DNA of 64,000 nucleotides from the NCBI RefSeq assembly GCF_947539375.1, contig NZ_OX443569.1:868001-932000 (forward strand), written 5' to 3'. Below the pieces are notes generated by a model. It searched no databases and had not been told where the DNA came from. It saw only the letters and a program-made list of their open reading frames with translations. The position numbers were made by a program, and so were the translations under genes. The stretch's first letter is position 1. Each line of letters starts with the position of its first letter. This stretch comes from Lactobacillus isalae. GTDB lineage: Bacteria; Bacillota; Bacilli; Lactobacillales; Lactobacillaceae. Of this stretch, positions 1 to 64,000 are shown in pieces.

Positions 1-146
1 AAGCCTTGTACTTCATCGCCTAAATGGATTGGTTCATCTTGCGTAATTTCAATTTTTTTCAGTTCAAAAGTTACGCCATCAACTTGTACATAAAAAGCAG
101 ATTCATTTTCATCAGTAACTTTTCCTTTTCTTATTTCACCTAACAT
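1..146 (-). CDS. Partial S1-type RNA-binding protein, CvfB/YitL-like (N-terminal end only)
   Basis: The first 48 codons are present and the gene runs off the left edge of the window. The translated start (MLGEIRKGKVTDEN) and the short beta-strand pattern fit the first S1-like domain of the CvfB/YitL family, which are cytoplasmic RNA-binding proteins linked to translation and virulence-gene expression in Firmicutes. The start ATG at 146 is preceded by an AGGATTGAGG purine stretch. It lies downstream of pyk on the same strand, but the pyk terminator separates them. The family call rests on a short fragment and on position after pyk. Confidence 0.6.
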   Translation of the reverse strand, partial: MLGEIRKGKVTDENESAFYVQVDGVTFELKKIEITQDEPIHLGDEVQG

Positions 147-210
147 ATTAGTGCCTCAATCCTTTTAAATTGTCTGTCATCTTATAGTATAAGGAAAAAA
201 AGACAAAAAT

Positions 211-238
211 AAAATAGCCAGCTTTCGCTGACTATTTT
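211..238 (-). terminator. Rho-independent terminator of the pfkA-pyk operon
   Basis: A 12-bp stem (AAAATAGTCAGC against GCTGGCTATTTT, one G-U pair) with a GAAA loop is followed on the minus strand by a T-rich tail. It sits 20 bases after the pyk stop codon. Confidence 0.85.
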
Positions 239-258
239 AATAAGCTATTTAATTCAGA

Positions 259-2028
259 TTAAAGGTTAGTTGCTTCACCTTGGTAAACAGCACCACGACG
301 AGCATCAACAGTAATCTTAGAACCATCCTTGATCTTTTCTACTGCATCAGTAGCACCAACGATAACTGGGATACCAAGTGAAAGACCAACAACAGCTGCG
401 TGGCTAGTTAAACCTGAAGCTTCAACTACCATACCTGAAGCCTTCTTGATTGCTGGTAAGTAATCCTTATCAGTAGTCTTAGCAACTAAGATGTCACCAT
501 CTTGAACTTTGTTGTTAGCTTCTTCAGCAGAAGTTGCAACTACAGCTTTACCAATAACTGATTGTTCACCAACGCCTAAACCTTTAACAAGTTGGGTACC
601 GATTAATTGTAACTTCATCAAGTTAGTAGTACCAGTTTCACCCAAAGGAACACCAGCAACGATAATTACTAAGTCGCCGTCTTTTGCAAGACCAGTTTCT
701 TTAGCAAGTTCTGCTGCCTTGTCAAACATTTCTTCAGTAGTCTTAGGCTTTTCAACCAACATTGGCTTTACACCCCAAACAACACCTAATGAGTGTTCAA
801 TCTTTTCGTTGAATGTCATTGCGATGATGTCAGCGTTTGGACGGTACTTAGAAATCATACGTGCAGTGTAACCAGATTCAGTTGCTGCGATGATAGTCTT
901 AACGCCCAATTCTTCAGCAGTTCTAACAACTGATTCACCAATAGCTTCAGTAACGTTTGAACCCTTGTATTCTTCAAATCTTTGAAGAGCTAACTTGTTA
1001 CGCTTAGCAAGTTGCTTTTCAGTACGCATGTCAATTTCAGCCATAGCCTTAACAGCTTTAACTGGGTAAAGACCGTTAGCAGATTCACCTGAAAGCATAG
1101 TTGCGTCAGTACCATCAAGAACAGCGTTAGCAACGTCAGTAACTTCGGCACGAGTTGGACGTGGATTTTCTTGCATTGAGTCAAGCATTTGAGTAGCAGT
1201 AATAACTGGCTTACCTAATGCGTTACATCTTCTGATTAATTCCTTTTGTACAAATGGAACATTGATAAATGGAATTTCAACACCCATGTCACCACGAGCA
1301 ACCATTAAACCATCAGAAACCTTTAAGATTTCGTCGATGTTGTCAATACCTTCTTGTGATTCAATCTTAGGGAAGATCTTTACGTATTCACAATGTGCTT
1401 CTTCAAGCAATTGACGAATGTCAAGAACATCTTGTGCTTTACGAACGAATGAAGCAAAGATAAAGTTGATACCTTCCTTTAAACCGAACTTAATATCGTT
1501 AGTATCTTTTTCAGTGATACCTGGGAGGCGAATTTCAACACCAGGAGCGTTAACACCCTTCTTAGAACCAATTAAACCAGTGTTTTGAGCTTCACAAACT
1601 AATTCTCTCTTAGCATCGTCTTTGTCTTTAATCAAAAGGTCAACTAAACCATCATCGATTAATACGTGACCACCAACGTGGGTATCATCGTAAAGACCAT
1701 CGTAGGTAACGTGGATCATGTCCTTGTTACCCTTCTTAGTGTCGTCCATAGAAATACGGATAGTGTCACCAGTGTTAATAGTGAACTTGCCGCCTTCTTG
1801 TTCAGTAGTTCTAATTTCGGCACCCTTAGTATCAAGTGCAATGCCAAGAAGTTTACCAGTCTTCTTTTCAACTTCACGAACCATGTTCATACGTGCACGG
1901 TGTTCATCATGGTCACCATGTGAGAAGTTGAAACGGAATACGTTTGCGCCTGCTTCAGCTAATTTAGTAATAGTCTCAACATCATTTGAGGCTGGCCCTA
2001 AAGTACTAACAATTTTAGTTTTCTTCAT
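259..2028 (-). CDS. pyk: Pyruvate kinase
   Basis: Cytoplasmic enzyme of the last ATP-forming step of glycolysis, phosphoenolpyruvate + ADP to pyruvate + ATP. The 589-aa protein begins with the family N-terminus MKKTKIVSTLGPAS, has the substrate/metal motif MVARGDMGVE near residue 245, and ends with the extra PEP-utiliser-like domain (TSHAAVVG near residue 545) typical of Bacillus and Lactobacillus enzymes and absent from short pyruvate kinases. It follows pfkA by 34 bases on the same strand, the usual pfkA-pyk operon of lactic acid bacteria, so the irreversible upper and lower steps of glycolysis are co-expressed. A terminator follows directly. Confidence 0.98.
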   Translation of the reverse strand: MKKTKIVSTLGPASNDVETITKLAEAGANVFRFNFSHGDHDEHRARMNMVREVEKKTGKLLGIALDTKGAEIRTTEQEGGKFTINTGDTIRISMDDTKKGNKDMIHVTYDGLYDDTHVGGHVLIDDGLVDLLIKDKDDAKRELVCEAQNTGLIGSKKGVNAPGVEIRLPGITEKDTNDIKFGLKEGINFIFASFVRKAQDVLDIRQLLEEAHCEYVKIFPKIESQEGIDNIDEILKVSDGLMVARGDMGVEIPFINVPFVQKELIRRCNALGKPVITATQMLDSMQENPRPTRAEVTDVANAVLDGTDATMLSGESANGLYPVKAVKAMAEIDMRTEKQLAKRNKLALQRFEEYKGSNVTEAIGESVVRTAEELGVKTIIAATESGYTARMISKYRPNADIIAMTFNEKIEHSLGVVWGVKPMLVEKPKTTEEMFDKAAELAKETGLAKDGDLVIIVAGVPLGETGTTNLMKLQLIGTQLVKGLGVGEQSVIGKAVVATSAEEANNKVQDGDILVAKTTDKDYLPAIKKASGMVVEASGLTSHAAVVGLSLGIPVIVGATDAVEKIKDGSKITVDARRGAVYQGEATNL

Positions 2029-2062
2029 CTTGAAAAAATCTCCTATAATACAAAATCAAAAA

Positions 2063-3197
<1,135 letters not shown>

Positions 3198-3198
<1 letters not shown>

Positions 3199-6100
3199 TA
3201 ATCTTTGAAATTAACCTGACGAGCATTAGATAGTAAAAATTGCGTCTTAGTGGGAGTAAAACGATCACTTTGCGTTTTTACTTGAAGCAAATAAATCTCG
3301 CCAATTTTCAAGTTTTCCTCTAACCTTTCCCAAACTTGAGGGAAAATCGTAAAGTCTTTTTCACCGCTACTATCGCTAAAGACAGCAAAAGCCATGCTAT
3401 CTCCTTTTTTAGTAGTAATTTGCTTCACTTTCATTAATTTTCCAACCGCAATTCCCTGTTCATTATTTTCAAAAGCCTGCAATCTTTTAGCATTATACTT
3501 TCTAGCATATTTCTGTACAGCAATTATTGGATTAATGCCCGTACTAAAACCCATCGCTTCAACTTCCATTGCTGATTTTTCAGCTGGAGTCGGCATTTTT
3601 TCTTCTTCTACTTTTGGCTCTAGCGTTTCAAACAAAGATAAGTTAGATCCAGCCATTTTTACGCTTTCAACTAAGTCTTTATTTATATTTAAGAGTTCAT
3701 TTCGGTTAGGAGATAATCGATCAAATGCTCCAGCCTTAATCAAGTTAGCGATAGAGTCAGCACTTAACAAGTTATTATCGATTTTCCAAAGAAAATCCGT
3801 CATCGACTTAATTGGACGTTTGATTTCTAATATTTGCTTTAGTAAATCACTTCTTAAACCCCGAATTGCTCTTAAACCGACTAAAATTTTGCCATCTTCT
3901 ATCGAAAAATCTGCCTTACTCTTCTCAATATCCGGTGCTAAAATCTTGATCCCCGCTTCTTGCGCCTGCATTAAATACTGAGCGATCTTATTTCGATTGC
4001 CCAGATTGCTATTTAAAAGTGCAAGGTAGAAAGCTGCTGGATAATGAACTTTAAAGTAAGCAAGCCAAAATGCAATTTTACTATAAGCAACAGCGTGCGA
4101 CCTGTTAAAACCATAATTAGCAAATTGAGCAATATAATCATAAACTTTTTCAGCTGTTTCTTTCCTTCGTCCCAGCTTAATTGCACCTTGTACGAATTTT
4201 TCTCGTTCTTTTTGAATTACGTCCGCATTTTTCTTAGACATCGCACGTCTTAAAAGATCAGCTTCCCCTAAAGTAAAACCTGCTAAAACTTGGGCTGTTT
4301 GCATAACCTGCTCTTGATAAACAAGGACCCCATAAGTCGGTCCTAGAATTTTCTTTAAACTAGGGTCTGGATATTGAACTCTTTCATTTCCATGCTTTCT
4401 ATTAATGAAATGGTCAATGTTATTAATTGGACCTGGACGATATAAGGCATTCACGGCAACAATATCTTCAAAGCTATCTGGATGGAGCTTCTCAAGAACA
4501 TGTTTGATACCATCAGATTCAAATTGGAAAACTGCGTCTGTGTCGCCGCGTTGAAACAAGGCAAGTGTTTCTTGATCATTCAGAGGAATTTTATTTGGAT
4601 CAATTACTATTCCTTCATCCCTCAAAGCAGCCATTACATTCCCTAAAATTGTTAAGTTTCTTAAACCTAAAAAGTCAATCTTAAGTAACCCTAAAGATTC
4701 AACATTTAACTTAGTCTGTTGAGTTACGGGAATTCCTAAAGGACCGGCTTGTAAACCAACAATTTCAGCTAATGAATCATCTGTAATTACTAATCCTGCG
4801 GCATGGATTGAATAGTGTCTTGGTATATTTTCTAAGTGCTTTGCAGTAGCAAATAGAATTTTACTAAAAGAGTTCGTATTAACTAAAAGCTGCAACTCTT
4901 TTGAATTTTGATAAGCTTCAGCTAAAGTGATTTTCCCCTTAGTATGCGGAATTGCATCTAGCCAGCGATAGGTTTCGACCTTATTTAAACCAAAAACACG
5001 ACAAACATCTCTTACGACTTGCTTGGCTGCTAATGTACCAAACGTTAAAATTTGTGCTGCATGATTCATCCCATACTTTTCAAACATGTACTTAATTACT
5101 TCATCCCGTCGGTTATCAGGAATATCTAAGTCAATATCAGGCATTTGCTGCCGAGCCGGATTTAAGAACCGCTCAAAAAGTAAATTGTATTCTATTGGAT
5201 CTACTTCGGTGATTTTCAAAGCATATGAAACAAGAGACCCAGCTGCAGACCCTCTACCTGGTCCAGTCGTAATATGTACACTATGTGCAAAATTCATTAC
5301 ATCCCAAACAATAAGAAAATAATCATCAAATCCCATTTCGTTGATTACTTTTAACTCATAATCTAACCGTTCTTGATATTTGGCAGGAATTTGTCCATTA
5401 AATCTCTTGGCAAGCCCATTCTGTGCTAAAGAGTGCAAATACTCTTTTGAAGTTGGAAACTTATTTTGCTTAAACTTGGGTAGTTGCGGATCCTGAAAAG
5501 TAATTTTGGCATTGCAGCTTGCGCCTATTTCTCCTGCATTTTTTAGCGCATCTTCAATTCCAAACTTACGATAATTAACCTGCAATTCTTCGCTAGTCTT
5601 TAAATAATGCGAACCTGCTTGTTTAGCTAATTGTTCGACATTTTCTAAATGAGTATTGCTCTTAATTGCTTGTAAAGTTCGTCTTAAAAATTGTTCATTT
5701 CGATTAAGATATTGTCCATCCTCAACTGCTGCTAAAGATAGGTCAAATTGAGTCGACAACGAGCGCATATAATTTATATATTCTCGCTGCTCTTGATCAG
5801 CGTAAACGCCAAGGTAGACGGATGAAGATGTAGGGACAGTTTCATTAAGTTTACGAACATAGTTAGCTCCCATTTTAGGATTATTAGTCTGAAGCATTTT
5901 AAGTTCGCTGTGTAAATTGCTAGGAGTCACAATAACTAAATGACCAAGATATTTTTTCAACTCTTCAAAAGTTAAAATATTATCCTTTTCACCATTTTCC
6001 GTTAAAAGATTGACCGCACTTGATAAGCGCAAAATATTTTTGTAGCCCTGATCATCTTTAGCAATAACAATTAAATCATATTTGTTAGCTTGATCAATTA

Positions 6101-6314
6101 AACCGTTAATTCTTAATTGCATGCCTAACAAAGGCTTAATTCCAGCCTCTTTAGCTGCTTTATAAAAGTCAACCAAACCATAGGTAATATTAATATCGGT
6201 TAAGGCAAGTGCAGAATACCCCTTTTTCTTAGCATTTTCAGCTAAATTTTTAACTTTAGTTGGACTCTCAAGTAACGTAAAGCTACTAAGGTTTTGCAAA
6301 CTAACTGCTCCCAT
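3198..6314 (-). CDS. dnaE: DNA polymerase III alpha subunit (DnaE type)
   Basis: Replicative/lesion-related polymerase subunit of Firmicutes, which works beside PolC at the fork. The 1038 aa begin with a PHP domain (about 1-200), followed by the C-family polymerase palm with the catalytic PDIDLDIPD motif near residue 395, fingers, and a C-terminal OB-like region ending FKD. The protein lacks the internal exonuclease that marks PolC. It is divergent from the DUF2929 gene and leads into the 59-aa ORF and pfkA. The dnaE-pfkA-pyk order is common in Gram-positive bacteria. The length matches lactobacillus DnaE, and no damage was seen. Confidence 0.97.
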
Positions 6315-6338
6315 ATGTTCACCCTTTCTAATAGTTTA

Positions 6339-6393
6339 AGTATAGCAAATTCTCTCTACTTCGCTTGCGAAAACCTCTTATTTTTGCTAAGAT
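6339..6393. promoter_or_regulatory. Divergent promoters of dnaE and the DUF2929 gene
   Basis: Plus strand: TTGCGA (6365-6370), 17 bases, TAAGAT (6388-6393), serving the DUF2929 gene. Minus strand: TGC-TATACT, an extended -10 at 6339-6347, serving dnaE; its -35 is weak. Confidence 0.5.
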
Positions 6394-6416
6394 ACCTAGC
6401 GAAAGAAGGAGAGATT

Positions 6417-6617
6417 ATGCGCTACATTATTACAATGATTTGGTCATGCATTTTTTGCGAAGTTATCGGTTTTATTGCTGCATCCTTAACTCAGATGCAA
6501 TTTAATCCTATGCAATCTTTGATTATTGGCGCAGTCTTTGGCTTGCTATTCGCAATTATTATTCCCGCCATTACTGCTAAAAGTTACAAGGATAAAAGTA
6601 AGTACAACAAACTTTAA
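6417..6617 (+). CDS. Small membrane protein, DUF2929 (YjzD-like)
   Basis: The 66-aa protein starts MRYIITMIWS and has two hydrophobic helices (about 3-25 and 35-53) with a lysine-rich cytoplasmic tail. This is the pattern of the DUF2929/YjzD family found in Bacillales and lactobacilli, whose role is unknown. I chose the ATG at 6417 because GAAGGAGAG lies just before it; an upstream in-frame start at 6294 would run through the promoter and into dnaE. It is followed by a strong bidirectional terminator. The family call is from recognition of the N-terminus and size. Confidence 0.75.
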   Translation: MRYIITMIWSCIFCEVIGFIAASLTQMQFNPMQSLIIGAVFGLLFAIIIPAITAKSYKDKSKYNKL

Positions 6618-6637
6618 TTGAACTAAATTTGAATATT

Positions 6638-6673
6638 TTAAAAAGCTGTTTCATCACGAAACAGCTTTTTTTT
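6638..6673. terminator. Bidirectional terminator between convergent genes
   Basis: An inverted repeat (AAAAAGCTGTTTC / GAAACAGCTTTTTT) with a five-base loop has A/T runs on both sides. It can serve the DUF2929 gene on the plus strand and the nucleotidase gene on the minus strand. Confidence 0.85.
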
Positions 6674-6683
6674 GATGTCTTAA

Positions 6684-8249
6684 TTAATAAAATTTGTAGT
6701 TCTTACTTGTATCGACTTTGATATCGCCATGAGTAAGATATTCACTAAACATTTGAACGTAATCTTGATCAAATATCTTCTCAATTTTATCCATGCTATA
6801 AGCTGGATAAAAACCACCACCTAATGCGCGGTAATTATTAACAGCTAGCTTGTACACCTTATCATCTTCAATGTCTTTTCCATCTAAAGTTACTTTAGTT
6901 AGACGATGACCTACTGGCTTAGAAAGATCAGCCTCATATTTTACCGGGTAGAAAAGATCAAAATGATATAGCATTGGCTTTGGCGTAATCCAGCGATCGA
7001 TAAACTTAATCTTGCCGTCTTTATCTTTTTCTAAGAAACCAGCAGAATATTCAATAATTTCTTTCAATTCTTTGCCAGTTAAGTTAACAATACAGAGCTG
7101 GTTTGCATATGGATAATTGAGCAACACTTCTCTCATTGTCACATTTTTTGAAAATCCATGAGCAGATTCAGACATAATTGCTGTTGCTGAAACATCTGCT
7201 CCAGTAAACCAAAGCTGCATTTGTTGAATAAGGTTAATGAAAGGTGCGCCTTCAATTCTACCCTTAATTGCATCTTTAATTGGCGCAGGTTCAGATAAAT
7301 GAGCAATTGGCTGATCTAGCCACTTTTGTGTTTCTTCGTCCAAGCTTTTAACGATCTTTTCAATTGCAGGATCAGGAGCGTAGTCTTTACTATCAATCAG
7401 TTCGGTAGTCATATCATTAATTTGGACTTTACCATCTTTATCCTTGTCAAAGTCAATTACTACCTTACCTACTGCTTCTCCGCGATAGCCTGGTTGAACA
7501 ATTGCTGTATCACGAGTAACCAAATTTAAGCGACGGTGCTGATGACCAGTTAAGAAAACATCAATTTCTGGAATTTCAGTTAAGATCTTATAGCCTTCAT
7601 TTTCGCCTGTATGAGGTTCTGTTGCTTCTCCAGTCAATGGATCACTTTCAAAGCCCCCATGATACATAGCACAAAGAATATCAACTTGTGGGCGCAATTT
7701 TTTAGCTAATTTAGAAAGCACATCATAGCCAGAAACAAACTTTAATCCTTTAATATGCTCTTCTGATTCCCAATGAGAAATATACTGAGTAGTAATTCCC
7801 ATAATACCAATTTTTAAACCAGCCTTTTCAATAATGGTATATTCTTTACCAAAAAAAGGTACGTTAGTTTCTGCGTCTAAGACATTATCGTTAATAAATG
7901 GAGCACGATTATTATCAACATAGTAAGATAAATAATCTAAGCCGTAATTAAAATCGTGATTACCTAATGCGCGTGCATCATAACCAACTTCATTGTAAGC
8001 TTCAGTGAACTTACGTAAGCCCTCATCCTCGGGAAGTTTTTGTGTAAAGCTAGCTAAAGGAGAACCTTGTAAACAATCTCCACTATCAGTAACTAGAACA
8101 TTCTCAGCACCATATTTTTCTTTTTCACTTTTCACAACGCTACTTACACGACTAAGAGAAATTGGAGCATCGTAGTTGTCTTTATCTTGATAATCAGTTG
8201 GCATTAAAAAGCCATGCGTATCACTTGAATGTAAAATAACTAGTTTCAT
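6684..8249 (-). CDS. Cytosolic metallophosphoesterase / 5'-nucleotidase (YunD-like)
   Basis: The 521-aa protein has the two-domain layout of UshA-type nucleotidases. An N-terminal metallophosphatase domain shows the metal ligand motifs SSDTHGF, DSGDCLQG, GNHDFNYG and TGHQHR; a C-terminal 5'-nucleotidase substrate domain follows from about residue 330. There is no signal peptide, so it should act inside the cell, as YunD-type enzymes do, probably dephosphorylating nucleotides or related phosphoesters. The exact substrate cannot be read from the sequence. It is a single gene between two terminators. Confidence 0.85.
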   Translation of the reverse strand: MKLVILHSSDTHGFLMPTDYQDKDNYDAPISLSRVSSVVKSEKEKYGAENVLVTDSGDCLQGSPLASFTQKLPEDEGLRKFTEAYNEVGYDARALGNHDFNYGLDYLSYYVDNNRAPFINDNVLDAETNVPFFGKEYTIIEKAGLKIGIMGITTQYISHWESEEHIKGLKFVSGYDVLSKLAKKLRPQVDILCAMYHGGFESDPLTGEATEPHTGENEGYKILTEIPEIDVFLTGHQHRRLNLVTRDTAIVQPGYRGEAVGKVVIDFDKDKDGKVQINDMTTELIDSKDYAPDPAIEKIVKSLDEETQKWLDQPIAHLSEPAPIKDAIKGRIEGAPFINLIQQMQLWFTGADVSATAIMSESAHGFSKNVTMREVLLNYPYANQLCIVNLTGKELKEIIEYSAGFLEKDKDGKIKFIDRWITPKPMLYHFDLFYPVKYEADLSKPVGHRLTKVTLDGKDIEDDKVYKLAVNNYRALGGGFYPAYSMDKIEKIFDQDYVQMFSEYLTHGDIKVDTSKNYKFY

Positions 8250-8284
8250 TAATCCTTATTCCTTTAATCAAAATTTATATAAAA

Positions 8285-8310
8285 AAAGACACCCCAGGGT
8301 GTCTTTAATT
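8285..8310 (-). terminator. Terminator after rpmF
   Basis: A perfect stem AAAGACACCC / GGGTGTCTTT with a two-base centre, followed by seven Ts on the minus strand, directly after the L32 stop codon. Confidence 0.85.
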
Positions 8311-8500
8311 AATCGTTGTTTTGTTGCTTGTTTTCGTTAGCAACTTGACGGCCTTTGTAAAAGCCCTTTGGTGAAACGCGGTGGCTTAAACGGTATTCAC
8401 CAGTAGTAGCATCGTAATGCATTGCTGGTGTGGTTAATTTAATATGACCACGACGTGAACGTTTCTTTTGCTTAGAAGTTTTTCTTGCAGGAACTGCCAT
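8309..8500 (-). CDS. rpmF: 50S ribosomal protein L32
   Basis: The 63-aa basic protein starts [19 protein letters not shown], the conserved L32 N-terminus. The zinc-binding cysteine pairs of C+ type L32 are absent, so this is the zinc-independent (C-) form. A strong AAAGGAGATC precedes the ATG. Its promoter is at 8580-8608 and it ends at a hairpin, so it is monocistronic. Confidence 0.97.
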
Positions 8501-8579
8501 TAGTTAGATCTCCTTTTTTATAGAATTGAGACTTGCGAACCTTTAAATAAACAAATTCACTAAATACTCACGTATTTCA

Positions 8580-8608
8580 ATGATACAATCTAAGAGCCGA
8601 TAAATCAA
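8580..8608 (-). promoter_or_regulatory. rpmF promoter
   Basis: Minus strand TTGATT, 17-base spacer, TATCAT, about 80 bases upstream of the L32 start. It also lies just after the end of the LapA-domain gene. Confidence 0.6.
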
Positions 8609-8616
8609 GTCCAATC

Positions 8617-8943
8617 TTATTTTGTAGCTTCAGAATTATTAACTTTCTTCAATTCAGCTATTTGTTTATCTTTAGATTCAATTTCGCTCCGATATTTATT
8701 ATCTAATTCTTTCTTCTGTTTTGCTAGTGCTTTTTTTACATCTGAGGAGACTTTTTCACCTCTTCCAATTAAAAGAGAAACCAAAGCTCCCAAAAGTAAC
8801 ATAATAACTAAGACAATTATTAAAGGCATTTTTGGTTGGAAAAAGCCAAAATTAATTGCTACAGGCTCTGTATTTAAGCAGGCAAAAATTACTAGTACTA
8901 AAACAATTATTAATCCAATTACAAGGTTTCTTTGTTTATTCAT
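8617..8943 (-). CDS. LapA-domain membrane protein (DUF1049)
   Basis: The 108-aa protein has two hydrophobic segments (about 7-27 and 40-62) and a charged, coiled-coil-like lysine/glutamate tail. The LapA/DUF1049 family has this layout, including the pattern VIFACLNTEPVAINF after the first helix. In Gram-negative bacteria the family assists LPS assembly; in Firmicutes the role is unknown. It is the last gene of a cluster with an SDR dehydrogenase, RNase Z, an acyltransferase and obg, all on the minus strand with short gaps. Confidence 0.8.
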   Translation of the reverse strand: MNKQRNLVIGLIIVLVLVIFACLNTEPVAINFGFFQPKMPLIIVLVIMLLLGALVSLLIGRGEKVSSDVKKALAKQKKELDNKYRSEIESKDKQIAELKKVNNSEATK

Positions 8944-8951
8944 GATTTTGC

Positions 8952-9746
8952 CTACTTTCTACTAGCAAATTTTAAGCTTGCCCAATCTCCAATACGAGGG
9001 AAAATTTGGTAAAGCTTAGCTAAAGTAGCTAAACTCAACGGTAAGTTCAACTCACGACGGTTAGAACCAAAGAAGTGAACTACTTGCCAAGCTACATCAT
9101 CTGGATCAAGCATGAAGCGTTGAACATTATTAACATAAGAGCCGCTTTCATCTGCGATATTGAAGAAATTAGTGTAGACTGGTCCCGGATTAACTGTCAT
9201 AACTTTAACGCCAAATGGCTTTAATTCTAAACGTAAAACGTTTGAAAATTGGATAACAGCTGCCTTGGTAGCACTGTAAGCAGCTGTTTTAGTAGTTGGT
9301 ACAATGCCAGCAATGGAACCAAAATTAATAATTTGACCATCTTTTTGATCAATCATGACACGAGCAACAAGACGCGTGAAGTACATTAATCCTAAGACGT
9401 TAGTTTGGAACATATCAGTTACTACTTGAGGTGAAGTTTCTAAAAACTCCTTAAACACGCCAAAGCCTGCTGCATTAACTAAATAATCAATATGGTCGAC
9501 ATGACTAATAATTTCATTAAAGGCACGATCAATTTGATCAGCTTTACTAATGTCAGTTGGAAATACAAAAACATCGTTTCCTGAAAGTTGACGAGCTTCG
9601 TTAGCAATCTCCTCTAATTTATCTTGATGACGCGCCATTAAAATGACAGTCGCCCCACGACTTGCACTTTCTAAAGCAATTGACCGTCCAATGCCACTAG
9701 AAGCTCCAGTAACTACTACTACTTTGTCCCTTAATGAATTACTCAT
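8952..9746 (-). CDS. Short-chain dehydrogenase/reductase (YqjQ/DltE-like)
   Basis: The 264-aa protein has the classic SDR features: the nucleotide site TGASSGIG near residue 14, NAAGFG near 90, and the catalytic Tyr-Lys pair in YSATKAA near 157. The last 40 residues are basic and hydrophobic and could touch the membrane. The substrate is unknown. It starts four bases after the RNase Z gene, an arrangement seen in lactobacilli and bacilli, where this SDR usually sits with rnz and recJ. The linkage suggests co-transcription, not a shared reaction. Confidence 0.85.
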   Translation of the reverse strand: MSNSLRDKVVVVTGASSGIGRSIALESASRGATVILMARHQDKLEEIANEARQLSGNDVFVFPTDISKADQIDRAFNEIISHVDHIDYLVNAAGFGVFKEFLETSPQVVTDMFQTNVLGLMYFTRLVARVMIDQKDGQIINFGSIAGIVPTTKTAAYSATKAAVIQFSNVLRLELKPFGVKVMTVNPGPVYTNFFNIADESGSYVNNVQRFMLDPDDVAWQVVHFFGSNRRELNLPLSLATLAKLYQIFPRIGDWASLKFASRK

Positions 9747-9750
9747 ATTA

Positions 9751-10680
9751 TTATCCCCTCAATGTGATTTCAAAATTATCTAGGTCATTAGCTAACCGTG
9801 TATGCTTGAAAATCTTTCTTGCTTCATGTTCTAACTGCTTTCCAGCTTTTCCAGTGTAGCGAGCAGAAATATGCGTTAAATATAGTTCTCCAACATGATG
9901 ATCTCGAGCAACACGAGCTGCATCTACACACGTAGAGTGAAAATAGCGATGTGCCATTTTTTCTTCTTCTCCGTTAAATGTTGCTTCATGAACTAAAACA
10001 TCTGCATTATCTGCTAGCTCACCAATATTTTTGGTTGGACGCGTATCATAGATAATTGTAACAATTCTCCCTGGTCGCTCCTCTCCCAAAAACTCTCTTC
10101 CATCTAGCTTTTGACCATTGCTTAAAGTAATGGTTTTTCCAGCCTTTAATTGACCAAGAAGTGGACCATTTGGTACATTGTACTCTGCCACTTTATCCAT
10201 CAATAACTCGCCAGGACGCGGCTTTTCAACTACTCGGAAACCGAAACTTGGTACACGGTGATCTAAACGCGCAGTGTACACGGCAAAAATATCATTTTCA
10301 AAAATCAAGCCGTCTTCTTTTAGTACAGCGTACTTAATTGGATATGATACGCGAGTTTTTGAAACTCTTAAAGAAGTTTGAACGAATTGTTCAATTCCAG
10401 CCGGCCCATAAATTGTTAATGGTCCACCGTCACCTTGAAAAGAGCGAGATGAAAGAAATCCTGGAAGGCCAAAAATATGGTCACCATGTGTATGCGAGAT
10501 AAAGATTCGTGTTACTTTTCTAGGTCTAATGTTAGTCTTTAAAATTTGATGCTGAGTAGCTTCTCCTACATCAAATAGCCATACTTCATTTAATTCATCT
10601 AATAATTTAAGCGCGGTACAGGAAACGTTTCTACTTTTTGACGGTTGCCCTGCACTTGTTCCTAAAAATTGTATTTCCAT
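9751..10680 (-). CDS. rnz: Ribonuclease Z
   Basis: Endonuclease that trims the 3' end of tRNA precursors lacking an encoded CCA. The 309-aa protein starts MEIQFLGTSAGQPSKSRN, and has the metallo-beta-lactamase zinc motif HTHGDHIFGLPGF near residue 63, a further ligand region HEATF near 230, and HISARY near 270. Length and motifs match the short bacterial RNase Z. It lies between the acyltransferase and SDR genes with gaps of 13 and 4 bases. Confidence 0.95.
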   Translation of the reverse strand: MEIQFLGTSAGQPSKSRNVSCTALKLLDELNEVWLFDVGEATQHQILKTNIRPRKVTRIFISHTHGDHIFGLPGFLSSRSFQGDGGPLTIYGPAGIEQFVQTSLRVSKTRVSYPIKYAVLKEDGLIFENDIFAVYTARLDHRVPSFGFRVVEKPRPGELLMDKVAEYNVPNGPLLGQLKAGKTITLSNGQKLDGREFLGEERPGRIVTIIYDTRPTKNIGELADNADVLVHEATFNGEEEKMAHRYFHSTCVDAARVARDHHVGELYLTHISARYTGKAGKQLEHEARKIFKHTRLANDLDNFEITLRG

Positions 10681-10693
10681 GAAAACCCTATTT

Positions 10694-12619
10694 CTAATAT
10701 TTTCCTTCAGTAACTAAAGTCTTAGTTACATAGGCACTGTAAAATTTCGATCCTGTTGGAGTTGGGTGCGTATGATCATCATAGAACCAGTCTTGATGAC
10801 TACCAGCAAATTCATGCCATTTGATAATGGTTAAATTTGGATATTTCTTAGTTGCCGCATCTAGTTCGCCATTAACTTGATCTTGCCAATCACGAGTTGG
10901 AACATGCGTATTAATCCAAAAAACATGCCTCTTTGGTCCGATAATTTGCATTAAATGATCAAGATCTTTAGGCGAGAAAGGTCCGTTCGTTCCAAGTCCA
11001 ATCAAAACATTGTCATTCAAGGCACCCTTTTCTTTATATTGCTCAAAAAGTGGAATAGTATCACTTAATTGACGAGAAACAGCGGCATCGACAATTAAGT
11101 GCGGCATTAACTTTTGTAAGTTTTGACTAGAACCAGCCATCACAGAATCTCCAATTGCCGTTACCTGAATCTTTTGAGCCAGCTGCAAGTCAACTTGTGA
11201 AATTCCATATTTTTCAAAATCCTTATTCACTGGCTTAGTAGCTGCAGCTTTTTTAGCTTGCTTCAAAAGTTCAGCCTTTGAAGTTGGAGAAGACTTCTTT
11301 TTAGACTGTGCTTCCTTAATTAATTTTTTATTACTTTTTAGCTGCTTACTACGGTTTGACTTGATTTGCGTTGCTAATTCAGAATGATTTGGATTTTCTG
11401 CCTTCACAGTTGGTGCCTTAATAATTCCAAAACTACCTAAAATAAAGACAATTACTCCTGTTGCAAACAAGGCTTTTGCTTGATAGTGCTTGGCTTCTAA
11501 GTTTAATGCTTTAGTTAAAAACTGCCTTACCTTTTCCCAGTTAATTCGACCAAAAGGCTTTTCAATGAAGCGATAACTTAATTCAGCAATTACTAAAATT
11601 AAAATAATCTCAATTGAATGATACAAAACAACATGGTCGGCAATATCTTTCACCTTATCTTCAAAGAAAATCATAACTGGAAACTGGTACAAGTAAATAC
11701 CATAAGAACGTGATCCAATCCAGTTAAAGACTGGGTTAGTTAGCCACTTATTCCAACTGCTACCAGGATGAGCAATTACTCCGACAAAAATCATTGTTAC
11801 TAGCGAGAATAAAAACATCCCTCCACGATAGGCAAAAGCTTTTTGCGGATTAAAAATCGGACTAGTAGCCATTAGTAAAATACCAACTAAAGCTGCACCG
11901 CCAATAATGTTTAAAAATCTTCTATCACTTTTTTCAAGATTAGCATTTAATTTCCAAGTTGGCCAAAAGACTGCTAGCATTGCGCCTAGCCCTAAAGAAA
12001 AGAATCTGGTGTCAGTTCCATAATAGATTCTACTTGTATCAACACCAGGTTTAAATAAAAATGCCATCTCTAAAGCAGAAAATAGTGTTAAGGCTGTAAT
12101 TGTCCAAAAGATTGTTTTTTTCTTTTTGGCAAACCTGACTAATAAGAAAATCACCAATGGCCAAACTATGTAGAACTGCCCCTCAATTGACATTGTCCAT
12201 AGATGAACAAATGGTGATTCATTAGAAGCAAAACGTTCGAAGTAGCTTTGTCCATTTTTTATCTGCCAAAAATTATAGACATTCAGTAAATTAGTAACTA
12301 CTATTTGATTCAATTTAGCTAGAAGATTTTGCTGAAAAAGTAAGATATAGGCACTACATCCCCACAATAATGCAATCATCTGAGGATACAGTTTCTTAAT
12401 TCGTCTTACATAAAAAGACTTAAAATCATACTCTCCCCGCTCTTCATAGGCATGAAACATATGGTCTGTCACTAGGTATCCAGACAGTACTAAAAATATC
12501 GGTACACCTAAATATCCACCCATAAATTGATTTGGATTAAGGTGATAAAGAATTACTCCAATAACTGCTAAGGCACGAAGTCCGGCATAACCCGTAATAA
12601 AGCGGTTCTTTCTTTTCAA
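10694..12619 (-). CDS. Membrane acyltransferase with C-terminal SGNH domain (OatA-like)
   Basis: Residues 1-385 form the multi-helix acyltransferase-3 membrane domain (GLRALAVIGVILYHL at the start, VPIFLVLSGYL next). The last 170 residues form an SGNH hydrolase domain with block I AIGDSVMAG and the catalytic Asp/His in DDHTHPT near the end. A lysine-rich linker joins them outside the membrane. This is the layout of peptidoglycan O-acetyltransferase OatA, which acetylates MurNAc and gives lysozyme resistance; the true acceptor is not provable here. I place the start at the TTG at 12619 because GGGAG lies eight bases before it; the in-frame TTG at 12634 overlaps that site. It sits between obg and rnz. 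Confidence 0.85.
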   Translation of the reverse strand: MKRKNRFITGYAGLRALAVIGVILYHLNPNQFMGGYLGVPIFLVLSGYLVTDHMFHAYEERGEYDFKSFYVRRIKKLYPQMIALLWGCSAYILLFQQNLLAKLNQIVVTNLLNVYNFWQIKNGQSYFERFASNESPFVHLWTMSIEGQFYIVWPLVIFLLVRFAKKKKTIFWTITALTLFSALEMAFLFKPGVDTSRIYYGTDTRFFSLGLGAMLAVFWPTWKLNANLEKSDRRFLNIIGGAALVGILLMATSPIFNPQKAFAYRGGMFLFSLVTMIFVGVIAHPGSSWNKWLTNPVFNWIGSRSYGIYLYQFPVMIFFEDKVKDIADHVVLYHSIEIILILVIAELSYRFIEKPFGRINWEKVRQFLTKALNLEAKHYQAKALFATGVIVFILGSFGIIKAPTVKAENPNHSELATQIKSNRSKQLKSNKKLIKEAQSKKKSSPTSKAELLKQAKKAAATKPVNKDFEKYGISQVDLQLAQKIQVTAIGDSVMAGSSQNLQKLMPHLIVDAAVSRQLSDTIPLFEQYKEKGALNDNVLIGLGTNGPFSPKDLDHLMQIIGPKRHVFWINTHVPTRDWQDQVNGELDAATKKYPNLTIIKWHEFAGSHQDWFYDDHTHPTPTGSKFYSAYVTKTLVTEGKY

Positions 12620-12649
12620 AAGTCTTACTCCCAACTTTTTTAAATTTTA

Positions 12650-13936
12650 CTAATCTACAAATTCAAAAGTAAAGTCAGCTATTGAAACATCGTCGCCAGT
12701 TACTGCTCCATTTTCTCTTAAAGCTTCATCAACACCCAAACGCTTTAATTTACGAGCCAGAAGCATAATTCCATCAGTATGATCAAGGTTAGTTCTTTGA
12801 ACGAGACGCTCTAGCTTATTGCCAGTAACAATAAAGCTATGTTCACCGGTTCTCTCAACTTTAAATCCTTCATCTTCTGGCTTCTTATAAACGTATTCTT
12901 TTTCGGCAACTTTAATTTCTGCTGGTTTTTCAGCTTCCTCTTTAGCAACTTCTGCAACAAGATCAGCTGTCTTACCCATTAACTCACTAACACCCTTATG
13001 AGTAACGCTTGAAATAGGATATACAGTCTTATCTCCTAATTTCTTCTTAAATTCAGCAAGTTTTTCTTCGCTTCCAGGAATATCCATTTGCGTTGCTACA
13101 ATAAGTTCTTTCTTAGTTGTTAAATCTTTAGTGTAACCTGCTAATTCCTTGCGAATAGTCTCATAGTCTTCATAGGCATCTCGGCCATTATTCGGATCCA
13201 TTGAAACTAAGTGCAAAATAACTTTAGTACGTTCAACATGGCGTAAGAATTGAATTCCAAGTCCAACACCCTTAGATGCACCTTCAATTAATCCTGGTAA
13301 GTCTGCCATTGAAAAGTCACGACCATCAGGAAGAACTACCATTCCTAAGTTAGGAGTTAAGGTAGTAAATTCATAAGCAGCAATCTTTGGCTTAGCCTTA
13401 GTTACAACAGATAATAAGGTTGATTTACCCACTGAAGGAAATCCAACTAATCCTACATCTGCCAAAACCTTTAATTCTAGGCGTAAAGTACGAAATTCTC
13501 CCGGCTCACCGTTTTCAGCAATTTCAGGAGCAGTTCTAGTTGGAGTAGCAAAGTGAATATTACCTCTTCCGCCTTTTCCTCCATGGGCTACTACAAGCTC
13601 TTGCCCATTTTCAACTAAATCACCTAAAAGTTCACCAGTATTAAAATCATAGACACTTGTTCCCATTGGTACTTTTAGGCGTACATCTTTTGCACCACGT
13701 CCATATTGAGATTTGATACGGCCATTTTCGCCATTATCAGCCTTAAACTTACGTCTAAAGCGAAAATCCATTAAAGTTCTTAAGCCGGAGTCAGCAACTA
13801 AGATAATACTACCGCCTCGGCCACCATCTCCACCTGCTGGACCGCCAAGTGGAACATATTTTTCATGTCGAAAAGCAACGGCACCGTCGCCGCCCTTTCC
13901 TGCTTGTACATCAATTTTTGTTTGGTCGACAAACAT
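12650..13936 (-). CDS. obgE: GTPase Obg
   Basis: Essential ribosome-associated GTPase acting in 50S assembly and stress control. The 428 aa comprise the glycine-rich Obg fold (1-157, many GGxGG turns), the G domain with P-loop [11 protein letters not shown] near residue 166 and switch DLPGLIEG near 212, and the C-terminal OCT domain (about 350-428) found in many Firmicutes. A strong AAAGGAGGC precedes the ATG. It is the first gene of the obg-acyltransferase-rnz-SDR-LapA series. Confidence 0.98.
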
Positions 13937-13996
13937 TATGTGTGCCTCCTTTATATATCAATTTATAATTAAAATTTTCCTTAAAGTTTCTTAACT

Positions 13997-14025
13997 ATAA
14001 TACCATATCAAGCCCTATTAAATCA
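13997..14025 (-). promoter_or_regulatory. Possible obg promoter
   Basis: Minus strand TGATTT, 17 bases ending TGG (extended -10), TATTAT, 60 bases before the obg start, in the short gap after uvrC. Confidence 0.45.
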
Positions 14026-14043
14026 GGTCTTTTCTAGGTTAAT

Positions 14044-15846
14044 TTATAAACTCAATTTTACAGTTTGCGCTTGTGGAAGAGTTAAGCCTGCTTCTCTCAA
14101 TTCATCAACCGATGCTTCTTTAATTTTCTTTAAAGAACCGAATTTTCTAAGAAGTTTGTTTCTCGACTTAGGACCAATCCCTTTAATTTCATCTAATTTA
14201 CTTGAAAGAGCATTTTTAGCATGTGTTCTGCGGTGAAAAGTAATGGCAAAGCGGTGAACTTCATCTTGAATTCTAGTCATTAAGTAAAAGCCTTCAGACT
14301 TGGGATTCAAAGGGATCAATTTTAATTCTTCACCTTGAGTTGGATCTCCAAAAATCAAGTGATTAGTTCTGTGATGATCATCCTTAACCATCCCGGCAAC
14401 TGGAATATTAACATTCAGTTCATTTCTTAAAACATCTAAACATGCATCAACTTGAATCTGTCCTCCATCCATTAAAATTAAGTCCGGCATCTTTTTATGT
14501 TCTTTTAACAAACGGCTATAGCGTCTCCGAACCACTTCACGTGTATTTCCAACTTCGTCAGCCGCATTTTGATGCTCAACTTCACCTTTTAACTTATATT
14601 TACGATACTCATGCTTGTCTGGCTCGCCATCTGTAAAAACTACTAAAGCTGAGACTGGGTCTGCTCCTTGAATATGCGAATGGTCAAAACTTTCAATTCG
14701 ATGTCCGTAAGGTAATCCCAGGGCATCAAAAATTTCCTTTTGTGCACCCTTGGTCTTACGGTTTCCTAATTCTAACAAGCGGAACTTTTCATCTAATTTT
14801 AGCTTAGCATTATCATGTGCCATTTCTAACAATGCACGCTTTTGGCCTCTTTGAGGAGTTCTTACTGGAACGCCTAAAACTTCAGATAAAGCTTCATTGT
14901 CAATTCCAGCTGGAACTAAGACTTCTTTTGGCAAAACACGATTTCTTTGCCCATAAAATTGTGCAATAAAGGATACAAAGGCATCTTGAGGCTCGTTAGT
15001 ATCCGTCAAAGGAAATAAACGCGTCTCTCGACGAAGCAACTTAGCTTGTCGTAAGAAGAAAATTTGAATTGAAATCCAAGATTTATCAACATAAAAATTA
15101 AAAATATCTCTTTGTGTATGATCGTTAGAAATAATCTTCTGCTTTTCAACGGTTTGCTCAATGTATTTCAGTTGATCTCTAATTTCAGCAGCACGTTCAA
15201 ATTCTAAATCCATTGACGCCTGCGCCATTTTTTCAGTTAAATCCTGCTTAACCTGCGAAATATCCCCATTCAAAAACCGCTTTATTTTTCTAATTTGAGC
15301 ATCATAAGCACTCTTTGGTACTTCCTTAAAACATGCACCTAGGCATTGTCCCATGTGATAATAAAGACATGGACGACCTTGATGGCCTGAGCATCTTCTC
15401 AATGGCCAAACTTTTTGAATGAACTTAAGCGTTGCTTGGGCAGCATAAACATTTGGATAAGGTCCAAAATAGTAGCCATGATCCTTATGAACAATTGATG
15501 TTAGACGTGTTTGCGGATCGCGTTCATTAGTAATTTCAATATAAGGATAACCTGTTCCTTGTTTTAATTGCACATTATAGTAAGGCTGATATTTTTTAAT
15601 TAAAGTGATTTCTAATAAAAAAGATTCCTTATCTGAAGAAACAGTAATAATATCAAAATCACGTATTTCACGAACAAGTTCGGCACGTCTGCCAACTTGC
15701 TTACTCTTAAAATAGGAACGAACGCGGTTCTTTAAGTTTTTGGACTTTCCCACATAAATCACATTGCCATTAACATCTTTCATTAAGTAGCAACCTGGTT
15801 TATCTGGCAAAAGTTTTAATTTATTTTCAATATATTCCGTTGCCAT
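14044..15846 (-). CDS. uvrC: Excinuclease ABC subunit C
   Basis: Makes both incisions in nucleotide excision repair with UvrA and UvrB. The 600-aa protein has the GIY-YIG nuclease at the N-terminus (GCYLMKD then VIYVGKSKNLKNR), a cysteine-containing region (about 145-170), the UvrB-interacting UVR motif near 205-240, the RNase H-like second nuclease (FDHSHIQG and LILMDGGQIQ) and C-terminal helix-hairpin-helix repeats ending PQAQTVKLSL. AGGAAGGAA precedes the start. It appears to be monocistronic. Confidence 0.98.
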   Translation of the reverse strand: MATEYIENKLKLLPDKPGCYLMKDVNGNVIYVGKSKNLKNRVRSYFKSKQVGRRAELVREIRDFDIITVSSDKESFLLEITLIKKYQPYYNVQLKQGTGYPYIEITNERDPQTRLTSIVHKDHGYYFGPYPNVYAAQATLKFIQKVWPLRRCSGHQGRPCLYYHMGQCLGACFKEVPKSAYDAQIRKIKRFLNGDISQVKQDLTEKMAQASMDLEFERAAEIRDQLKYIEQTVEKQKIISNDHTQRDIFNFYVDKSWISIQIFFLRQAKLLRRETRLFPLTDTNEPQDAFVSFIAQFYGQRNRVLPKEVLVPAGIDNEALSEVLGVPVRTPQRGQKRALLEMAHDNAKLKLDEKFRLLELGNRKTKGAQKEIFDALGLPYGHRIESFDHSHIQGADPVSALVVFTDGEPDKHEYRKYKLKGEVEHQNAADEVGNTREVVRRRYSRLLKEHKKMPDLILMDGGQIQVDACLDVLRNELNVNIPVAGMVKDDHHRTNHLIFGDPTQGEELKLIPLNPKSEGFYLMTRIQDEVHRFAITFHRRTHAKNALSSKLDEIKGIGPKSRNKLLRKFGSLKKIKEASVDELREAGLTLPQAQTVKLSL

Positions 15847-15881
15847 TAATTATTTTTCCTTCCTATTAAAATTCCCATAGT

Positions 15882-15909
15882 ATTTTATCACGTTCCTTCT
15901 TAAAACCAA
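15882..15909 (-). promoter_or_regulatory. uvrC promoter
   Basis: Minus strand TTGGTT, 16 bases ending TGA (extended -10), TAAAAT, about 36 bases before the start codon. Confidence 0.55.
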
Positions 15910-15988
15910 GTAAGATGCCTTTTTTATTTACGCAACCATTCATTTTCTTATAAAATAGAATGTAGACAAAAAGAAAGGTCGCAAATAA

Positions 15989-16915
15989 ATGAAAAATATT
16001 TATTTTAATCATGATGGAAACATCGATGATTTAGTTTCACTTCTTTTGCTATTGCAAGCGCCTGATATCAAATTAATTGGAATTAGTGCAATTGATGGTG
16101 ACGGCTATATTGATCCAGCAGTAGAAGCTTGTCGTAAAATGGTAGATAAATTCAACTTACGCGGCGACAAGCTAGAAGTAGCCCGCTCTAACTCACGCGC
16201 CATTCATCAATTTCCAAAAGAATGGCGGATGGCAACTTATTCATTTAATTACTTCCCTATCTTGAATGAAAGTGGAGAAATTAAAACTCCCGAAGCTGCT
16301 TTACCTGCTCACTTAGATATGATCGATAAAATTAAAAAAGCAGATGGTCCCGTTACCCTAGTCATGACAGGTCCAATTACTGACCTAGCAAGAGCCTTAG
16401 ATGAAGATGCTTCCATCCAATCAAAAATTGACAAGGTTTACTGGATGGGCGGTTCATTAGATGGACACGGTAATGTAGTTAGCGTAGACGCAGACGGAAC
16501 GCAAGAATGGAATGCCTTTTGGGATCCAGAAGCTGTAGGTCGTGTCTTAGATTCAGATCTTAATATTCAAATGGTCGGTCTTGAAAGTACTGAAGAACTT
16601 CCATTAACTGATGAGCTGCGTCAACACTGGGCTAGTTTAAGAAAATATCCAGCTATTGACTTAGTCGGCTTAGGTTACAGTTTAATTATCTCAGTTCCTA
16701 ATGCAGAACTATACTTATGGGACGTTCTAACAACTATGTCTGCTCTATATCCTGAACTGGTTGAAACTCGTCAAGTTAAGGCAAATGTAATTACTTCAGG
16801 TTTAGCAAGCGGTCGGATGTTCATTGACCCTAATGGAAAAGAAATTACTGAAGTTACAAAAGCAGATAAAGATTCATTCTTTAAGAAAATAGATAAAATT
16901 TTAGAAAGACAATAA
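15989..16915 (+). CDS. Nucleoside hydrolase family protein (inosine-uridine hydrolase-like)
   Basis: The 308-aa protein has the fold markers of nucleoside hydrolases: the N-terminal calcium loop FNHDGNIDDLVSLL, VTLVMTGPITDLA near 125, WNAFWDPEAVGRVL near 170, MVGLEST near 190, and a late Asp in YLWDVLTTM near 245. Family members cleave ribonucleosides to base and ribose. Here the loop reads N-H-D-G-N-I-D-D where DxDPGxDD is usual, so the first Asp is Asn, and the usual late His before Asp is Trp. Activity may therefore differ. It is followed after 8 bases by a DedA gene. AAAGAAAGG precedes the start. Confidence 0.75.
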   Translation: MKNIYFNHDGNIDDLVSLLLLLQAPDIKLIGISAIDGDGYIDPAVEACRKMVDKFNLRGDKLEVARSNSRAIHQFPKEWRMATYSFNYFPILNESGEIKTPEAALPAHLDMIDKIKKADGPVTLVMTGPITDLARALDEDASIQSKIDKVYWMGGSLDGHGNVVSVDADGTQEWNAFWDPEAVGRVLDSDLNIQMVGLESTEELPLTDELRQHWASLRKYPAIDLVGLGYSLIISVPNAELYLWDVLTTMSALYPELVETRQVKANVITSGLASGRMFIDPNGKEITEVTKADKDSFFKKIDKILERQ

Positions 16916-16923
16916 ACATATAA

Positions 16924-17535
16924 ATGACAATTTGGTTAACACAATTTATCGAAAGCTTTGGCTATATTGCCATTATTCTTTTAATTGCCGTTGAAAATAT
17001 TTTCCCGCCAATCCCTTCTGAGGTAATTTTGACACTTGGGGGATTCTTAGTTAGCGGAACAAAATTAACTTTAATTGGAGTTATTTTAGCTTCTACACTT
17101 GGTTCAATTATTGGAGCAATAATTTTATTTTCTATTAGTCGTAACCTAACTTTACCAAGACTAGAAAAATTGCTTGAAACTAAACTGTTCAAGCTTTTAG
17201 GTTTTAAAAAAGACGATGCGCAAAAAGCAATTGACTGGTTCGATAAACATGGAATTGGTGCAATTTTTTACGGTCGCTGCATCCCTGTTGTAAGAAGCCT
17301 AATCTCAATTCCTGCAGGAATTGCTCATGTTGGCTGGACCAAGTTTTTAGTTTTAACTACATTGGGAAGCTTAGTTTGGAATAGCGTTTTAGTTGGCTTA
17401 GGCCATTACATGGGGAAAAATTGGCAAGTTGTAGTTAGAATCTTTGATGATTATACACTTGTAATTATTGCTATCCTATTAATTTTATTTATCTACTTTG
17501 GAATTAAATGGTATAAAACTAGAATCAAGAAGTAA
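16924..17535 (+). CDS. DedA family membrane protein (SNARE-associated/VTT domain)
   Basis: The 203-aa integral membrane protein has the DedA pattern: ENIFPPIPSEVIL near residue 24, FYGRCIPVVRSLISIPAG near 115, and several hydrophobic helices. DedA proteins are lipid scramblase/transporter-like; some flip undecaprenyl phosphate or phosphatidylethanolamine, and they affect envelope stress. The gene lies 8 bases after the nucleoside hydrolase and ends at a strong hairpin, so the two form an operon. A functional link between them is not evident. Confidence 0.9.
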   Translation: MTIWLTQFIESFGYIAIILLIAVENIFPPIPSEVILTLGGFLVSGTKLTLIGVILASTLGSIIGAIILFSISRNLTLPRLEKLLETKLFKLLGFKKDDAQKAIDWFDKHGIGAIFYGRCIPVVRSLISIPAGIAHVGWTKFLVLTTLGSLVWNSVLVGLGHYMGKNWQVVVRIFDDYTLVIIAILLILFIYFGIKWYKTRIKK

Positions 17536-17551
17536 AATTTTGCTGTATACT

Positions 17552-17584
17552 GGTTGGCGAACTGGAAGTTCGCCAACCTTTTTT
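17552..17584 (+). terminator. Terminator after the DedA gene
   Basis: A perfect 12-bp stem GGTTGGCGAACT / AGTTCGCCAACC with a three-base loop and a run of six Ts. Confidence 0.9.
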
Positions 17585-17643
17585 GTTATAATTTATTTTA
17601 TTGTTAAAGTAACAATTACATTTATGTTAATGAGGTACAAAAA

Positions 17644-18441
17644 ATGATATTTCCTTATGAAAAAAATTTTAATCAATGGTGTAAAAGTCAAAATCTTGCA
17701 CCAAGAACAATCACATCAATTAATCAGTCGCTCTATTACTTTTGGAATTATTTTTTACAAAATTCAAACTCAGAACCCAAAATTACTAATGTATCCGCTC
17801 AAGATATCCGATCTTTCATTGATCACCTAGAACAAGATCAAAATAAAACAATTAGTACGATCAATAAGTATGTTACCCACCTAAAAAAGTATTTCTCTTT
17901 TCTTTACGACCATCAACTGGTTAAAAATTATCTTTTTATCGATCTTCATGGCTATACTTTTGATCGAACACCTCATATCTGTATTGACTGGATCGACCAA
18001 TTAGACGAAATTATAACCTGGCCTGAAATTAGTTTGACATGTAAAAAAGTTCTAATTTTAATCGCACATGGTTTTGATCCTAAAAACTTTCTTAGCTTAA
18101 CTACGAGCGATCTTGAACAAGTCAAAAATGCTAATTATCAAAAGATTTTACAAGCCAATACACTCGACAAGCCCCTAGTCTTTCAAACCAAATCTGGTAA
18201 AGAAATTGCAGCTCTTACTTCTTTAACTAGAAAAATTGCTCCAGATAAAGAAATTCTTAATTTTGATCTCACTCCTGGTAAGCTTCGACTTTCTTATATT
18301 TACTATAAAGTAAATGATCCTAGTCTCTCAGACTTAAAATTAATGGAAATCCTAAATTGCAATCGAAAAAGTTTAACCTATTATCGTAATCAATTGGATA
18401 AACTTAAATTAGCTCCCTTTACACCAAAAAGAACGGCCTAA
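17644..18441 (+). CDS. Tyrosine recombinase-like protein with degenerate catalytic domain
   Basis: The 265-aa protein starts like the SAM-like core-binding domain of XerC/XerD recombinases (residues 1-95: RTITSINQSLYYFWNYF then STINKYVTHLKKYFSFLYDH). The C-terminal half keeps the outline of the catalytic domain, but the first Arg box reads HGFDPKNFLSLT (no Arg), the HxxR box reads TPGKLRLSYIYY (His missing, Arg kept), and a Tyr is present in SLTYYRNQ. It probably cannot recombine DNA and may bind it structurally. It is a single gene with its own terminator and is intact, which argues for retained function, not decay. Confidence 0.65.
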   Translation: MIFPYEKNFNQWCKSQNLAPRTITSINQSLYYFWNYFLQNSNSEPKITNVSAQDIRSFIDHLEQDQNKTISTINKYVTHLKKYFSFLYDHQLVKNYLFIDLHGYTFDRTPHICIDWIDQLDEIITWPEISLTCKKVLILIAHGFDPKNFLSLTTSDLEQVKNANYQKILQANTLDKPLVFQTKSGKEIAALTSLTRKIAPDKEILNFDLTPGKLRLSYIYYKVNDPSLSDLKLMEILNCNRKSLTYYRNQLDKLKLAPFTPKRTA

Positions 18442-18457
18442 GTTAGCCGTTCTTTTT
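18426..18457. terminator. Bidirectional terminator
   Basis: Stem AAAAAGAACGGC / GCCGTTCTTTTT with an eight-base loop. It overlaps the recombinase-like stop codon and also faces the end of the convergent reductase gene. Confidence 0.85.
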
Positions 18458-18478
18458 ATATTCTTAGTTTTAAATGCC

Positions 18479-19120
18479 TTAATACCATGCAGGCTTATCG
18501 CCATCTGTTCCTGGCTTGTCTAAGCCAACATTTGCTTTAACATCTTTTTCTGGATTTTCAATTAAATTAGCGATATAGTCAGCCACGCTTAAGCGAGATA
18601 CTTCAGTTCCTTTAAATGGCGTTTCAGCCCCCACCGTCTTCTCATAGCTAACTTCATCCTTATTAGTTAACCATGCAGGTCTAATAATTGTGTAGTCTAA
18701 GTCGCTAGCTGTAATTTGATCAGCCGCTGCGCGATAAGTTGTTAAATATGAACCCAAAATATTTTTATTCCATTCTCCAAACTTTCCAGGTACTTCATCA
18801 TAAATTCCTAAGGAAGAAACCCAGATCAAACGCTTAATATTATTTGCATCCATTGCCTTAACAACGGTTTTAGCCTGATCCTCAATATTTGAGCCAGCCA
18901 AATTAGCATAAACAAGATCAACGCCTGCTAAAGCAGCCTTTAATTCTTCGAAATTACTTGCGTCGCCTTTGATTACCTTTTCTCGAGCCTCATTAACTTG
19001 ATTTAGCTTATTTGGATGACGTAGATATAAAATCATATCAATATCGTCTTTCTTTAATAGCATTGGTTCAACTAATTGAGCAATTTGACCAGCAGCACCT
19101 AAAATAGCAATTTTTTTCAT
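18479..19120 (-). CDS. NAD(P)-binding reductase, NmrA-like SDR
   Basis: The 213-aa protein starts MKKIAILGAAGQIAQ, an atypical-SDR nucleotide-binding loop, followed by IKGDASNFEEL, VYANLAGS and RLIWVSSLGIYDEV. These fit NAD(P)H-binding NmrA-like proteins of lactobacilli, often called NADH-flavin or sugar-nucleotide reductases; the substrate is unknown. I chose the ATG at 19120 because GGCGAGGAAAA lies before it and the fold begins at once; the upstream in-frame extension has no SDR character. A short leader ORF and a palindromic promoter lie upstream. Confidence 0.75.
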   Translation of the reverse strand: MKKIAILGAAGQIAQLVEPMLLKKDDIDMILYLRHPNKLNQVNEAREKVIKGDASNFEELKAALAGVDLVYANLAGSNIEDQAKTVVKAMDANNIKRLIWVSSLGIYDEVPGKFGEWNKNILGSYLTTYRAAADQITASDLDYTIIRPAWLTNKDEVSYEKTVGAETPFKGTEVSRLSVADYIANLIENPEKDVKANVGLDKPGTDGDKPAWY

Positions 19121-19182
19121 TTTTATTTTCCTCGCCTTATTCAAAAATAATTTTAATTCTAATAAAAACTCTTCAACAAATA

Positions 19183-19218
19183 TTAAGCTAAAGTGCAAAC
19201 TTGAATAATTTCAGTCAT
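19183..19218 (-). CDS. Possible 11-aa leader peptide
   Basis: Minus strand AAGGAGAAAATT precedes an ATG that opens an 11-codon frame, MTEIIQVCTLA, closed by TAA. The ribosome site is stronger than that of the reductase gene 60 bases further on. It may be a leader peptide or the stub of a deleted gene. Confidence 0.3.
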   Translation of the reverse strand: MTEIIQVCTLA

Positions 19219-19264
19219 AATTTTCTCCTTACCTAGCTATCCCTACTTACAATTTAATAGTAAT

Positions 19265-19284
19265 ACTTATTATTAATAAGTCAA
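19265..19284 (-). promoter_or_regulatory. Operator palindrome at the reductase promoter
   Basis: ACTTATTA-T-TAATAAGT is a perfect 17-nt palindrome (19265-19281). It overlaps a TTGACT -35 box (19279-19284) reading towards the reductase, with a TATTAA about 19 bases on. This is the layout of a repressor site of MarR/HxlR type; no regulator gene is adjacent. Confidence 0.45.
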
Positions 19285-19392
19285 CTATCTATTATTGATT
19301 TTATTATTTTTTCTTGAAAATTCGTATAGATTTACATTTTTAAAGCATTACAATAGATAAAGGAGAACGTTACTAGATAGAGAGGTAAAAAA

Positions 19393-20745
19393 ATGACTAA
19401 TAAAAGTTCTGTACCTAAGAAATTATCCTTTATATCAATATATTTCTTAGGTATTAATGCGGTCATTGGATCAGGAACTTTCCTGCTACCTTCTGTAATT
19501 TATCGTTACATGAACCTAACAGCTATTCTTGTTCTTCTATGTACTGCTGTCACCGTCAGCATGATTGCCCTGTGCTATGCTGACTTATCAAGCCGTTTCA
19601 CACAATCAGGAGCCGCCTGGCTTTATTCATATAATGCTTTTGGTCGCTTTTCTGGTTACGAGTTGGGGATTTTCACCTGGTTTTTGGGATGTACAACTCT
19701 TTCAGCTGAAGTAGTTGCTTTGCTGACGGTTTTAAAGAGTTTTCTACCAATTTTTAAAAATAATGCTGTTTACATTAGTAGTATCATCTTTTTAATCTTA
19801 CTGTTTTCAATCATTAATTTCTTCGGTAGATCCTGGGTAAAAATTGTCAATAATATTTCAGCTGCTGCCAAGATTATTACTCTGATTGTCTTCATTATTG
19901 TAGGAGCTTTCTTTATTAAAAAAGCAAACTTCACTCCTGTAATCCCGCATGCTGCATTAACTGGTGTTACACCATTCTTTAAACATTTCGGTGATGCATT
20001 TACACCAATCTTTTATTTGTTTACTGGCTTTTCATTTATTCCAATTGCTGCTAAGCAAATGAACAACCCAGAAAAGAATATCCCACGTGTCTTAATCGCG
20101 GTTATGACTAGTGTGACAATTCTTGACTGCTTAATGTTATTAGTAGCAATTGGCTTGAGTGGTCAAAAGTTAGGAACCTATTCTAATCCTCTGGCTAGTG
20201 CCTTAAAAACTGGGGTTGGCCAATGGGGCTTTGCCTTTATGATCATTGGGATGTTAATTTCAATTTTTGGTGTTGCCTTTAGTGCTTCATTTAATACCCC
20301 ATCATTAATTGCTTCACTTGCTAATGAACATGGGATGTTACCTAAATGGATTGGAAAGAAAAACAAACATGATGCGCCTTGGGTTGGAATTATCTTTACA
20401 GCTATTTTATCGGCTGCCTTAGCTACTCAAAGCTACCTATTTCTTGTTTCCTGCACGGTTCTAGCATCATTTGTTCAATATGTGCCATCAATTTTAGCGG
20501 TTATTAAGTTTAAGCATAGCAATGAATATCCTACTCATGGATTTTCTCTTCCTGGAAAATATACAATTCCAATTATTGCTTTAATTATTTCTTGCTATAT
20601 GGTTACTAACTTTACCCCTAAGACTTTGCTCTTAGGAGCAGTTGTTGCGGTAATTGCAGCTGCCTGCTACTTCTTCATTGATAAAGATGAAAAATTAGAA
20701 AAAGAACATGAGGACTTTTTAGCTAAATTACGGCATACAAAATAA
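19393..20745 (+). CDS. Amino acid permease, APC superfamily
   Basis: The 450-aa protein has about 12 hydrophobic helices and the APC signature near the N-terminus (INAVIGSGTFLLP, helix 1 with the unwound GSG motif), FTGFSFIPIAAKQMNNPEKNIPR in the middle (helix 6 and following loop), and a charged C-terminal tail (about 430-450). It should import an amino acid by proton symport or exchange; the substrate cannot be read. It is monocistronic with a terminator after it. No T-box is visible upstream. Confidence 0.9.
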   Translation: MTNKSSVPKKLSFISIYFLGINAVIGSGTFLLPSVIYRYMNLTAILVLLCTAVTVSMIALCYADLSSRFTQSGAAWLYSYNAFGRFSGYELGIFTWFLGCTTLSAEVVALLTVLKSFLPIFKNNAVYISSIIFLILLFSIINFFGRSWVKIVNNISAAAKIITLIVFIIVGAFFIKKANFTPVIPHAALTGVTPFFKHFGDAFTPIFYLFTGFSFIPIAAKQMNNPEKNIPRVLIAVMTSVTILDCLMLLVAIGLSGQKLGTYSNPLASALKTGVGQWGFAFMIIGMLISIFGVAFSASFNTPSLIASLANEHGMLPKWIGKKNKHDAPWVGIIFTAILSAALATQSYLFLVSCTVLASFVQYVPSILAVIKFKHSNEYPTHGFSLPGKYTIPIIALIISCYMVTNFTPKTLLLGAVVAVIAAACYFFIDKDEKLEKEHEDFLAKLRHTK

Positions 20746-20758
20746 ATGCATATACAAT

Positions 20759-20793
20759 AAAACGAGCTTGCGAATAAATCGTAAGCTCGTTTT
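20759..20793. terminator. Bidirectional terminator between permease and surface protein
   Basis: Stem AAAACGAGCTTGCGA / TCGTAAGCTCGTTTT (one wobble) with a five-base loop, between two convergent genes. Confidence 0.85.
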
Positions 20794-20806
20794 ATTATAC
20801 TTAATT

Positions 20807-21613
20807 TTAAAGTTTGTTCTTTAACTTTCTGCCCCAAATAGCTACTGCACCAATAGCTGCTACTACTAAACCACCAACTACAACAAGTGGATTGACAGCC
20901 TTTCCTTCAGTTTCTGGTAATTGTGTTGCAACAGAAACTGGATTTGATGTTTTCTTACTATTTTTGTCTTTATCTTTAGAAGTGTTTTCAACGCTGACAT
21001 TCTTTTCAGTAACTGTAGTAGAGCCTAAATCTTTTACCACTACATCTTTATTAGCACTGTCATCGCTAGTCTTATTTGCATTCACTTTAGCAGTAGACTT
21101 TTCTACATTTTCATTTGAACTACTACTTTGCTTACTTGCATCTGATGAAGATACTGAAGCTGAAGAGTTATTGGTTTCATCAGACTTACTCGTCTTAGAA
21201 TCTTGTGCTGCAGTATCTTTAACAGTTACATAAACAGCTAATCTTGATCTAGATCCATCTGGGAAAGTTACATAAACTGTACCATAACTTGTGCCCGCCT
21301 TATTAATCTCAGGAGCTTGATCCCAATTTGCAACAGTACCTGCTGGAACCGTGCTCCAATTAGAAATACCACTTGTTGCGTCTGGTAAAACACCCTTACT
21401 AGTAGTTAAAGTTTTGACTGTTAAAGGATTAGTGTAAGCTTGTAAGTTTTTATGTTGTTCAAGCTGAGTTTGATAAGTCTTAGCTTGATCACTAGCTGCA
21501 TTTGCACTATCAGTAGTTGCAGCAAAAGCAGTACCATTCAAACTTAAGGAAGCAAGCATTGCTGCTGCACCTAAACCTGTAATTATGTTTCTTTTCTTAA
21601 TTTGTCTCATCAT
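20807..21613 (-). CDS. Surface protein with Rib-type domain and sortase-like tail (LPETE)
   Basis: The 268-aa precursor has a signal peptide (MMRQIKKRN, hydrophobic core, cleavage near AFAA), one Rib/alpha-like domain (about 65-130, with VPAGTVANWDQAPEIN and VYVTFPDGSRSRL), a Ser/Asp/Lys-rich low-complexity stalk (130-230), then QLPETEGK, a hydrophobic helix and a KLKNKL tail. This is the plan of a sortase-anchored wall protein, but the fifth position of LPxTG is Glu. It may be anchored by a tolerant sortase or stay membrane-bound. A hairpin lies in its 5' untranslated region and GAGGAG precedes the start. Confidence 0.8.
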   Translation of the reverse strand: MMRQIKKRNIITGLGAAAMLASLSLNGTAFAATTDSANAASDQAKTYQTQLEQHKNLQAYTNPLTVKTLTTSKGVLPDATSGISNWSTVPAGTVANWDQAPEINKAGTSYGTVYVTFPDGSRSRLAVYVTVKDTAAQDSKTSKSDETNNSSASVSSSDASKQSSSSNENVEKSTAKVNANKTSDDSANKDVVVKDLGSTTVTEKNVSVENTSKDKDKNSKKTSNPVSVATQLPETEGKAVNPLVVVGGLVVAAIGAVAIWGRKLKNKL

Positions 21614-21626
21614 AATTCACGCTCCT

Positions 21627-21656
21627 CAGCAAGGTAAGCTATACTTAAACTTGCTG
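21627..21656 (-). promoter_or_regulatory. 5'-UTR hairpin of the surface protein gene
   Basis: CAGCAAG / CTTGCTG inverted repeat with a nested TAAG/CTTA pair, ending next to the GAGGAG ribosome site. A TATAAT box lies about 18 bases upstream of it on the minus strand (near 21672-21677), so the hairpin is at the 5' end of the mRNA. It may stabilise the message. Confidence 0.45.
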
Positions 21657-21830
21657 TTCTATTTACTTTTATTATACAGTAGTTTTACAAAAATGTTACA
21701 AATTAATAGAATTTTTACATTCTTTGTAATATTTTAAGAAATTGCTATTATTAGCGCTTTCATTATCTTTATATCATAACTACTTTTAAAACAAAAAAGT
21801 TATGCTTAAAATCGTGATCAGACAATAAAT

Positions 21831-22214
21831 CTAATTGGCTAAGTAAGTCAAGGCAACCTGTAATTGTGTTAAATCACTAATGGTTTGCGCAATATCTTCT
21901 TGATCGACAATTTGATAAATTTCTGAATTATCTTCATCAAATTCAAAACCTGCTCCAATTACAATATCAGCAGCCTCTTCAAGTAAATCAAAATTCTCCT
22001 GACTTGGATCTAACTTGAATAAAGTTCCTCCATCATCAGTAATTCGGTACGTGCCATCCATTTCTTTCTCAATCCAACAATAAACTAAATCTCCATATGC
22101 TCCAATCAATGGGGTAGCAACTTCAATATCATCGCCTGCTTGAATAAAATGAATATTTTGTTTAAGCCAATTCATCGAATTTTGTTCAATTGATTTTAAT
22201 TCGGAATCTTTCAT
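21831..22214 (-). CDS. DUF1828-domain protein
   Basis: The 127-aa acidic cytoplasmic protein has the DUF1828 core: IEVATPLIGAYGDLVYCWIE, then GTYRITDDGGTLFKL. The function of the family is unknown. A distant relative follows downstream of nothing on the same strand: the gene at 22295-22696 shares the same order of a hydrophobic strand, GTY-[RA]-[IL]-[TN]-D and an aromatic pair. GGAGGG precedes the start. I infer a paralogous pair from this pattern, not from any alignment score. Confidence 0.65.
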   Translation of the reverse strand: MKDSELKSIEQNSMNWLKQNIHFIQAGDDIEVATPLIGAYGDLVYCWIEKEMDGTYRITDDGGTLFKLDPSQENFDLLEEAADIVIGAGFEFDEDNSEIYQIVDQEDIAQTISDLTQLQVALTYLAN

Positions 22215-22266
22215 GTTTATCCCTCCTGTGCTTTCATTAAATTATAACTTAGAAAGACAAAAAAAA

Positions 22267-22287
22267 AGAAGCTAAACCATAGCTTCT
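22267..22287 (-). terminator. Terminator after the 133-aa DUF1828-like gene
   Basis: Stem AGAAGCTA / TAGCTTCT, five-base loop, then nine Ts on the minus strand. Confidence 0.75.
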
Positions 22288-22294
22288 ATAATTC

Positions 22295-22696
22295 TTATCT
22301 AGTAAGTTGAGCGAATTCAACTACCCGATTTAATAATTGAGCAAAATTATTTACTTCGCTTCGCAAATCATGACCATTAATATAATCACGAGTCAGCTCA
22401 CCGCGATCATCAAGTAAAACGCCAAATTCGCTAGCTAAGCGTGCAACATCGGTTGCAATACTTGAAAAACTGCCGATATTATCATCAATCGCTCTAGCAG
22501 TAAAGAAGCGATCATTTAGGGCATAAGTACCATTAGGGTAAACGATTAGATTGAAATGAATTGTATCATTTAGTCCATCAACTATATTAGTAGAAACACG
22601 ATATTCATTCTCATCTACTGGTTCGATAGAAAATGCAGAACTAATACCATTATCATCTCTAAAAGATTTCATTAAAACGTCTTCAAGATCATACAT
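22295..22696 (-). CDS. DUF1828-like hypothetical protein
   Basis: The 133-aa acidic protein has no signal peptide or membrane helix. Its segment TIHFNLIVYPNGTYALNDR resembles the core of the DUF1828 protein encoded just downstream (GTYRITDDGG), suggesting a shared fold. I set the start at the ATG at 22696 because a clean GGAGG lies eight bases before it; the in-frame ATG at 22714 would place that site inside the coding region. It ends at a terminator, so the two genes are separately transcribed. Confidence 0.55.
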   Translation of the reverse strand: MYDLEDVLMKSFRDDNGISSAFSIEPVDENEYRVSTNIVDGLNDTIHFNLIVYPNGTYALNDRFFTARAIDDNIGSFSSIATDVARLASEFGVLLDDRGELTRDYINGHDLRSEVNNFAQLLNRVVEFAQLTR

Positions 22697-22901
22697 AAGC
22701 TTGACCTCCAACATCTTTATTTAACAAATTAATTAACTACACTTTCTATTATATCTTTTCTCAAAAAAATATGTTCTTTAAGCTCTGAAATTCAAAAAAT
22801 AATATATTATTTTCAATATAGCGCTATTATCACATAAATTAGCTGTCTTATGTTAATAATTTTGGTTATAATAAAGAGAGTTTTAAGTGGAGGAATTCAA
22901 T

Positions 22902-23528
22902 TTGAAAAAGTTAATTGTTGGTGCTTTAAGTTGTGGTCTTTTATTACTAGCTGGTTGTCGTAATAACTTAGTGGAACCTAAACACAAGTCTTCCGCAGAA
23001 GATTACGCAATTATCCAGTCTTCTTCCCATAAAAAATCCCACAAAAAAGTGGAACAGCCTAAAAAGAAGAGCGAAGACAAAAAGAAAAAGACGGATGATA
23101 AGTCAAAAGACGAAGATAAAAAGATGGATGATCAAATCGATACTCTAAATACTAATGATGAGACTAGCTCAAGCTCTGAGTCTCAATCAAGTTCATCTGT
23201 TCCAGCTTTAAGTAACTCTAAACGCGAGAATAATGCAGAAAATAATAGAAGTTTTAGATCAAACTTTGGATCCTCTTTATACACTATTCCGCGTCAAAAT
23301 TATAGTTATTACACTCCTCAGCGTAGTTACAATAATTGGTCAACAAATAGTAATACTAATTCAAACAACCAGAGTTCTGCAACAAGTAGTTCGAAGTCAG
23401 AATCAAGTGCTTCTTCTAACACTTCATCTGAAAATTCTTCAAGTTCAACTGAAGAAAATCAAACACCGGCTACACAGAATAACGATTCTAATTCAGCCGA
23501 ATCAAGTGAAGAAACTCAAAACGACTAA
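22902..23528 (+). CDS. Ser/Asn-rich lipoprotein
   Basis: The 208-aa precursor has a lipoprotein signal: LKKLIVGALSCGLLLLAGC, with lipobox LAGC and the lipidated Cys near residue 19. The mature part is a lysine-rich segment, then Ser/Asn/Thr/Tyr/Gln-rich low-complexity sequence, probably an extended surface coat. I set the start at the TTG at 22902 because GGAGG lies nine bases upstream; the in-frame GTG at 22887 overlaps that site. The function is unknown. A strong hairpin follows. Confidence 0.75.
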   Translation: MKKLIVGALSCGLLLLAGCRNNLVEPKHKSSAEDYAIIQSSSHKKSHKKVEQPKKKSEDKKKKTDDKSKDEDKKMDDQIDTLNTNDETSSSSESQSSSSVPALSNSKRENNAENNRSFRSNFGSSLYTIPRQNYSYYTPQRSYNNWSTNSNTNSNNQSSATSSSKSESSASSNTSSENSSSSTEENQTPATQNNDSNSAESSEETQND

Positions 23529-23530
23529 TA

Positions 23531-23566
23531 TTAAAAAGGCACTCAATCAAAAGAGTGCCTTTTTAA
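23531..23566. terminator. Bidirectional terminator
   Basis: A 14-bp stem (TTAAAAAGGCACTC / GAGTGCCTTTTTAA) with an eight-base loop between the lipoprotein and Nudix genes. It overlaps the last codon of the Nudix gene. Confidence 0.88.
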
Positions 23567-24003
23567 TATATTTGATCTATTTTTCCATCTAGCAAGTGTT
23601 CACTTATATCTTTATCAAAGAAAACCGGCAAATCATGATCAAAATTATAGGCTAATTTCTTACTTTTCAGTTCTTCTTTTGTCATCCAAGACAGCTTTCC
23701 TTCGTCTGAAGATTTTACTCTTCCAGTAAAATCGGTCGCAATATAAAAGAATACTAAGTATCGCTCATCATTTTTATCAAAGAATTGCTTTACACCAACT
23801 AAACGCGGATCTTTAATGGATAGTCCTGTTTCTTCTTTAATTTCTCTAACTACAGAATCATGAAAAGACTCGTGCGATTCAACGTGTCCACCAGGAAAAG
23901 TTAAGCCGGGCCAAACAGGATCATTTCGATCAAGAACTAAAATTTTATCTTTTTTCTTAATCATACACATATTAGTTAAAGTTACAGGTTCAGAGCGCTT
24001 CAT
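23563..24003 (-). CDS. Nudix hydrolase (MutT-like)
   Basis: The 146-aa protein contains a full Nudix box from about residue 39: G-HVESH-E-SFHDSVV-REIKEETGL, matching GX5EX7REUXEEXGU. The N-terminus (TLTNMCMIKKKDKILVLDR) is like the 8-oxo-dGTP diphosphatase group of Firmicutes, so it may cleanse damaged nucleotides. Nudix substrates are not predictable from the box alone. It is a single gene, convergent with the lipoprotein gene. Confidence 0.85.
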   Translation of the reverse strand: MKRSEPVTLTNMCMIKKKDKILVLDRNDPVWPGLTFPGGHVESHESFHDSVVREIKEETGLSIKDPRLVGVKQFFDKNDERYLVFFYIATDFTGRVKSSDEGKLSWMTKEELKSKKLAYNFDHDLPVFFDKDISEHLLDGKIDQIY

Positions 24004-24124
24004 TATTTAAAGTTCACTTTCTATAATAATTAAGTTTTATTTTACTACTGTCGATTCATTTTTCTAAATACTTATTTATTAGTATAATTAATATACATAG
24101 AATAATTATTAGAAGGAATTAAAA

Positions 24125-24964
24125 ATGACTTTGCAAATTAATACCCGCGTTGATTCTATCACATGGCCACTAAATCAAAACTTAACTAACCAAGAAATAA
24201 TCTCTCAATTAGAGCTAACCGTAACTGAAAATGGGCAACTAATTTCAAACGATAATTTAAGTATCAATAAAAAAGCTGTCAATCGTTCAGAAGCAGGCGT
24301 TTATCCGGTAATCATTACTGCAATTGGTTCTAATAATGAATATGCAACTAAGAAAATTCAAGCTTGGGTAACTGACAAAAATAATGTAAGTAGTGCTACT
24401 CATCCTCCAGTGCGCCCTACTCCTGCTCCGCAGTATAAGGCACCATCTCAAACAACTAGTCCAAAAAAGAAAAGTAAGAAAAAAGTTGTGTATATCGTAC
24501 TTGGAATTCTTGTGCTGCTAATTGCTATTATTTTTGGAATCTCGGCTTGCCAAGCACATAATGACACGGTTCAAAATGAACAAGCACAAAGCAACGCACT
24601 TAATAATACTAACAGCAAGTTAGATAATTTGTCTGAACAAAATAAACAATTAATGCAGCAAAATAAAGAACTGCAAAGCGCTATTAATACCTATAAGCAG
24701 GATCAAAATAAAGAAGAATTACAAAATCAGTTAAATCAAATAAAAAATGAAAATCAACAATTGAAGAATAACGCAACTAATAATCAAGCCTTGCAAAACC
24801 AAATCGATCAACTGGGCTCTACTATCGATCAAATCAAACAAAATCCAAATCAGGCCGATTCATTATTAAATCAAATGAAAAATAATCAAAACGAATTTAT
24901 GCAGAATTTAAATGCAGCCTTTCAAAAATTAGTTAGCGACTTTCAGCAAATGATTGGTAAATAG
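24125..24964 (+). CDS. Single-pass membrane protein with Ig-like N-domain and Asn/Gln-rich coiled coil
   Basis: The 279-aa protein has an N-terminal beta-rich Ig-like module (1-90, ending KKIQAWVTDK), a Pro/Lys linker (95-120), one hydrophobic helix (about 121-142, VVYIVLGILVLLIAIIFGI), and a long Gln/Asn/Lys coiled coil (145-279). There is no signal peptide. The strong positive charge before the helix predicts the N-domain inside and the coiled coil outside, which is unusual for an Ig-like module. The function is unknown. It may be a surface fibre anchor or a septum or wall-sensing protein. Confidence 0.55.
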   Translation: MTLQINTRVDSITWPLNQNLTNQEIISQLELTVTENGQLISNDNLSINKKAVNRSEAGVYPVIITAIGSNNEYATKKIQAWVTDKNNVSSATHPPVRPTPAPQYKAPSQTTSPKKKSKKKVVYIVLGILVLLIAIIFGISACQAHNDTVQNEQAQSNALNNTNSKLDNLSEQNKQLMQQNKELQSAINTYKQDQNKEELQNQLNQIKNENQQLKNNATNNQALQNQIDQLGSTIDQIKQNPNQADSLLNQMKNNQNEFMQNLNAAFQKLVSDFQQMIGK

Positions 24965-24971
24965 ATATTTT

Positions 24972-25012
24972 AAAAGGGATGTTTCTGGTGTATAGAAACA
25001 TCCCTTTTTTGA
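24972..25012 (+). terminator. Terminator after the coiled-coil protein
   Basis: A 15-bp perfect stem (AAAAGGGATGTTTCT / AGAAACATCCCTTTT) with a seven-base loop and a T run. Confidence 0.9.
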
Positions 25013-25038
25013 TGACTCCACGTGGTGTGGAGAATAAT
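25011..25038 (-). repeat. Degenerate type I-E CRISPR repeat, inverted
   Basis: Read on the minus strand this gives TTATTCTCCAC, a variant centre, then GTGGAG-TCATC. This matches the arms of the type I-E repeat kept at 26501-26528 (GTATTCTCCAC ... GTGGAG-ATGATCC). It is alone, inverted relative to the other copies, and abuts a terminator. It is probably a scar of a lost array. Confidence 0.45.
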
Positions 25039-25083
25039 TTTTCATCTTAAAAATTGATTCAATATAGTCAAATTCACCTTTTA

Positions 25084-25263
25084 CTAATAAATCAACAATT
25101 TTATTATCATTTGCATATATGCTCCTACAATTTCATGTTTTTTACCATCGTCAATTAATAGATATTTATGTTCAAAAATGTCATTGGTACCTTGAAGACC
25201 AACCCATGAGATACCTTTTTCAATGTAGGGCGTTACAACTAAAATCTTTAATTTTTTAGTCAT
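25084..25263 (-). CDS. Hypothetical 59-aa ORF, doubtful
   Basis: A frame starting MTKKLKILVVTPYIEKG and ending MIIKLLIY, with only a weak GGG before its ATG. A longer in-frame start at 25284 has no ribosome site. I do not recognise it. It may be a decayed gene, as the 180 bases upstream also look like broken coding sequence and type I-E CRISPR scars lie on both sides of this stretch. Confidence 0.3.
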   Translation of the reverse strand: MTKKLKILVVTPYIEKGISWVGLQGTNDIFEHKYLLIDDGKKHEIVGAYMQMIIKLLIY

Positions 25264-25320
25264 TATATCTTTTACCCTATACAAAATTTTACTTATACTA
25301 CTTCTTAATTATAAATGAAT

Positions 25321-25445
25321 TCAATTACTAAATGCATTTGGGTCTATATACAACTTCTCAATAGCATTAATTGAAATAGATCTATAGAGATTGTATTTCT
25401 CGTAAAATTATTTTCTTCATTAAACATCCAAAATGATGCTGGATC
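25321..25445 (-). pseudogene. Possible remnant of a broken coding sequence
   Basis: The minus strand reads DPASFWMFNEENNFTRN in one frame, then AIEKLYIDPNAFSN and a stop in another, as if a frameshift split one protein. There is no start codon or ribosome site. Family unknown. It could be chance. Confidence 0.22.
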
Positions 25446-25451
25446 TCTCTC

Positions 25452-26369
25452 CTACTTAATTTTATCGCTATTCTTCAACCGTTCTATCCTCTTATCTAGC
25501 GGAGGATGATCAGAAAACAGCCGATCAAGCCAATTACCTGCATTTGGCAAATTAAAATATAAGTGTTGCAAAGTCAAATCCTGAGAACTAATTCCTGGTG
25601 TTGATTCACTTTCATCCATTTTTTCAAGTTTAGATAAAGCCGAAATCAAACCACTCGGCTCACGCGTTAAGTCAACTGAACCTATATCGGCTAAATATTC
25701 TCTCTGGCGCGAGACTAGTAAAAACAAAAGTTTAGCCAAAGGAATACCAACGATCGAAATAATCCCACCAACTATAATTAAAAACATTGCAAAGAATTTA
25801 ATAATCAGTCCTAGCCATCCCTTGCTCTCGCTAGTCAATACGCCCCAACCAAACAATACAATTCCAATTCCAGTCATAGTGATCAAGCTCGTCAAAGCAC
25901 TCGCTAGCACTGTAATACGTGTATCGTAATTTCTAATATAAGAAAGTTCATGGCCAATAACGCCTTGAACTTCTTTCTTGTTCATCATGCTCAGAAGTCC
26001 TTGCGTAAGAGCTAAACTTGCATGTTCAGGATCGCGTCCTGTTGCAAAAGCATTTGGATCTGGATCAGGAGTAATATAAATTTTAGGAACAGGCAAGCCC
26101 CCTGCTAAACAGAGTTCCTCAACAAGTTCATATATTTCAGGATCGCTTTCTTTAGTGATTTCAACCGCATTCGTAACTTTCATTAAATGCTGAGTTGCAT
26201 CAAAGTAAACGTGCGCAATATAAATTAATCCGATAATAAAAAATCCAATTCCTACATATGAAGTAAAAATCATCCCAAGAAAAATACTTAATACCAGTAT
26301 TAAAACTGTATACAATCCCAAAATGATCCATGTATTTCTCTTATTTTGTTCTATTTGTTTATATAGCAT
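25452..26369 (-). CDS. htpX: HtpX-family membrane protease with altered zinc motif (HELSY)
   Basis: The 305-aa protein has the M48B/HtpX layout: two N-terminal membrane helices (about 17-37 and 40-58), the conserved PKIYITPDPDPNAFATG, the zinc motif near residue 140, two more hydrophobic stretches, and the third-ligand region REYLADIGSVDLTR. HtpX degrades misfolded membrane proteins. Here the HExxH motif reads GHELSYIRNYD: the second zinc-ligand His is Tyr, codon TAT where CAT is expected. The enzyme is probably inactive or impaired, although the rest of the frame is intact. It is monocistronic. Confidence 0.9.
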   Translation of the reverse strand: MLYKQIEQNKRNTWIILGLYTVLILVLSIFLGMIFTSYVGIGFFIIGLIYIAHVYFDATQHLMKVTNAVEITKESDPEIYELVEELCLAGGLPVPKIYITPDPDPNAFATGRDPEHASLALTQGLLSMMNKKEVQGVIGHELSYIRNYDTRITVLASALTSLITMTGIGIVLFGWGVLTSESKGWLGLIIKFFAMFLIIVGGIISIVGIPLAKLLFLLVSRQREYLADIGSVDLTREPSGLISALSKLEKMDESESTPGISSQDLTLQHLYFNLPNAGNWLDRLFSDHPPLDKRIERLKNSDKIK

Positions 26370-26500
26370 TTTTCACTCCAACTATTTATGCTAAAAGTCT
26401 ATGAACTAATTATACAAAATTTTCAATTGATAATACCTAAAATGTCAAAAAATGCTATTATTTGAATTAAGGATGACTGATATATCAAGGACCTTTTAGT

Positions 26501-26589
26501 GTATTCTCCACGTATGTGGAGATGATCCTTTGACGGTTATTAACCCAAATAAAGTTAATTCGTGTTCTCCACGTATGTGGAGGTATTAA
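26501..26589 (+). CRISPR. Relic type I-E CRISPR array, two repeats and one spacer
   Basis: Repeat 1 (26501-26528, 28 nt) reads GTATTCTCCACGTATGTGGA then GATGATCC. Repeat 2 (26562-26589) starts GTGTTCTCCACGTATGTGGA and decays at its 3' end (GGTATTAA). The single spacer (26529-26561) is exactly 33 nt, the usual spacing of type I-E arrays. The CTCCAC...GTGGAG stem matches the lactobacillus type I-E repeat. No type I-E cas genes occur in the window. Repeat 2 runs into a terminator. Confidence 0.7.
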
Positions 26590-26624
26590 AAAGGTCTGTT
26601 ATCACCAAGTAACAGACCTTTTTC
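26588..26624 (-). terminator. Terminator after the HIRAN gene
   Basis: A 14-bp stem (AAAAAGGTCTGTTA / TAACAGACCTTTTT) with an eight-base loop, 15 bases after the HIRAN stop codon. Confidence 0.85.
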
Positions 26625-26638
26625 TTATTTAAAATATT

Positions 26639-27064
26639 CTAATTTGCCAAGTAAACTTTAATTACTAACTCCAAGTTTTTACCATCCCAATGGAAGTTTT
26701 TTACTCGACCAAATAAAAGATTCCCAGAGTCAATCAAACGACTAAAAATCAAATTATGTTCACGTGGAATATAACCTAATTTTAATCCATACGGAGTAGC
26801 TACAGAAATAGCATTTTTATCGTATTTGTTATCAGTCTCACGTATTAATAAAACTGGATCATTCTCTTTTAAACGCGGAATCACCTTATCTTCAAGATGT
26901 AAATAGTCAGATCCACGCACTTCACAACCGTATAAAAATGTGCTGTGACTTTCCCCTGATTGTTTATAATAGACTTTTTTCAAATCAGTAACTTGATTTT
27001 CTAACTTATCAATTCTGTCCATTAAGTCTGTGATTAAAATATCATCATTTCTATAAATGCTCAT
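26639..27064 (-). CDS. HIRAN-domain protein
   Basis: The 141-aa protein has a short N-terminal coiled coil (about 8-35) followed by a HIRAN domain (about 45-140: LYGCEVRGSDYLHLED, PVLLIRETDNKYDKNAISV, LGYIPREHN). HIRAN domains bind DNA 3' ends or damaged DNA and occur in SNF2 helicases and as stand-alone bacterial proteins. The partner and role are unknown. I prefer the ATG at 27064; an in-frame GTG four codons earlier is also possible, and neither has a strong ribosome site. It is a single gene with a terminator. Confidence 0.75.
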   Translation of the reverse strand: MSIYRNDDILITDLMDRIDKLENQVTDLKKVYYKQSGESHSTFLYGCEVRGSDYLHLEDKVIPRLKENDPVLLIRETDNKYDKNAISVATPYGLKLGYIPREHNLIFSRLIDSGNLLFGRVKNFHWDGKNLELVIKVYLAN

Positions 27065-27179
27065 TGTCTGATACACTTTCTTTTCTATGTAAAAACTTAT
27101 ATTGCCTAATATCTATTGAATAATAGTGGGTTTCTTTTGCTAAGCATTTTAATAAAAAATATTCTTGTTTTACATTTCT

Positions 27180-27295
27180 AAACAAAAAACACCCTCATTA
27201 GTAATATAAAGGTGCTTTCCTCGCAATAGACTCCGTAGAGTATTTACCGCTCTTCCTTGTAACTTTTACTCTACTATATATTCTATTTAAGTCAA
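27180..27295 (-). ncRNA. Candidate small structured RNA
   Basis: This is the main content of a gene-free stretch (27077-27427). The minus strand has a TTGACT box (27290-27295), a perfect 8-bp inverted repeat GTAGAGTA / TACTCTAC (27267-27274 with 27235-27242), then a terminator (AAAGCACC / GGTGTTTT at 27218-27186) with six Ts. No ORF fits. If transcription starts near 27260, the inverted repeat would overlap the promoter and act as an operator instead. I do not recognise a known RNA family. Confidence 0.35.
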
Positions 27296-27363
27296 TGGCT
27301 TCATTTAGAAATTGATGATTACACATACAACTTTAATAAACTCTACTCGTATGCAGAAAATAT

Positions 27364-27411
27364 AAAAGCCCATTAGCTTAGCCAAATTAAACGCTAAACT
27401 AATAGACTTTT
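27364..27411 (-). terminator. Terminator of the beta-glucoside operon
   Basis: A long imperfect stem (AGTCTATTAGTTTAGC / GCTAAGCTAATGGGCT, several G-U pairs) with a T-rich tail on the minus strand, 17 bases after the regulator stop codon. Confidence 0.75.
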
Positions 27412-27427
27412 TCAATTAGTTCAAATA

Positions 27428-29314
27428 TCACAATAAATCGACTAATTTAATAATAAACTCACTGTAGCTATTGCAATGAACTAATTGGCTCACATTATTA
27501 ATATCTGTCACAATGTTTGATAATTCATCAAATACATCCCTAAACAACTTCTTATTATCAGGATCAATCGCGAGGGCAATAACTAAATATACCTCATTGT
27601 TATTACTCCACTTAATACCACGCGGATTAATAATAATAAAACCACGGCTCTTGTTGGCGGACATTGTTAACGAATGCGGAATTGCAACTCTACCAAACGC
27701 TGTACTCGACATATCTTCACGATTATACAGCGCCTGCTTAAAATTCTTATCAACGACTCGTTCTTTAGAAAATCTAGAACCAACTAAATTAAAGCAATCA
27801 TCTATATTAGTAATTGCATCACTTTTTTCAAAATCTTCACTATTAAAAAACTTAAATAAATTCTCTTGAAAGATATCCTTTCTAAGCTGATGTTGCTTAG
27901 TAGTAATTGCAATCGTTAATTTCTGGATATCATTTTTTAAGAAAAACTGTGAAATATTAACCGTACTTATTTTTTCGTCAACATAATTTGTATCAACTGC
28001 GATAATGAGATCTATTTTTAGTTTCCTTGCATGCAATTGAATAGGATCATGAATTTCATCTTTAATATTAATATATTGAGCAAAATGCTTTTGAATCTTT
28101 CTTGTTAACACAGCTGCATTGTCATAATACTGGGGGATTAGTATAACCGCAGCTAACTTTTGTTTATCAGAAATTTGTTCTGCCATTGCATTTCCGATAT
28201 GCATCGCAATATATCCAATTTCATTATCATCAATAGTTATATTCAGCTTTTGAGAAATTCTGTCCGCTATAATTACTGCACATTCATAAATAGTAGGCGA
28301 CGAATTTTTGATATTAGTTGCAATGGGATTATGCTGAATTTTTTCTTGACGAGCTCTTGCAATTAAACGATCTAAATGAAGAGCAAATCGATCCTTAAAA
28401 TTATCATTATCTAAATTAATATGATAATTGCTCCAAACATAGCTAATTAAATCTGCCACCACGTCTGCTGTTTCTGGATTAATCTTATTATGTAGATTAC
28501 TATCCTTATCAATAACAGATGCCTCAACGATTAATTCTAATTCTTGAAAATCCGGTGATTCAAACTTTATTGAAAGTGCATTTTCAACTGATTCTACAAT
28601 TTCACACGCGAGTGCATTTTTATCGTTAATATTATAATATTTTTCAAGATTAGATTTTGATATTACATGACCGTGTTTTAATCTTGCAAACACAATTACA
28701 AAATGTAAAAGAATATTATTCAAATCAAAGGTATTAAGATAAATATTTCGGTGATTAAATGACTCTAAGATTGTTTTTCGAAGCAAGCTAACATCAATAT
28801 CCTTAAAATTCTTTTGGATAACTTCTTGATTCATAAAAGTTCCAGAAGTTTCTTCATATATTAATGCACTCAACAAGCTTCTCTTTCTTCGCTCTTCACC
28901 AATCAACTCAAAGTTATCACCATGTCTATCTAGCTTCATTCCAAAAGAAGCTACCTTATTTTTTACTTTATTTAAATCTTGTAATATTGTAGTTTCACTC
29001 ACATATAATTTGCTTGCAAGATCATAAAAATTAATTACTGAATCTTTTGTAATGAAATAATTAATAATCCAGTTAATTCTCTCCTTAGAACTACTCTGCG
29101 TAGAAACTACAGTCTTTTCATTTTCAGAAACTTTTTTATATTTTAACTTATAACCTTTAATACTAGATTCTATTGGATACTTTTCTGCTTTCCAAAAACT
29201 AATGTAGTTTTTAATTGTTCGACTGGAAACACCAATTTCGATGGCTAATTCTTGAGATGTATGCCAACTTGGATTTTTCTGTAAGTATTTTAATAAGTTA
29301 TCTCTCTTACTCAT
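27428..29314 (-). CDS. PRD-type transcriptional regulator with EIIA-like domain (LicR/ManR-like)
   Basis: The 628-aa protein has two N-terminal helix-turn-helix segments (8-60 and about 95-150), two PTS regulation domains (about 170-385, with HFVIVFARLKHG and DEIGYIAMHIGNAM), an EIIB-like stretch (about 390-470, KLKIDLIIAVDTN) and a C-terminal EIIA-like domain with VAIPHSL. This is the plan of activators that the PTS phosphorylates on His/Cys to tune transport operons. It is the last gene of the PTS operon and probably activates its promoter. I chose the ATG at 29314; the in-frame GTG at 29329 lacks a better ribosome site. Confidence 0.85.
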   Translation of the reverse strand: MSKRDNLLKYLQKNPSWHTSQELAIEIGVSSRTIKNYISFWKAEKYPIESSIKGYKLKYKKVSENEKTVVSTQSSSKERINWIINYFITKDSVINFYDLASKLYVSETTILQDLNKVKNKVASFGMKLDRHGDNFELIGEERRKRSLLSALIYEETSGTFMNQEVIQKNFKDIDVSLLRKTILESFNHRNIYLNTFDLNNILLHFVIVFARLKHGHVISKSNLEKYYNINDKNALACEIVESVENALSIKFESPDFQELELIVEASVIDKDSNLHNKINPETADVVADLISYVWSNYHINLDNDNFKDRFALHLDRLIARARQEKIQHNPIATNIKNSSPTIYECAVIIADRISQKLNITIDDNEIGYIAMHIGNAMAEQISDKQKLAAVILIPQYYDNAAVLTRKIQKHFAQYINIKDEIHDPIQLHARKLKIDLIIAVDTNYVDEKISTVNISQFFLKNDIQKLTIAITTKQHQLRKDIFQENLFKFFNSEDFEKSDAITNIDDCFNLVGSRFSKERVVDKNFKQALYNREDMSSTAFGRVAIPHSLTMSANKSRGFIIINPRGIKWSNNNEVYLVIALAIDPDNKKLFRDVFDELSNIVTDINNVSQLVHCNSYSEFIIKLVDLL

Positions 29315-29336
29315 TGACAACCATCCCACTTTCTAA

Positions 29337-31134
<1,798 letters not shown>

Positions 31135-31146
31135 CTTAAACTCTCC

Positions 31147-32376
31147 TTATGCTTTTTCTTCTTTAATTAAACTATTGTCATAAACCTTCAAGAATGGATA
31201 CCAAATTAAGCCACCTACAACAAATAAGATTAATAATAAAATTATTGAACTAATAGCTGGACTAACAATCCAAGTCACAAACGGAAATGGAATATACCAC
31301 ATTTGCATTAAAGAGTGAGGAATTGGAGACAAACCAGCTTTAAACCATAATGAAGTAATTAATGGTAAAACGATTCCGTTAATCCAAAGCGGAATCATTA
31401 AATATGGGTTCCAAACTACGGTACCAAATACAACTGGTTCATTAATGTTAAAGATTGAAGGTAAAATACATGCTTTACCTAGTGCCTTCATTCTCTTAGA
31501 TTTAGTTGCAAATAGCATTAATAAAACTAATGGTAAAGTACAACCAACCCCGCCAATCCATGGAAAACTATAAACCAATTCGCTAGTAAAAATATGAGTA
31601 GCGACATGACCAGCAGCAACTTCTCGTGCATTAGCTGCAATTCCAGCAAGCATCACAGGTTGATCAATAGCTGCTAAAACCCAACCTGAAATTCCCATTG
31701 AATAAATAAAACATTGGAAAAACAGGAATAAGGTAAATCCCCACCAAGTATCTAACGATGTAGCTAACGGTGAAAAAATATTTACAATTAGTTGATAAAA
31801 GTTAAAGTGCAAGATATCTGATAATAACCAACCTGTTGCGATTACTACTGTGATTGGTAACATCGAATCAAACCATGCAATAACAAAATCTGGCATTGAT
31901 GTATCATCGCTAAAGAATGAGAATTTACCGAATGCTTCCATAATTAGAGCAGTATAGATCCCTACAACCAAGGCAACAAACATACCACCAGCACCGAGTT
32001 CGGAAAATTGGTAAGAAATAATTGATCCACTCTTATCCCAAGTTGGATTAGCAAGCATCAAAAACAAAGCAACTGATGAAAGGCCTGCAATGATTCTTTG
32101 CTTGTTTAATTTCATATGTTCCATAAAATTAAACGGAAATAGAAAAGCAATAAAAATTGAAACTAAGCCAAATGTAAAACTACTAATTGGTGCTAAATTT
32201 GGCCACCATTTCCAAAAATTAAGCGGAATATTTAATAAAGTAATAAAAGAACCAACAAAAATAAATGGAAGTACTTCCAAAATAGAATTTTTTATGGTTA
32301 CAATCCAACCGTTGTTAGCTATCTTCTGCGCTCTGGGTGCAAATTTAGTATTTAGAAAATTCATAAAACCGTTCAT
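31147..32376 (-). CDS. PTS cellobiose-type EIIC permease (CelB-like)
   Basis: The 409-aa membrane protein has about ten hydrophobic helices and the LacE/CelB start pattern FMNFLNTKFAPRAQKIANNGWI. It also has FNINEPVVFGTVVWNPYLMIP near residue 315, a substrate-site motif of this permease family. It imports and phosphorylates a beta-glucoside together with EIIA and EIIB. The gene lies between EIIB (20 bases upstream) and EIIA (12 bases downstream). Confidence 0.92.
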   Translation of the reverse strand: MNGFMNFLNTKFAPRAQKIANNGWIVTIKNSILEVLPFIFVGSFITLLNIPLNFWKWWPNLAPISSFTFGLVSIFIAFLFPFNFMEHMKLNKQRIIAGLSSVALFLMLANPTWDKSGSIISYQFSELGAGGMFVALVVGIYTALIMEAFGKFSFFSDDTSMPDFVIAWFDSMLPITVVIATGWLLSDILHFNFYQLIVNIFSPLATSLDTWWGFTLFLFFQCFIYSMGISGWVLAAIDQPVMLAGIAANAREVAAGHVATHIFTSELVYSFPWIGGVGCTLPLVLLMLFATKSKRMKALGKACILPSIFNINEPVVFGTVVWNPYLMIPLWINGIVLPLITSLWFKAGLSPIPHSLMQMWYIPFPFVTWIVSPAISSIILLLILFVVGGLIWYPFLKVYDNSLIKEEKA

Positions 32377-32396
32377 TTTATTTACCTCTTATGAAT

Positions 32397-32702
32397 TTAA
32401 CTTAGCTGACTTTGTAAGTCTTCAACTGCTGCTTTGCCATCTAATATTGAATAATAATCTGGCTTCATTAAAATTACTTTTACTTTGTCAGGTACTTGCG
32501 CTTTAATTGTATCAAACTCTGCCTTTAAGTGAGGTCCTACCATTAAAGCGTCAATCTGATCTGCATAGTCACCTAATTCTGCTTCACTCCGAGCCTGAAT
32601 CTTGTAATCTAAACCAGCCTTCTTTGCTGCTTTTCTCATGTTAGCAGCCATAAAGCCTGATGATGCACCTGAACCACATACTAATAAAACATACTTAGTC
32701 AT
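32397..32702 (-). CDS. PTS lactose/cellobiose-specific EIIB component
   Basis: The 101-aa protein carries the phosphorylated Cys in the N-terminal P-loop YVLLVCGSGASSGFMA. It accepts phosphate from EIIA and passes it to the sugar in EIIC. It is the first gene of the operon EIIB-EIIC-EIIA-GH1-regulator. I set the start at the ATG at 32702, with GGAGG eight bases before it; the ATG at 32717 would include that site. Confidence 0.92.
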   Translation of the reverse strand: MTKYVLLVCGSGASSGFMAANMRKAAKKAGLDYKIQARSEAELGDYADQIDALMVGPHLKAEFDTIKAQVPDKVKVILMKPDYYSILDGKAAVEDLQSQLS

Positions 32703-32739
32703 TTTTAAATCCTCCATTAATACTTTCTTTTTATTTCTC

Positions 32740-32810
32740 TTGACACTTATATAGTATTAAACAAGCGCTTACATTTAAAATACACTTTTGCACCACAGAG
32801 GTGAAAAATG
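32740..32810 (-). promoter_or_regulatory. PTS operon promoter region with cre site and inverted repeat
   Basis: ATGTAAGCGCTTGTTT (32760-32775, minus strand) has the AAGCGCTT palindrome of a CcpA cre site. It is followed by TACTATATAA as a -10 region. Further upstream, CACTTTTGCACC and GAGGTGAAAAATG (32784-32812) form an imperfect inverted repeat that could be the binding site of the PRD activator. The layout predicts catabolite repression plus substrate activation. Confidence 0.5.
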
Positions 32811-32823
32811 GTTTGGAGGGTAT

Positions 32824-32850
32824 AAAAAAGCCCATTGCAAAAGCAATGGA
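32824..32850 (-). terminator. Terminator of the CRISPR array transcript
   Basis: Stem CCATTGC / GCAATGG with a four-base loop, followed on the minus strand by GGCTTTTTTATA. It sits about 40 bases beyond the last (degenerate) repeat. Confidence 0.7.
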
Positions 32851-32890
32851 CTAATAGTGTAATTATGACTAATTATCGTAACTCACTATA

Positions 32891-34115
32891 AATTAAACTT
32901 TAATGATCTTAGCAACCATCTAAAACGGACTGCTTGGCTACGGCTTGCACTAAAGTGATCTAAACCTTATTGATCTAACAACCATCTAAAACTCACCAGC
33001 TTTGCGTTTACTTTGTGCCAGGGATCTAAACCTTATTGATCTAACAACCATCTAAAACTACCTTCAGCTACGTACATCAACATCTTTCGATCTAAACCTT
33101 ATTGATCCAACAACCATCTAAAACACGTAATCTTAGGTGCTACACCCAAGGAATGATCTAAACCTTATTGATCTAACAACCATCTAAAACTGTTTCTGTG
33201 CCATATTTACAAGGCTACTTGATCTAAACCTTATTGATCTAACAACCATCTAAAACAGACAAAAGTAATAAAAAGAAGTATTATATGATCTAAACCTTAT
33301 TGATCTAACAACCATCTAAAACTGGCGAAACCAATGAACTAGATTCTTTTTGGATCTAAACCTTATTGATCTAACAACCATCTAAAACCGTTTATATCTT
33401 TAACGTTCAACCTGGTTTTGATCTAAACCTTATTGATCTAACAACCATCTAAAACTTATGAAGATACTTATTGTTGATATTATGCGATCTAAACCTTATT
33501 GATCTAACAACCATCTAAAACAGCTTGCTAATTTGTTTTGAGCTTCCTTAAGATCTAAACCTTATTGATCTAACAACCATCTAAAACTTATGAAGATACT
33601 TATTGTTGATATTATGCGATCTAAACCTTATTGATCTAACAACCATCTAAAACTATAATTAGTCATGTAATAAAAATTAAGAAGATCTAAACCTTATTGA
33701 TCTAACAACCATCTAAAACAGCTTGCTAATTTGTTTTGAGCTTCCTTAAGATCTAAACCTTATTGATCTAACAACCATCTAAAACGGATCGTCTGGGTTG
33801 TATCGAGTGATGGATGATCTAAACCTTATTGATCTAACAACCATCTAAAACTAGAATTATACTCGCCATTAGGATAATCATGATCTAAACCTTATTGATC
33901 TAACAACCATCTAAAACTATCAAAAAATACATTTAACGCCTTTACCAGATCTAAACCTTATTGATCTAACAACCATCTAAAACCTCCAACTTCCCCCGTT
34001 AAAACGGTAAGAGGATCTAAACCTTATTGATCTAACAACCATCTAAAACATTCAATCTTGTTTTAGATCTAACATGTGAGATCTAAACCTTATTGATCTA
34101 ACAACCATCTAAAAC
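32891..34115 (-). CRISPR. Type II-A CRISPR array: 19 repeats, 18 spacers (16 different)
   Basis: The 36-nt repeat on the minus strand begins GTTTTAGATGGTTGTTAGAT and ends CAATAAGGTTTAGATC. Full repeats start (plus coordinates) at 32957, 33023, 33089, 33155, 33221, 33287, 33353, 33420, 33486, 33552, 33618, 33684, 33750, 33816, 33882, 33948, 34014 and 34080. A degenerate copy at 32891-32926 marks the trailer end. Spacers are 30 nt except 33389-33419 (31 nt). The repeat at 33089 has one change (33108). Spacer 33456-33485 recurs at 33588-33617, and 33522-33551 recurs at 33720-33749. The leader end is next to csn2, only 32 bases away, so new spacers enter there. Confidence 0.97.
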
Positions 34116-34147
34116 CGAAATTTTATAATCAGTTTTTAATCAGATAG

Positions 34148-34816
34148 TTAGTACCAATCAACAAGGTCTTGATCAATGTAGAAATAATCAACATCTTTTG
34201 GAAAAACCAGAAAATCCGCAGATGTGAATTCTATTAAAATTAATTTCAACTTCATTTCTTTTAATAGATCATTTAACATTCCTAACTGAGCTAAATTTAA
34301 ATAATGAGCTACATTACAAGCAACAGGTATAGAATGCAAATTATAGTTTTGATGTATTTTTAAGATCGATTCAATTATAGCATATGGTTCCTCTAAAAAC
34401 TTAGTATCTAAATGCAGATTTTCTAACTTCAAAAACTTCTTCAAGTCTTCGTTAAATTCAAGTTCTAGAGGTAAATCTTCAAGCAACAATGAATCTTGTA
34501 TTATCCCTTCTAATTCATGATATGTTTTTAATATTTCATTACGATTCGTTTCATTGAGTTCTTCAATATATTCTTTTATAATAACGGGCATATATTTGTC
34601 AAAAACATTTCGATTTAATACTGGATCAGCGATAAAATCAAAATCTTTAATTATATCTAATTGATTATAATCATCATCCGAACTTAGAAGCATATCTTTC
34701 TTACCTTGAAAACTCCGAATTAAATCTTGATAAACTATCGGACTAGAAGTTGCTATTACCTTTATTCCACTACTTTTCATAACCATCTTTTTATGAGATA
34801 AATAAGATAAAATCAT
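34148..34816 (-). CDS. csn2: CRISPR adaptation protein Csn2
   Basis: The 222-aa protein matches the csn2 position at the end of a cas9-cas1-cas2-csn2 set. Csn2 forms a ring around DNA ends and acts with Cas1-Cas2 and Cas9 in spacer acquisition; its presence defines subtype II-A. The sequence has the short-form Csn2 features (ISYL/LSYL start, acidic helical middle, LILIEFTSADFLVFPKDVD near the C-terminus). The start overlaps the cas2 stop (ATGA). The array leader follows its stop codon. Confidence 0.92.
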   Translation of the reverse strand: MILSYLSHKKMVMKSSGIKVIATSSPIVYQDLIRSFQGKKDMLLSSDDDYNQLDIIKDFDFIADPVLNRNVFDKYMPVIIKEYIEELNETNRNEILKTYHELEGIIQDSLLLEDLPLELEFNEDLKKFLKLENLHLDTKFLEEPYAIIESILKIHQNYNLHSIPVACNVAHYLNLAQLGMLNDLLKEMKLKLILIEFTSADFLVFPKDVDYFYIDQDLVDWY

Positions 34817-35121
34817 AAAATCACTGTCCGATCTGAACTATTTCTTACATCATCAACGGGATTTCCAACTAAGAAATGCATATCATTGTATTGTTTCTCA
34901 GTAACCATTAAAGATTGAACGACGCCACTAGTTGGCAAAAAACTTTTAATTCGTTTTTCCAGAAAAATTGCTGTTTTTCTACTTACACATACTCTTTCAT
35001 ATATAGAATATTGAATCATTAAGAATCCTTCGTTAATTAGCCTTTTACGGAACTGACGATACTCTCTTCTTTCACTAGCCGTCTCAACCGGCAAATCAAA
35101 CATTATCATTAATCGCATCAT
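34813..35121 (-). CDS. cas2: CRISPR-associated endonuclease Cas2
   Basis: The ~102-aa ferredoxin-fold protein bridges Cas1 dimers in spacer integration. Visible motifs are MIMFDLPVETASERREYRQF, the strand with the conserved Asp, and FLMIQYSIYERVC. I chose the ATG at 35121 (MMRLM), with GAGG six bases before it; the ATGs at 35118 and 35133 are alternatives. It overlaps cas1 at its start and csn2 at its end, so the three adaptation genes form one translational unit. Confidence 0.95.
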   Translation of the reverse strand: MMRLMIMFDLPVETASERREYRQFRKRLINEGFLMIQYSIYERVCVSRKTAIFLEKRIKSFLPTSGVVQSLMVTEKQYNDMHFLVGNPVDDVRNSSDRTVIL

Positions 35122-36004
35122 TCGGTACCTCATCCGTTAACTCCATTTCTATTTTTATATTATCAATTTCTCCACTTAAAAATCTTAGGCAATCCCTAAC
35201 ATAAACTGTAATTGCATTAGAAAGTAAAGTCTTCCTACCATTGAATTTTATTTCTAAACTAAGCAATTCAACTAATCCAAATTTAATATCAGGCGTAAAT
35301 TCATCAATATTTTCATGCGCTTTAACCCAATAATCTACAAAAGGTCTAAAAGGCTCCATTAAGTCTGACCCCAAATTAAATTGGTTTTCTTGGGAGTGAT
35401 GATGAATACCTAAATAAGATAAATAACCATTTACCGCAATTTCACGATTAAAAGCTGAAAGTAAAATAGCATATCCATAATCTAAGGCAGCATTTATTGC
35501 ACCTGAATTTCTTCTTATAAAATCTTTGCCAAACATACTAATAAAATATTTTCTAGCTGCAGCTGCTTCTCGATTAGTTGAATCATTCAATTCCATTTGA
35601 TCTAATTCATTTTGAACATCATCCCAAATCAAATTATAATTTTGCAATACCTTAATTTGATTTTGAATCTTCCTTGCTACAATTTTCGTCCACAAAAGCT
35701 CTTTTTGCTTTTCATCCCAATTAAACTGATTTTTTAATTTAGCAAGACTTCTACTATTCGGATAATAATCTATTGTTTCACTGACAGGTTGGTATTTATC
35801 ATCAACGAAAATTATTTTAGATTGATTTTCAGCTAGTTTACTAATTAGTGCACTTGTAATTACTGCTTGAGAGGTTGATACCAATAATAAATTGATATCG
35901 CTAATAGGTATCTGATTAATCCCATCTCTTGTTTGCACAATCATCATATTCATTGAATACGTTAATTTAGTATGTTGCGTAATTATTACCGATCGCCATC
36001 CCAT
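35096..36004 (-). CDS. cas1: CRISPR-associated endonuclease Cas1 (type II-A)
   Basis: Integrase for new spacers. The 302-aa protein starts MGWRSVIITQHTKLTYS, the typical type II Cas1 N-terminus. It has NAALDYGYAILLSAFNREIA in the helical domain, the metal-binding His in LGIHHHSQENQFNLGSDLMEPFRPFVD, and a C-terminal helical region. AAGGAGGAAA precedes the ATG. It lies after the tracrRNA region; a terminator separates it from cas9, so it probably has its own promoter or depends on read-through. Confidence 0.97.
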   Translation of the reverse strand: MGWRSVIITQHTKLTYSMNMMIVQTRDGINQIPISDINLLLVSTSQAVITSALISKLAENQSKIIFVDDKYQPVSETIDYYPNSRSLAKLKNQFNWDEKQKELLWTKIVARKIQNQIKVLQNYNLIWDDVQNELDQMELNDSTNREAAAARKYFISMFGKDFIRRNSGAINAALDYGYAILLSAFNREIAVNGYLSYLGIHHHSQENQFNLGSDLMEPFRPFVDYWVKAHENIDEFTPDIKFGLVELLSLEIKFNGRKTLLSNAITVYVRDCLRFLSGEIDNIKIEMELTDEVPNDAINDNV

Positions 36005-36015
36005 ATGTTTCCTCC

Positions 36016-36044
36016 TTGTATCTTTTGCCTATACATGATATTAT
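36016..36044 (+). promoter_or_regulatory. tracrRNA promoter
   Basis: TTGTAT, 17-base spacer ending TGA (extended -10), TATTAT, on the plus strand. It predicts a start near 36051 and lies head-to-head with the cas1 ribosome site. Confidence 0.65.
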
Positions 36045-36050
36045 TAATTT

Positions 36051-36167
36051 GTTGGGTAGCTCCCAACTCTAAACTTTATTGATCTAACAACCAGATTTAA
36101 AATCAAGCAATGCATCTTTTGATGCAAAGTTTCAACACTTGTCCCGAGCTATCGAGGGACTTTTTTT
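36051..36167 (+). ncRNA. tracrRNA of the type II-A system
   Basis: The plus strand between cas9 and cas1 contains an anti-repeat (about 36068-36101). It matches the plus-strand repeat over TCTAAAC-TTATTGATCTAAC-AACC, with a two-base bulge, then ATTTAAAAT. Next come a small hairpin TGCATC-TTTT-GATGCA (36111-36126), the tail AAAGTTTCAACACTT, and a terminator GTCCC...GGGAC with seven Ts (36141-36167). A perfect 5' hairpin GTTGGG-TAGCT-CCCAAC (36051-36067) precedes the anti-repeat. It is transcribed opposite to cas9, cas1 and the array. Its role is to pair with crRNA repeats for RNase III processing and Cas9 loading. Confidence 0.88.
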
Positions 36168-36173
36168 ATACAA

Positions 36174-36207
36174 AAAATAGGGAATCACATTGGTGGTTCC
36201 CTATTTT
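36174..36207 (-). terminator. Terminator of cas9
   Basis: Stem AAAATAGGGAA / TTCCCTATTTT with a 12-base loop, directly after the cas9 stop, with a T-rich tail on the minus strand. It meets the tracrRNA terminator tail to tail. Confidence 0.75.
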
Positions 36208-36209
36208 CT

Positions 36210-39200
36210 TTACAAATCTGAAATCTTAACGCGTTTTTCAAATAGACCTGTTGGAGATTGATAAATTAATTTTGCATTTTCAGATAATTTTACACCTGTA
36301 GGAATCTGTAATTTTCCCAATTCCGTAGATAATCCTAAAGACTTAATCTTAGGCATTACAGCATTATCATGTAATCCATTTAATACCTGCAAAATTGTGT
36401 CTTTTTTCTCAGCTAATGATAGATCAACAAATTTTTCTCTCCCAGCATGTAATTTTTCTCTAAATTTATTAATATCAAACAATGGTAGATATTTATCAAT
36501 ATTTGTAAGAATTTCATCATATGCTTCAACCAAAGCTTTCTCCTCTTCAGTATCATTTTCACAATTATCAGTAATTGCTTGCATAGAATATTGAGATAAA
36601 GTTAATTGCTTAGCATTTTGGACATACGTAGAACTTGCAAGCATAAATTTCTTGTCACCATCTAAAATTACTTGCTTATATGGGACTTTTTCTTTAACAA
36701 TCTCAAATGAACTAATTGTTTTATTTTTCTTTCCATTCTTGCTATACATAATTTCAGGTTCAAGTACCTGCTTTAAATAAGCATTATAGTGACCTTTTTT
36801 CTCAGCTTTTCTTAAATTAATCAATTCACGCATTGGTACTCCGAACACGCGATATTCGGTTCCCTTTTTCTTATTAATTCTAACAATAACCATATAGGCA
36901 TCGGAATTATTTGTATATCCGCCATATACTTCAGTAGGCATATCTTTCTTTTTAGGAATCAAATTACGTGATTTCTTTCTATCACGTGATAAACGTGGAT
37001 AGACCGTCATCTTAAACATTTCCTGATCGTGAGTTTCGGTTTCTCGAGAAACAAGCATGTATTTATAATTATATGCATGTTTCAATTTTTCAATTATATC
37101 TTTTTTGTCAAAAACCTTTTTCTTAGTTTCACGACTGATAATATCGTTACCCTTGTTTTCAAAAATTTGCGAAATAAAATTATATCTTCTTGTTTTATCA
37201 TAAATTATCTTTTCTTTTTCAGGTTCGGAACTAAATTTTTTATATTGTCCATATACAAAGAAAGGACGTAAATAAGGATAAACTTGATAAAGAATATTAC
37301 CACAAATAGCTGAAAGATAGGCATCAATTGCATGATGATAATCATTGACTTCTCTACTCTTATATAAGTTTAAATGCTTTCGTAAATAATGATTATATCG
37401 AGCCTTAACAACTATTATTTCAGTATCAGGATACTTAGATTGCAAAATTGTTGAAACCAATTTAATAATTTGACTCGTTTCAACTAATTGTCTATGTATG
37501 AAACCTGAAGATTCATATTTATTAATCTTATCTGGATCAATAATTAAATTATTATACTTAGTCTTTGTAATTAATCCCTGATCTTTCCATTTTTCCCACA
37601 TATGATGAATCGTCATTCCCAAGTCAGTTGCCATATGATTTCCATATAATTTAACTGGTACATTATCCGATTTACCATTATTGACTGCTTTTTTAACTAA
37701 AACTCGGTTTTCCAAGGAATCATCTTTAATAAAGCTTTGTGGAAGAATGTGATCTATATCATATTGTTCTAGATCATCAATATCAATTGGTTCACCCGTA
37801 TAAGCATCTCTACCAAGTTGCATAAAGTATAAATAATATTTATCTTTCAACAATTTTTGATCTTTAGCAACCCTTTCCAGCTCATTTCTAATAGTCTCTG
37901 ATGCTAATTCATTAGATAATTCTTTATAAACTTTGCGTAATTTATTTGCTCGAGTTTGACTTATTTTAGCATTATCGTCTGCATCTCTAGTAAACTCAAT
38001 TGCAATTTGCTTAGGAACCTTTCCTGAGGCTGCTCTAACAATATCATCAACGACTTTAACTACTTGGCGGATTGCTTTCTTATTAGCTGGTGACGTATAA
38101 GCCTCACTTAAAATATCTTCTACACTTGTGTCAACTAGTAAATTTTGGTTAGCAACTGCAATAGCATCTTTAAAATCAGCTTGATTTACAATTTGCATAA
38201 AATTATTTTGACTATCCCAAAGTTGTTCAATAATAGTTTGACCATTATTGTCAGTTAATTGTGATAATAATTTCTTCGATAATTGACCCCAACCTTGCAT
38301 TCTAATCTTGCTTAGTTTGTCAATTTGTCTATCACTGAGCCAGTCTATAGTTTTCAACTTTTCTTTATAAATAGCCTTATCTTCAAAAATAGTTGACCAT
38401 TCGATGATCCGTTCAAAATCTTTATTATAGCTAGGATTATCAATTTGCTGATCAAAAATCTTCAAATTTTTTAATTTATTATAAGTTGTCAATCCAGAGT
38501 TAAATTTCTTTTCATCGGATAAGCCCTTAATCTCAACATTAATAAGTTTATAATTTTCTTTCAAATAGGATTTAAGCTTATTAGTAGTTACAGTTGAATT
38601 CTTCTTAAACAAGTTATTATATAGTTCTTGTTTTAAAGGCACAGATATTCGCTTACCATTAATTTTTATGTTATTAAGTTCATTTAATACTGTAAACTTT
38701 TGATAAAGTAAACTGTTAGCTGGTAAAACATCTTCACCTAATAAGTAAGTATCTTTAGTTGTCATTCTTTTAATGAACTTATTTGCTGATGCCATTCGAT
38801 CTACCTTTTGATCAAAATTCCAAGGAGTAATCTGTCCTTGCCCCTTACGTATCATCCAAGCAAAATTTTGATTTTTCTTTGTTTGGTTATTTTTAGTAGA
38901 TTCGTTTGGTGAAATTAATGGTCCTACATAATAAGGGACTCTAAATCTAATTAGTTCATCAAGCTTATATGGGGCTTGCTTTAAATGTGAAGAAACAGGA
39001 TTTACCTCTTTCAAAAATGGATAATACTTTCCCTGATTTTCAATAATTTTGTCTAATTCAAGCTGATGAAGCTGATATGGAATTACTCCATTTTCATTTG
39101 TTCTCTGTTTTGGCATGAATGAATCTAAGGCAATTGCATCTAAAATTTCTTGAGATTCCTTTGAATCATCTAAATTCTTTTTAACTTCTTTATAAAATTC

Positions 39201-40370
39201 TTCTTTTGATAAAGTTTTCTTCTTTCCTAAAACGTCTTTAGCCTGAAGAATTTTTCCATGTCGATTGTTGACATACAAGTCATAAGCCAGGGCTAATTTC
39301 TTAGCCTTATCTCGATCGGGATGATCAGAAATAACCTGTTTCAATAATTTCAAATCATCTGAATGATTCTCATACTTATCAATCATTGATTCAGATAAAG
39401 TCTTTCCCTCTTCGACAATGTTACTTAAAGTAATTGCATTAGCCAATTCTCTAATTACTGCCAGAATTTCTTGTTCATTTTCATTAAGATCACTAATTAA
39501 ATTTTCGAACTTATTATCGGCATCCACATCAGTAAGCTTAAATTCCCAATCATCTGCTTCATCTTTACTAATGTCTTTTAATAAAATAATTTCAAATTTA
39601 GTTTTATAACCTAAAATAGCATTTACTATTTGCTTAGAAACATCCTTTATTAACTTAGTACGTTCCTTATTATCAGTTTTTAAAGAAAGTAATTGGTTAA
39701 TTTCCTTAACTTTATTTATCTTGAAGACTTTTTTATCTCGAATAATATTTTCAATTTCTAATGCATTATTACTATCAAGCTTTACATTAAATTCTGAGTC
39801 TAATCCTTCATATAACTCATTTAATTTCTTTAAACTACCTTTTACATCTATTTTTGAAGCTTCAAAGTCTTTTACAGGTGTATTATATAAAAAATTACCG
39901 CGGTATTTCACAATATGGTGAATTGCAAGATAAACTTCTCTTAAATCAAATTTTCGATCTTCAGTCATCAACTTGTAACGAAGATGATAAATAGTAGGAT
40001 TATCAACATAAAACTTCTTATCTTCAAGAGATGTTGGATAAATTATTGAAGATACATTTTTTCTTGTATCTAAAGGTGAGAGACCAGATTCTTTTAAACG
40101 AGCAAAAAAGTATGGATCAACTTTTGCCATATGAGAATCAAATATCTCTTCTAATAACTTTAATCGCCACTTTCTTCTTTTAATTCTTCTTCGTGTTGTT
40201 CGAAAAGCCCGACGATCAGCTGCCGAATTTTCTGCATCAAATAAGTGAGAACCAATAGCAGTTTTTCCATGCATTCGCAGAATAGTATTTTTAGAGTCCA
40301 TTGCTACCCAGCCACAAGAATTAGTCCCGATATCCAAGCCCACAATATAATCTTTGGTTATTTTTGTCAT
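36210..40370 (-). CDS. cas9: CRISPR-associated endonuclease Cas9 (type II-A)
   Basis: RNA-guided nuclease that cuts both DNA strands. The 1386-aa protein has RuvC-I with Asp13 (IVGLDIGTNSCGWVAMD), the Arg-rich bridge helix (RRIKRRKWRLKLLEE, about 62-76), a long helical recognition lobe, RuvC-II (KQIAIEFTRDAD), the HNH motif (YDIDHILPQSF), RuvC-III (HHAIDAYLSAICG) and a C-terminal PAM-interacting domain. Catalytic residues look intact and the length is usual for lactobacillus II-A Cas9. AGAAAGGAAAATAT precedes the ATG. Its leader carries a CRISPR repeat-like element. In L. gasseri the reported PAM for this family is NTAAC (recalled, not checked). Confidence 0.98.
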   Translation of the reverse strand: MTKITKDYIVGLDIGTNSCGWVAMDSKNTILRMHGKTAIGSHLFDAENSAADRRAFRTTRRRIKRRKWRLKLLEEIFDSHMAKVDPYFFARLKESGLSPLDTRKNVSSIIYPTSLEDKKFYVDNPTIYHLRYKLMTEDRKFDLREVYLAIHHIVKYRGNFLYNTPVKDFEASKIDVKGSLKKLNELYEGLDSEFNVKLDSNNALEIENIIRDKKVFKINKVKEINQLLSLKTDNKERTKLIKDVSKQIVNAILGYKTKFEIILLKDISKDEADDWEFKLTDVDADNKFENLISDLNENEQEILAVIRELANAITLSNIVEEGKTLSESMIDKYENHSDDLKLLKQVISDHPDRDKAKKLALAYDLYVNNRHGKILQAKDVLGKKKTLSKEEFYKEVKKNLDDSKESQEILDAIALDSFMPKQRTNENGVIPYQLHQLELDKIIENQGKYYPFLKEVNPVSSHLKQAPYKLDELIRFRVPYYVGPLISPNESTKNNQTKKNQNFAWMIRKGQGQITPWNFDQKVDRMASANKFIKRMTTKDTYLLGEDVLPANSLLYQKFTVLNELNNIKINGKRISVPLKQELYNNLFKKNSTVTTNKLKSYLKENYKLINVEIKGLSDEKKFNSGLTTYNKLKNLKIFDQQIDNPSYNKDFERIIEWSTIFEDKAIYKEKLKTIDWLSDRQIDKLSKIRMQGWGQLSKKLLSQLTDNNGQTIIEQLWDSQNNFMQIVNQADFKDAIAVANQNLLVDTSVEDILSEAYTSPANKKAIRQVVKVVDDIVRAASGKVPKQIAIEFTRDADDNAKISQTRANKLRKVYKELSNELASETIRNELERVAKDQKLLKDKYYLYFMQLGRDAYTGEPIDIDDLEQYDIDHILPQSFIKDDSLENRVLVKKAVNNGKSDNVPVKLYGNHMATDLGMTIHHMWEKWKDQGLITKTKYNNLIIDPDKINKYESSGFIHRQLVETSQIIKLVSTILQSKYPDTEIIVVKARYNHYLRKHLNLYKSREVNDYHHAIDAYLSAICGNILYQVYPYLRPFFVYGQYKKFSSEPEKEKIIYDKTRRYNFISQIFENKGNDIISRETKKKVFDKKDIIEKLKHAYNYKYMLVSRETETHDQEMFKMTVYPRLSRDRKKSRNLIPKKKDMPTEVYGGYTNNSDAYMVIVRINKKKGTEYRVFGVPMRELINLRKAEKKGHYNAYLKQVLEPEIMYSKNGKKNKTISSFEIVKEKVPYKQVILDGDKKFMLASSTYVQNAKQLTLSQYSMQAITDNCENDTEEEKALVEAYDEILTNIDKYLPLFDINKFREKLHAGREKFVDLSLAEKKDTILQVLNGLHDNAVMPKIKSLGLSTELGKLQIPTGVKLSENAKLIYQSPTGLFEKRVKISDL

Positions 40371-40449
40371 ATATTTTCCTTTCTAGTATTTAATCAGCTT
40401 AGCATTTAAGCGCTTTCTTACATTGTAAAAATAATATGAGCAACTCCTT

Positions 40450-40513
40450 GATTAAATTTCATTGATCTAACACCCATCTAAAACTACTAACTAAATCAAA
40501 AAGATTTGCTCAC
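40450..40513 (-). ncRNA. crRNA-like element in the cas9 leader (degenerate repeat plus spacer)
   Basis: On the minus strand, 40484-40450 is a 35-nt degenerate copy of the array repeat: GTTTTAGATGGGTGTTAGAT then CAATGAAATTTAATC. It keeps the first nine bases and the GTTAGATCAAT core that pair with the tracrRNA anti-repeat; the distal end has decayed. The bases just 5' of it (40513-40485, about 29 nt) sit where a crRNA spacer would be, and they begin at the predicted transcription start. A TGAGCAA / TTGCTCA inverted repeat (40512-40506 with 40443-40437) brackets the unit. The spacer's last 12 nt, ATTTAGTTAGTA, recur in the promoter. Confidence 0.55.
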
Positions 40514-40519
40514 GTTTAT

Positions 40520-40548
40520 ATTTTACTACTAACTAAATGTTTTCTAAA
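40520..40548 (-). promoter_or_regulatory. cas9 promoter with embedded guide target
   Basis: Minus strand TTTAGA (40548-40543), 17-base spacer, TAAAAT (40525-40520), predicting a start near 40513. The spacer contains ATTTAGTTAGTA (40538-40527), identical to the 3' end of the leader 'spacer'. It is followed by GTAAA (40526-40522), an NTAA-type PAM overlapping the -10 box. Cas9 bound here would block RNA polymerase. Confidence 0.5.
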
Positions 40549-40571
40549 CAAAAATTTATTAAAAACTTCTT

Positions 40572-41438
40572 TTACTCCCCTCGATACTTCTTCAAAATAG
40601 CTAATTTTTGCTTGGCGTCTCGGGACTTCAAATAGTCATCGTCAAATTGCAAGAGAGCTAAACGTTTTTTGTAGGCTTTTTCTTCTTCAGTTGTATCAAA
40701 ACCAATTAACTTCAACAAACTGATTCGCTGCTCAACTGCTTCTGCTGGAAAGACTGATAATTTATCAACTTGTGCTGTAACACTGGCGTTTAAAATACGA
40801 TGCGTATAAATACTTTTATTCATGTACGCAATTTTGTCAGCAAGTAAATAAATTTTCCAGGTGGTTAAATCATCTTCAACTTTTGCATTAATTAGATAAA
40901 CAATATTTTTAAAAAGTTCTCGCTTATACAACTTTCCCCATGGAACTACGAAAACCATTGACATGTTATAGTAGACGGTTCTATATTCCAACTTAAACCA
41001 GTCTTTTGGCGAATAGCACTTTTCAAAATAATCATCCTCGTTCATCCAGTATAAAAATGCGGATTTCTCTTCGTCGAATTCGTTAAAATTGCCAACTGCA
41101 ATATCTGCATCGCCTTTTTTCAAAAGATTATACAAATCTTCAATATGAGTTTCCGGTAACCAATCATCATTATCGACAAATGAGACATAATCACCACTTG
41201 CCATAGCTAATCCAGCATTTCTGCTAGACCCAACGCCACCATTTTTCTTATGAAGAACCCTAACCTGACCATATTTTTGTCTATACTCTTCACAAATTTT
41301 AGGTGAATTATCGGTTGAGCCATCATCTATCAAAATCAATTCAATGTTTGAATAAGTTTACTTCAAAATGCTATCAACACACTGATTTAAGTACTTTTCA
41401 TCATTATAAACTGGAATTATTACTGATACTTTTTTCAT
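40572..41438 (-). pseudogene. Family 2 glycosyltransferase broken by a nonsense codon
   Basis: The gene starts at the ATG at 41438 (MKKVSVIIPVYNDEKYL) and runs in one frame to 40572, 288 codons, except for TAA at codon 27: SILK-stop-TYSNIELILIDDGS. The normal residue is almost certainly Gln (CAA). The GT2 features are otherwise intact (DDGSTDNS, DNDD, later KVEDDLTTW). It would add a sugar to a surface polysaccharide. Either the stop is a recent inactivation, or a shorter product starts at the Met of MILIDDGSTD, which would lack the first strand of the nucleotide fold. It lies after the rml cluster terminator. Confidence 0.8.
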
Positions 41439-41505
41439 GTTTTTCCCTAGAGCTTTCTAATATAAGAATAAGTATTAAAAGCTCATTATACACTACCCCA
41501 ACACG

Positions 41506-41537
41506 AAAAAGGACCAAGCCTGCGCTTGATCCTTTTT
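41506..41537 (-). terminator. Ancestral terminator of the rml operon
   Basis: Stem AAAAAGGATCAAGC / GCTTGGTCCTTTTT (G-U pairs) on the minus strand, 24 bases after the duplicated rmlD end. The intact rmlD copy at 45225 has no such hairpin. Confidence 0.75.
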
Positions 41538-42014
41538 ATTCGGTATTATTTAATTCAAAGTTTACTTCCCCAACTCATCAAAGAAGCCGTCGGCCTTTAA
41601 AATATCTAAGTAACGACTAATAGCATCAGTCCAAGTTGGAAGTGGCTTAAAGCCATTTTCTTCTAACTTGCTCTTATCTAGGCGAGAGTTAAACGGACGA
41701 ACTGCCTTTGATAAGCCGTATTCTTCAGTAGTTACAGGAGTTACCTTAGTCTTATAGCCAGCCTGCCGATAAATTTCTTTAGTGAAATCGTACCAAGAAA
41801 TGTAACCAGTCTTAGTACCATTTTCATCATAGTCGCCTTCATTTGCTGGTAATTCTGCATTAGTTGCATGGTAGTAGCCGTACTTATCAGTTTCAATCAT
41901 GTCTACCAATAAACGAGCTAAATCAAAAGTGTAAGTTGGTGTACCTACTTGATCACTAACAACCTTAACTTCATCATGGTTTGAACCAACTTTAAGCATT
42001 GTCTTAATAAAGTA
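41536..42014 (-). repeat. Direct repeat, copy 1 (3' end of rmlD)
   Basis: About 480 bases nearly identical to 45200-45678, starting at CGGTATTAT just after the stop codon of rmlD and ending within GTCTTAATAAAGT. The copies differ at scattered third positions. Together they bracket the 3.2-kb island. Confidence 0.9.
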
Positions 42015-42047
42015 CGTAAAAATAGATAATGCTAAAAATTTACTCAT
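41562..42047 (-). pseudogene. Truncated duplicate of rmlD (C-terminal half)
   Basis: The last ~150 residues match the C-terminal part of the intact RmlD (from FIKTMLKVGSNHDEVKVVSD to the end), while the first 13 codons (MSKFLALSIFTY) are unrelated. The NAD-binding N-terminal half is missing, so the fragment cannot be a working dTDP-4-dehydrorhamnose reductase. It marks one edge of an inserted or rearranged segment. The reading frame is still open, so the event may be recent. Confidence 0.85.
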
Positions 42048-42129
42048 ATATTCAACTCACTTAGCTATGCTATCTAAAACTACACTTACCACAACTGGCT
42101 GGATGTTCAAATTAGACAGTTAAATTCAA

Positions 42130-43251
42130 TTAATTATCAGTTTTATCTTTTGGTTTCTTCATATCTAGACTAATTATTTTATCTTTATTCTTTTCTATTG
42201 GTTTTCCTTCTTTTCTTATGCTTAACCCTAATTCTTTTCCTCTTATATCTTTTGCTTTTAATTCTCTGTATTCTATATCAGCTTTTAAATTTTTGACTTT
42301 ATTTTGTTTATGCTTACTCCAAATATCTTGACATGTTTCTATTAATCCTTTCTTTTTCAAATTTTCTTTTCCTAATAACAATTTTAGAGATTTATTTAGT
42401 ATAAATACAAAGGATCCAAAAACGCCCGATCCAAATACAACTTCTATAAAAAAATGTATATCATTAATCGAATGTGTTACTAAAGTAAAAAAGCCAGGAG
42501 AATTTATATTTGCTTTCATGTCAATGTTATTACTTTTTTCTTTTGGAAAAACGGAAACTAACTTTGACCAATCAGAAATAGAAAACTCTGAGCCCTTTGA
42601 AGTATGAACACGAAGATAGAATTTACCTTCATATTTGTATACAGGAGAAACTAAATTAAACAGCTTTGTTTTATTATCTATGTCAAGAGATGCCACTGCT
42701 TGGTGAGCATTCATTATCCACGCTAATTCCTTTGGGAGATCATTTCTATTGATTATAGAAATCCATTGAACAGACCTTCTTTTTAGATAACCAGAAGGTT
42801 TATAGGAGATATCTTGATTTTCATAATCTTTTTTCAATTTTTCAATATTCGTAATACTCTCATCATATGGATCACCAATAACAATTCCTAAAGCAAATTC
42901 ATATGAATGTTTAGCAGGAACTAAAATAAAATCGCCAATCTTAATCTCATAGACAAATAGATAGGTTTGTTTTGCATGAATCGTTAATTGTGCCTTTGCA
43001 GTAGTAGATAAATTATTTATTGTTGTTCTGTTATCTTTAATGTACTGTTTGAACATCAATTGCTTAATATCTTCAAGCGTTACGAATTCTTGTTTCTGCA
43101 GTTTTTTAATATTATCAATCGTCAGCTTATTGTATTTAATACCGATATAATCATTATTTAAAAAATCAGAAAAATATTTACCTCCTTCAGCACGTAACAA
43201 CCAAAAATTGGTCTTACGATTAAACTTAAGAATTGAAATTTCAGAATTCAT
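42130..43251 (-). CDS. EVE/Mrr-N-like sensor protein with a membrane segment
   Basis: The 373-aa N-terminal part (1-190) resembles the PUA/EVE-like domain at the front of McrB- and Mrr-type restriction proteins: FWLLRAEGGKYFSDFLNNDY, then FVYEIKIGDFILVPAK, ALGIVIGDPY and KRRSVQWI. Such domains read modified bases or other nucleic-acid marks. A hydrophobic stretch (about 263-290, IHFFIEVVFGSGVFGSFVFIL) could be a membrane helix, and the tail is very basic. I see no nuclease motif. A sensor tied to a membrane effector would suit a defence protein, but this is inference. It sits in the rmlD-flanked island. Confidence 0.55.
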   Translation of the reverse strand: MNSEISILKFNRKTNFWLLRAEGGKYFSDFLNNDYIGIKYNKLTIDNIKKLQKQEFVTLEDIKQLMFKQYIKDNRTTINNLSTTAKAQLTIHAKQTYLFVYEIKIGDFILVPAKHSYEFALGIVIGDPYDESITNIEKLKKDYENQDISYKPSGYLKRRSVQWISIINRNDLPKELAWIMNAHQAVASLDIDNKTKLFNLVSPVYKYEGKFYLRVHTSKGSEFSISDWSKLVSVFPKEKSNNIDMKANINSPGFFTLVTHSINDIHFFIEVVFGSGVFGSFVFILNKSLKLLLGKENLKKKGLIETCQDIWSKHKQNKVKNLKADIEYRELKAKDIRGKELGLSIRKEGKPIEKNKDKIISLDMKKPKDKTDN

Positions 43252-43485
43252 TTTATCTCTCCCACGTAGTATTATAGTTCTATAAATATATAATAATATA
43301 AATTATGATGATGCTACACCTCTAATGGAAATTTGAATCTGAATTAAAAATTCATGATTTTTTATATAAATTAGATAAAAAGGAAAATGACTATATGCTA
43401 GCTATTTTGCTCTAAAAAACTAATTATTACTTTACTAGCTTTACCTTTTAAAAAATTTTTCTACTATCTACATATGTCATAGTTC

Positions 43486-44283
43486 TTATTTCTTCAATAA
43501 TGGTAAATGCTCTTCTTCAATATCAAGAAATCTTTGCATAATCAAAAACGTTTCATTCATGTAAAATCTTATATCACTTTCAGTAAGTCCTGTTGGCTCT
43601 CCGTGTTTAAATTTTTCATTAGAAATATAAAGAACAGCTGATGTCAAATGAACGATAAAACTGACATTTTGCTTATTAATCCCCTTTTCTTTTAAATATT
43701 TACCTACCTCGGATCGCATAAAATCATGTTCTGGAGCTTTAATTTGATTTTCAAGAGATTTTTTATTACATAAAATATCACATAATAAAAATTCAAACGA
43801 TTTTCTTATATCATTCCCAGCTTCTGAATAGTATCTGCCCTTTAACATTTCTATGCTATTTTTCCAACATTTAAGTGATTCTGGATGATTAATCTTCAGT
43901 CTTTCTGCAAAAATTTCTTGAGCTGTCACTGCATCAGAAGTAAATGCAGCTAGTTGCTCAAATAATTTTTCTTGAACCTCAATATAATTATATTTCATAA
44001 CAAATTCATTTATAAAATTAAAATCATCTTCTATTGTAATATAGCCTGCATCCAAAATTTGTCCTATAAAATCAAGCTTATTTGCATCTGGAAAGTCATT
44101 AATTGTATCACAAAGAACTTGCCAATCATATCTATCATCATTACTCTCAATTTTAGCAATATCTAAATGATACTGAAAAATATATGCATTTAATACATCA
44201 ATAACTTCATCCTTATTAAGATAACATGCAATTCTTTGACATATCCTATGTACTGTAATAATTGGCACTATAATTTGATTCAA
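43486..44283 (-). CDS. HEPN/abortive-infection-like hypothetical protein
   Basis: The 265-aa all-helical, acidic protein has a C-terminal part (about 145-262) reminiscent of HEPN domains in Abi-type proteins: GNDIRKSFEFLLCDIL, then ISNEKFKHGEP, with a final amphipathic helix. HEPN effectors are RNases that act in abortive infection. A canonical RxxxxxH motif is not clear here, so catalysis is uncertain. It has no signal peptide. It lies 230 bases from the EVE-like gene, probably with its own promoter. The family call is tentative. Confidence 0.4.
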   Translation of the reverse strand: MNQIIVPIITVHRICQRIACYLNKDEVIDVLNAYIFQYHLDIAKIESNDDRYDWQVLCDTINDFPDANKLDFIGQILDAGYITIEDDFNFINEFVMKYNYIEVQEKLFEQLAAFTSDAVTAQEIFAERLKINHPESLKCWKNSIEMLKGRYYSEAGNDIRKSFEFLLCDILCNKKSLENQIKAPEHDFMRSEVGKYLKEKGINKQNVSFIVHLTSAVLYISNEKFKHGEPTGLTESDIRFYMNETFLIMQRFLDIEEEHLPLLKK

Positions 44284-44417
44284 TTCTAACTTCTCCTACT
44301 TATTGAGCTATCATGTACATTTTACCTCAATTTACTCACAACAAAAAAGAGGCCCTCCAAAAAGCCGCTTCTCCTTATCAAGTCCTCCAACTTTCTACTC
44401 CAGAGGATGACAGTCGC

Positions 44418-44985
44418 CTAGTTGAAAGCATTTTTTGTGTTCAATATGTACTCAACCGTGATTGGTTTATGACCAATTAAATTACTGAAGTCGCTACCCA
44501 GTACCTCCAAATACCCTTCTCGAACGGTCGTACCGAAACCATTCTTTCTGAAGTTGCTTTAATTGGACTCTTTGAGAAATCGCCATCTGTATTTCTCGGC
44601 ATACCGATACGATTGATATAACTGTATAATTCTTCATCAGTCTTGCGAATGTGAGAAATATGATTGCCAGACACACCATTAGCAATATCTAAAAACTTCT
44701 GATATGTAAATGGCTCAGATCCATTAATATTCAAAACAGTGCGGTGAAGTAAATCATTGTTCAACGCTCAAGCGGCACTTAATGTAGCATTTTTTCTAGA
44801 AATGAACCAGATTCTTCCACCGGTCATCTTCTTTTCAATATTGTTTTCATGATTGTTAACTGCGCGATAAGAATCAGTAATGAAAACTTCAGCAAATAAT
44901 GAATTGTGTAAGAAAATATAATCTAATGAGGTATTTTGAATAATCGATTCAGTATAACCGTGGTCTGCATTCTCGAAAACTTTTT
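44418..44985 (-). pseudogene. NmrA-like NAD(P) reductase, 3' fragment with stop and frameshift
   Basis: The minus strand reads DHGYTESIIQNTSLDYIF ... GRIWFISRKNATLSAA, a TGA stop, then ALNNDLLHRTVLNINGS ... PRNTDGDFSKSPIKATSE. It then shifts frame to GFGTTVREGYLEVLGSD ... LIGHKPITVEYIL and ends at 44418. Joined, these form the C-terminal half of a QorB/NmrA-type reductase. The N-terminal half is missing, replaced by IS sequence. At least three lesions show long decay. Confidence 0.75.
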
Positions 44986-45140
44986 AAACCAGCTTTTCCA
45001 TATTTCTTAAATAATATAGTCAATCCATCACTTGTAGAATGTGATGAAATATTCAATTCATGTTGAATTTGTCTACTTTCCAGATTGTTTTTATATAATT
45101 CAATTGATTTTAATTTAGTCTCAACTGTATATTTGCTCAT
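44986..45140 (-). pseudogene. IS3-type OrfA transposase fragment
   Basis: Starts MSKYTVETKLKSIELYKNN with the helix-turn-helix pattern of IS3-family OrfA, then ends after about 50 codons where the reductase fragment begins. No OrfB follows. It is an IS scar joined to the broken reductase. Confidence 0.65.
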
Positions 45141-45145
45141 AATAA

Positions 45146-45184
45146 AAACCCCAGATTGGATTTATGTCCAACGCTGGAGTTTAA
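45146..45184. other. Hairpin, possible IS end
   Basis: CCCCAGATTGGA / TCCAACGCTGGAG imperfect inverted repeat just outside the OrfA start. It could be the terminal region of the lost IS. Confidence 0.35.
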
Positions 45185-45199
45185 ACTTCATTGATCTTT

Positions 45200-45678
45200 C
45201 ATTCGGTATTATCTAATTAAAAACTTACTTCCCTAACTCATCAAAGAAGCCGTCAGCCTTTAAAATATCTAAGTAGCGGCTGATAGCATCTGGCCAAGTT
45301 GGGAGTGGCTTAAAGCCGTTTTCTTCTAACTTACTCTTGTCTAAGCGAGAGTTAAATGGACGAACAGCCTTTGATAAGCCATATTCTTCAGTAGTTACAG
45401 GAGTTACCTTAGTCTTGTAGCCCGCTTGGCGGTAGATTTCTTTAGTGAAATCGTACCAAGAAATATAGCCGGTCTTAGTACCATTTTCATCATAGTCGCC
45501 TTCATTTGCTGGTAATTCAGCATTAGTTGCATGGTAGTAGCCGTACTTATCAGTTTCAATCATGTCTACCAATAAACGAGCTAAATCAAAAGTGTAAGTT
45601 GGTGTACCTACTTGGTCGCTAACAACTTTAACTTCATCATGGTTTGAACCAACTTTAAGCATTGTCTTAATGAAGTTA
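45200..45678 (-). repeat. Direct repeat, copy 2 (3' end of intact rmlD)
   Basis: Matches 41536-42014 in the same orientation over about 480 bases. Homologous recombination between the copies would delete the island and restore a single rmlD followed by its original terminator. Confidence 0.9.
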
Positions 45679-46211
45679 GAACCATTTACACCAAATACCC
45701 AAGCAATACGAACGATGAAGTACTTGTCCAAGGTATTAGCAACAGCTGCTTCACCGCCAAGCTTAGTTTCACCGTAAACATTTAACGGCTTGTAACCCTT
45801 AAAATCAGGTTCCCAAGGAGTAGTTCCTTGACCATCAAAGACATAGTCAGTTGATAAGTAAACCATTGGGGCATCTAGCTTTTTAGCAACATTAGCGATG
45901 TTTTGAGTTCCATCAACGTTAACTTTACGAACAGCAGCTACCTTGTCATCATCTTCAGCCATGTCAACTGCGGTCCAAGCAGCACAATGAACAATAACGT
46001 CAGGATTTACTTCAGAAATAACCTTATCTACAGCTTCTGCATCAGTAATATCTAAAGAAACATAAGCTGCCTTGGTAACACTGCTTCCGTCAGCAACACC
46101 AGCATATTCAGGTGCTAAATCAGAACCTACGCCTTCATAGCCACGCTTAGCAAGTTCATTCATTACGTCATGGCCAAGTTGACCATTAACGCCAGTTACA
46201 AAAACTCTCAT
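45225..46211 (-). CDS. rmlD: dTDP-4-dehydrorhamnose reductase
   Basis: Last enzyme of dTDP-L-rhamnose synthesis, reducing dTDP-4-keto-L-rhamnose with NAD(P)H. The 328-aa protein has FVTGVNGQLGHDVM at the start, HCAAWTAVDMAEDD near 77, YLSTDYVFDG near 122 and the catalytic YGETKLGGE near 155. It is somewhat longer than many RmlD proteins because of an insertion near residue 230. It follows rmlC by 16 bases. It has no terminator of its own, because that now lies beyond the island. Confidence 0.97.
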   Translation of the reverse strand: MRVFVTGVNGQLGHDVMNELAKRGYEGVGSDLAPEYAGVADGSSVTKAAYVSLDITDAEAVDKVISEVNPDVIVHCAAWTAVDMAEDDDKVAAVRKVNVDGTQNIANVAKKLDAPMVYLSTDYVFDGQGTTPWEPDFKGYKPLNVYGETKLGGEAAVANTLDKYFIVRIAWVFGVNGSNFIKTMLKVGSNHDEVKVVSDQVGTPTYTFDLARLLVDMIETDKYGYYHATNAELPANEGDYDENGTKTGYISWYDFTKEIYRQAGYKTKVTPVTTEEYGLSKAVRPFNSRLDKSKLEENGFKPLPTWPDAISRYLDILKADGFFDELGK

Positions 46212-46227
46212 TTAATTACCTCACTAA

Positions 46228-46836
46228 TTAAAACTTAAAAGTATCCTTTAAGCCTTTCCATTCTTGGTCACGGTCAGACAAAGTTAATTTAGTACCATCG
46301 TCAAGAGTATAGCCACTAGCATCAGGACTGCCTGGGTAGTCGCCCTTAAGGTGTGGCCATTCAATACCAATTTCAGGATCGTTCCAAGCCATACCACCTT
46401 CATCGTTTGGATGCCAGAAATCATTAACCTTGTAGCAGAATTCAGCTTCATCACTTAAAACAAGGAAACCATGAGCAAAACCTTGTGGGATTAAGAATTG
46501 CTTCTTATTTTCTGCAGTTAATTCAACACCGTACCACTTACCATAAGTCTTAGAATCGCTACGAAGGTCAACAGCAACATCGAATACTGAACCACGAACT
46601 GCGCGAACTAATTTAATTTGTGGGTATTTCTTTTGGAAGTGTAAACCACGAAGCACACCCTTAGTTGAACTTGATTGGTTATCTTGAACAAAGTTAATGC
46701 TAAAGCCAGCATCCATCATGTCTCTTTGATTAAAAGTTTCCATGAAGTAGCCACGATCGTCTCCATGAACAGTTGGAGTGATAACTGCTAAACCTTCAAT
46801 ACCACCAACATTTTTTTCAACTTTAATTTGTCCCAT
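46228..46836 (-). CDS. rmlC: dTDP-4-dehydrorhamnose 3,5-epimerase
   Basis: Cupin-fold enzyme of dTDP-rhamnose synthesis. The 202 aa include ITPTVHGDDRGYFMETFN, SSTKGVLRGLHFQ (catalytic His), VFDVAVDLRSDS and IPQGFAHGFLVLSD, all typical. I chose the ATG at 46836 (MGQIKVEKN), which gives the usual family length; the in-frame ATG at 46893 overlaps rmlA. The ribosome site is weak (AAAGAAGC). Confidence 0.96.
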   Translation of the reverse strand: MGQIKVEKNVGGIEGLAVITPTVHGDDRGYFMETFNQRDMMDAGFSINFVQDNQSSSTKGVLRGLHFQKKYPQIKLVRAVRGSVFDVAVDLRSDSKTYGKWYGVELTAENKKQFLIPQGFAHGFLVLSDEAEFCYKVNDFWHPNDEGGMAWNDPEIGIEWPHLKGDYPGSPDASGYTLDDGTKLTLSDRDQEWKGLKDTFKF

Positions 46837-46867
46837 TTTTAAAAGCTTCTTTCTTAAATTAAAAATT

Positions 46868-47752
46868 TTAGTAACGAACTTTACCTTCAGCAACAGACTT
46901 TAAGTGCTTACCATATGGGCTCTTGCCATAGTGCTTAGCTGCTTCAAGTAATTGATCCTTGTCAATCCAGCCGTGAATATAAGCAATTTCTTCTGGAGCT
47001 GAAACAGAAACGCCTTGACGTTCTTCAATCATCTTAACGTAGTTAGAAGCGTCAACTAAACTTTGCATTGTACCAGTATCAAGCCATGCATAACCACGAC
47101 CCAAAAGTTGTACACCTAAGTTATCGTCTTGTAAGTACATATCGTTTAGACTAGTAATTTCTACTTCCCCACGTGCACTTGGCTTAACTTGAGCAGCCTT
47201 TTCACTTACACCAGCTGGGTAGAAGTAAAGACCAGTAACAGCATAGTTACTCTTAGGTTGTTCTGGTTTTTCTTCGATAGATACAACATTATCATTTTCA
47301 TCAAAACCAATAACACCAAAACGTTCTGGATCATTTACGTAGTAACCAAAGACAGTTGCCTTACCTTTTTGAGCATCTTCAGCAGCATTCTTAAGCAACT
47401 CAGTAAAACCATTACCGTAGAAAATGTTATCACCTAAAACCATGGCACATGCTTCACCGTTAATGAAATCTTCACCTAAGGTAAATGCTTGAGCCAACCC
47501 ATCTGGACTTGGTTGAACCTTGTAAGAAAGGTTAACACCAAATTGTGAACCATCACCTAATAGTTCCTTAAAACGTGGAGTGTCAGCCGGAGTAGAAATA
47601 ACTAAAATATCTTTAATACCGGCTAACATCAAAGTAGATAATGGATAATAAATCATTGGTTTGTCGTAAACTGGCAATAATTGCTTACTAGTTACTAAAG
47701 TCAATGGATATAAACGAGTACCTGAACCGCCTGCTAAAATAATTCCCTTCAT
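46868..47752 (-). CDS. rmlA: Glucose-1-phosphate thymidylyltransferase
   Basis: First enzyme of the pathway, joining dTTP and glucose 1-phosphate to dTDP-glucose. The 294-aa protein starts [18 protein letters not shown], with [17 protein letters not shown] next and LGDNIFYG near 110, all signature nucleotidyltransferase motifs. It follows rmlB by six bases. Confidence 0.97.
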
Positions 47753-47758
47753 GCTGAA

Positions 47759-48796
47759 TTAGTCCTTATCTAAAACTTGCTTCTTACCGTACATTTTGTC
47801 GTAATAGTTTTGGTAGTCACCAGAAATGATGTTTTCCCACCAGTCTTTGTTGTCAAGGTACCATTGGATAGTCTTCTTGATACCATCTTTGAACATAGTT
47901 TCTGGAAGCCAGCCTAATTCGTTATGAATCTTTTCTGGATCGATAGCGTAACGACGGTCATGACCCTTACGGTCAGTAACATGTTCGATTAAGGAGTAAG
48001 GCTTGTCTAAGTAATCACAGATGAGTTTAACAATATCAATGTTAGCCATTTCGTTGTGACCACCAATGTTGTAAACTTCACCAGGCTCACCATTTTCTAA
48101 GATAAGGTCAATTGCGTTGCAGTGATCTTCAACGTAAAGCCAGTCACGAACGTTTTTACCATCACCGTAAACTGGTAATTTTTCATTGTTTAATGCTCTT
48201 TGAATCATCAATGGAATCAATTTTTCTGGGAATTGATATGGACCATAGTTGTTAGAACAACGTGAAATGGTTACTGGCAAACCATAGGTTTTACCGTAGG
48301 CACCAACGAGTAAATCGGCACTAGCCTTACTTGATGAGTAAGGACTTGAAGTATGAAGTGGAGTATCTTCGTGGAAGAAAAGATCTGGACGATCTAATGG
48401 TAAATCACCGTAAACCTCGTCAGTTGAAACTTGGTGGAAACGCTTGATACCGTATTTACGGCAAGCATCCATTAAGACAGAAGTACCGATAATGTTAGTT
48501 TCCAAGAAAATTTCTGGATTTTCAATAGAACGATCAACGTGACTTTCAGCAGCAAAGTTAACTACTACATCAGGCTTTTCTTCTTCGAATAACTTGTAAA
48601 CACCTTCACGGTCACGAATATCTAACTTAACGAACTTGAAGTTAGGGTTATCCATAACATCCTTTAAAGTAGATAAGTTACCCGCATAAGTTAAACTATC
48701 TAAACAGATAATTTCGTAATCAGGATGCTTCTTTAACATGTAAAAAACAAAGTTTGAACCGATAAAACCGGCACCACCAGTAACAATAACTTTCAT
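47759..48796 (-). CDS. rmlB: dTDP-glucose 4,6-dehydratase
   Basis: Extended-SDR enzyme that converts dTDP-glucose to dTDP-4-keto-6-deoxyglucose. The 345-aa protein has the NAD motif VTGGAGFIGSNF, HVDRSIENP, the catalytic QVSTDEVYGDL and YSSSKASAD (Tyr-Lys pair). It is the first gene of rmlB-A-C-D. The order differs from the common A-C-B-D of streptococci. Confidence 0.97.
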   Translation of the reverse strand: MKVIVTGGAGFIGSNFVFYMLKKHPDYEIICLDSLTYAGNLSTLKDVMDNPNFKFVKLDIRDREGVYKLFEEEKPDVVVNFAAESHVDRSIENPEIFLETNIIGTSVLMDACRKYGIKRFHQVSTDEVYGDLPLDRPDLFFHEDTPLHTSSPYSSSKASADLLVGAYGKTYGLPVTISRCSNNYGPYQFPEKLIPLMIQRALNNEKLPVYGDGKNVRDWLYVEDHCNAIDLILENGEPGEVYNIGGHNEMANIDIVKLICDYLDKPYSLIEHVTDRKGHDRRYAIDPEKIHNELGWLPETMFKDGIKKTIQWYLDNKDWWENIISGDYQNYYDKMYGKKQVLDKD

Positions 48797-48829
48797 AATT
48801 AGGTCTGCCTTTCTTTATTCATTACTTAT

Positions 48830-48858
48830 CATATAACATTACGTTACGTCACCTTCAA
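48830..48858 (-). promoter_or_regulatory. rml operon promoter
   Basis: Minus strand TTGAAG, 17-base spacer, TATATG, about 34 bases before the rmlB start. Confidence 0.5.
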
Positions 48859-48886
48859 GAAAATAAGAATTTTTAATTCTATAGAA

Positions 48887-48922
48887 AAAGATCAAGCACT
48901 TAACTTCATGTGCTTGATCTTT
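48887..48922 (-). terminator. Terminator of the MerR-methyltransferase gene
   Basis: Stem AAAGATCAAGCAC / GTGCTTGATCTTT with a ten-base loop just after the stop codon. Confidence 0.85.
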
Positions 48923-48926
48923 GTTA

Positions 48927-50108
48927 CTATTTCTTACAAATAAAGTAACCTGCATCTTTAGTAATGTGGAAACCATCGCTTACTTTATCGTCAACAAAAT
49001 TTTTAAATTCATTATAGTGATCGAGTAAAATCGAATTTTGATTACCATGACAAGATAAGATGTAAGAAATTACCGGCGTAGATTCAGACAATTCAACCGC
49101 ATCTTCATACTTATGACAAGTAACATCAGTAAAATCATGGGATAAAATTTCTATCCCATTGTCTAAGCCAAAGCGATCATATAAATTAGTTGAAGACAAG
49201 ACAATCTCTGGATTAAATTCTTGAACTAAATCAGTAATTTCATGCATATGCCTTTTAGAATAAGTCGAGCAAGCAAAAGAAGCGCCCTTTTTCATTACTC
49301 TCTTTACTTCTTTCAAGGTCTTAGGAATATCGTCACAGTAGAAAAGCATATGGTTAGCAATTACCAAATCAAATGTATTATCCGCACAAGGTATTTTTTG
49401 TGCATCAAATACCGCATATTGAAATTCTGATCTATCCCTAATTTCACTTTTCGCATCAGCTAAGATACCTTCAGAAATATCAGATAAAACAATGGTTAAT
49501 CCTTTTGGAATTCTATCTAGATTTTGTGCCCATAAAGTACCATTACCAGCTCCTAATTCTAGAATCTTCATCCCCGGCTTTAAGTCTAGTTGTCTAAACA
49601 ACCAATGAAACCATCCCTCTTTATTAAGAGAATAATCCCGATGAAGTTTGATTCGCGCAGAAATATTAGAAGCATTTTGGTATTGACTACTTAGGGACTG
49701 ATTCATTGAAGTCAAATGAATCAAGTCTAACATCTTGCTCCAGTCTACTTCTTGCCCTGCCTTCAAAGTGCTACTAGTTGAATCAATGGCTGCAGCAACA
49801 TTTTGCATTTCTTTAAGACGTTCTTCCACTAATCTTTTTTGAATCTGCAGAGAATCAAGTAAAAGCTGCCTGTCTCCTGATCCTAAAGTCATCTCTCGGA
49901 TGTCTGTTAAAGAAAATCCAAGATACTTTAATAGGAGGATTTGTTGCAATTTGGCAAAATCAGTATCAGTGTAGAGTCTTGCACCGCTCGCCGTGTGTGT
50001 TGATGGCTTTAATAAATTTTTTTGATCGTAATAGCGAATTGTACGAATTGAAACATGCGCCTTTTTCGCAAATTCACCGCTTGTATAGTAAGTTGGCATA
50101 GAAAACAT
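48927..50108 (-). CDS. MerR regulator fused to a SAM-dependent methyltransferase
   Basis: The 393-aa protein joins an N-terminal MerR domain (about 5-75: TSGEFAKKAHVSIRTIRYYDQ, a winged helix) and dimerising helix (to about 115) with a class I methyltransferase (about 165-300). The latter shows motif I ILELGAGNGTLW, LSDISEGILADA and DLVIANHMLFYCDD. The fusion suggests that a ligand-sensing regulator acts with small-molecule or rRNA/protein methylation, perhaps as resistance. The target is unknown. The start is uncertain: ATGs at 50108 and 50099 both lack strong ribosome sites. It is single, between terminators. Confidence 0.8.
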   Translation of the reverse strand: MFSMPTYYTSGEFAKKAHVSIRTIRYYDQKNLLKPSTHTASGARLYTDTDFAKLQQILLLKYLGFSLTDIREMTLGSGDRQLLLDSLQIQKRLVEERLKEMQNVAAAIDSTSSTLKAGQEVDWSKMLDLIHLTSMNQSLSSQYQNASNISARIKLHRDYSLNKEGWFHWLFRQLDLKPGMKILELGAGNGTLWAQNLDRIPKGLTIVLSDISEGILADAKSEIRDRSEFQYAVFDAQKIPCADNTFDLVIANHMLFYCDDIPKTLKEVKRVMKKGASFACSTYSKRHMHEITDLVQEFNPEIVLSSTNLYDRFGLDNGIEILSHDFTDVTCHKYEDAVELSESTPVISYILSCHGNQNSILLDHYNEFKNFVDDKVSDGFHITKDAGYFICKK

Positions 50109-50296
50109 CAACTCAATTCTTTAAGTACTAGATTTATTGCAGTTAATATATACTCCTCTATTGTGCTACCCTTTTTAATTTTTTCTCCTCTTAATTCTAA
50201 ATGTCATATTTTTAATATATAATATAGTCAACTTTACAATATAAAATATTGATACTAGGTAATGACATCAGATAGTCAATTGAGAATTAGAGGCAT

Positions 50297-51238
50297 TTAA
50301 TAGGCAATTATTATTCCATTATATGCAAATACACTATCTTTTTTTACTTCATTTTTTATTTTCTCATACTTTTTTATAATTATATTTTGCAAGTCAAATA
50401 ATTCTTCCTTAAAAGTTGTCTTAGTGTTCTTTGAAGAACTTAACTTAACCAAATTTTTATTAATAAAAATTATTACGGAAGTATCATTTATCGTAAATCT
50501 ATTCCCACAAAAATCATCTATTACATTATCTAAATTCAATTCCATATGAGATAATCCCTCTTTAGTAATTCTCGAGTACAAATCATATACACTATAATAA
50601 TCATCAGGAATCTCTTTAAATTCAGGATCGATAATACTTAAACTAATTTGTTTACTATTTGGCTGTATTTTTTTTCTAAAGCTCGAAGCTACAACGAGCT
50701 TATTATTTGAAAAACTAATTCGATTATTGGTTTTTACTTTACCTAACTGATTTACAGCCTTCTTTATTCTGGTGCTAGATACTCTGTTTTCTGATATAGT
50801 TGCTTTTGCTTCTAACCAAAAAACATTTCCGTTTTTATCCCATCCTATAAAATCTGGCCCTCCGGTTTTATTAGCTTTTTTGTATTTGAACGCAAAATGA
50901 TTCATACTTACTAAGTGTAGTTCTTTATAGGCATAAATGACTGTCATTATCATACCAAGTATAAAACTCGTACTAACCTTAAATGACGTCTCCAATTTTA
51001 AAAATGGCGTTAAAGTAAATTGCTCTCTTTCATTAAAAACGCTCTCGATATTAAATAATGGAATAATATTCGTTTTACCTTTATTGATCGCACCTATTAA
51101 ATCAGCAGAGCGATTGGGTATAATTATTTGTAAAGCATTAATATCACTATTTTCTAGTTTAATCCTATTTGTCGAATCACTAATCTTATCTATATAATTA
51201 TCAACATTACTATACATATTACATTCAATCATTTCCAT
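50297..51238 (-). CDS. PD-(D/E)xK nuclease-like hypothetical protein
   Basis: The 313-aa protein contains GGPDFIGWDKNGNVFWLEAKA near residue 132. The spacing of Asp, then E-A-K on a strand, is the core of the PD-(D/E)xK nuclease fold used by restriction and DNA-repair enzymes. The rest of the protein is unfamiliar. It has no signal peptide or membrane helix. It stands alone, beside the sce7726/sce7725/RES operon, in DNA with a very low GC share, so it may be a defence gene. Whether it cuts DNA is not shown. Confidence 0.5.
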   Translation of the reverse strand: MEMIECNMYSNVDNYIDKISDSTNRIKLENSDINALQIIIPNRSADLIGAINKGKTNIIPLFNIESVFNEREQFTLTPFLKLETSFKVSTSFILGMIMTVIYAYKELHLVSMNHFAFKYKKANKTGGPDFIGWDKNGNVFWLEAKATISENRVSSTRIKKAVNQLGKVKTNNRISFSNNKLVVASSFRKKIQPNSKQISLSIIDPEFKEIPDDYYSVYDLYSRITKEGLSHMELNLDNVIDDFCGNRFTINDTSVIIFINKNLVKLSSSKNTKTTFKEELFDLQNIIIKKYEKIKNEVKKDSVFAYNGIIIAY

Positions 51239-51638
51239 TGTTCTCTCTTCTCGATCCTATTATTAAAACAATGTTGTCCTTCTAAATTAAAATTTACTAA
51301 TACTATGTTACCGCCAAAAATTAAACGCTGTTGAAAAAAGAGAAAATAATCTATTATTCGCTACTACAATTGGACTACGAGACTGTTTCATTTTTTATAA
51401 AGAATGTCTAGAAGAAAGAAGCAATCTAATTCTTTACTCAAAGAAAATGTCTGTCTAAACAACAATCTTATTATTGCAATAAAATATTTATCCTAGTGAA
51501 TTCACAGAGAATATAATGTTAAAGAAGACAAAAAATAAAGCAGCCTAGCAACGATCTTGATATCCTAGACTACTTTTTTAAATTTTCGGTGCTTACTTTA
51601 TAGCACTTCATCTATTATTAAATACGCTAGGGTTAAGA
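51239..51638. other. Gene-free stretch, probable decayed sequence
   Basis: No convincing gene. The plus strand has a 42-codon open stretch near 51329-51456 (FATTIGLRDCFIFYKE...) without a start or ribosome site, possibly a remnant. The only clear element is the terminator near its right end. Confidence 0.4.
51536..51580 (-). terminator. Terminator of the sce7726-sce7725-RES operon
   Basis: Minus strand AGTAGTCTAG / CTAGGCTGCT (G-U pairs) followed by TTATTTTTTG, about 60 bases after the RES gene. Confidence 0.6.
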
Positions 51639-52754
51639 TTAATTTACTAATTCTGGATAAGTATTATATCTTACCATTTTAATTTTTAATTCTTCCCTAT
51701 CATTTTTTCTAACTTTAACTTTACTTTCAATTTGTTTATCAAATAACACAACATTAAAATTATTTGGATCACGGTCAACCATTGTACTACTATACTTTAT
51801 ACCCTCAAAATTCAATTGTGCAATCGCACTTAAATATTGAGTTGGAAGATAATCTAAACTTTTATGGTTAGTTCTTATAGGTGTCTCCAATTCTTCTACA
51901 ATAGTATTTATAGTTTCCTTATTTAATTGATATACTTTAGGATAAATAGTATCTAACATGTTAAAAGGTGATAATTTTGCAATTCTAGTCAAATCAACCA
52001 CTTTAATATTTTTCACTATTTCGATTGGGGCTATCACAACTTTATCGTTAAAAGAAGATCTTACTTCTCTAATAGCTATATTTTTCTTACTGGCTAGATA
52101 GAGCATCCCTACTCCTCTTGGATTCATCCTACCATCCCTACTATCCAATATTTTTTTAGGAGGGATAAGCATATCCTTTTCTTCCCTAATATCGTCAAAG
52201 CTATCAACAATTCTCGCTCTGAACAATAAAGAATTCTTCTGTAGCTCTTCAACAGAATATTTCATTATATTAGTCAATAATTCTTTATCTAGGTCTGAAT
52301 TAAAGAAACGATTTCCATGTAAAATATTTTCTTTAAAACTATTCCAATCTTTATTTTTTATGATAGAATAATCTTCTTTAAATTGATTATTGTATAAATC
52401 AGGAATAACTAATGGACTTTTGTATATTGGATCATCTTTATCAAACGAATCTTTTAACAATTCAACTAGCACTGTACGTATCTGATTCTCATTTATATTA
52501 GTTGAAAATATTTGCCAATCATTTTGAATTCGATCAATCAAGGTCTTACCCGTTAAACTACTGTTATCTATACTAGATGTAGTATCATAAAGATTAACTA
52601 AACGCCCCATATCGACTTTTATACTAACAGTATCATCATCCGTATCAAAAATATATTCTCGCCTATTATGAATATCACATTTTTTTAGATTCTTTAAACT
52701 TAATATCCGCATTCTCAAATCTGTATCTTTGAAACAATTAGCACATATTTTCAT
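51639..52754 (-). CDS. RES-domain protein with Cys-containing N-terminal domain
   Basis: The 371-aa protein has a CxxC-x-His/Cys N-terminal module (CANCFKD, KKCDIH) and a helical middle. Its C-terminal RES domain (about 190-350) shows LFRARIVD, then GRMNPRGVGMLYLASKKNIAIREVR and LDYLPTQYLSAIAQ ... GIKYSSTM. The Arg, Glu and Ser landmarks of the family are in order. RES domains are ADP-ribosyltransferase-like; known toxins of the group degrade NAD+. The N-terminal region resembles the HEPN/RES N-terminal domains of conflict systems. It is the third gene of a tight operon with sce7725 and sce7726, where it may be the effector. Confidence 0.7.
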   Translation of the reverse strand: MKICANCFKDTDLRMRILSLKNLKKCDIHNRREYIFDTDDDTVSIKVDMGRLVNLYDTTSSIDNSSLTGKTLIDRIQNDWQIFSTNINENQIRTVLVELLKDSFDKDDPIYKSPLVIPDLYNNQFKEDYSIIKNKDWNSFKENILHGNRFFNSDLDKELLTNIMKYSVEELQKNSLLFRARIVDSFDDIREEKDMLIPPKKILDSRDGRMNPRGVGMLYLASKKNIAIREVRSSFNDKVVIAPIEIVKNIKVVDLTRIAKLSPFNMLDTIYPKVYQLNKETINTIVEELETPIRTNHKSLDYLPTQYLSAIAQLNFEGIKYSSTMVDRDPNNFNVVLFDKQIESKVKVRKNDREELKIKMVRYNTYPELVN

Positions 52755-52758
52755 TTTG

Positions 52759-53649
52759 TTATTCCTTTTTCATCAAGTAGCGATTCATTATTTCAAAATG
52801 ATGCATTAATTCAAGTTTTTTTAGATAACCTAACCCTGAATATTTATCATGCAAATATAAATTTTCAAGTTCTTGTAAACCTACCGAATCATTTTTATCC
52901 TTATCAAAATCTGCAGAAGAATACCATCTATTCATTTCTTCTAATGCTTCATGTAACTTATTAGCCGGATTATACATATCATCATTACTTTTTGATACAA
53001 AATGTTTCAAACGAAGTGCATTATTATCATCAAAATATACTATATGAATTGCAACAGCAAAAGGTGCAAATCCCGAATCCGAATAGTCTTCACCAATTAT
53101 TGAATAATCACCATATCCATAAAAACCTGCACTCTTATATAATTTATGATAATTAGAAAAATTTACATCCGGATATTTTAAATAGTCAGCATTTCTATCC
53201 TTTTTGTCAAAAGAATCCGTAAATACAACTCTAGGCTGCTCTGGTCTTATTATAGCGTTGTAATCTAAATCATACGGAGTAACATTTATAGTTTGAATAT
53301 CATCACAATCTAGTCCTTTAACCGGTGATGTATAAAATAAAAGATCACCTTTATTAAAACCATTTTTTTGATTCTCTAAAACAATTACACTGTTTCTTAA
53401 ATATTCATTACTGTCTATTATACTTTTTAATTTATCTAAATCACTGTATTCACCCACTTGTGGATTACTAATTATATTTAGGACATATTTATTCTCATTA
53501 GAAACCTTAATTAAACTATTAAACGTCCCATTATCTCTAACCGGTTCAATAATTGGTGATATATAACTAGATTGAATTAAATTTTTTTGAATCAATTCTC
53601 TAATTGCTACTAATTCGTACAATTTTCCTCTTAAATATGGGAAATACAT
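52759..53649 (-). CDS. sce7725 family protein
   Basis: The 296-aa protein starts MYFPYLRGKLYELVAIREL, the family opening, and has FYGYGDYSIIGEDYSDSG near 175 and a long helical C-terminus. The family is known mainly for lying next to sce7726 genes; the function is not described. It lies 2 bases after the sce7726 gene and 4 bases before the RES gene, so the three are surely co-translated. It is cytoplasmic with no catalytic motif that I can name. Confidence 0.75.
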   Translation of the reverse strand: MYFPYLRGKLYELVAIRELIQKNLIQSSYISPIIEPVRDNGTFNSLIKVSNENKYVLNIISNPQVGEYSDLDKLKSIIDSNEYLRNSVIVLENQKNGFNKGDLLFYTSPVKGLDCDDIQTINVTPYDLDYNAIIRPEQPRVVFTDSFDKKDRNADYLKYPDVNFSNYHKLYKSAGFYGYGDYSIIGEDYSDSGFAPFAVAIHIVYFDDNNALRLKHFVSKSNDDMYNPANKLHEALEEMNRWYSSADFDKDKNDSVGLQELENLYLHDKYSGLGYLKKLELMHHFEIMNRYLMKKE

Positions 53650-53651
53650 AT

Positions 53652-54491
53652 TTATCCCTCTTTCATTTTTAAAATATTTATTAAAGTTTCTATTTGCTGA
53701 TCTTTGAGTTTAGAAAAATAAATAAGTTCTCTCAATTCTTTTGGACATTCTTTTAATAACGTTGCTTTTCCTTTGAACCTATTTAAATTTCGTTGTTTCA
53801 ATGCGAACGTAACACTCTTCTGTTGTTCACTCACTGACAACGTTGAGAATAAGCGATAATTAGCATCATAATATTTTGATGCACCCACTTTAGGAAGTTC
53901 TCCAAACTTTTCTTTATTAATTTTTTCGAACTCAGGTTTTCTTAATAATTTAAACAAAACTTTGCTGTCCAAATTCTGACTATGTAATTGAGGTTTTCTC
54001 TCTATATGGATTTGATTTCTATTAGTAAGAGTAAATATTCCAACATCTTGATTTACAATTTTTTTAATTTTATTAACGTATTTTTTATCAGTAATTACAT
54101 TAACATATGAAAAAGCTTTGTAATAATCGTCTATTTGTCTATTCAATCTCTGCAAAGTATCCAATTCTGTTTTTATTTCATAAACTTGTGCTTTTCCATT
54201 CATAACAAGGAAATCAGCTATTGAATTTGCAACTGGCACTTCTCTCAAAGCACTGGTTGTATTTGGGCTATGTCTACCTAACACAATATTATTAAGTAAC
54301 TGATTTTTATAGAAATATTCATTCCTATGGTGATTTCCTAAATAAGCATATATATCCTTTATCTGTGTAGCTAAATCCTTAGATGTTATCCCGTATCTTT
54401 CAGTTGCTTTTTCGACATATTTCATCGATTTATATTTCACTAAAGAATCTAATTCTTTTGCAGTAAAGACGCGATTTAATAAGATATCCAC
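53652..54491 (-). CDS. sce7726 family protein, PD-(D/E)xK-like
   Basis: The 279-aa protein has the sce7726 core: NEYFYKNQLLNNIVLGRH, NSIADFLVMNGKAQVYEIKTELDTLQRL. The Asp in ADF and the E-I-K on the next strand resemble a PD-(D/E)xK nuclease core. It starts at a GTG (54491) with GAGGTGA nine bases before it. First gene of the three-gene operon. The nuclease reading is inference from the motif. AT-rich sequence and IS scars around it suggest horizontal transfer. Confidence 0.75.
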   Translation of the reverse strand: MDILLNRVFTAKELDSLVKYKSMKYVEKATERYGITSKDLATQIKDIYAYLGNHHRNEYFYKNQLLNNIVLGRHSPNTTSALREVPVANSIADFLVMNGKAQVYEIKTELDTLQRLNRQIDDYYKAFSYVNVITDKKYVNKIKKIVNQDVGIFTLTNRNQIHIERKPQLHSQNLDSKVLFKLLRKPEFEKINKEKFGELPKVGASKYYDANYRLFSTLSVSEQQKSVTFALKQRNLNRFKGKATLLKECPKELRELIYFSKLKDQQIETLINILKMKEG

Positions 54492-55643
54492 TTGAAATCA
54501 CCTCTATCCTTTTAATTAATTTAAAATACAAATATTAAATAGTTCCTATTAATTCTCTTTGAGTATAAATTATCCTTATATTTTTCCTTTATTAAAGAAT
54601 TCTTCAACTGAAAAACATCTAAAACATAGTAGTGTCACACGAAAACTACTATTTGATATTTTACTAAGTAGTATAAAGTAACATTATTGATAATTTAGCT
54701 TCATTATACAAATAAATCTTATTGCAGTTTTAACTATCCCTTCCTATATAATCTTTGAAGAACCTGTAATCTCTAACTCACCATTTGAATTAATTCAAAT
54801 GCTTCATTTTAAGCGCCAAATCAACAGTCAGCAATTTTCTATTACTTATTTCTTTTGACTCAACTTTTAGATAATTACTAAATTTCTTGTCTAGTTGAGA
54901 TGTCTAATAAATGATATCGTCATTATAAAAAGTTCCTTTAGAAATCTTACTTACTTGGATCCTCATCATTATAACTCCTTGACACAGTATATCGCTCCAA
55001 TTAACTACTATATAACATTAGTATAGCCCACAAAATTCTACTTTCTTTTATATTCTAAATGGTATAACCATACTATTAATAAATTTAATCTCTTGATAAG
55101 ACTAATAATTCGCCGATTATAGTAGCTGCGATTTCTATGTTTACTACGTTATCAAAAAATTTTTTATTGCTTAATTGATGGTACTAGTTATCATTTTAAA
55201 TAACCACTTGCAACTACTATAATCTATAAAGCCACGATTATACTAATAAATACATTTAACGTCAATCTAACTTCTTTATTAGAATAAAAATAGAGGCCAT
55301 AAGCCTCACTGCATTAAATTTTCTGATTCCTCTCTACATCATACAGATGATTACTTACATTCTCTTTTAATAATTGTATTAAATTTCAACTTGATATTGA
55401 AGACCCGAAGATTATTTTTTCTAATTATTTTAAATGAGAATATTAACAGTAGGTATCACAACATATTTATTACTAAATATACTCAGACTTCTTGTTATCA
55501 TTCTACTAATCTTATTTCTAAACCCAAATTGCTTTTTTTCTCTTACGGAAGATTGCTCAATATCTAGCATTGGTCCCAATATATAATATATCGTTCACAA
55601 TATATTAAACTCTAGATCCTCAAAATTCTATGATAGTGCTGAT
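54492..55643. other. Long gene-free, decayed stretch
   Basis: No intact gene. The minus strand at 54790-54970 has a good AAGGAG site and ATG, but the frame closes after seven codons; another frame reads SKISKGTFYNDDIIY, a stop, then TSQLDKKFSNYL, as in a broken small gene. A GAGGC/GCCTC hairpin with a T-rich minus-strand tail lies at about 55285-55310. The rest is AT-rich without signal. Confidence 0.4.
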
Positions 55644-56156
55644 CATATAGCGGAATATTCAGTATTTGATGAATTCAAACTTTAAAAAGATATCATGCAT
55701 AAAGCCATAAATATTATTTTTCAATATTCTCAGAAATCTTATCTCATGTAGTAGATAAAGTACCTTAAAGGCTATCTCACTCAGGAACATGTTGTCTTAG
55801 ACGGCTTAGACTGCAACAAAGATATCGAAAATACATATTGGGTTATGCAAGACTTTATGGTTGTCATTCAGAATAACGATGAAAAGAAAGTTATCCATCT
55901 ACCTCATTCAAAACAAACTGTCGGTAAACAAATGCATCAAACTCTATTAACTTTTAAACGTAATTATTCTGGTGTCCTAAATGGTATTGTCTCAACTTAT
56001 TCTAATGGCTGTCTTGAAGGAGTTAACCGTAAAATTAAACAAATTGAGCGTACTGCTTATGGCTATAGAAATTTTAAACATTTATTAATTAGAATTAGAC
56101 TCGAAGAAAATATTATAAAAGAAAAGGAATCAAACAGCTATTTCTTAGCTGCTTAA
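55644..56156 (+). pseudogene. ISL3-family transposase, decayed 3' part
   Basis: The open part (55766-56156) reads YLTQEHVVLDGLDCNKDIENTY ... YSNGCLEGVNRKIKQIERTAYGYRNF, with the C-terminal catalytic Glu of ISL3 transposases in NGCLEG. Upstream, VFDEFK (near 55660) looks like the first catalytic Asp motif, but stops and frameshifts intervene. The N-terminal third is not recognisable. No inverted repeats were identified. Confidence 0.8.
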
Positions 56157-56227
56157 TTCCTTCTTAAAACTATCCATCAACAGGATTTGCAAAAGAGCCC
56201 TTAATTTCTCATTAACATATTTATCTA

Positions 56228-58342
56228 TTAGATTTGATAGTAATGTCCATCCCTATCAAAGTAGTATTTTTTCCACTTACCGTTTCCTACATAAGTGTCG
56301 TAATAACCATCTTTTGCCATATTTCCATTCTTATCGAAATAATACCATTGGCCACTTGATGTCTTTACCCATTCTTCTGTTGCTCTTGTACCATCATTTT
56401 TCGCGTAGCTCCAAGTTTTATTATCAGCATCGTAAGCCCAATGATTTGCTAAATAATGGCCATTTTTATCAAAATAATATGTTTTCCAATAATCATTTAC
56501 ACAACGAGTTCTAAACCAACCGTTTGCTGCCATAGCCTCTGAAGCCGTAAAGTAATACCATTGACCGTCATTGTTTTTTAACCATTCTTGTACTGCAGGT
56601 ATACCATCATTTTTCGTATAAATCCACATCTTATCAGCAGAATCATAAGCCCATGCATTAGTCATATAATTACCATCTTTATCGAAGTAATACGGTTTCC
56701 AGACGTCATTCTTTAGATGAGTGTCTAAAAGCACATTTGTTGGCATCATCCCAATATTATCAAAATAATACCAGCGCCCGTTAGGTGTCTTTACCCATTC
56801 TGCTAGTGCTTGGGTTCCATCATGCTTTGCATAGCTCCAAGTTTTACCGTATGAGTCATATACCCAATGATCTATTAAATAGTGACCATTCTTGTCAAAG
56901 TAATATTTCTTCCAGTTACCATCTTTTAACTGAGTATTATACCAACCATTTGTCACCATAACTCCGGCGTTATTAAAATAATACCATTGGTTATCTGATG
57001 ATTTTACCCACTCTTCTAATGCTGGAGTACCATCTGAATTGGTGTAACCCCAGAGATGATTATTTGAATCATAAATCCAATGATTGGTTATAGGGGCACC
57101 ATTTTGATCAAATTCAGTGGCTAAATGAAGATTTACTGGATGACCATCTTTATCAAAGTAATATTCACCTTCTGAAGGTGTATCATACCAGCTATTTGTT
57201 ACCATAACCCCATTATCGTTAATATAATATCTGGCTCCATTGGCTCCTTTTACCCATTCTTCTAATGCTTGAGTTCCATCCTTTTTTGCATAGCTCCAAG
57301 TTTTCTCATATTTATCATAAGCCCAATGGTTTATTAAATAGTGACCATTTTGATCAAAATAATAATATTTGGAATCATTCTCTCCCGTGGAAATTGATTC
57401 CCATCCATTAGCTGCCATAATTCCGCTAACATCAAAATAATACCAATGACCATCTGGCATTTTTAACCATTCTTCAGTTGCTTGTGTACCATCTTTTTTT
57501 GCATAACGCCAAATATTCTCATCAGAGCTATATACCCAATGATTGGTTAAATAGTGACCATTCTGATCAAAATAATATAATTTTCCATCGGTATCAAACC
57601 AACTATTTGTCACCATATTTCCGTTAAAGTCAAAATAATACCATTCATTATATTTACTCTTTACCCATTCATCATTGGCCTGTACACCATCTTTTTTTGC
57701 ATAACTCCATGTTTTGCCATAAGGATCATATGTCCAATGATTGGTTAAATAATGACCATCTTTATCAAAATAGTACTTTTCCCCATTATTTTCTTTTTTC
57801 GAACTAGTAGAAAACCAGCCATTCGTAGCCATATTTCCATTTTGATCAAAATAATACCATTGATTATATTTGGTCTTTATCCATTCTTGATTGGCATCTG
57901 TACCATCACTTTTTATATAACTCCATGTTTTGATATTAGAGTTATATCTCCACTTATTTGCACTATCTTTATTAACTGAATACAACGACATAGTTACTGG
58001 AGCTGATTGATGATGCTTAGTACTATTTGAATGTTGGACTCCATTTTCTTCAGTTTTTGTTTCCTTACTTTCTAGTAATTTCCCATTTAAATTATTTTGA
58101 GTACTAGTACCAGCAGACGATACTAAAGAATTCTGGTATTTAGAAGTAGCCACTGAGTTTTGAACTATTACATTATTTTTAGAAGTTCCATTTTGATTAA
58201 TTATCTTAGAATTAACTTGTTCGTTATAAGGAGAACCAGTTTTGACATCATCTGCCTTAACTTGTGAAACGCTAAATTCTAAAAAGAGTGCTCCTAAAAC
58301 TAAAGATGATAGGCCAATATTCAATTTTTTATGATTATGCAT
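56228..58342 (-). CDS. Secreted choline/cell-wall-binding repeat protein
   Basis: The 704-aa precursor has a Gram-positive signal peptide (HKKLNIGLSSLVLGALFLE, cleavage near VKAD) and a Ser/Asn-rich spacer (30-130). About 18-20 aromatic repeats follow, of the type W-Y-YF-D-x-N-G-x-M-x-x-N-GW, as in choline- or glucan-binding domains. No catalytic domain is visible, so it may be an adhesin or coat protein held non-covalently to the wall. I set the start at the ATG at 58342 where the signal begins; the upstream in-frame extension lacks one. It sits next to lic-type choline genes, so choline on teichoic acids is the likely ligand (inference). Confidence 0.85.
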   Translation of the reverse strand: MHNHKKLNIGLSSLVLGALFLEFSVSQVKADDVKTGSPYNEQVNSKIINQNGTSKNNVIVQNSVATSKYQNSLVSSAGTSTQNNLNGKLLESKETKTEENGVQHSNSTKHHQSAPVTMSLYSVNKDSANKWRYNSNIKTWSYIKSDGTDANQEWIKTKYNQWYYFDQNGNMATNGWFSTSSKKENNGEKYYFDKDGHYLTNHWTYDPYGKTWSYAKKDGVQANDEWVKSKYNEWYYFDFNGNMVTNSWFDTDGKLYYFDQNGHYLTNHWVYSSDENIWRYAKKDGTQATEEWLKMPDGHWYYFDVSGIMAANGWESISTGENDSKYYYFDQNGHYLINHWAYDKYEKTWSYAKKDGTQALEEWVKGANGARYYINDNGVMVTNSWYDTPSEGEYYFDKDGHPVNLHLATEFDQNGAPITNHWIYDSNNHLWGYTNSDGTPALEEWVKSSDNQWYYFNNAGVMVTNGWYNTQLKDGNWKKYYFDKNGHYLIDHWVYDSYGKTWSYAKHDGTQALAEWVKTPNGRWYYFDNIGMMPTNVLLDTHLKNDVWKPYYFDKDGNYMTNAWAYDSADKMWIYTKNDGIPAVQEWLKNNDGQWYYFTASEAMAANGWFRTRCVNDYWKTYYFDKNGHYLANHWAYDADNKTWSYAKNDGTRATEEWVKTSSGQWYYFDKNGNMAKDGYYDTYVGNGKWKKYYFDRDGHYYQI

Positions 58343-58465
58343 TGTTAGATCACTTTCTATACTTATATTTTTCCATAAAAAATACATCTTAATTTTTGCA
58401 CAGAATTCAATCACTTACAAGTAGACTTTAAACATAATATTTCATTAAATATCCAATATTTTTAC

Positions 58466-59965
58466 TCAATCTTTCTTCCGCCCAAGCAAACTCTTATAAA
58501 AACTAATTACAATTAAAATCATAACTATACTAGTTGGTAGTGCAGCAATAATCGCCACTGATTGAATATTATAAACAGACTCCCCAGTCAGAATCAGTAC
58601 TAAAGGAAAAATACTAAAAGCAATTGCCCAAAATGCTCTCATTTTTTTACTTGGAGTTTCTTCTACAAGTAAATTCTTGTATGAGTATTTGGAAATGACC
58701 ATAGTTATAGAATCAAAAACCGTACAGTATAATCCTATCATTGCCCCACTAAGAATAATTAATCCCCATTCATAATGAGGTAAAGTTTTAAAAAGAGTAG
58801 TTATGATTACCGGATAAGAAACGTCTTTGCTTAATAAAGCTGTAACATTGATAATTCCTCGAATTTGTTCTCTAATCCCAAAATTACTCAAAATAATAAA
58901 GGATAAGAAAGTGCCACTCAATCCCCAAAAATATGCACCTAGAATAATTTCACGAATTTTTTTCCCTTTACTGATACTTCCAATAAAAAATGGAGTAGCA
59001 ACACACCAAACAATCCAATAGGACCAATAGTATACAGTCCAATTTTGAGTAAAACTATTAATTTTATTTGGCAGTGCTAAAGAAATAAAATTAGTAGTTA
59101 AATTTCTTATTGCAGCTCCGCCTGCCAAGAAGTCAGAACTCACTCCACCTCCTACAAGTAAGACATATAATAATAAAAGTCCAAACATAGAGAAAGCTAT
59201 TACTGAAAAACGGCTCATTGCTTTTAAGCCAAGTAAAGAGACCGATAAATAAATTATTACTATCACTGCCATTAAAATTAAAGACCAACCTTGTACAGTT
59301 CCTATATGAAACAAAGTTTTCGCAACTTGAGCTAATAAAGGAAGTGACATTGAAAAAGTAGTGGCTGTAGCAGCAACTAAAGAAAAAATTGCAATTAAAT
59401 CAATAATCTTACCTACAAGACCATCAATCGCTTTTCCAAATATTGGTCGACAAGCTTCAGAAAATTTTTGCTTTTTATTTTGCGATACATAAAGCATATA
59501 TCCAAATGCAACTGCCAGCATAATATAAAATGACCATGCAATCGGACCCCAGTGAAATAATGAATACGTCAACGACCACTCAAATGGATTATTTTTGCTT
59601 TGAATAGTCGGCTCTCCAATATACATCATCCACTCACACAAGGAATAAAAAATGACATCCGCTGACATTGTAGAGGTAAAAATCATCATCCCCCATTTAA
59701 GAGGTGGATAAATTGGCTTATCGCTTTCCTTTCCTATTTTTATATTTCCTAATGGTAAAAAAGCTAAGACCAACGTACTTAATAAAAATAGAATTCCTAC
59801 CCAAAGATAATAACCAGAGAAATATTTATTAATTTCCGAACGAATATTTACTAAGAAACTTTTTGATTCATTGGGGAAAATAAGAAATATACAACTTAAA
59901 AATAAAACCGATAATAGAGGAATAGAGATCAACGAAAGATCTATTTTAGAAATTTTTTTCTTCAT
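58466..59965 (-). CDS. BCCT-family transporter, probably choline uptake
   Basis: The 499-aa membrane protein has 12 hydrophobic helices. It shows features of the betaine/carnitine/choline transporter family: SADVIFYSLCEWMMY at the helix-3 site, SLFHWGPIAWSFYIMLAVAFGY, and WTVYYWSYWIVWCVATPFFIG, a Trp-rich segment that forms the aromatic cage. It starts two bases after the stand-alone licC-like gene and is last in the operon. Context makes choline the likely substrate, in the role played by LicB in other species, although LicB belongs to a different family. Osmoprotectant uptake is the alternative. Confidence 0.8.
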   Translation of the reverse strand: MKKKISKIDLSLISIPLLSVLFLSCIFLIFPNESKSFLVNIRSEINKYFSGYYLWVGILFLLSTLVLAFLPLGNIKIGKESDKPIYPPLKWGMMIFTSTMSADVIFYSLCEWMMYIGEPTIQSKNNPFEWSLTYSLFHWGPIAWSFYIMLAVAFGYMLYVSQNKKQKFSEACRPIFGKAIDGLVGKIIDLIAIFSLVAATATTFSMSLPLLAQVAKTLFHIGTVQGWSLILMAVIVIIYLSVSLLGLKAMSRFSVIAFSMFGLLLLYVLLVGGGVSSDFLAGGAAIRNLTTNFISLALPNKINSFTQNWTVYYWSYWIVWCVATPFFIGSISKGKKIREIILGAYFWGLSGTFLSFIILSNFGIREQIRGIINVTALLSKDVSYPVIITTLFKTLPHYEWGLIILSGAMIGLYCTVFDSITMVISKYSYKNLLVEETPSKKMRAFWAIAFSIFPLVLILTGESVYNIQSVAIIAALPTSIVMILIVISFYKSLLGRKKD

Positions 59966-59966
59966 C

Positions 59967-60680
59967 TTACTTTACATATCTTTTATATGAAGAATCTATA
60001 TCAGCTAATTCTTCAATACTATCAATTTCAACAATATCTTCTTTATTTATTTTATGTACAGAAAGGTTAAACTTATCAGCATAGATAAACATTGGAACGT
60101 CATCCCAATAAATATCATAGTTTTTATTTTCAAATTCCTTTTCTACAAGTTCTCCTAGTATAGCACTATCGTTAGCATTCCATTTAGAAACACTGTATAG
60201 CCGCCAACCATGGTCGCCACCATCTCGATCACAAGATATAACTCTACCTTTGTTATCAGTATGCATTATCCATTCATCTGACCATTCATTAATTAAACTT
60301 CCTGCATAACCTGATTTTTCAAAATCAGCACTTAAAATTTCTGGATTATAGATTAATTGATCACCATCTAAAATGATTGTATTTTTTAACTCTTTTCTAG
60401 CCACATATAGAGAAGAAATATTATTATACTTGTTAAAATATGGATTATTAATTAGCTTAACACCAGCATACTTTTTGGGTAAAAAATCAAACTTATCTGC
60501 TAAATATCCCGTTACGATTGTAATATCATTTATATTTTTCCGATGCAACGCCTGAATAATACTTTCGATCATTCTAGTTCCATTTACCTTTACTAAGGGT
60601 TTAGGCGTCTCATTAGTTAAAGGTCTCATTCTGGTTCCTAAACCGGCTGCCATTATTATTGCATTATCTAATTTAGTCAT
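59967..60680 (-). CDS. licC: Choline-phosphate cytidylyltransferase-like nucleotidyltransferase
   Basis: The 237-aa protein starts NAIIMAAGLGTRMRPLTNET-PKPLVKV, the sugar/choline nucleotidyltransferase motif, followed by NNPYFNKYNNISSLYVAR near 100 and WDDVPMF near 205, all like LicC. LicC makes CDP-choline from phosphocholine and CTP. It overlaps the fused LicC/LicA gene by eight bases and abuts the transporter gene. Two LicC-like domains in one operon is unusual; they may use different alcohols or one may be regulatory. Confidence 0.8.
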   Translation of the reverse strand: MTKLDNAIIMAAGLGTRMRPLTNETPKPLVKVNGTRMIESIIQALHRKNINDITIVTGYLADKFDFLPKKYAGVKLINNPYFNKYNNISSLYVARKELKNTIILDGDQLIYNPEILSADFEKSGYAGSLINEWSDEWIMHTDNKGRVISCDRDGGDHGWRLYSVSKWNANDSAILGELVEKEFENKNYDIYWDDVPMFIYADKFNLSVHKINKEDIVEIDSIEELADIDSSYKRYVK

Positions 60681-62409
60681 TCTTCTTCTCCAAATACTTT
60701 AAAACTAATTTACTATACTCTTTTGCATAACGATATTGTGCGATTGAATATTCACCAAAATCTAGTCCTAATGATTGCTTATATTCACACCAGTTACTCC
60801 ACAGTAGTCCTCCTACAGCAACATAAGCATAAATTTTATGTCTAATATTATCTTTACATTTATTTTCATAGTAAATATCTATTAGTTCATCGATTTCGTC
60901 TTTATTATAGCCAGCATAAATGGCATACATTGCAATATCCAAATCAGGATCCTGCATACCAGCATATTCCCAATCGATAAGAAATACATTTTCGTTCTGA
61001 TCAATCAAGAAGTTATCTGAATTGGCATCTATATGACATAAAGACCATCTATCAACATTATCTTCAATAAATTTTTTTAGCTTGAGAACATTGTCCTTCG
61101 TTTCTGAATAATCTCGATAAGCTGAATCTGTACTTCTAAGACTTTCATAAAAATCTATCTGCTTCCAAATGCCAAAAGTATGATTAACTTGATAGTTTTG
61201 CTTATGAAATTGTCGTAAGACATTCATACTATTTTTAACATCTTGAAAATTATTTGCATCGCTATTTCTAGTATTTTCTAGAAATTCAGATATTTTGTAT
61301 CCATTATCTGGATTTAAATATAATATTTTTTCAGTATATGGCTCTGTTTTCACTTTTTGGTAAACATCATACTCTTCTTTTCGATCGATCAGCTTATCTG
61401 TTCCTTCACCAGGAATCCGCATAATATACCTTTTATTATTAACTGTAAAAATGAACGATCTATTTGTCATTCCTTTTTTTAAAGTATGAATATTATGAAT
61501 ATCTTTTTTATTTACCTTTAAAACTTGTTCGATAATCTCAATTGCGTCATTTTTTAAATGAGTTGATCTTGAATCTAAGTCTAGCAATTGTTCATAAGAA
61601 TTAATTTCAGCATGTGAATCATCAGAAATAACTTTACCATTTAGCAAGAACGTTTTTTTATCCTCTAAAACATCTTCCCAGAAAGAAGTACGATGCTCCT
61701 TTTTAATCATTTCTTCTAGTCTTTTTGAAACAATTTTTCCATGCGTACTATTTATATATGCAAGACCAATCATTTTATTTCCATTTGATGCCTTAAAACG
61801 CACCTTACCATTATTTTTAACTTGCCAATCCGATCCCGTTACTATTTCTTCCCCAAATAAATACCACGATTTATCTTCAACCGTAGAAAATGGATTAGTT
61901 TTAAACCATACATCACAAGGGAGAACATAAGTATTGGATATAGCATTATTAACTAAAAATAAAGAGTAGATATTATTCCAATCCTTATAATGAGAATTAA
62001 CAACTAAATTGACATTATATTTATCAATTAAAAATTCATAATGTTCCTTCATGAAGCCGACTACAATTTCAATATTTTTAATTCCCACTTCATGTAATTG
62101 TTTAATCATGCGTTCAATTAAAGTTTCACCTTTAACTTCCAGCAACCCTTTTGGTTCCTCAGTATTAATAGGCACCATTCTCATCCCATATCCTGCTGCA
62201 AGAATAATCGCATTTTTTGGATGATGAGACTCAAAATATACTTTGGCCTTAGTAGTAATATTGTTATTTTGGTCTATAAATTTTTGCCCTTTTAATTCAC
62301 TAATTATCTGATTAACTTTTCCAAGTGAGATATTAAGCTTTTTAGCTAAATCTCTTTGGCTAATACCTGGTTTTATTGTTCTTAATACTTCAATTTCTTT
62401 TGTGTTCAT
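60673..62409 (-). CDS. Winged-helix / LicC-like / LicA choline kinase fusion
   Basis: The 578-aa protein has three parts. Residues 1-60 form a winged helix (ISQRDLAKKLNISLGKVNQII). Residues 65-290 form a nucleotidyltransferase domain (NAIILAAGYGMRMVPINTEEP). Residues 300-578 form a choline-kinase/aminoglycoside phosphotransferase domain with the Brenner-type loop LCHIDANSDNFLI and the metal site IDWEYAGMQDPDLDIAMY. It would phosphorylate choline and may join it to CTP. AAAAAGGAATAAA precedes the start. It leads the operon. A LicD transferase is not in the window but is expected nearby. Confidence 0.8.
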   Translation of the reverse strand: MNTKEIEVLRTIKPGISQRDLAKKLNISLGKVNQIISELKGQKFIDQNNNITTKAKVYFESHHPKNAIILAAGYGMRMVPINTEEPKGLLEVKGETLIERMIKQLHEVGIKNIEIVVGFMKEHYEFLIDKYNVNLVVNSHYKDWNNIYSLFLVNNAISNTYVLPCDVWFKTNPFSTVEDKSWYLFGEEIVTGSDWQVKNNGKVRFKASNGNKMIGLAYINSTHGKIVSKRLEEMIKKEHRTSFWEDVLEDKKTFLLNGKVISDDSHAEINSYEQLLDLDSRSTHLKNDAIEIIEQVLKVNKKDIHNIHTLKKGMTNRSFIFTVNNKRYIMRIPGEGTDKLIDRKEEYDVYQKVKTEPYTEKILYLNPDNGYKISEFLENTRNSDANNFQDVKNSMNVLRQFHKQNYQVNHTFGIWKQIDFYESLRSTDSAYRDYSETKDNVLKLKKFIEDNVDRWSLCHIDANSDNFLIDQNENVFLIDWEYAGMQDPDLDIAMYAIYAGYNKDEIDELIDIYYENKCKDNIRHKIYAYVAVGGLLWSNWCEYKQSLGLDFGEYSIAQYRYAKEYSKLVLKYLEKKND

Positions 62410-62443
62410 ATTTTATTCCTTTTTATTTTTGCTGAACACTATA

Positions 62444-62449
62444 AGTATA
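62444..62449 (-). promoter_or_regulatory. -10 box of the lic operon
   Basis: Minus strand TGA-TATACT (extended -10), 34 bases before the start codon. A weak -35 (GTTTGA) lies 17 bases upstream. Confidence 0.45.
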
Positions 62450-62500
62450 TCATATAAACATTTTATTCAAACCAATATCAAATAATTACTTTACGATTAT

Positions 62501-62540
62501 AAAAAAAGAGTTAAACAACTATACGATAGCTGTTTAACTC
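62501..62540 (-). terminator. Terminator of the repeat-protein gene
   Basis: Stem GAGTTAAACA / TGTTTAACTC extended by an inner TAT/ATA pair, with seven Ts on the minus strand. Confidence 0.85.
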
Positions 62541-62578
62541 TAAATTTAATCACATTTATATCATTAATTGCATTTACG

Positions 62579-64000
62579 CTAAGCAATATATCCCATACTG
62601 TTCATATAATATGATCTACCCTTTTCATCTGTAATCCATGTATTAGTATATGGCACACCATATTCATTTAAATAGAACCAATGCCAGCCTGTACTATCTG
62701 GTAATAATTGCCATGAATCTTGATAATGCTTCTTGGCTACCTTTCCATCAGAATGAACAAATACCCAATCTCCATCAGAATTTCTTCTCCATCCCTTGTT
62801 ATAGTCAATATGACCCATATTATTCATATAATATGTATCATTATTACTATCTGTGATCCATGTATTCATATATGGGACGCCATATTCATTTAAATAGAAC
62901 CAATGCCAGCCTGTACTATCTGGCAATAATTGCCATGAATCTTGATAATGCTTCTTGGCTACCTTTCCATCAGAATGAACAAATACCCAATCTCCATCAG
63001 AATTTCTTCTCCAACCTTTGTTGTAGTCAATATGACCCATATTATTCATATAATATGTATCATTATTACTATCTGTGATCCATGTATTCATATATGGGAC
63101 GCCATATTCATTTAAATAGAACCAATGCCAGCCTGTACTATCTGGCAATAATTGCCATGAATCTTGATAATGCTTCTTGGCTACCTTTCCATCAGAATGA
63201 ACAAATACCCAATCTCCATCAGAATTTCTTCTCCAACCTTTGTTGTAGTCAATATGACCCATATTATTCATATAATATGTATCATTATTACTATCTGTGA
63301 TCCATGTATTCATATATGGGACACCATATTCATTTAAATAGAACCAATGCCAGCCTGTACTATCTGGTAATCTATCCCATGAATCTTGATAATGCTTCTT
63401 GGCTACCTTTCCATTAGAATGAACAAATACCCAATCTCCATCGGAATTTCTTCTCCATCCCTTGTTGTAGTCAATATGACCCATATTATTCATATAATAT
63501 GTATCATTATTACTATCTGTGATCCATGTATTCATATATGGGACACCATATTCATTTAAATAGAACCAATGCCAGCCTGTACTATCTGGTAATCTATCCC
63601 ATGAATCTTGATAATGCTTCTTGGCTACCTTTCCATTAGAATGAACAAATACCCAATCTCCATCGGAATTTCTTCTCCATCCCTTGTTGTAGTCAATATG
63701 ACCTATATTATTCATATAATATGTATCATTATTACTATCTGTGATCCATGTATTCATATATGGCACACCATATTCATTCACGTAAAACCAATGATTTCCC
63801 GTACTATCAGATAAATGTTGCCATGAATTACTATATTCTTTTCTAGCTACCTGTCCATTTGATAAAGTGTAAACCCAATCTCCATCAGAGTTTCTTCTCC
63901 AACCTTCTTGAACACTGTATGCACTTGCCCTTAAAGATTTCGTATTAACAGATGCTACAACTGGATCTTGTGCCTGTTTCACATTAAAAGTAACTGTATT
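62579..64000 (-). CDS. Cell-wall-binding repeat protein, 5' end beyond the window
   Basis: At least 473 residues are present and the frame is still open at the right edge (NTVTFNVKQAQDP...), so the true start and any signal peptide or catalytic domain lie outside. The visible part is six 74-aa units (GWRRNSDGDWVF ... HWFYLNEYGVPYMNTWI ... YYMNNMGHIDYN). Each has Trp/Tyr/Gly motifs like choline- or glucan-binding repeats. The first unit is divergent and the last ends with EKGRSYYMNSMGYIA. Location beside the lic-type genes suggests choline binding (inference). A strong terminator follows. Confidence 0.8.
   Translation of the reverse strand, partial: NTVTFNVKQAQDPVVASVNTKSLRASAYSVQEGWRRNSDGDWVYTLSNGQVARKEYSNSWQHLSDSTGNHWFYVNEYGVPYMNTWITDSNNDTYYMNNIGHIDYNKGWRRNSDGDWVFVHSNGKVAKKHYQDSWDRLPDSTGWHWFYLNEYGVPYMNTWITDSNNDTYYMNNMGHIDYNKGWRRNSDGDWVFVHSNGKVAKKHYQDSWDRLPDSTGWHWFYLNEYGVPYMNTWITDSNNDTYYMNNMGHIDYNKGWRRNSDGDWVFVHSDGKVAKKHYQDSWQLLPDSTGWHWFYLNEYGVPYMNTWITDSNNDTYYMNNMGHIDYNKGWRRNSDGDWVFVHSDGKVAKKHYQDSWQLLPDSTGWHWFYLNEYGVPYMNTWITDSNNDTYYMNNMGHIDYNKGWRRNSDGDWVFVHSDGKVAKKHYQDSWQLLPDSTGWHWFYLNEYGVPYTNTWITDEKGRSYYMNSMGYIA
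62600..63910 (-). repeat. Tandem 222-bp repeats inside the wall-binding protein gene
   Basis: Six in-frame units of 222 bp. Units with first copies near 62650, 62860, 63082, 63304 and 63526 are almost identical in DNA. Two subtypes are visible: HSDGK/WQLLP (three units at the 3' end) and HSNGK/WDRLP (the two before them). The outermost 5' unit differs most. Such high DNA identity favours copy-number change by slippage or recombination. Confidence 0.9.

Follow-up and report, generated by a model that had tools for sequence, protein, structure and literature searches.

A candidate self-repressing guide RNA in the cas9 leader of a Lactobacillus type II-A CRISPR-Cas locus

In the window (the whole 64,000-nt stretch of DNA analysed), the 5′ leader of cas9 contains a degenerate CRISPR repeat, and the bases preceding this repeat end in a 12-mer that recurs in the putative cas9 promoter. 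Judged from the sequence, this arrangement is best explained by a scaRNA-like guide, encoded in the leader, that would repress cas9 itself, a reading to which we give a probability of roughly 0.6; cas9 would probably turn down its own expression by way of its mRNA. The layout of the leader, the identity of seed and promoter copies, the potential to pair with the tracrRNA, a paired change in a second species and the lack of a tracr-L alternative all bear on this reading.

The leader repeat, its seed and the putative cas9 promoter

The window carries a type II-A CRISPR-Cas locus on the minus strand in which cas9, cas1, cas2, csn2, tracrRNA and array are all present (Table 1). The tracrRNA, with boundaries read from the sequence, reaches past the anti-repeat as far as a hairpin and run of T near 36167. 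Between 33000 and 43000, members of the repeat family other than those of the array are limited to two: the tracrRNA anti-repeat (near 36070-36111) and the cas9 leader copy. In the array itself (around 33450-33755) two spacers each occur twice, in the order A B C A C. Upstream of cas9, a short ORF at 41562-42047 matches the C-terminal part of RmlD only (profile positions 159-283 of 285), and is apparently a truncated RmlD copy beside the CRISPR-Cas locus.

Table 1. Features of the CRISPR-Cas locus and of the cas9 leader in the window
Feature	Coordinates	Strand	Remarks
csn2 (type II-A)	34148..34816	-	TIGR01866
cas2	34813..35133	-	TIGR01573
cas1	35096..36004	-	TIGR03639
cas9	36210..40370	-	1386 aa; TIGR01865
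CRISPR array	32957..34115	-	18 repeats, consensus GTTTTAGATGGTTGTTAGATCAATAAGGTTTAGATC, 17 spacers; then one extra spacer and a degenerate terminal repeat
tracrRNA anti-repeat	36067..36104	+	tracrRNA antisense to cas9, downstream of cas9
3′ arm of leader hairpin (AATCAAGGAG TTGCTCAT)	40436..40453	-	predicted pairing with 5′ end and PAM-distal guide half
Degenerate CRISPR repeat	40450..40484	-	array orientation; repeat positions 1-32 align
20-nt guide (spacer position)	40485..40504	-	candidate; seed = 40485-40496
5′ arm GTGAGCAA of leader hairpin	40506..40513	-	predicted fold
cas9 mRNA 5′ end	about 40513	-	putative, from position of -10 box
Putative -10 box TAAAAT	40520..40525	-	L. hominis has an identical -10 box and spacing (17 nt)
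PAM-position bases GTAAAA	40521..40526	-	adjoin target site, overlap -10 box; TTAAAA in L. hominis
Promoter target site ATTTAGTTAGTA	40527..40538	-	identical to guide seed
Putative -35 box TTTAGA of cas9 promoter	40543..40548	-	pattern match only

A degenerate repeat in array orientation had been proposed for the cas9 leader in the initial annotation, and was confirmed at 40484-40450. It matches the array repeat at 23 of the first 24 bases, and none of 200 shuffles equalled its local alignment score of 24. Sequence comparison showed that the element resembles the repeat and not the anti-repeat, and it was therefore rejected as a second tracrRNA; no tracrRNA-like stretch was seen by eye on the opposite strand. 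Further along the leader, at 40418-40423, lies a start-stop pair, ATGTAA, which is common to L. hominis and has AAGGAG about 20 bases upstream.

The predicted duplex between tracrRNA and leader repeat has an energy of -27.2 kcal/mol in the window and -26.7 in L. hominis; the corresponding values for the array repeat are -41.1 and -34.6 kcal/mol. Over its first 110 nt the tracrRNA region shows no difference between the window and L. hominis. No shuffle of the window leader repeat reached -27.2 in 1000 trials (mean -9.0, best -18.9 kcal/mol), and when 36-mers on the minus strand of 39000-43000 were sampled every 3 bases, those predicted to pair most strongly with the tracrRNA were those of the leader element. 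The repeat had been said to keep its tracrRNA-pairing blocks and to have lost the rest. The predicted pairing holds, but the 3′ part has not simply been lost: the predicted duplex has 30 pairs, as against 34 for the array repeat, and includes a distal 4-bp block.

The 20 bases preceding the leader repeat (40504-40485) end in ATTTAGTTAGTA. This seed 12-mer, at 40496-40485, recurs exactly at 40538-40527, 42 bases upstream, where it sits between TTTAGA and TAAAAT (17-nt spacing) and is followed by GTAAAA. The recurrence between -35- and -10-like boxes, followed by GTAAA, was thus found where the initial annotation had placed it, and the same is true of the 5′ half of the guide, described there as having no match: beyond the 12 matching nucleotides, 7 of the 8 PAM-distal positions are mismatched to the promoter site. 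Seed matches of at least 12 were obtained in 5 of 5000 shuffled window leaders, and matches of at least 11 in 6 of 5000 shuffled L. hominis leaders. The promoter pattern itself is no better than chance, with one found against a shuffle mean of 1.3 in the window and one against 1.6 in L. hominis. The call of a putative promoter gains some weight because the -10 box and the 17-nt spacing are the same in both species.

Three copies of the 12-mer are present in the 2.12-Mb genome, two being the seed and the promoter site; on a rough estimate one or two would be expected by chance. The third copy (G000:C1:1355293-1355304; L165 1501-1512) lies just upstream of a gene start and is followed by ATGAG, which fits the NNGA motif considered below. 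We take the product of the downstream gene, from its appearance, to be a nicotinate phosphoribosyltransferase. This copy is a possible second target of the leader guide. Elsewhere in the genome the window 11-mer is followed by NNRA twice more, each time as NNGA, so the promoter need not be the guide's only site. The L. hominis 11-mer has one further occurrence in the L. hominis genome.

In both species GTGAGCAA and the PAM-distal half of the guide are predicted to pair with 40453-40436, forming a hairpin. When pieces of 84-87 nt were folded, 2 of 200 shuffles (window) and 6 of 200 (L. hominis) folded as well as the natural sequence; at full leader length 50 and 47 of 200 shuffles were as good, and the fold stands out locally only. 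The lowest-energy fold hides the PAM-distal guide half in the hairpin, and could compete with processing.

Comparison with L. hominis and other loci

L. hominis DSM 23910 (G018 = L031 = L083) was the only close relative that we found to have the start of cas9 intact. Its Cas9 is 95% identical to that of the window (63 of 1386 residues differ), and 125 of 1387 third positions of cas9 (9%) differ. L. hominis keeps the leader repeat, the 42-nt spacing, the -10 box and the TAAAA behind the promoter site; the sequence surrounding the promoter copy has otherwise diverged. The L. hominis guide ends in GACTTAATTAGTA, followed by GTTTTAGATGG, and the promoter copy reads ATCTTAATTAGTA, followed by TTAAAA. 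Counted from the PAM, position 7 of the guide has changed from G to A and position 11 from T to C, in the seed and in the promoter copy alike. The promoter copy differs at positions 12 and beyond and at the first PAM base, leaving a seed match of 11 bases with TAAAA still one base beyond the site. As to whether seed and site diverge independently, a question raised in the initial annotation, both have changed together in this one relative. The chance of exactly these paired changes if the promoter copy were free to vary is roughly 4e-4 (2e-4 to 6e-4), by a simple equal-rates, post hoc estimate with a per-site divergence of 0.05-0.35. The covariation comes from one species pair and two substitutions, and so leaves room for conversion between the copies or for co-evolution with a protein. 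The hairpin could explain the unchanged PAM-distal half of the guide. It does not explain the seed change, since T to C leaves a hairpin base unpaired.

The array repeat of L. hominis (L083 6632-7261) has GTTAG in place of GATGG, the first repeat having GTTGG. GATGG is kept in the L. hominis cas9 leader copy, and the tracrRNA is unchanged.

Cas9 matches were obtained in 29 of 75 genomes of the genus. Among 27 records with a placeable cas9 start, the window and L. hominis alone had a leader repeat; where a record had no array, the repeat of another species served for the comparison, which makes the test weaker. A wider survey covered 83 of 110 locus records, those with a usable array repeat and cas9 start, corresponding to 74 distinct loci from many genera, and among the best 40 of the 83 records no further leader element was seen beyond those of the window and L. 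hominis. In L059 a true array, and not a leader element, stands upstream of cas9. The eleven elements ranking next (in L144, L130, L142, L155, L147, L148, L152, L146, L150, L160 and L153) were judged to be tracrRNA anti-repeats: the strand opposite the crRNA-like reading runs into tracrRNA-like sequence with a later run of at least 5 T, and the ten of these elements on the plus strand give seed matches of at most 5 nt if read as crRNA-like. Records with a 50-62% identical Cas9 had no leader element, which indicates that related systems do without it. In one genome (G067) the contig coding for a 74% identical Cas9 begins near Cas9 residue 205, and a search of that genome for the N-terminal part yielded nothing; another (G019) has cas9 remnants only, with an upstream region that resembles other Lactobacillus loci and, by eye, contains no leader repeat. 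The leader DNA had no match in plasmids and phages, and neither the leader repeat pattern nor Cas9 was found in viral contigs. Cas9 was present in nine plasmid records, all with less than 60% identity.

A lone CRISPR repeat was observed in a genome without a Cas9 match (G014; L064, about 1501-1534). The sequence after it resembles that after the terminal repeat of the window array, and the lone copy seems to be the final repeat left from an array that has disappeared. It lies near a gene that we take to be rmlD-like.

Bases adjoining the promoter site

The initial annotation had supported Cas9 binding at the promoter with an NTAAC PAM for L. gasseri Cas9. The native PAM reported for that protein, which may not be the window's Cas9, is cTAAC, with cTAAAC partly functional (PMC6070500). 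An in vitro study of L. gasseri Cas9, again possibly not the window's Cas9, gives NNGA/NDRA, NDRA being present at 29 of the 41 targets that were cut and at 14 of the 405 that were not (PMC5796720). An L. johnsonii plasmid (L169) contains a target of one window spacer with 0 mismatches and TAGAA directly behind it. For a second spacer, targets with 1-2 mismatches occur in two L. gasseri phages, an L. johnsonii prophage and an L. gasseri plasmid (L166-L168, L170), and these have TCGAA or TTGAA behind them. The targets of the two spacers point to an NNGAA PAM. A weak phage match with 6 mismatches (L171) was dropped from this reading, and L172 was rejected as a spacer target, as it matches the leader end of the array and not a spacer. 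Three further searches with window spacers returned nothing or the array only. A search for spacer targets of the L. hominis array found none, and one L. hominis spacer searched singly had no match beyond the array itself.

The bases at the promoter sites, GTAAAA in the window and TTAAAA in L. hominis, fit NDRA and NTAA, but not NNGA. Since the targets of its own spacers show NNGAA, NTAAA may be a poor PAM for the window's Cas9, and the PAM argument is weaker than had been claimed. The promoter sites may be second-rate for Cas9, which lowers confidence in the reading but would also suit binding without cutting.

Proposed regulation and relation to known systems

We propose that the 5′ untranslated leader of the cas9 mRNA would itself be a crRNA-like guide. 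The tracrRNA would pair with its degenerate repeat, after which cutting by RNase III and trimming would free a crRNA-like RNA whose guide part measures 20 nt, the length of the spacer part in lactobacillus type II-A crRNAs (PMC6070500). Cas9 loaded with this RNA would bind the cas9 promoter between -35 and -10 through the 11-12-nt seed; the PAM-distal mismatches would block cutting, and transcription would be repressed. There is a published precedent in S. pyogenes, where a crRNA with 11 nt matching Pcas, together with tracr-S, represses Pcas in a reporter much as tracr-L does (Kim and Marraffini, PMC11417352). The leader element has the parts for crRNA-like repression and the tracrRNA has no tracr-L match, which together favour self-repression. 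The reading put forward in the initial annotation accordingly fares well on the joint change of seed and site, the pairing with the tracrRNA, the want of a tracr-L alternative and the S. pyogenes precedent, and less well on the PAM. More tentatively, the feedback may act at two levels: a single cut by tracrRNA and RNase III would both destroy the message and, from its leader, make the guide that silences its own promoter, so that transcripts are counted, with relief when array crRNAs compete for tracrRNA and Cas9.

The leader could also act after transcription only, if tracrRNA pairing with the repeat led RNase III to cut the cas9 mRNA, or altered the 5′ hairpin, and so lowered Cas9, the seed match being irrelevant. 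The strong predicted pairing and the hairpin predicted in both species would suffice for this, but the 12-nt and 11-nt identities to the promoter, their register with the repeat, the TAAAA behind the site and the paired substitutions would all be left unexplained, and we regard such an account as unlikely. The paired substitutions would also be predicted if the two copies were direct-repeat operators of a DNA-binding regulator and had changed with it, and the spacing of 42 bp, about four helical turns, is equal in both species. Operators would not, however, account for one copy ending exactly where the CRISPR repeat starts, nor for a match that stops at the length typical of repressive Cas9 seed matches, and no palindrome common to the sites of both species was seen by eye; we consider this, if anything, slightly the less probable of the two.

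As improbable as a purely post-transcriptional effect is that the element is a relic, that is, a stray repeat from an old array or a mis-insertion beside a short duplication made by chance or slippage, the copies being kept alike by conversion. Solo relic repeats do exist, as in G014, and AT-rich 12-mers, with three copies of this one in the genome, are not very rare. A relic should nevertheless decay, yet with 9% of the third positions of cas9 diverged, the first 24 bases of the repeat (1 difference) have survived, as has the seed match, and GATGG has stayed in the leader of L. hominis where its array changed to GTTAG.

Among known systems, autorepression in type II-A is documented for tracr-L. 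Like the window candidate, tracr-L of S. pyogenes belongs to a type II-A system in which Cas9 represses its own cas promoter without cutting, through about 11 matching bases (PMC11417352), a match length given as 9 in section 7 of PMC8730458. Its guide lies within the tracrRNA, forming a natural single guide, whereas the window candidate is a separate crRNA-like unit in the cas9 leader. No long-form tracrRNA matching the cas promoter over 11 nt was seen in the window: the longest exact match between the 5′ extension of the tracrRNA (220 nt) and Pcas is 9 nt (shuffle mean 9.0, maximum 11). In 16 records searched for matches of the tracr-L type, the longest was 10 nt and none exceeded its own shuffle maximum (the anti-repeat of L032 is probably mis-located).

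The scaRNA of Francisella novicida (type II-B) also has a diverged repeat that pairs with tracrRNA, and 11 bp followed by mismatches lead to repression (PMC12231574; PMC8730458 section 7); FnCas9 with the scaRNA spacer is described as forming a short R-loop and repressing without cleavage (PMC12231574). It differs in that it is a small RNA in its own right, with a lipoprotein gene as the target of repression, whereas the window candidate would be the 5′ end of the mRNA to be repressed. A scaRNA-type guide would be expected to form a transcription unit by itself, with a start site and a terminator (PMC6199352); the window element lies in the cas9 leader, and no terminator-like site was found in 40371-40600. 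What the window shares with scaRNA-type systems is a diverged repeat outside the array, predicted to pair with the tracrRNA. A scaRNA-type guide would also be expected to have a seed match of about 11-15 nt next to a PAM; the match here is 12 nt in the window and 11 nt in L. hominis, with PAM-distal mismatches, and the adjoining bases fit NDRA and NTAA but not the NNGAA at targets of the window's own spacers.

CreR of type V systems is a crRNA-resembling RNA whose partial match to a nearby promoter lets a Cas12 effector repress it. CreA, of type I, is likewise a repeat-like RNA with a partial match to a nearby promoter, which is repressed by the CRISPR effector (PMC8730458 section 7). Both differ from the window candidate in their effectors (Cascade for CreA), in having a separate RNA gene and in involving no tracrRNA processing of an mRNA leader. 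Closer to hand is the ldrRNA of lactobacillus arrays, in which a 20-nt leader stretch and the first repeat are processed like a crRNA, which indicates that RNAs of this leader-repeat kind do undergo processing in these systems, that of L. gasseri among them; it derives from the array leader, and its function is called unknown in the same source (PMC6070500).

No guide inside a cas9 mRNA leader is described among the matches listed in our literature search (titles and abstract openings), though Shmakov 2023, on regulatory RNAs derived from CRISPR and apparently the survey closest to the subject, may list this element, and the main text of Guzina 2018, on scaRNAs in type II systems, makes no mention of L. 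gasseri. If the proposal is true, placing the guide inside the very mRNA to be repressed would wire RNA-guided feedback in a new way, and would tie the control of cas9 to tracrRNA supply and array size. The idea is directly testable in non-pathogenic lactobacilli, where type II-A systems have already been handled (PMC6070500). By analogy, the leader element would work like a scaRNA in the anatomy of its guide and like tracr-L in purpose, and we do not file it as a scaRNA. It would be a variant of known RNA-guided cas autorepression in which the source of the guide is new.
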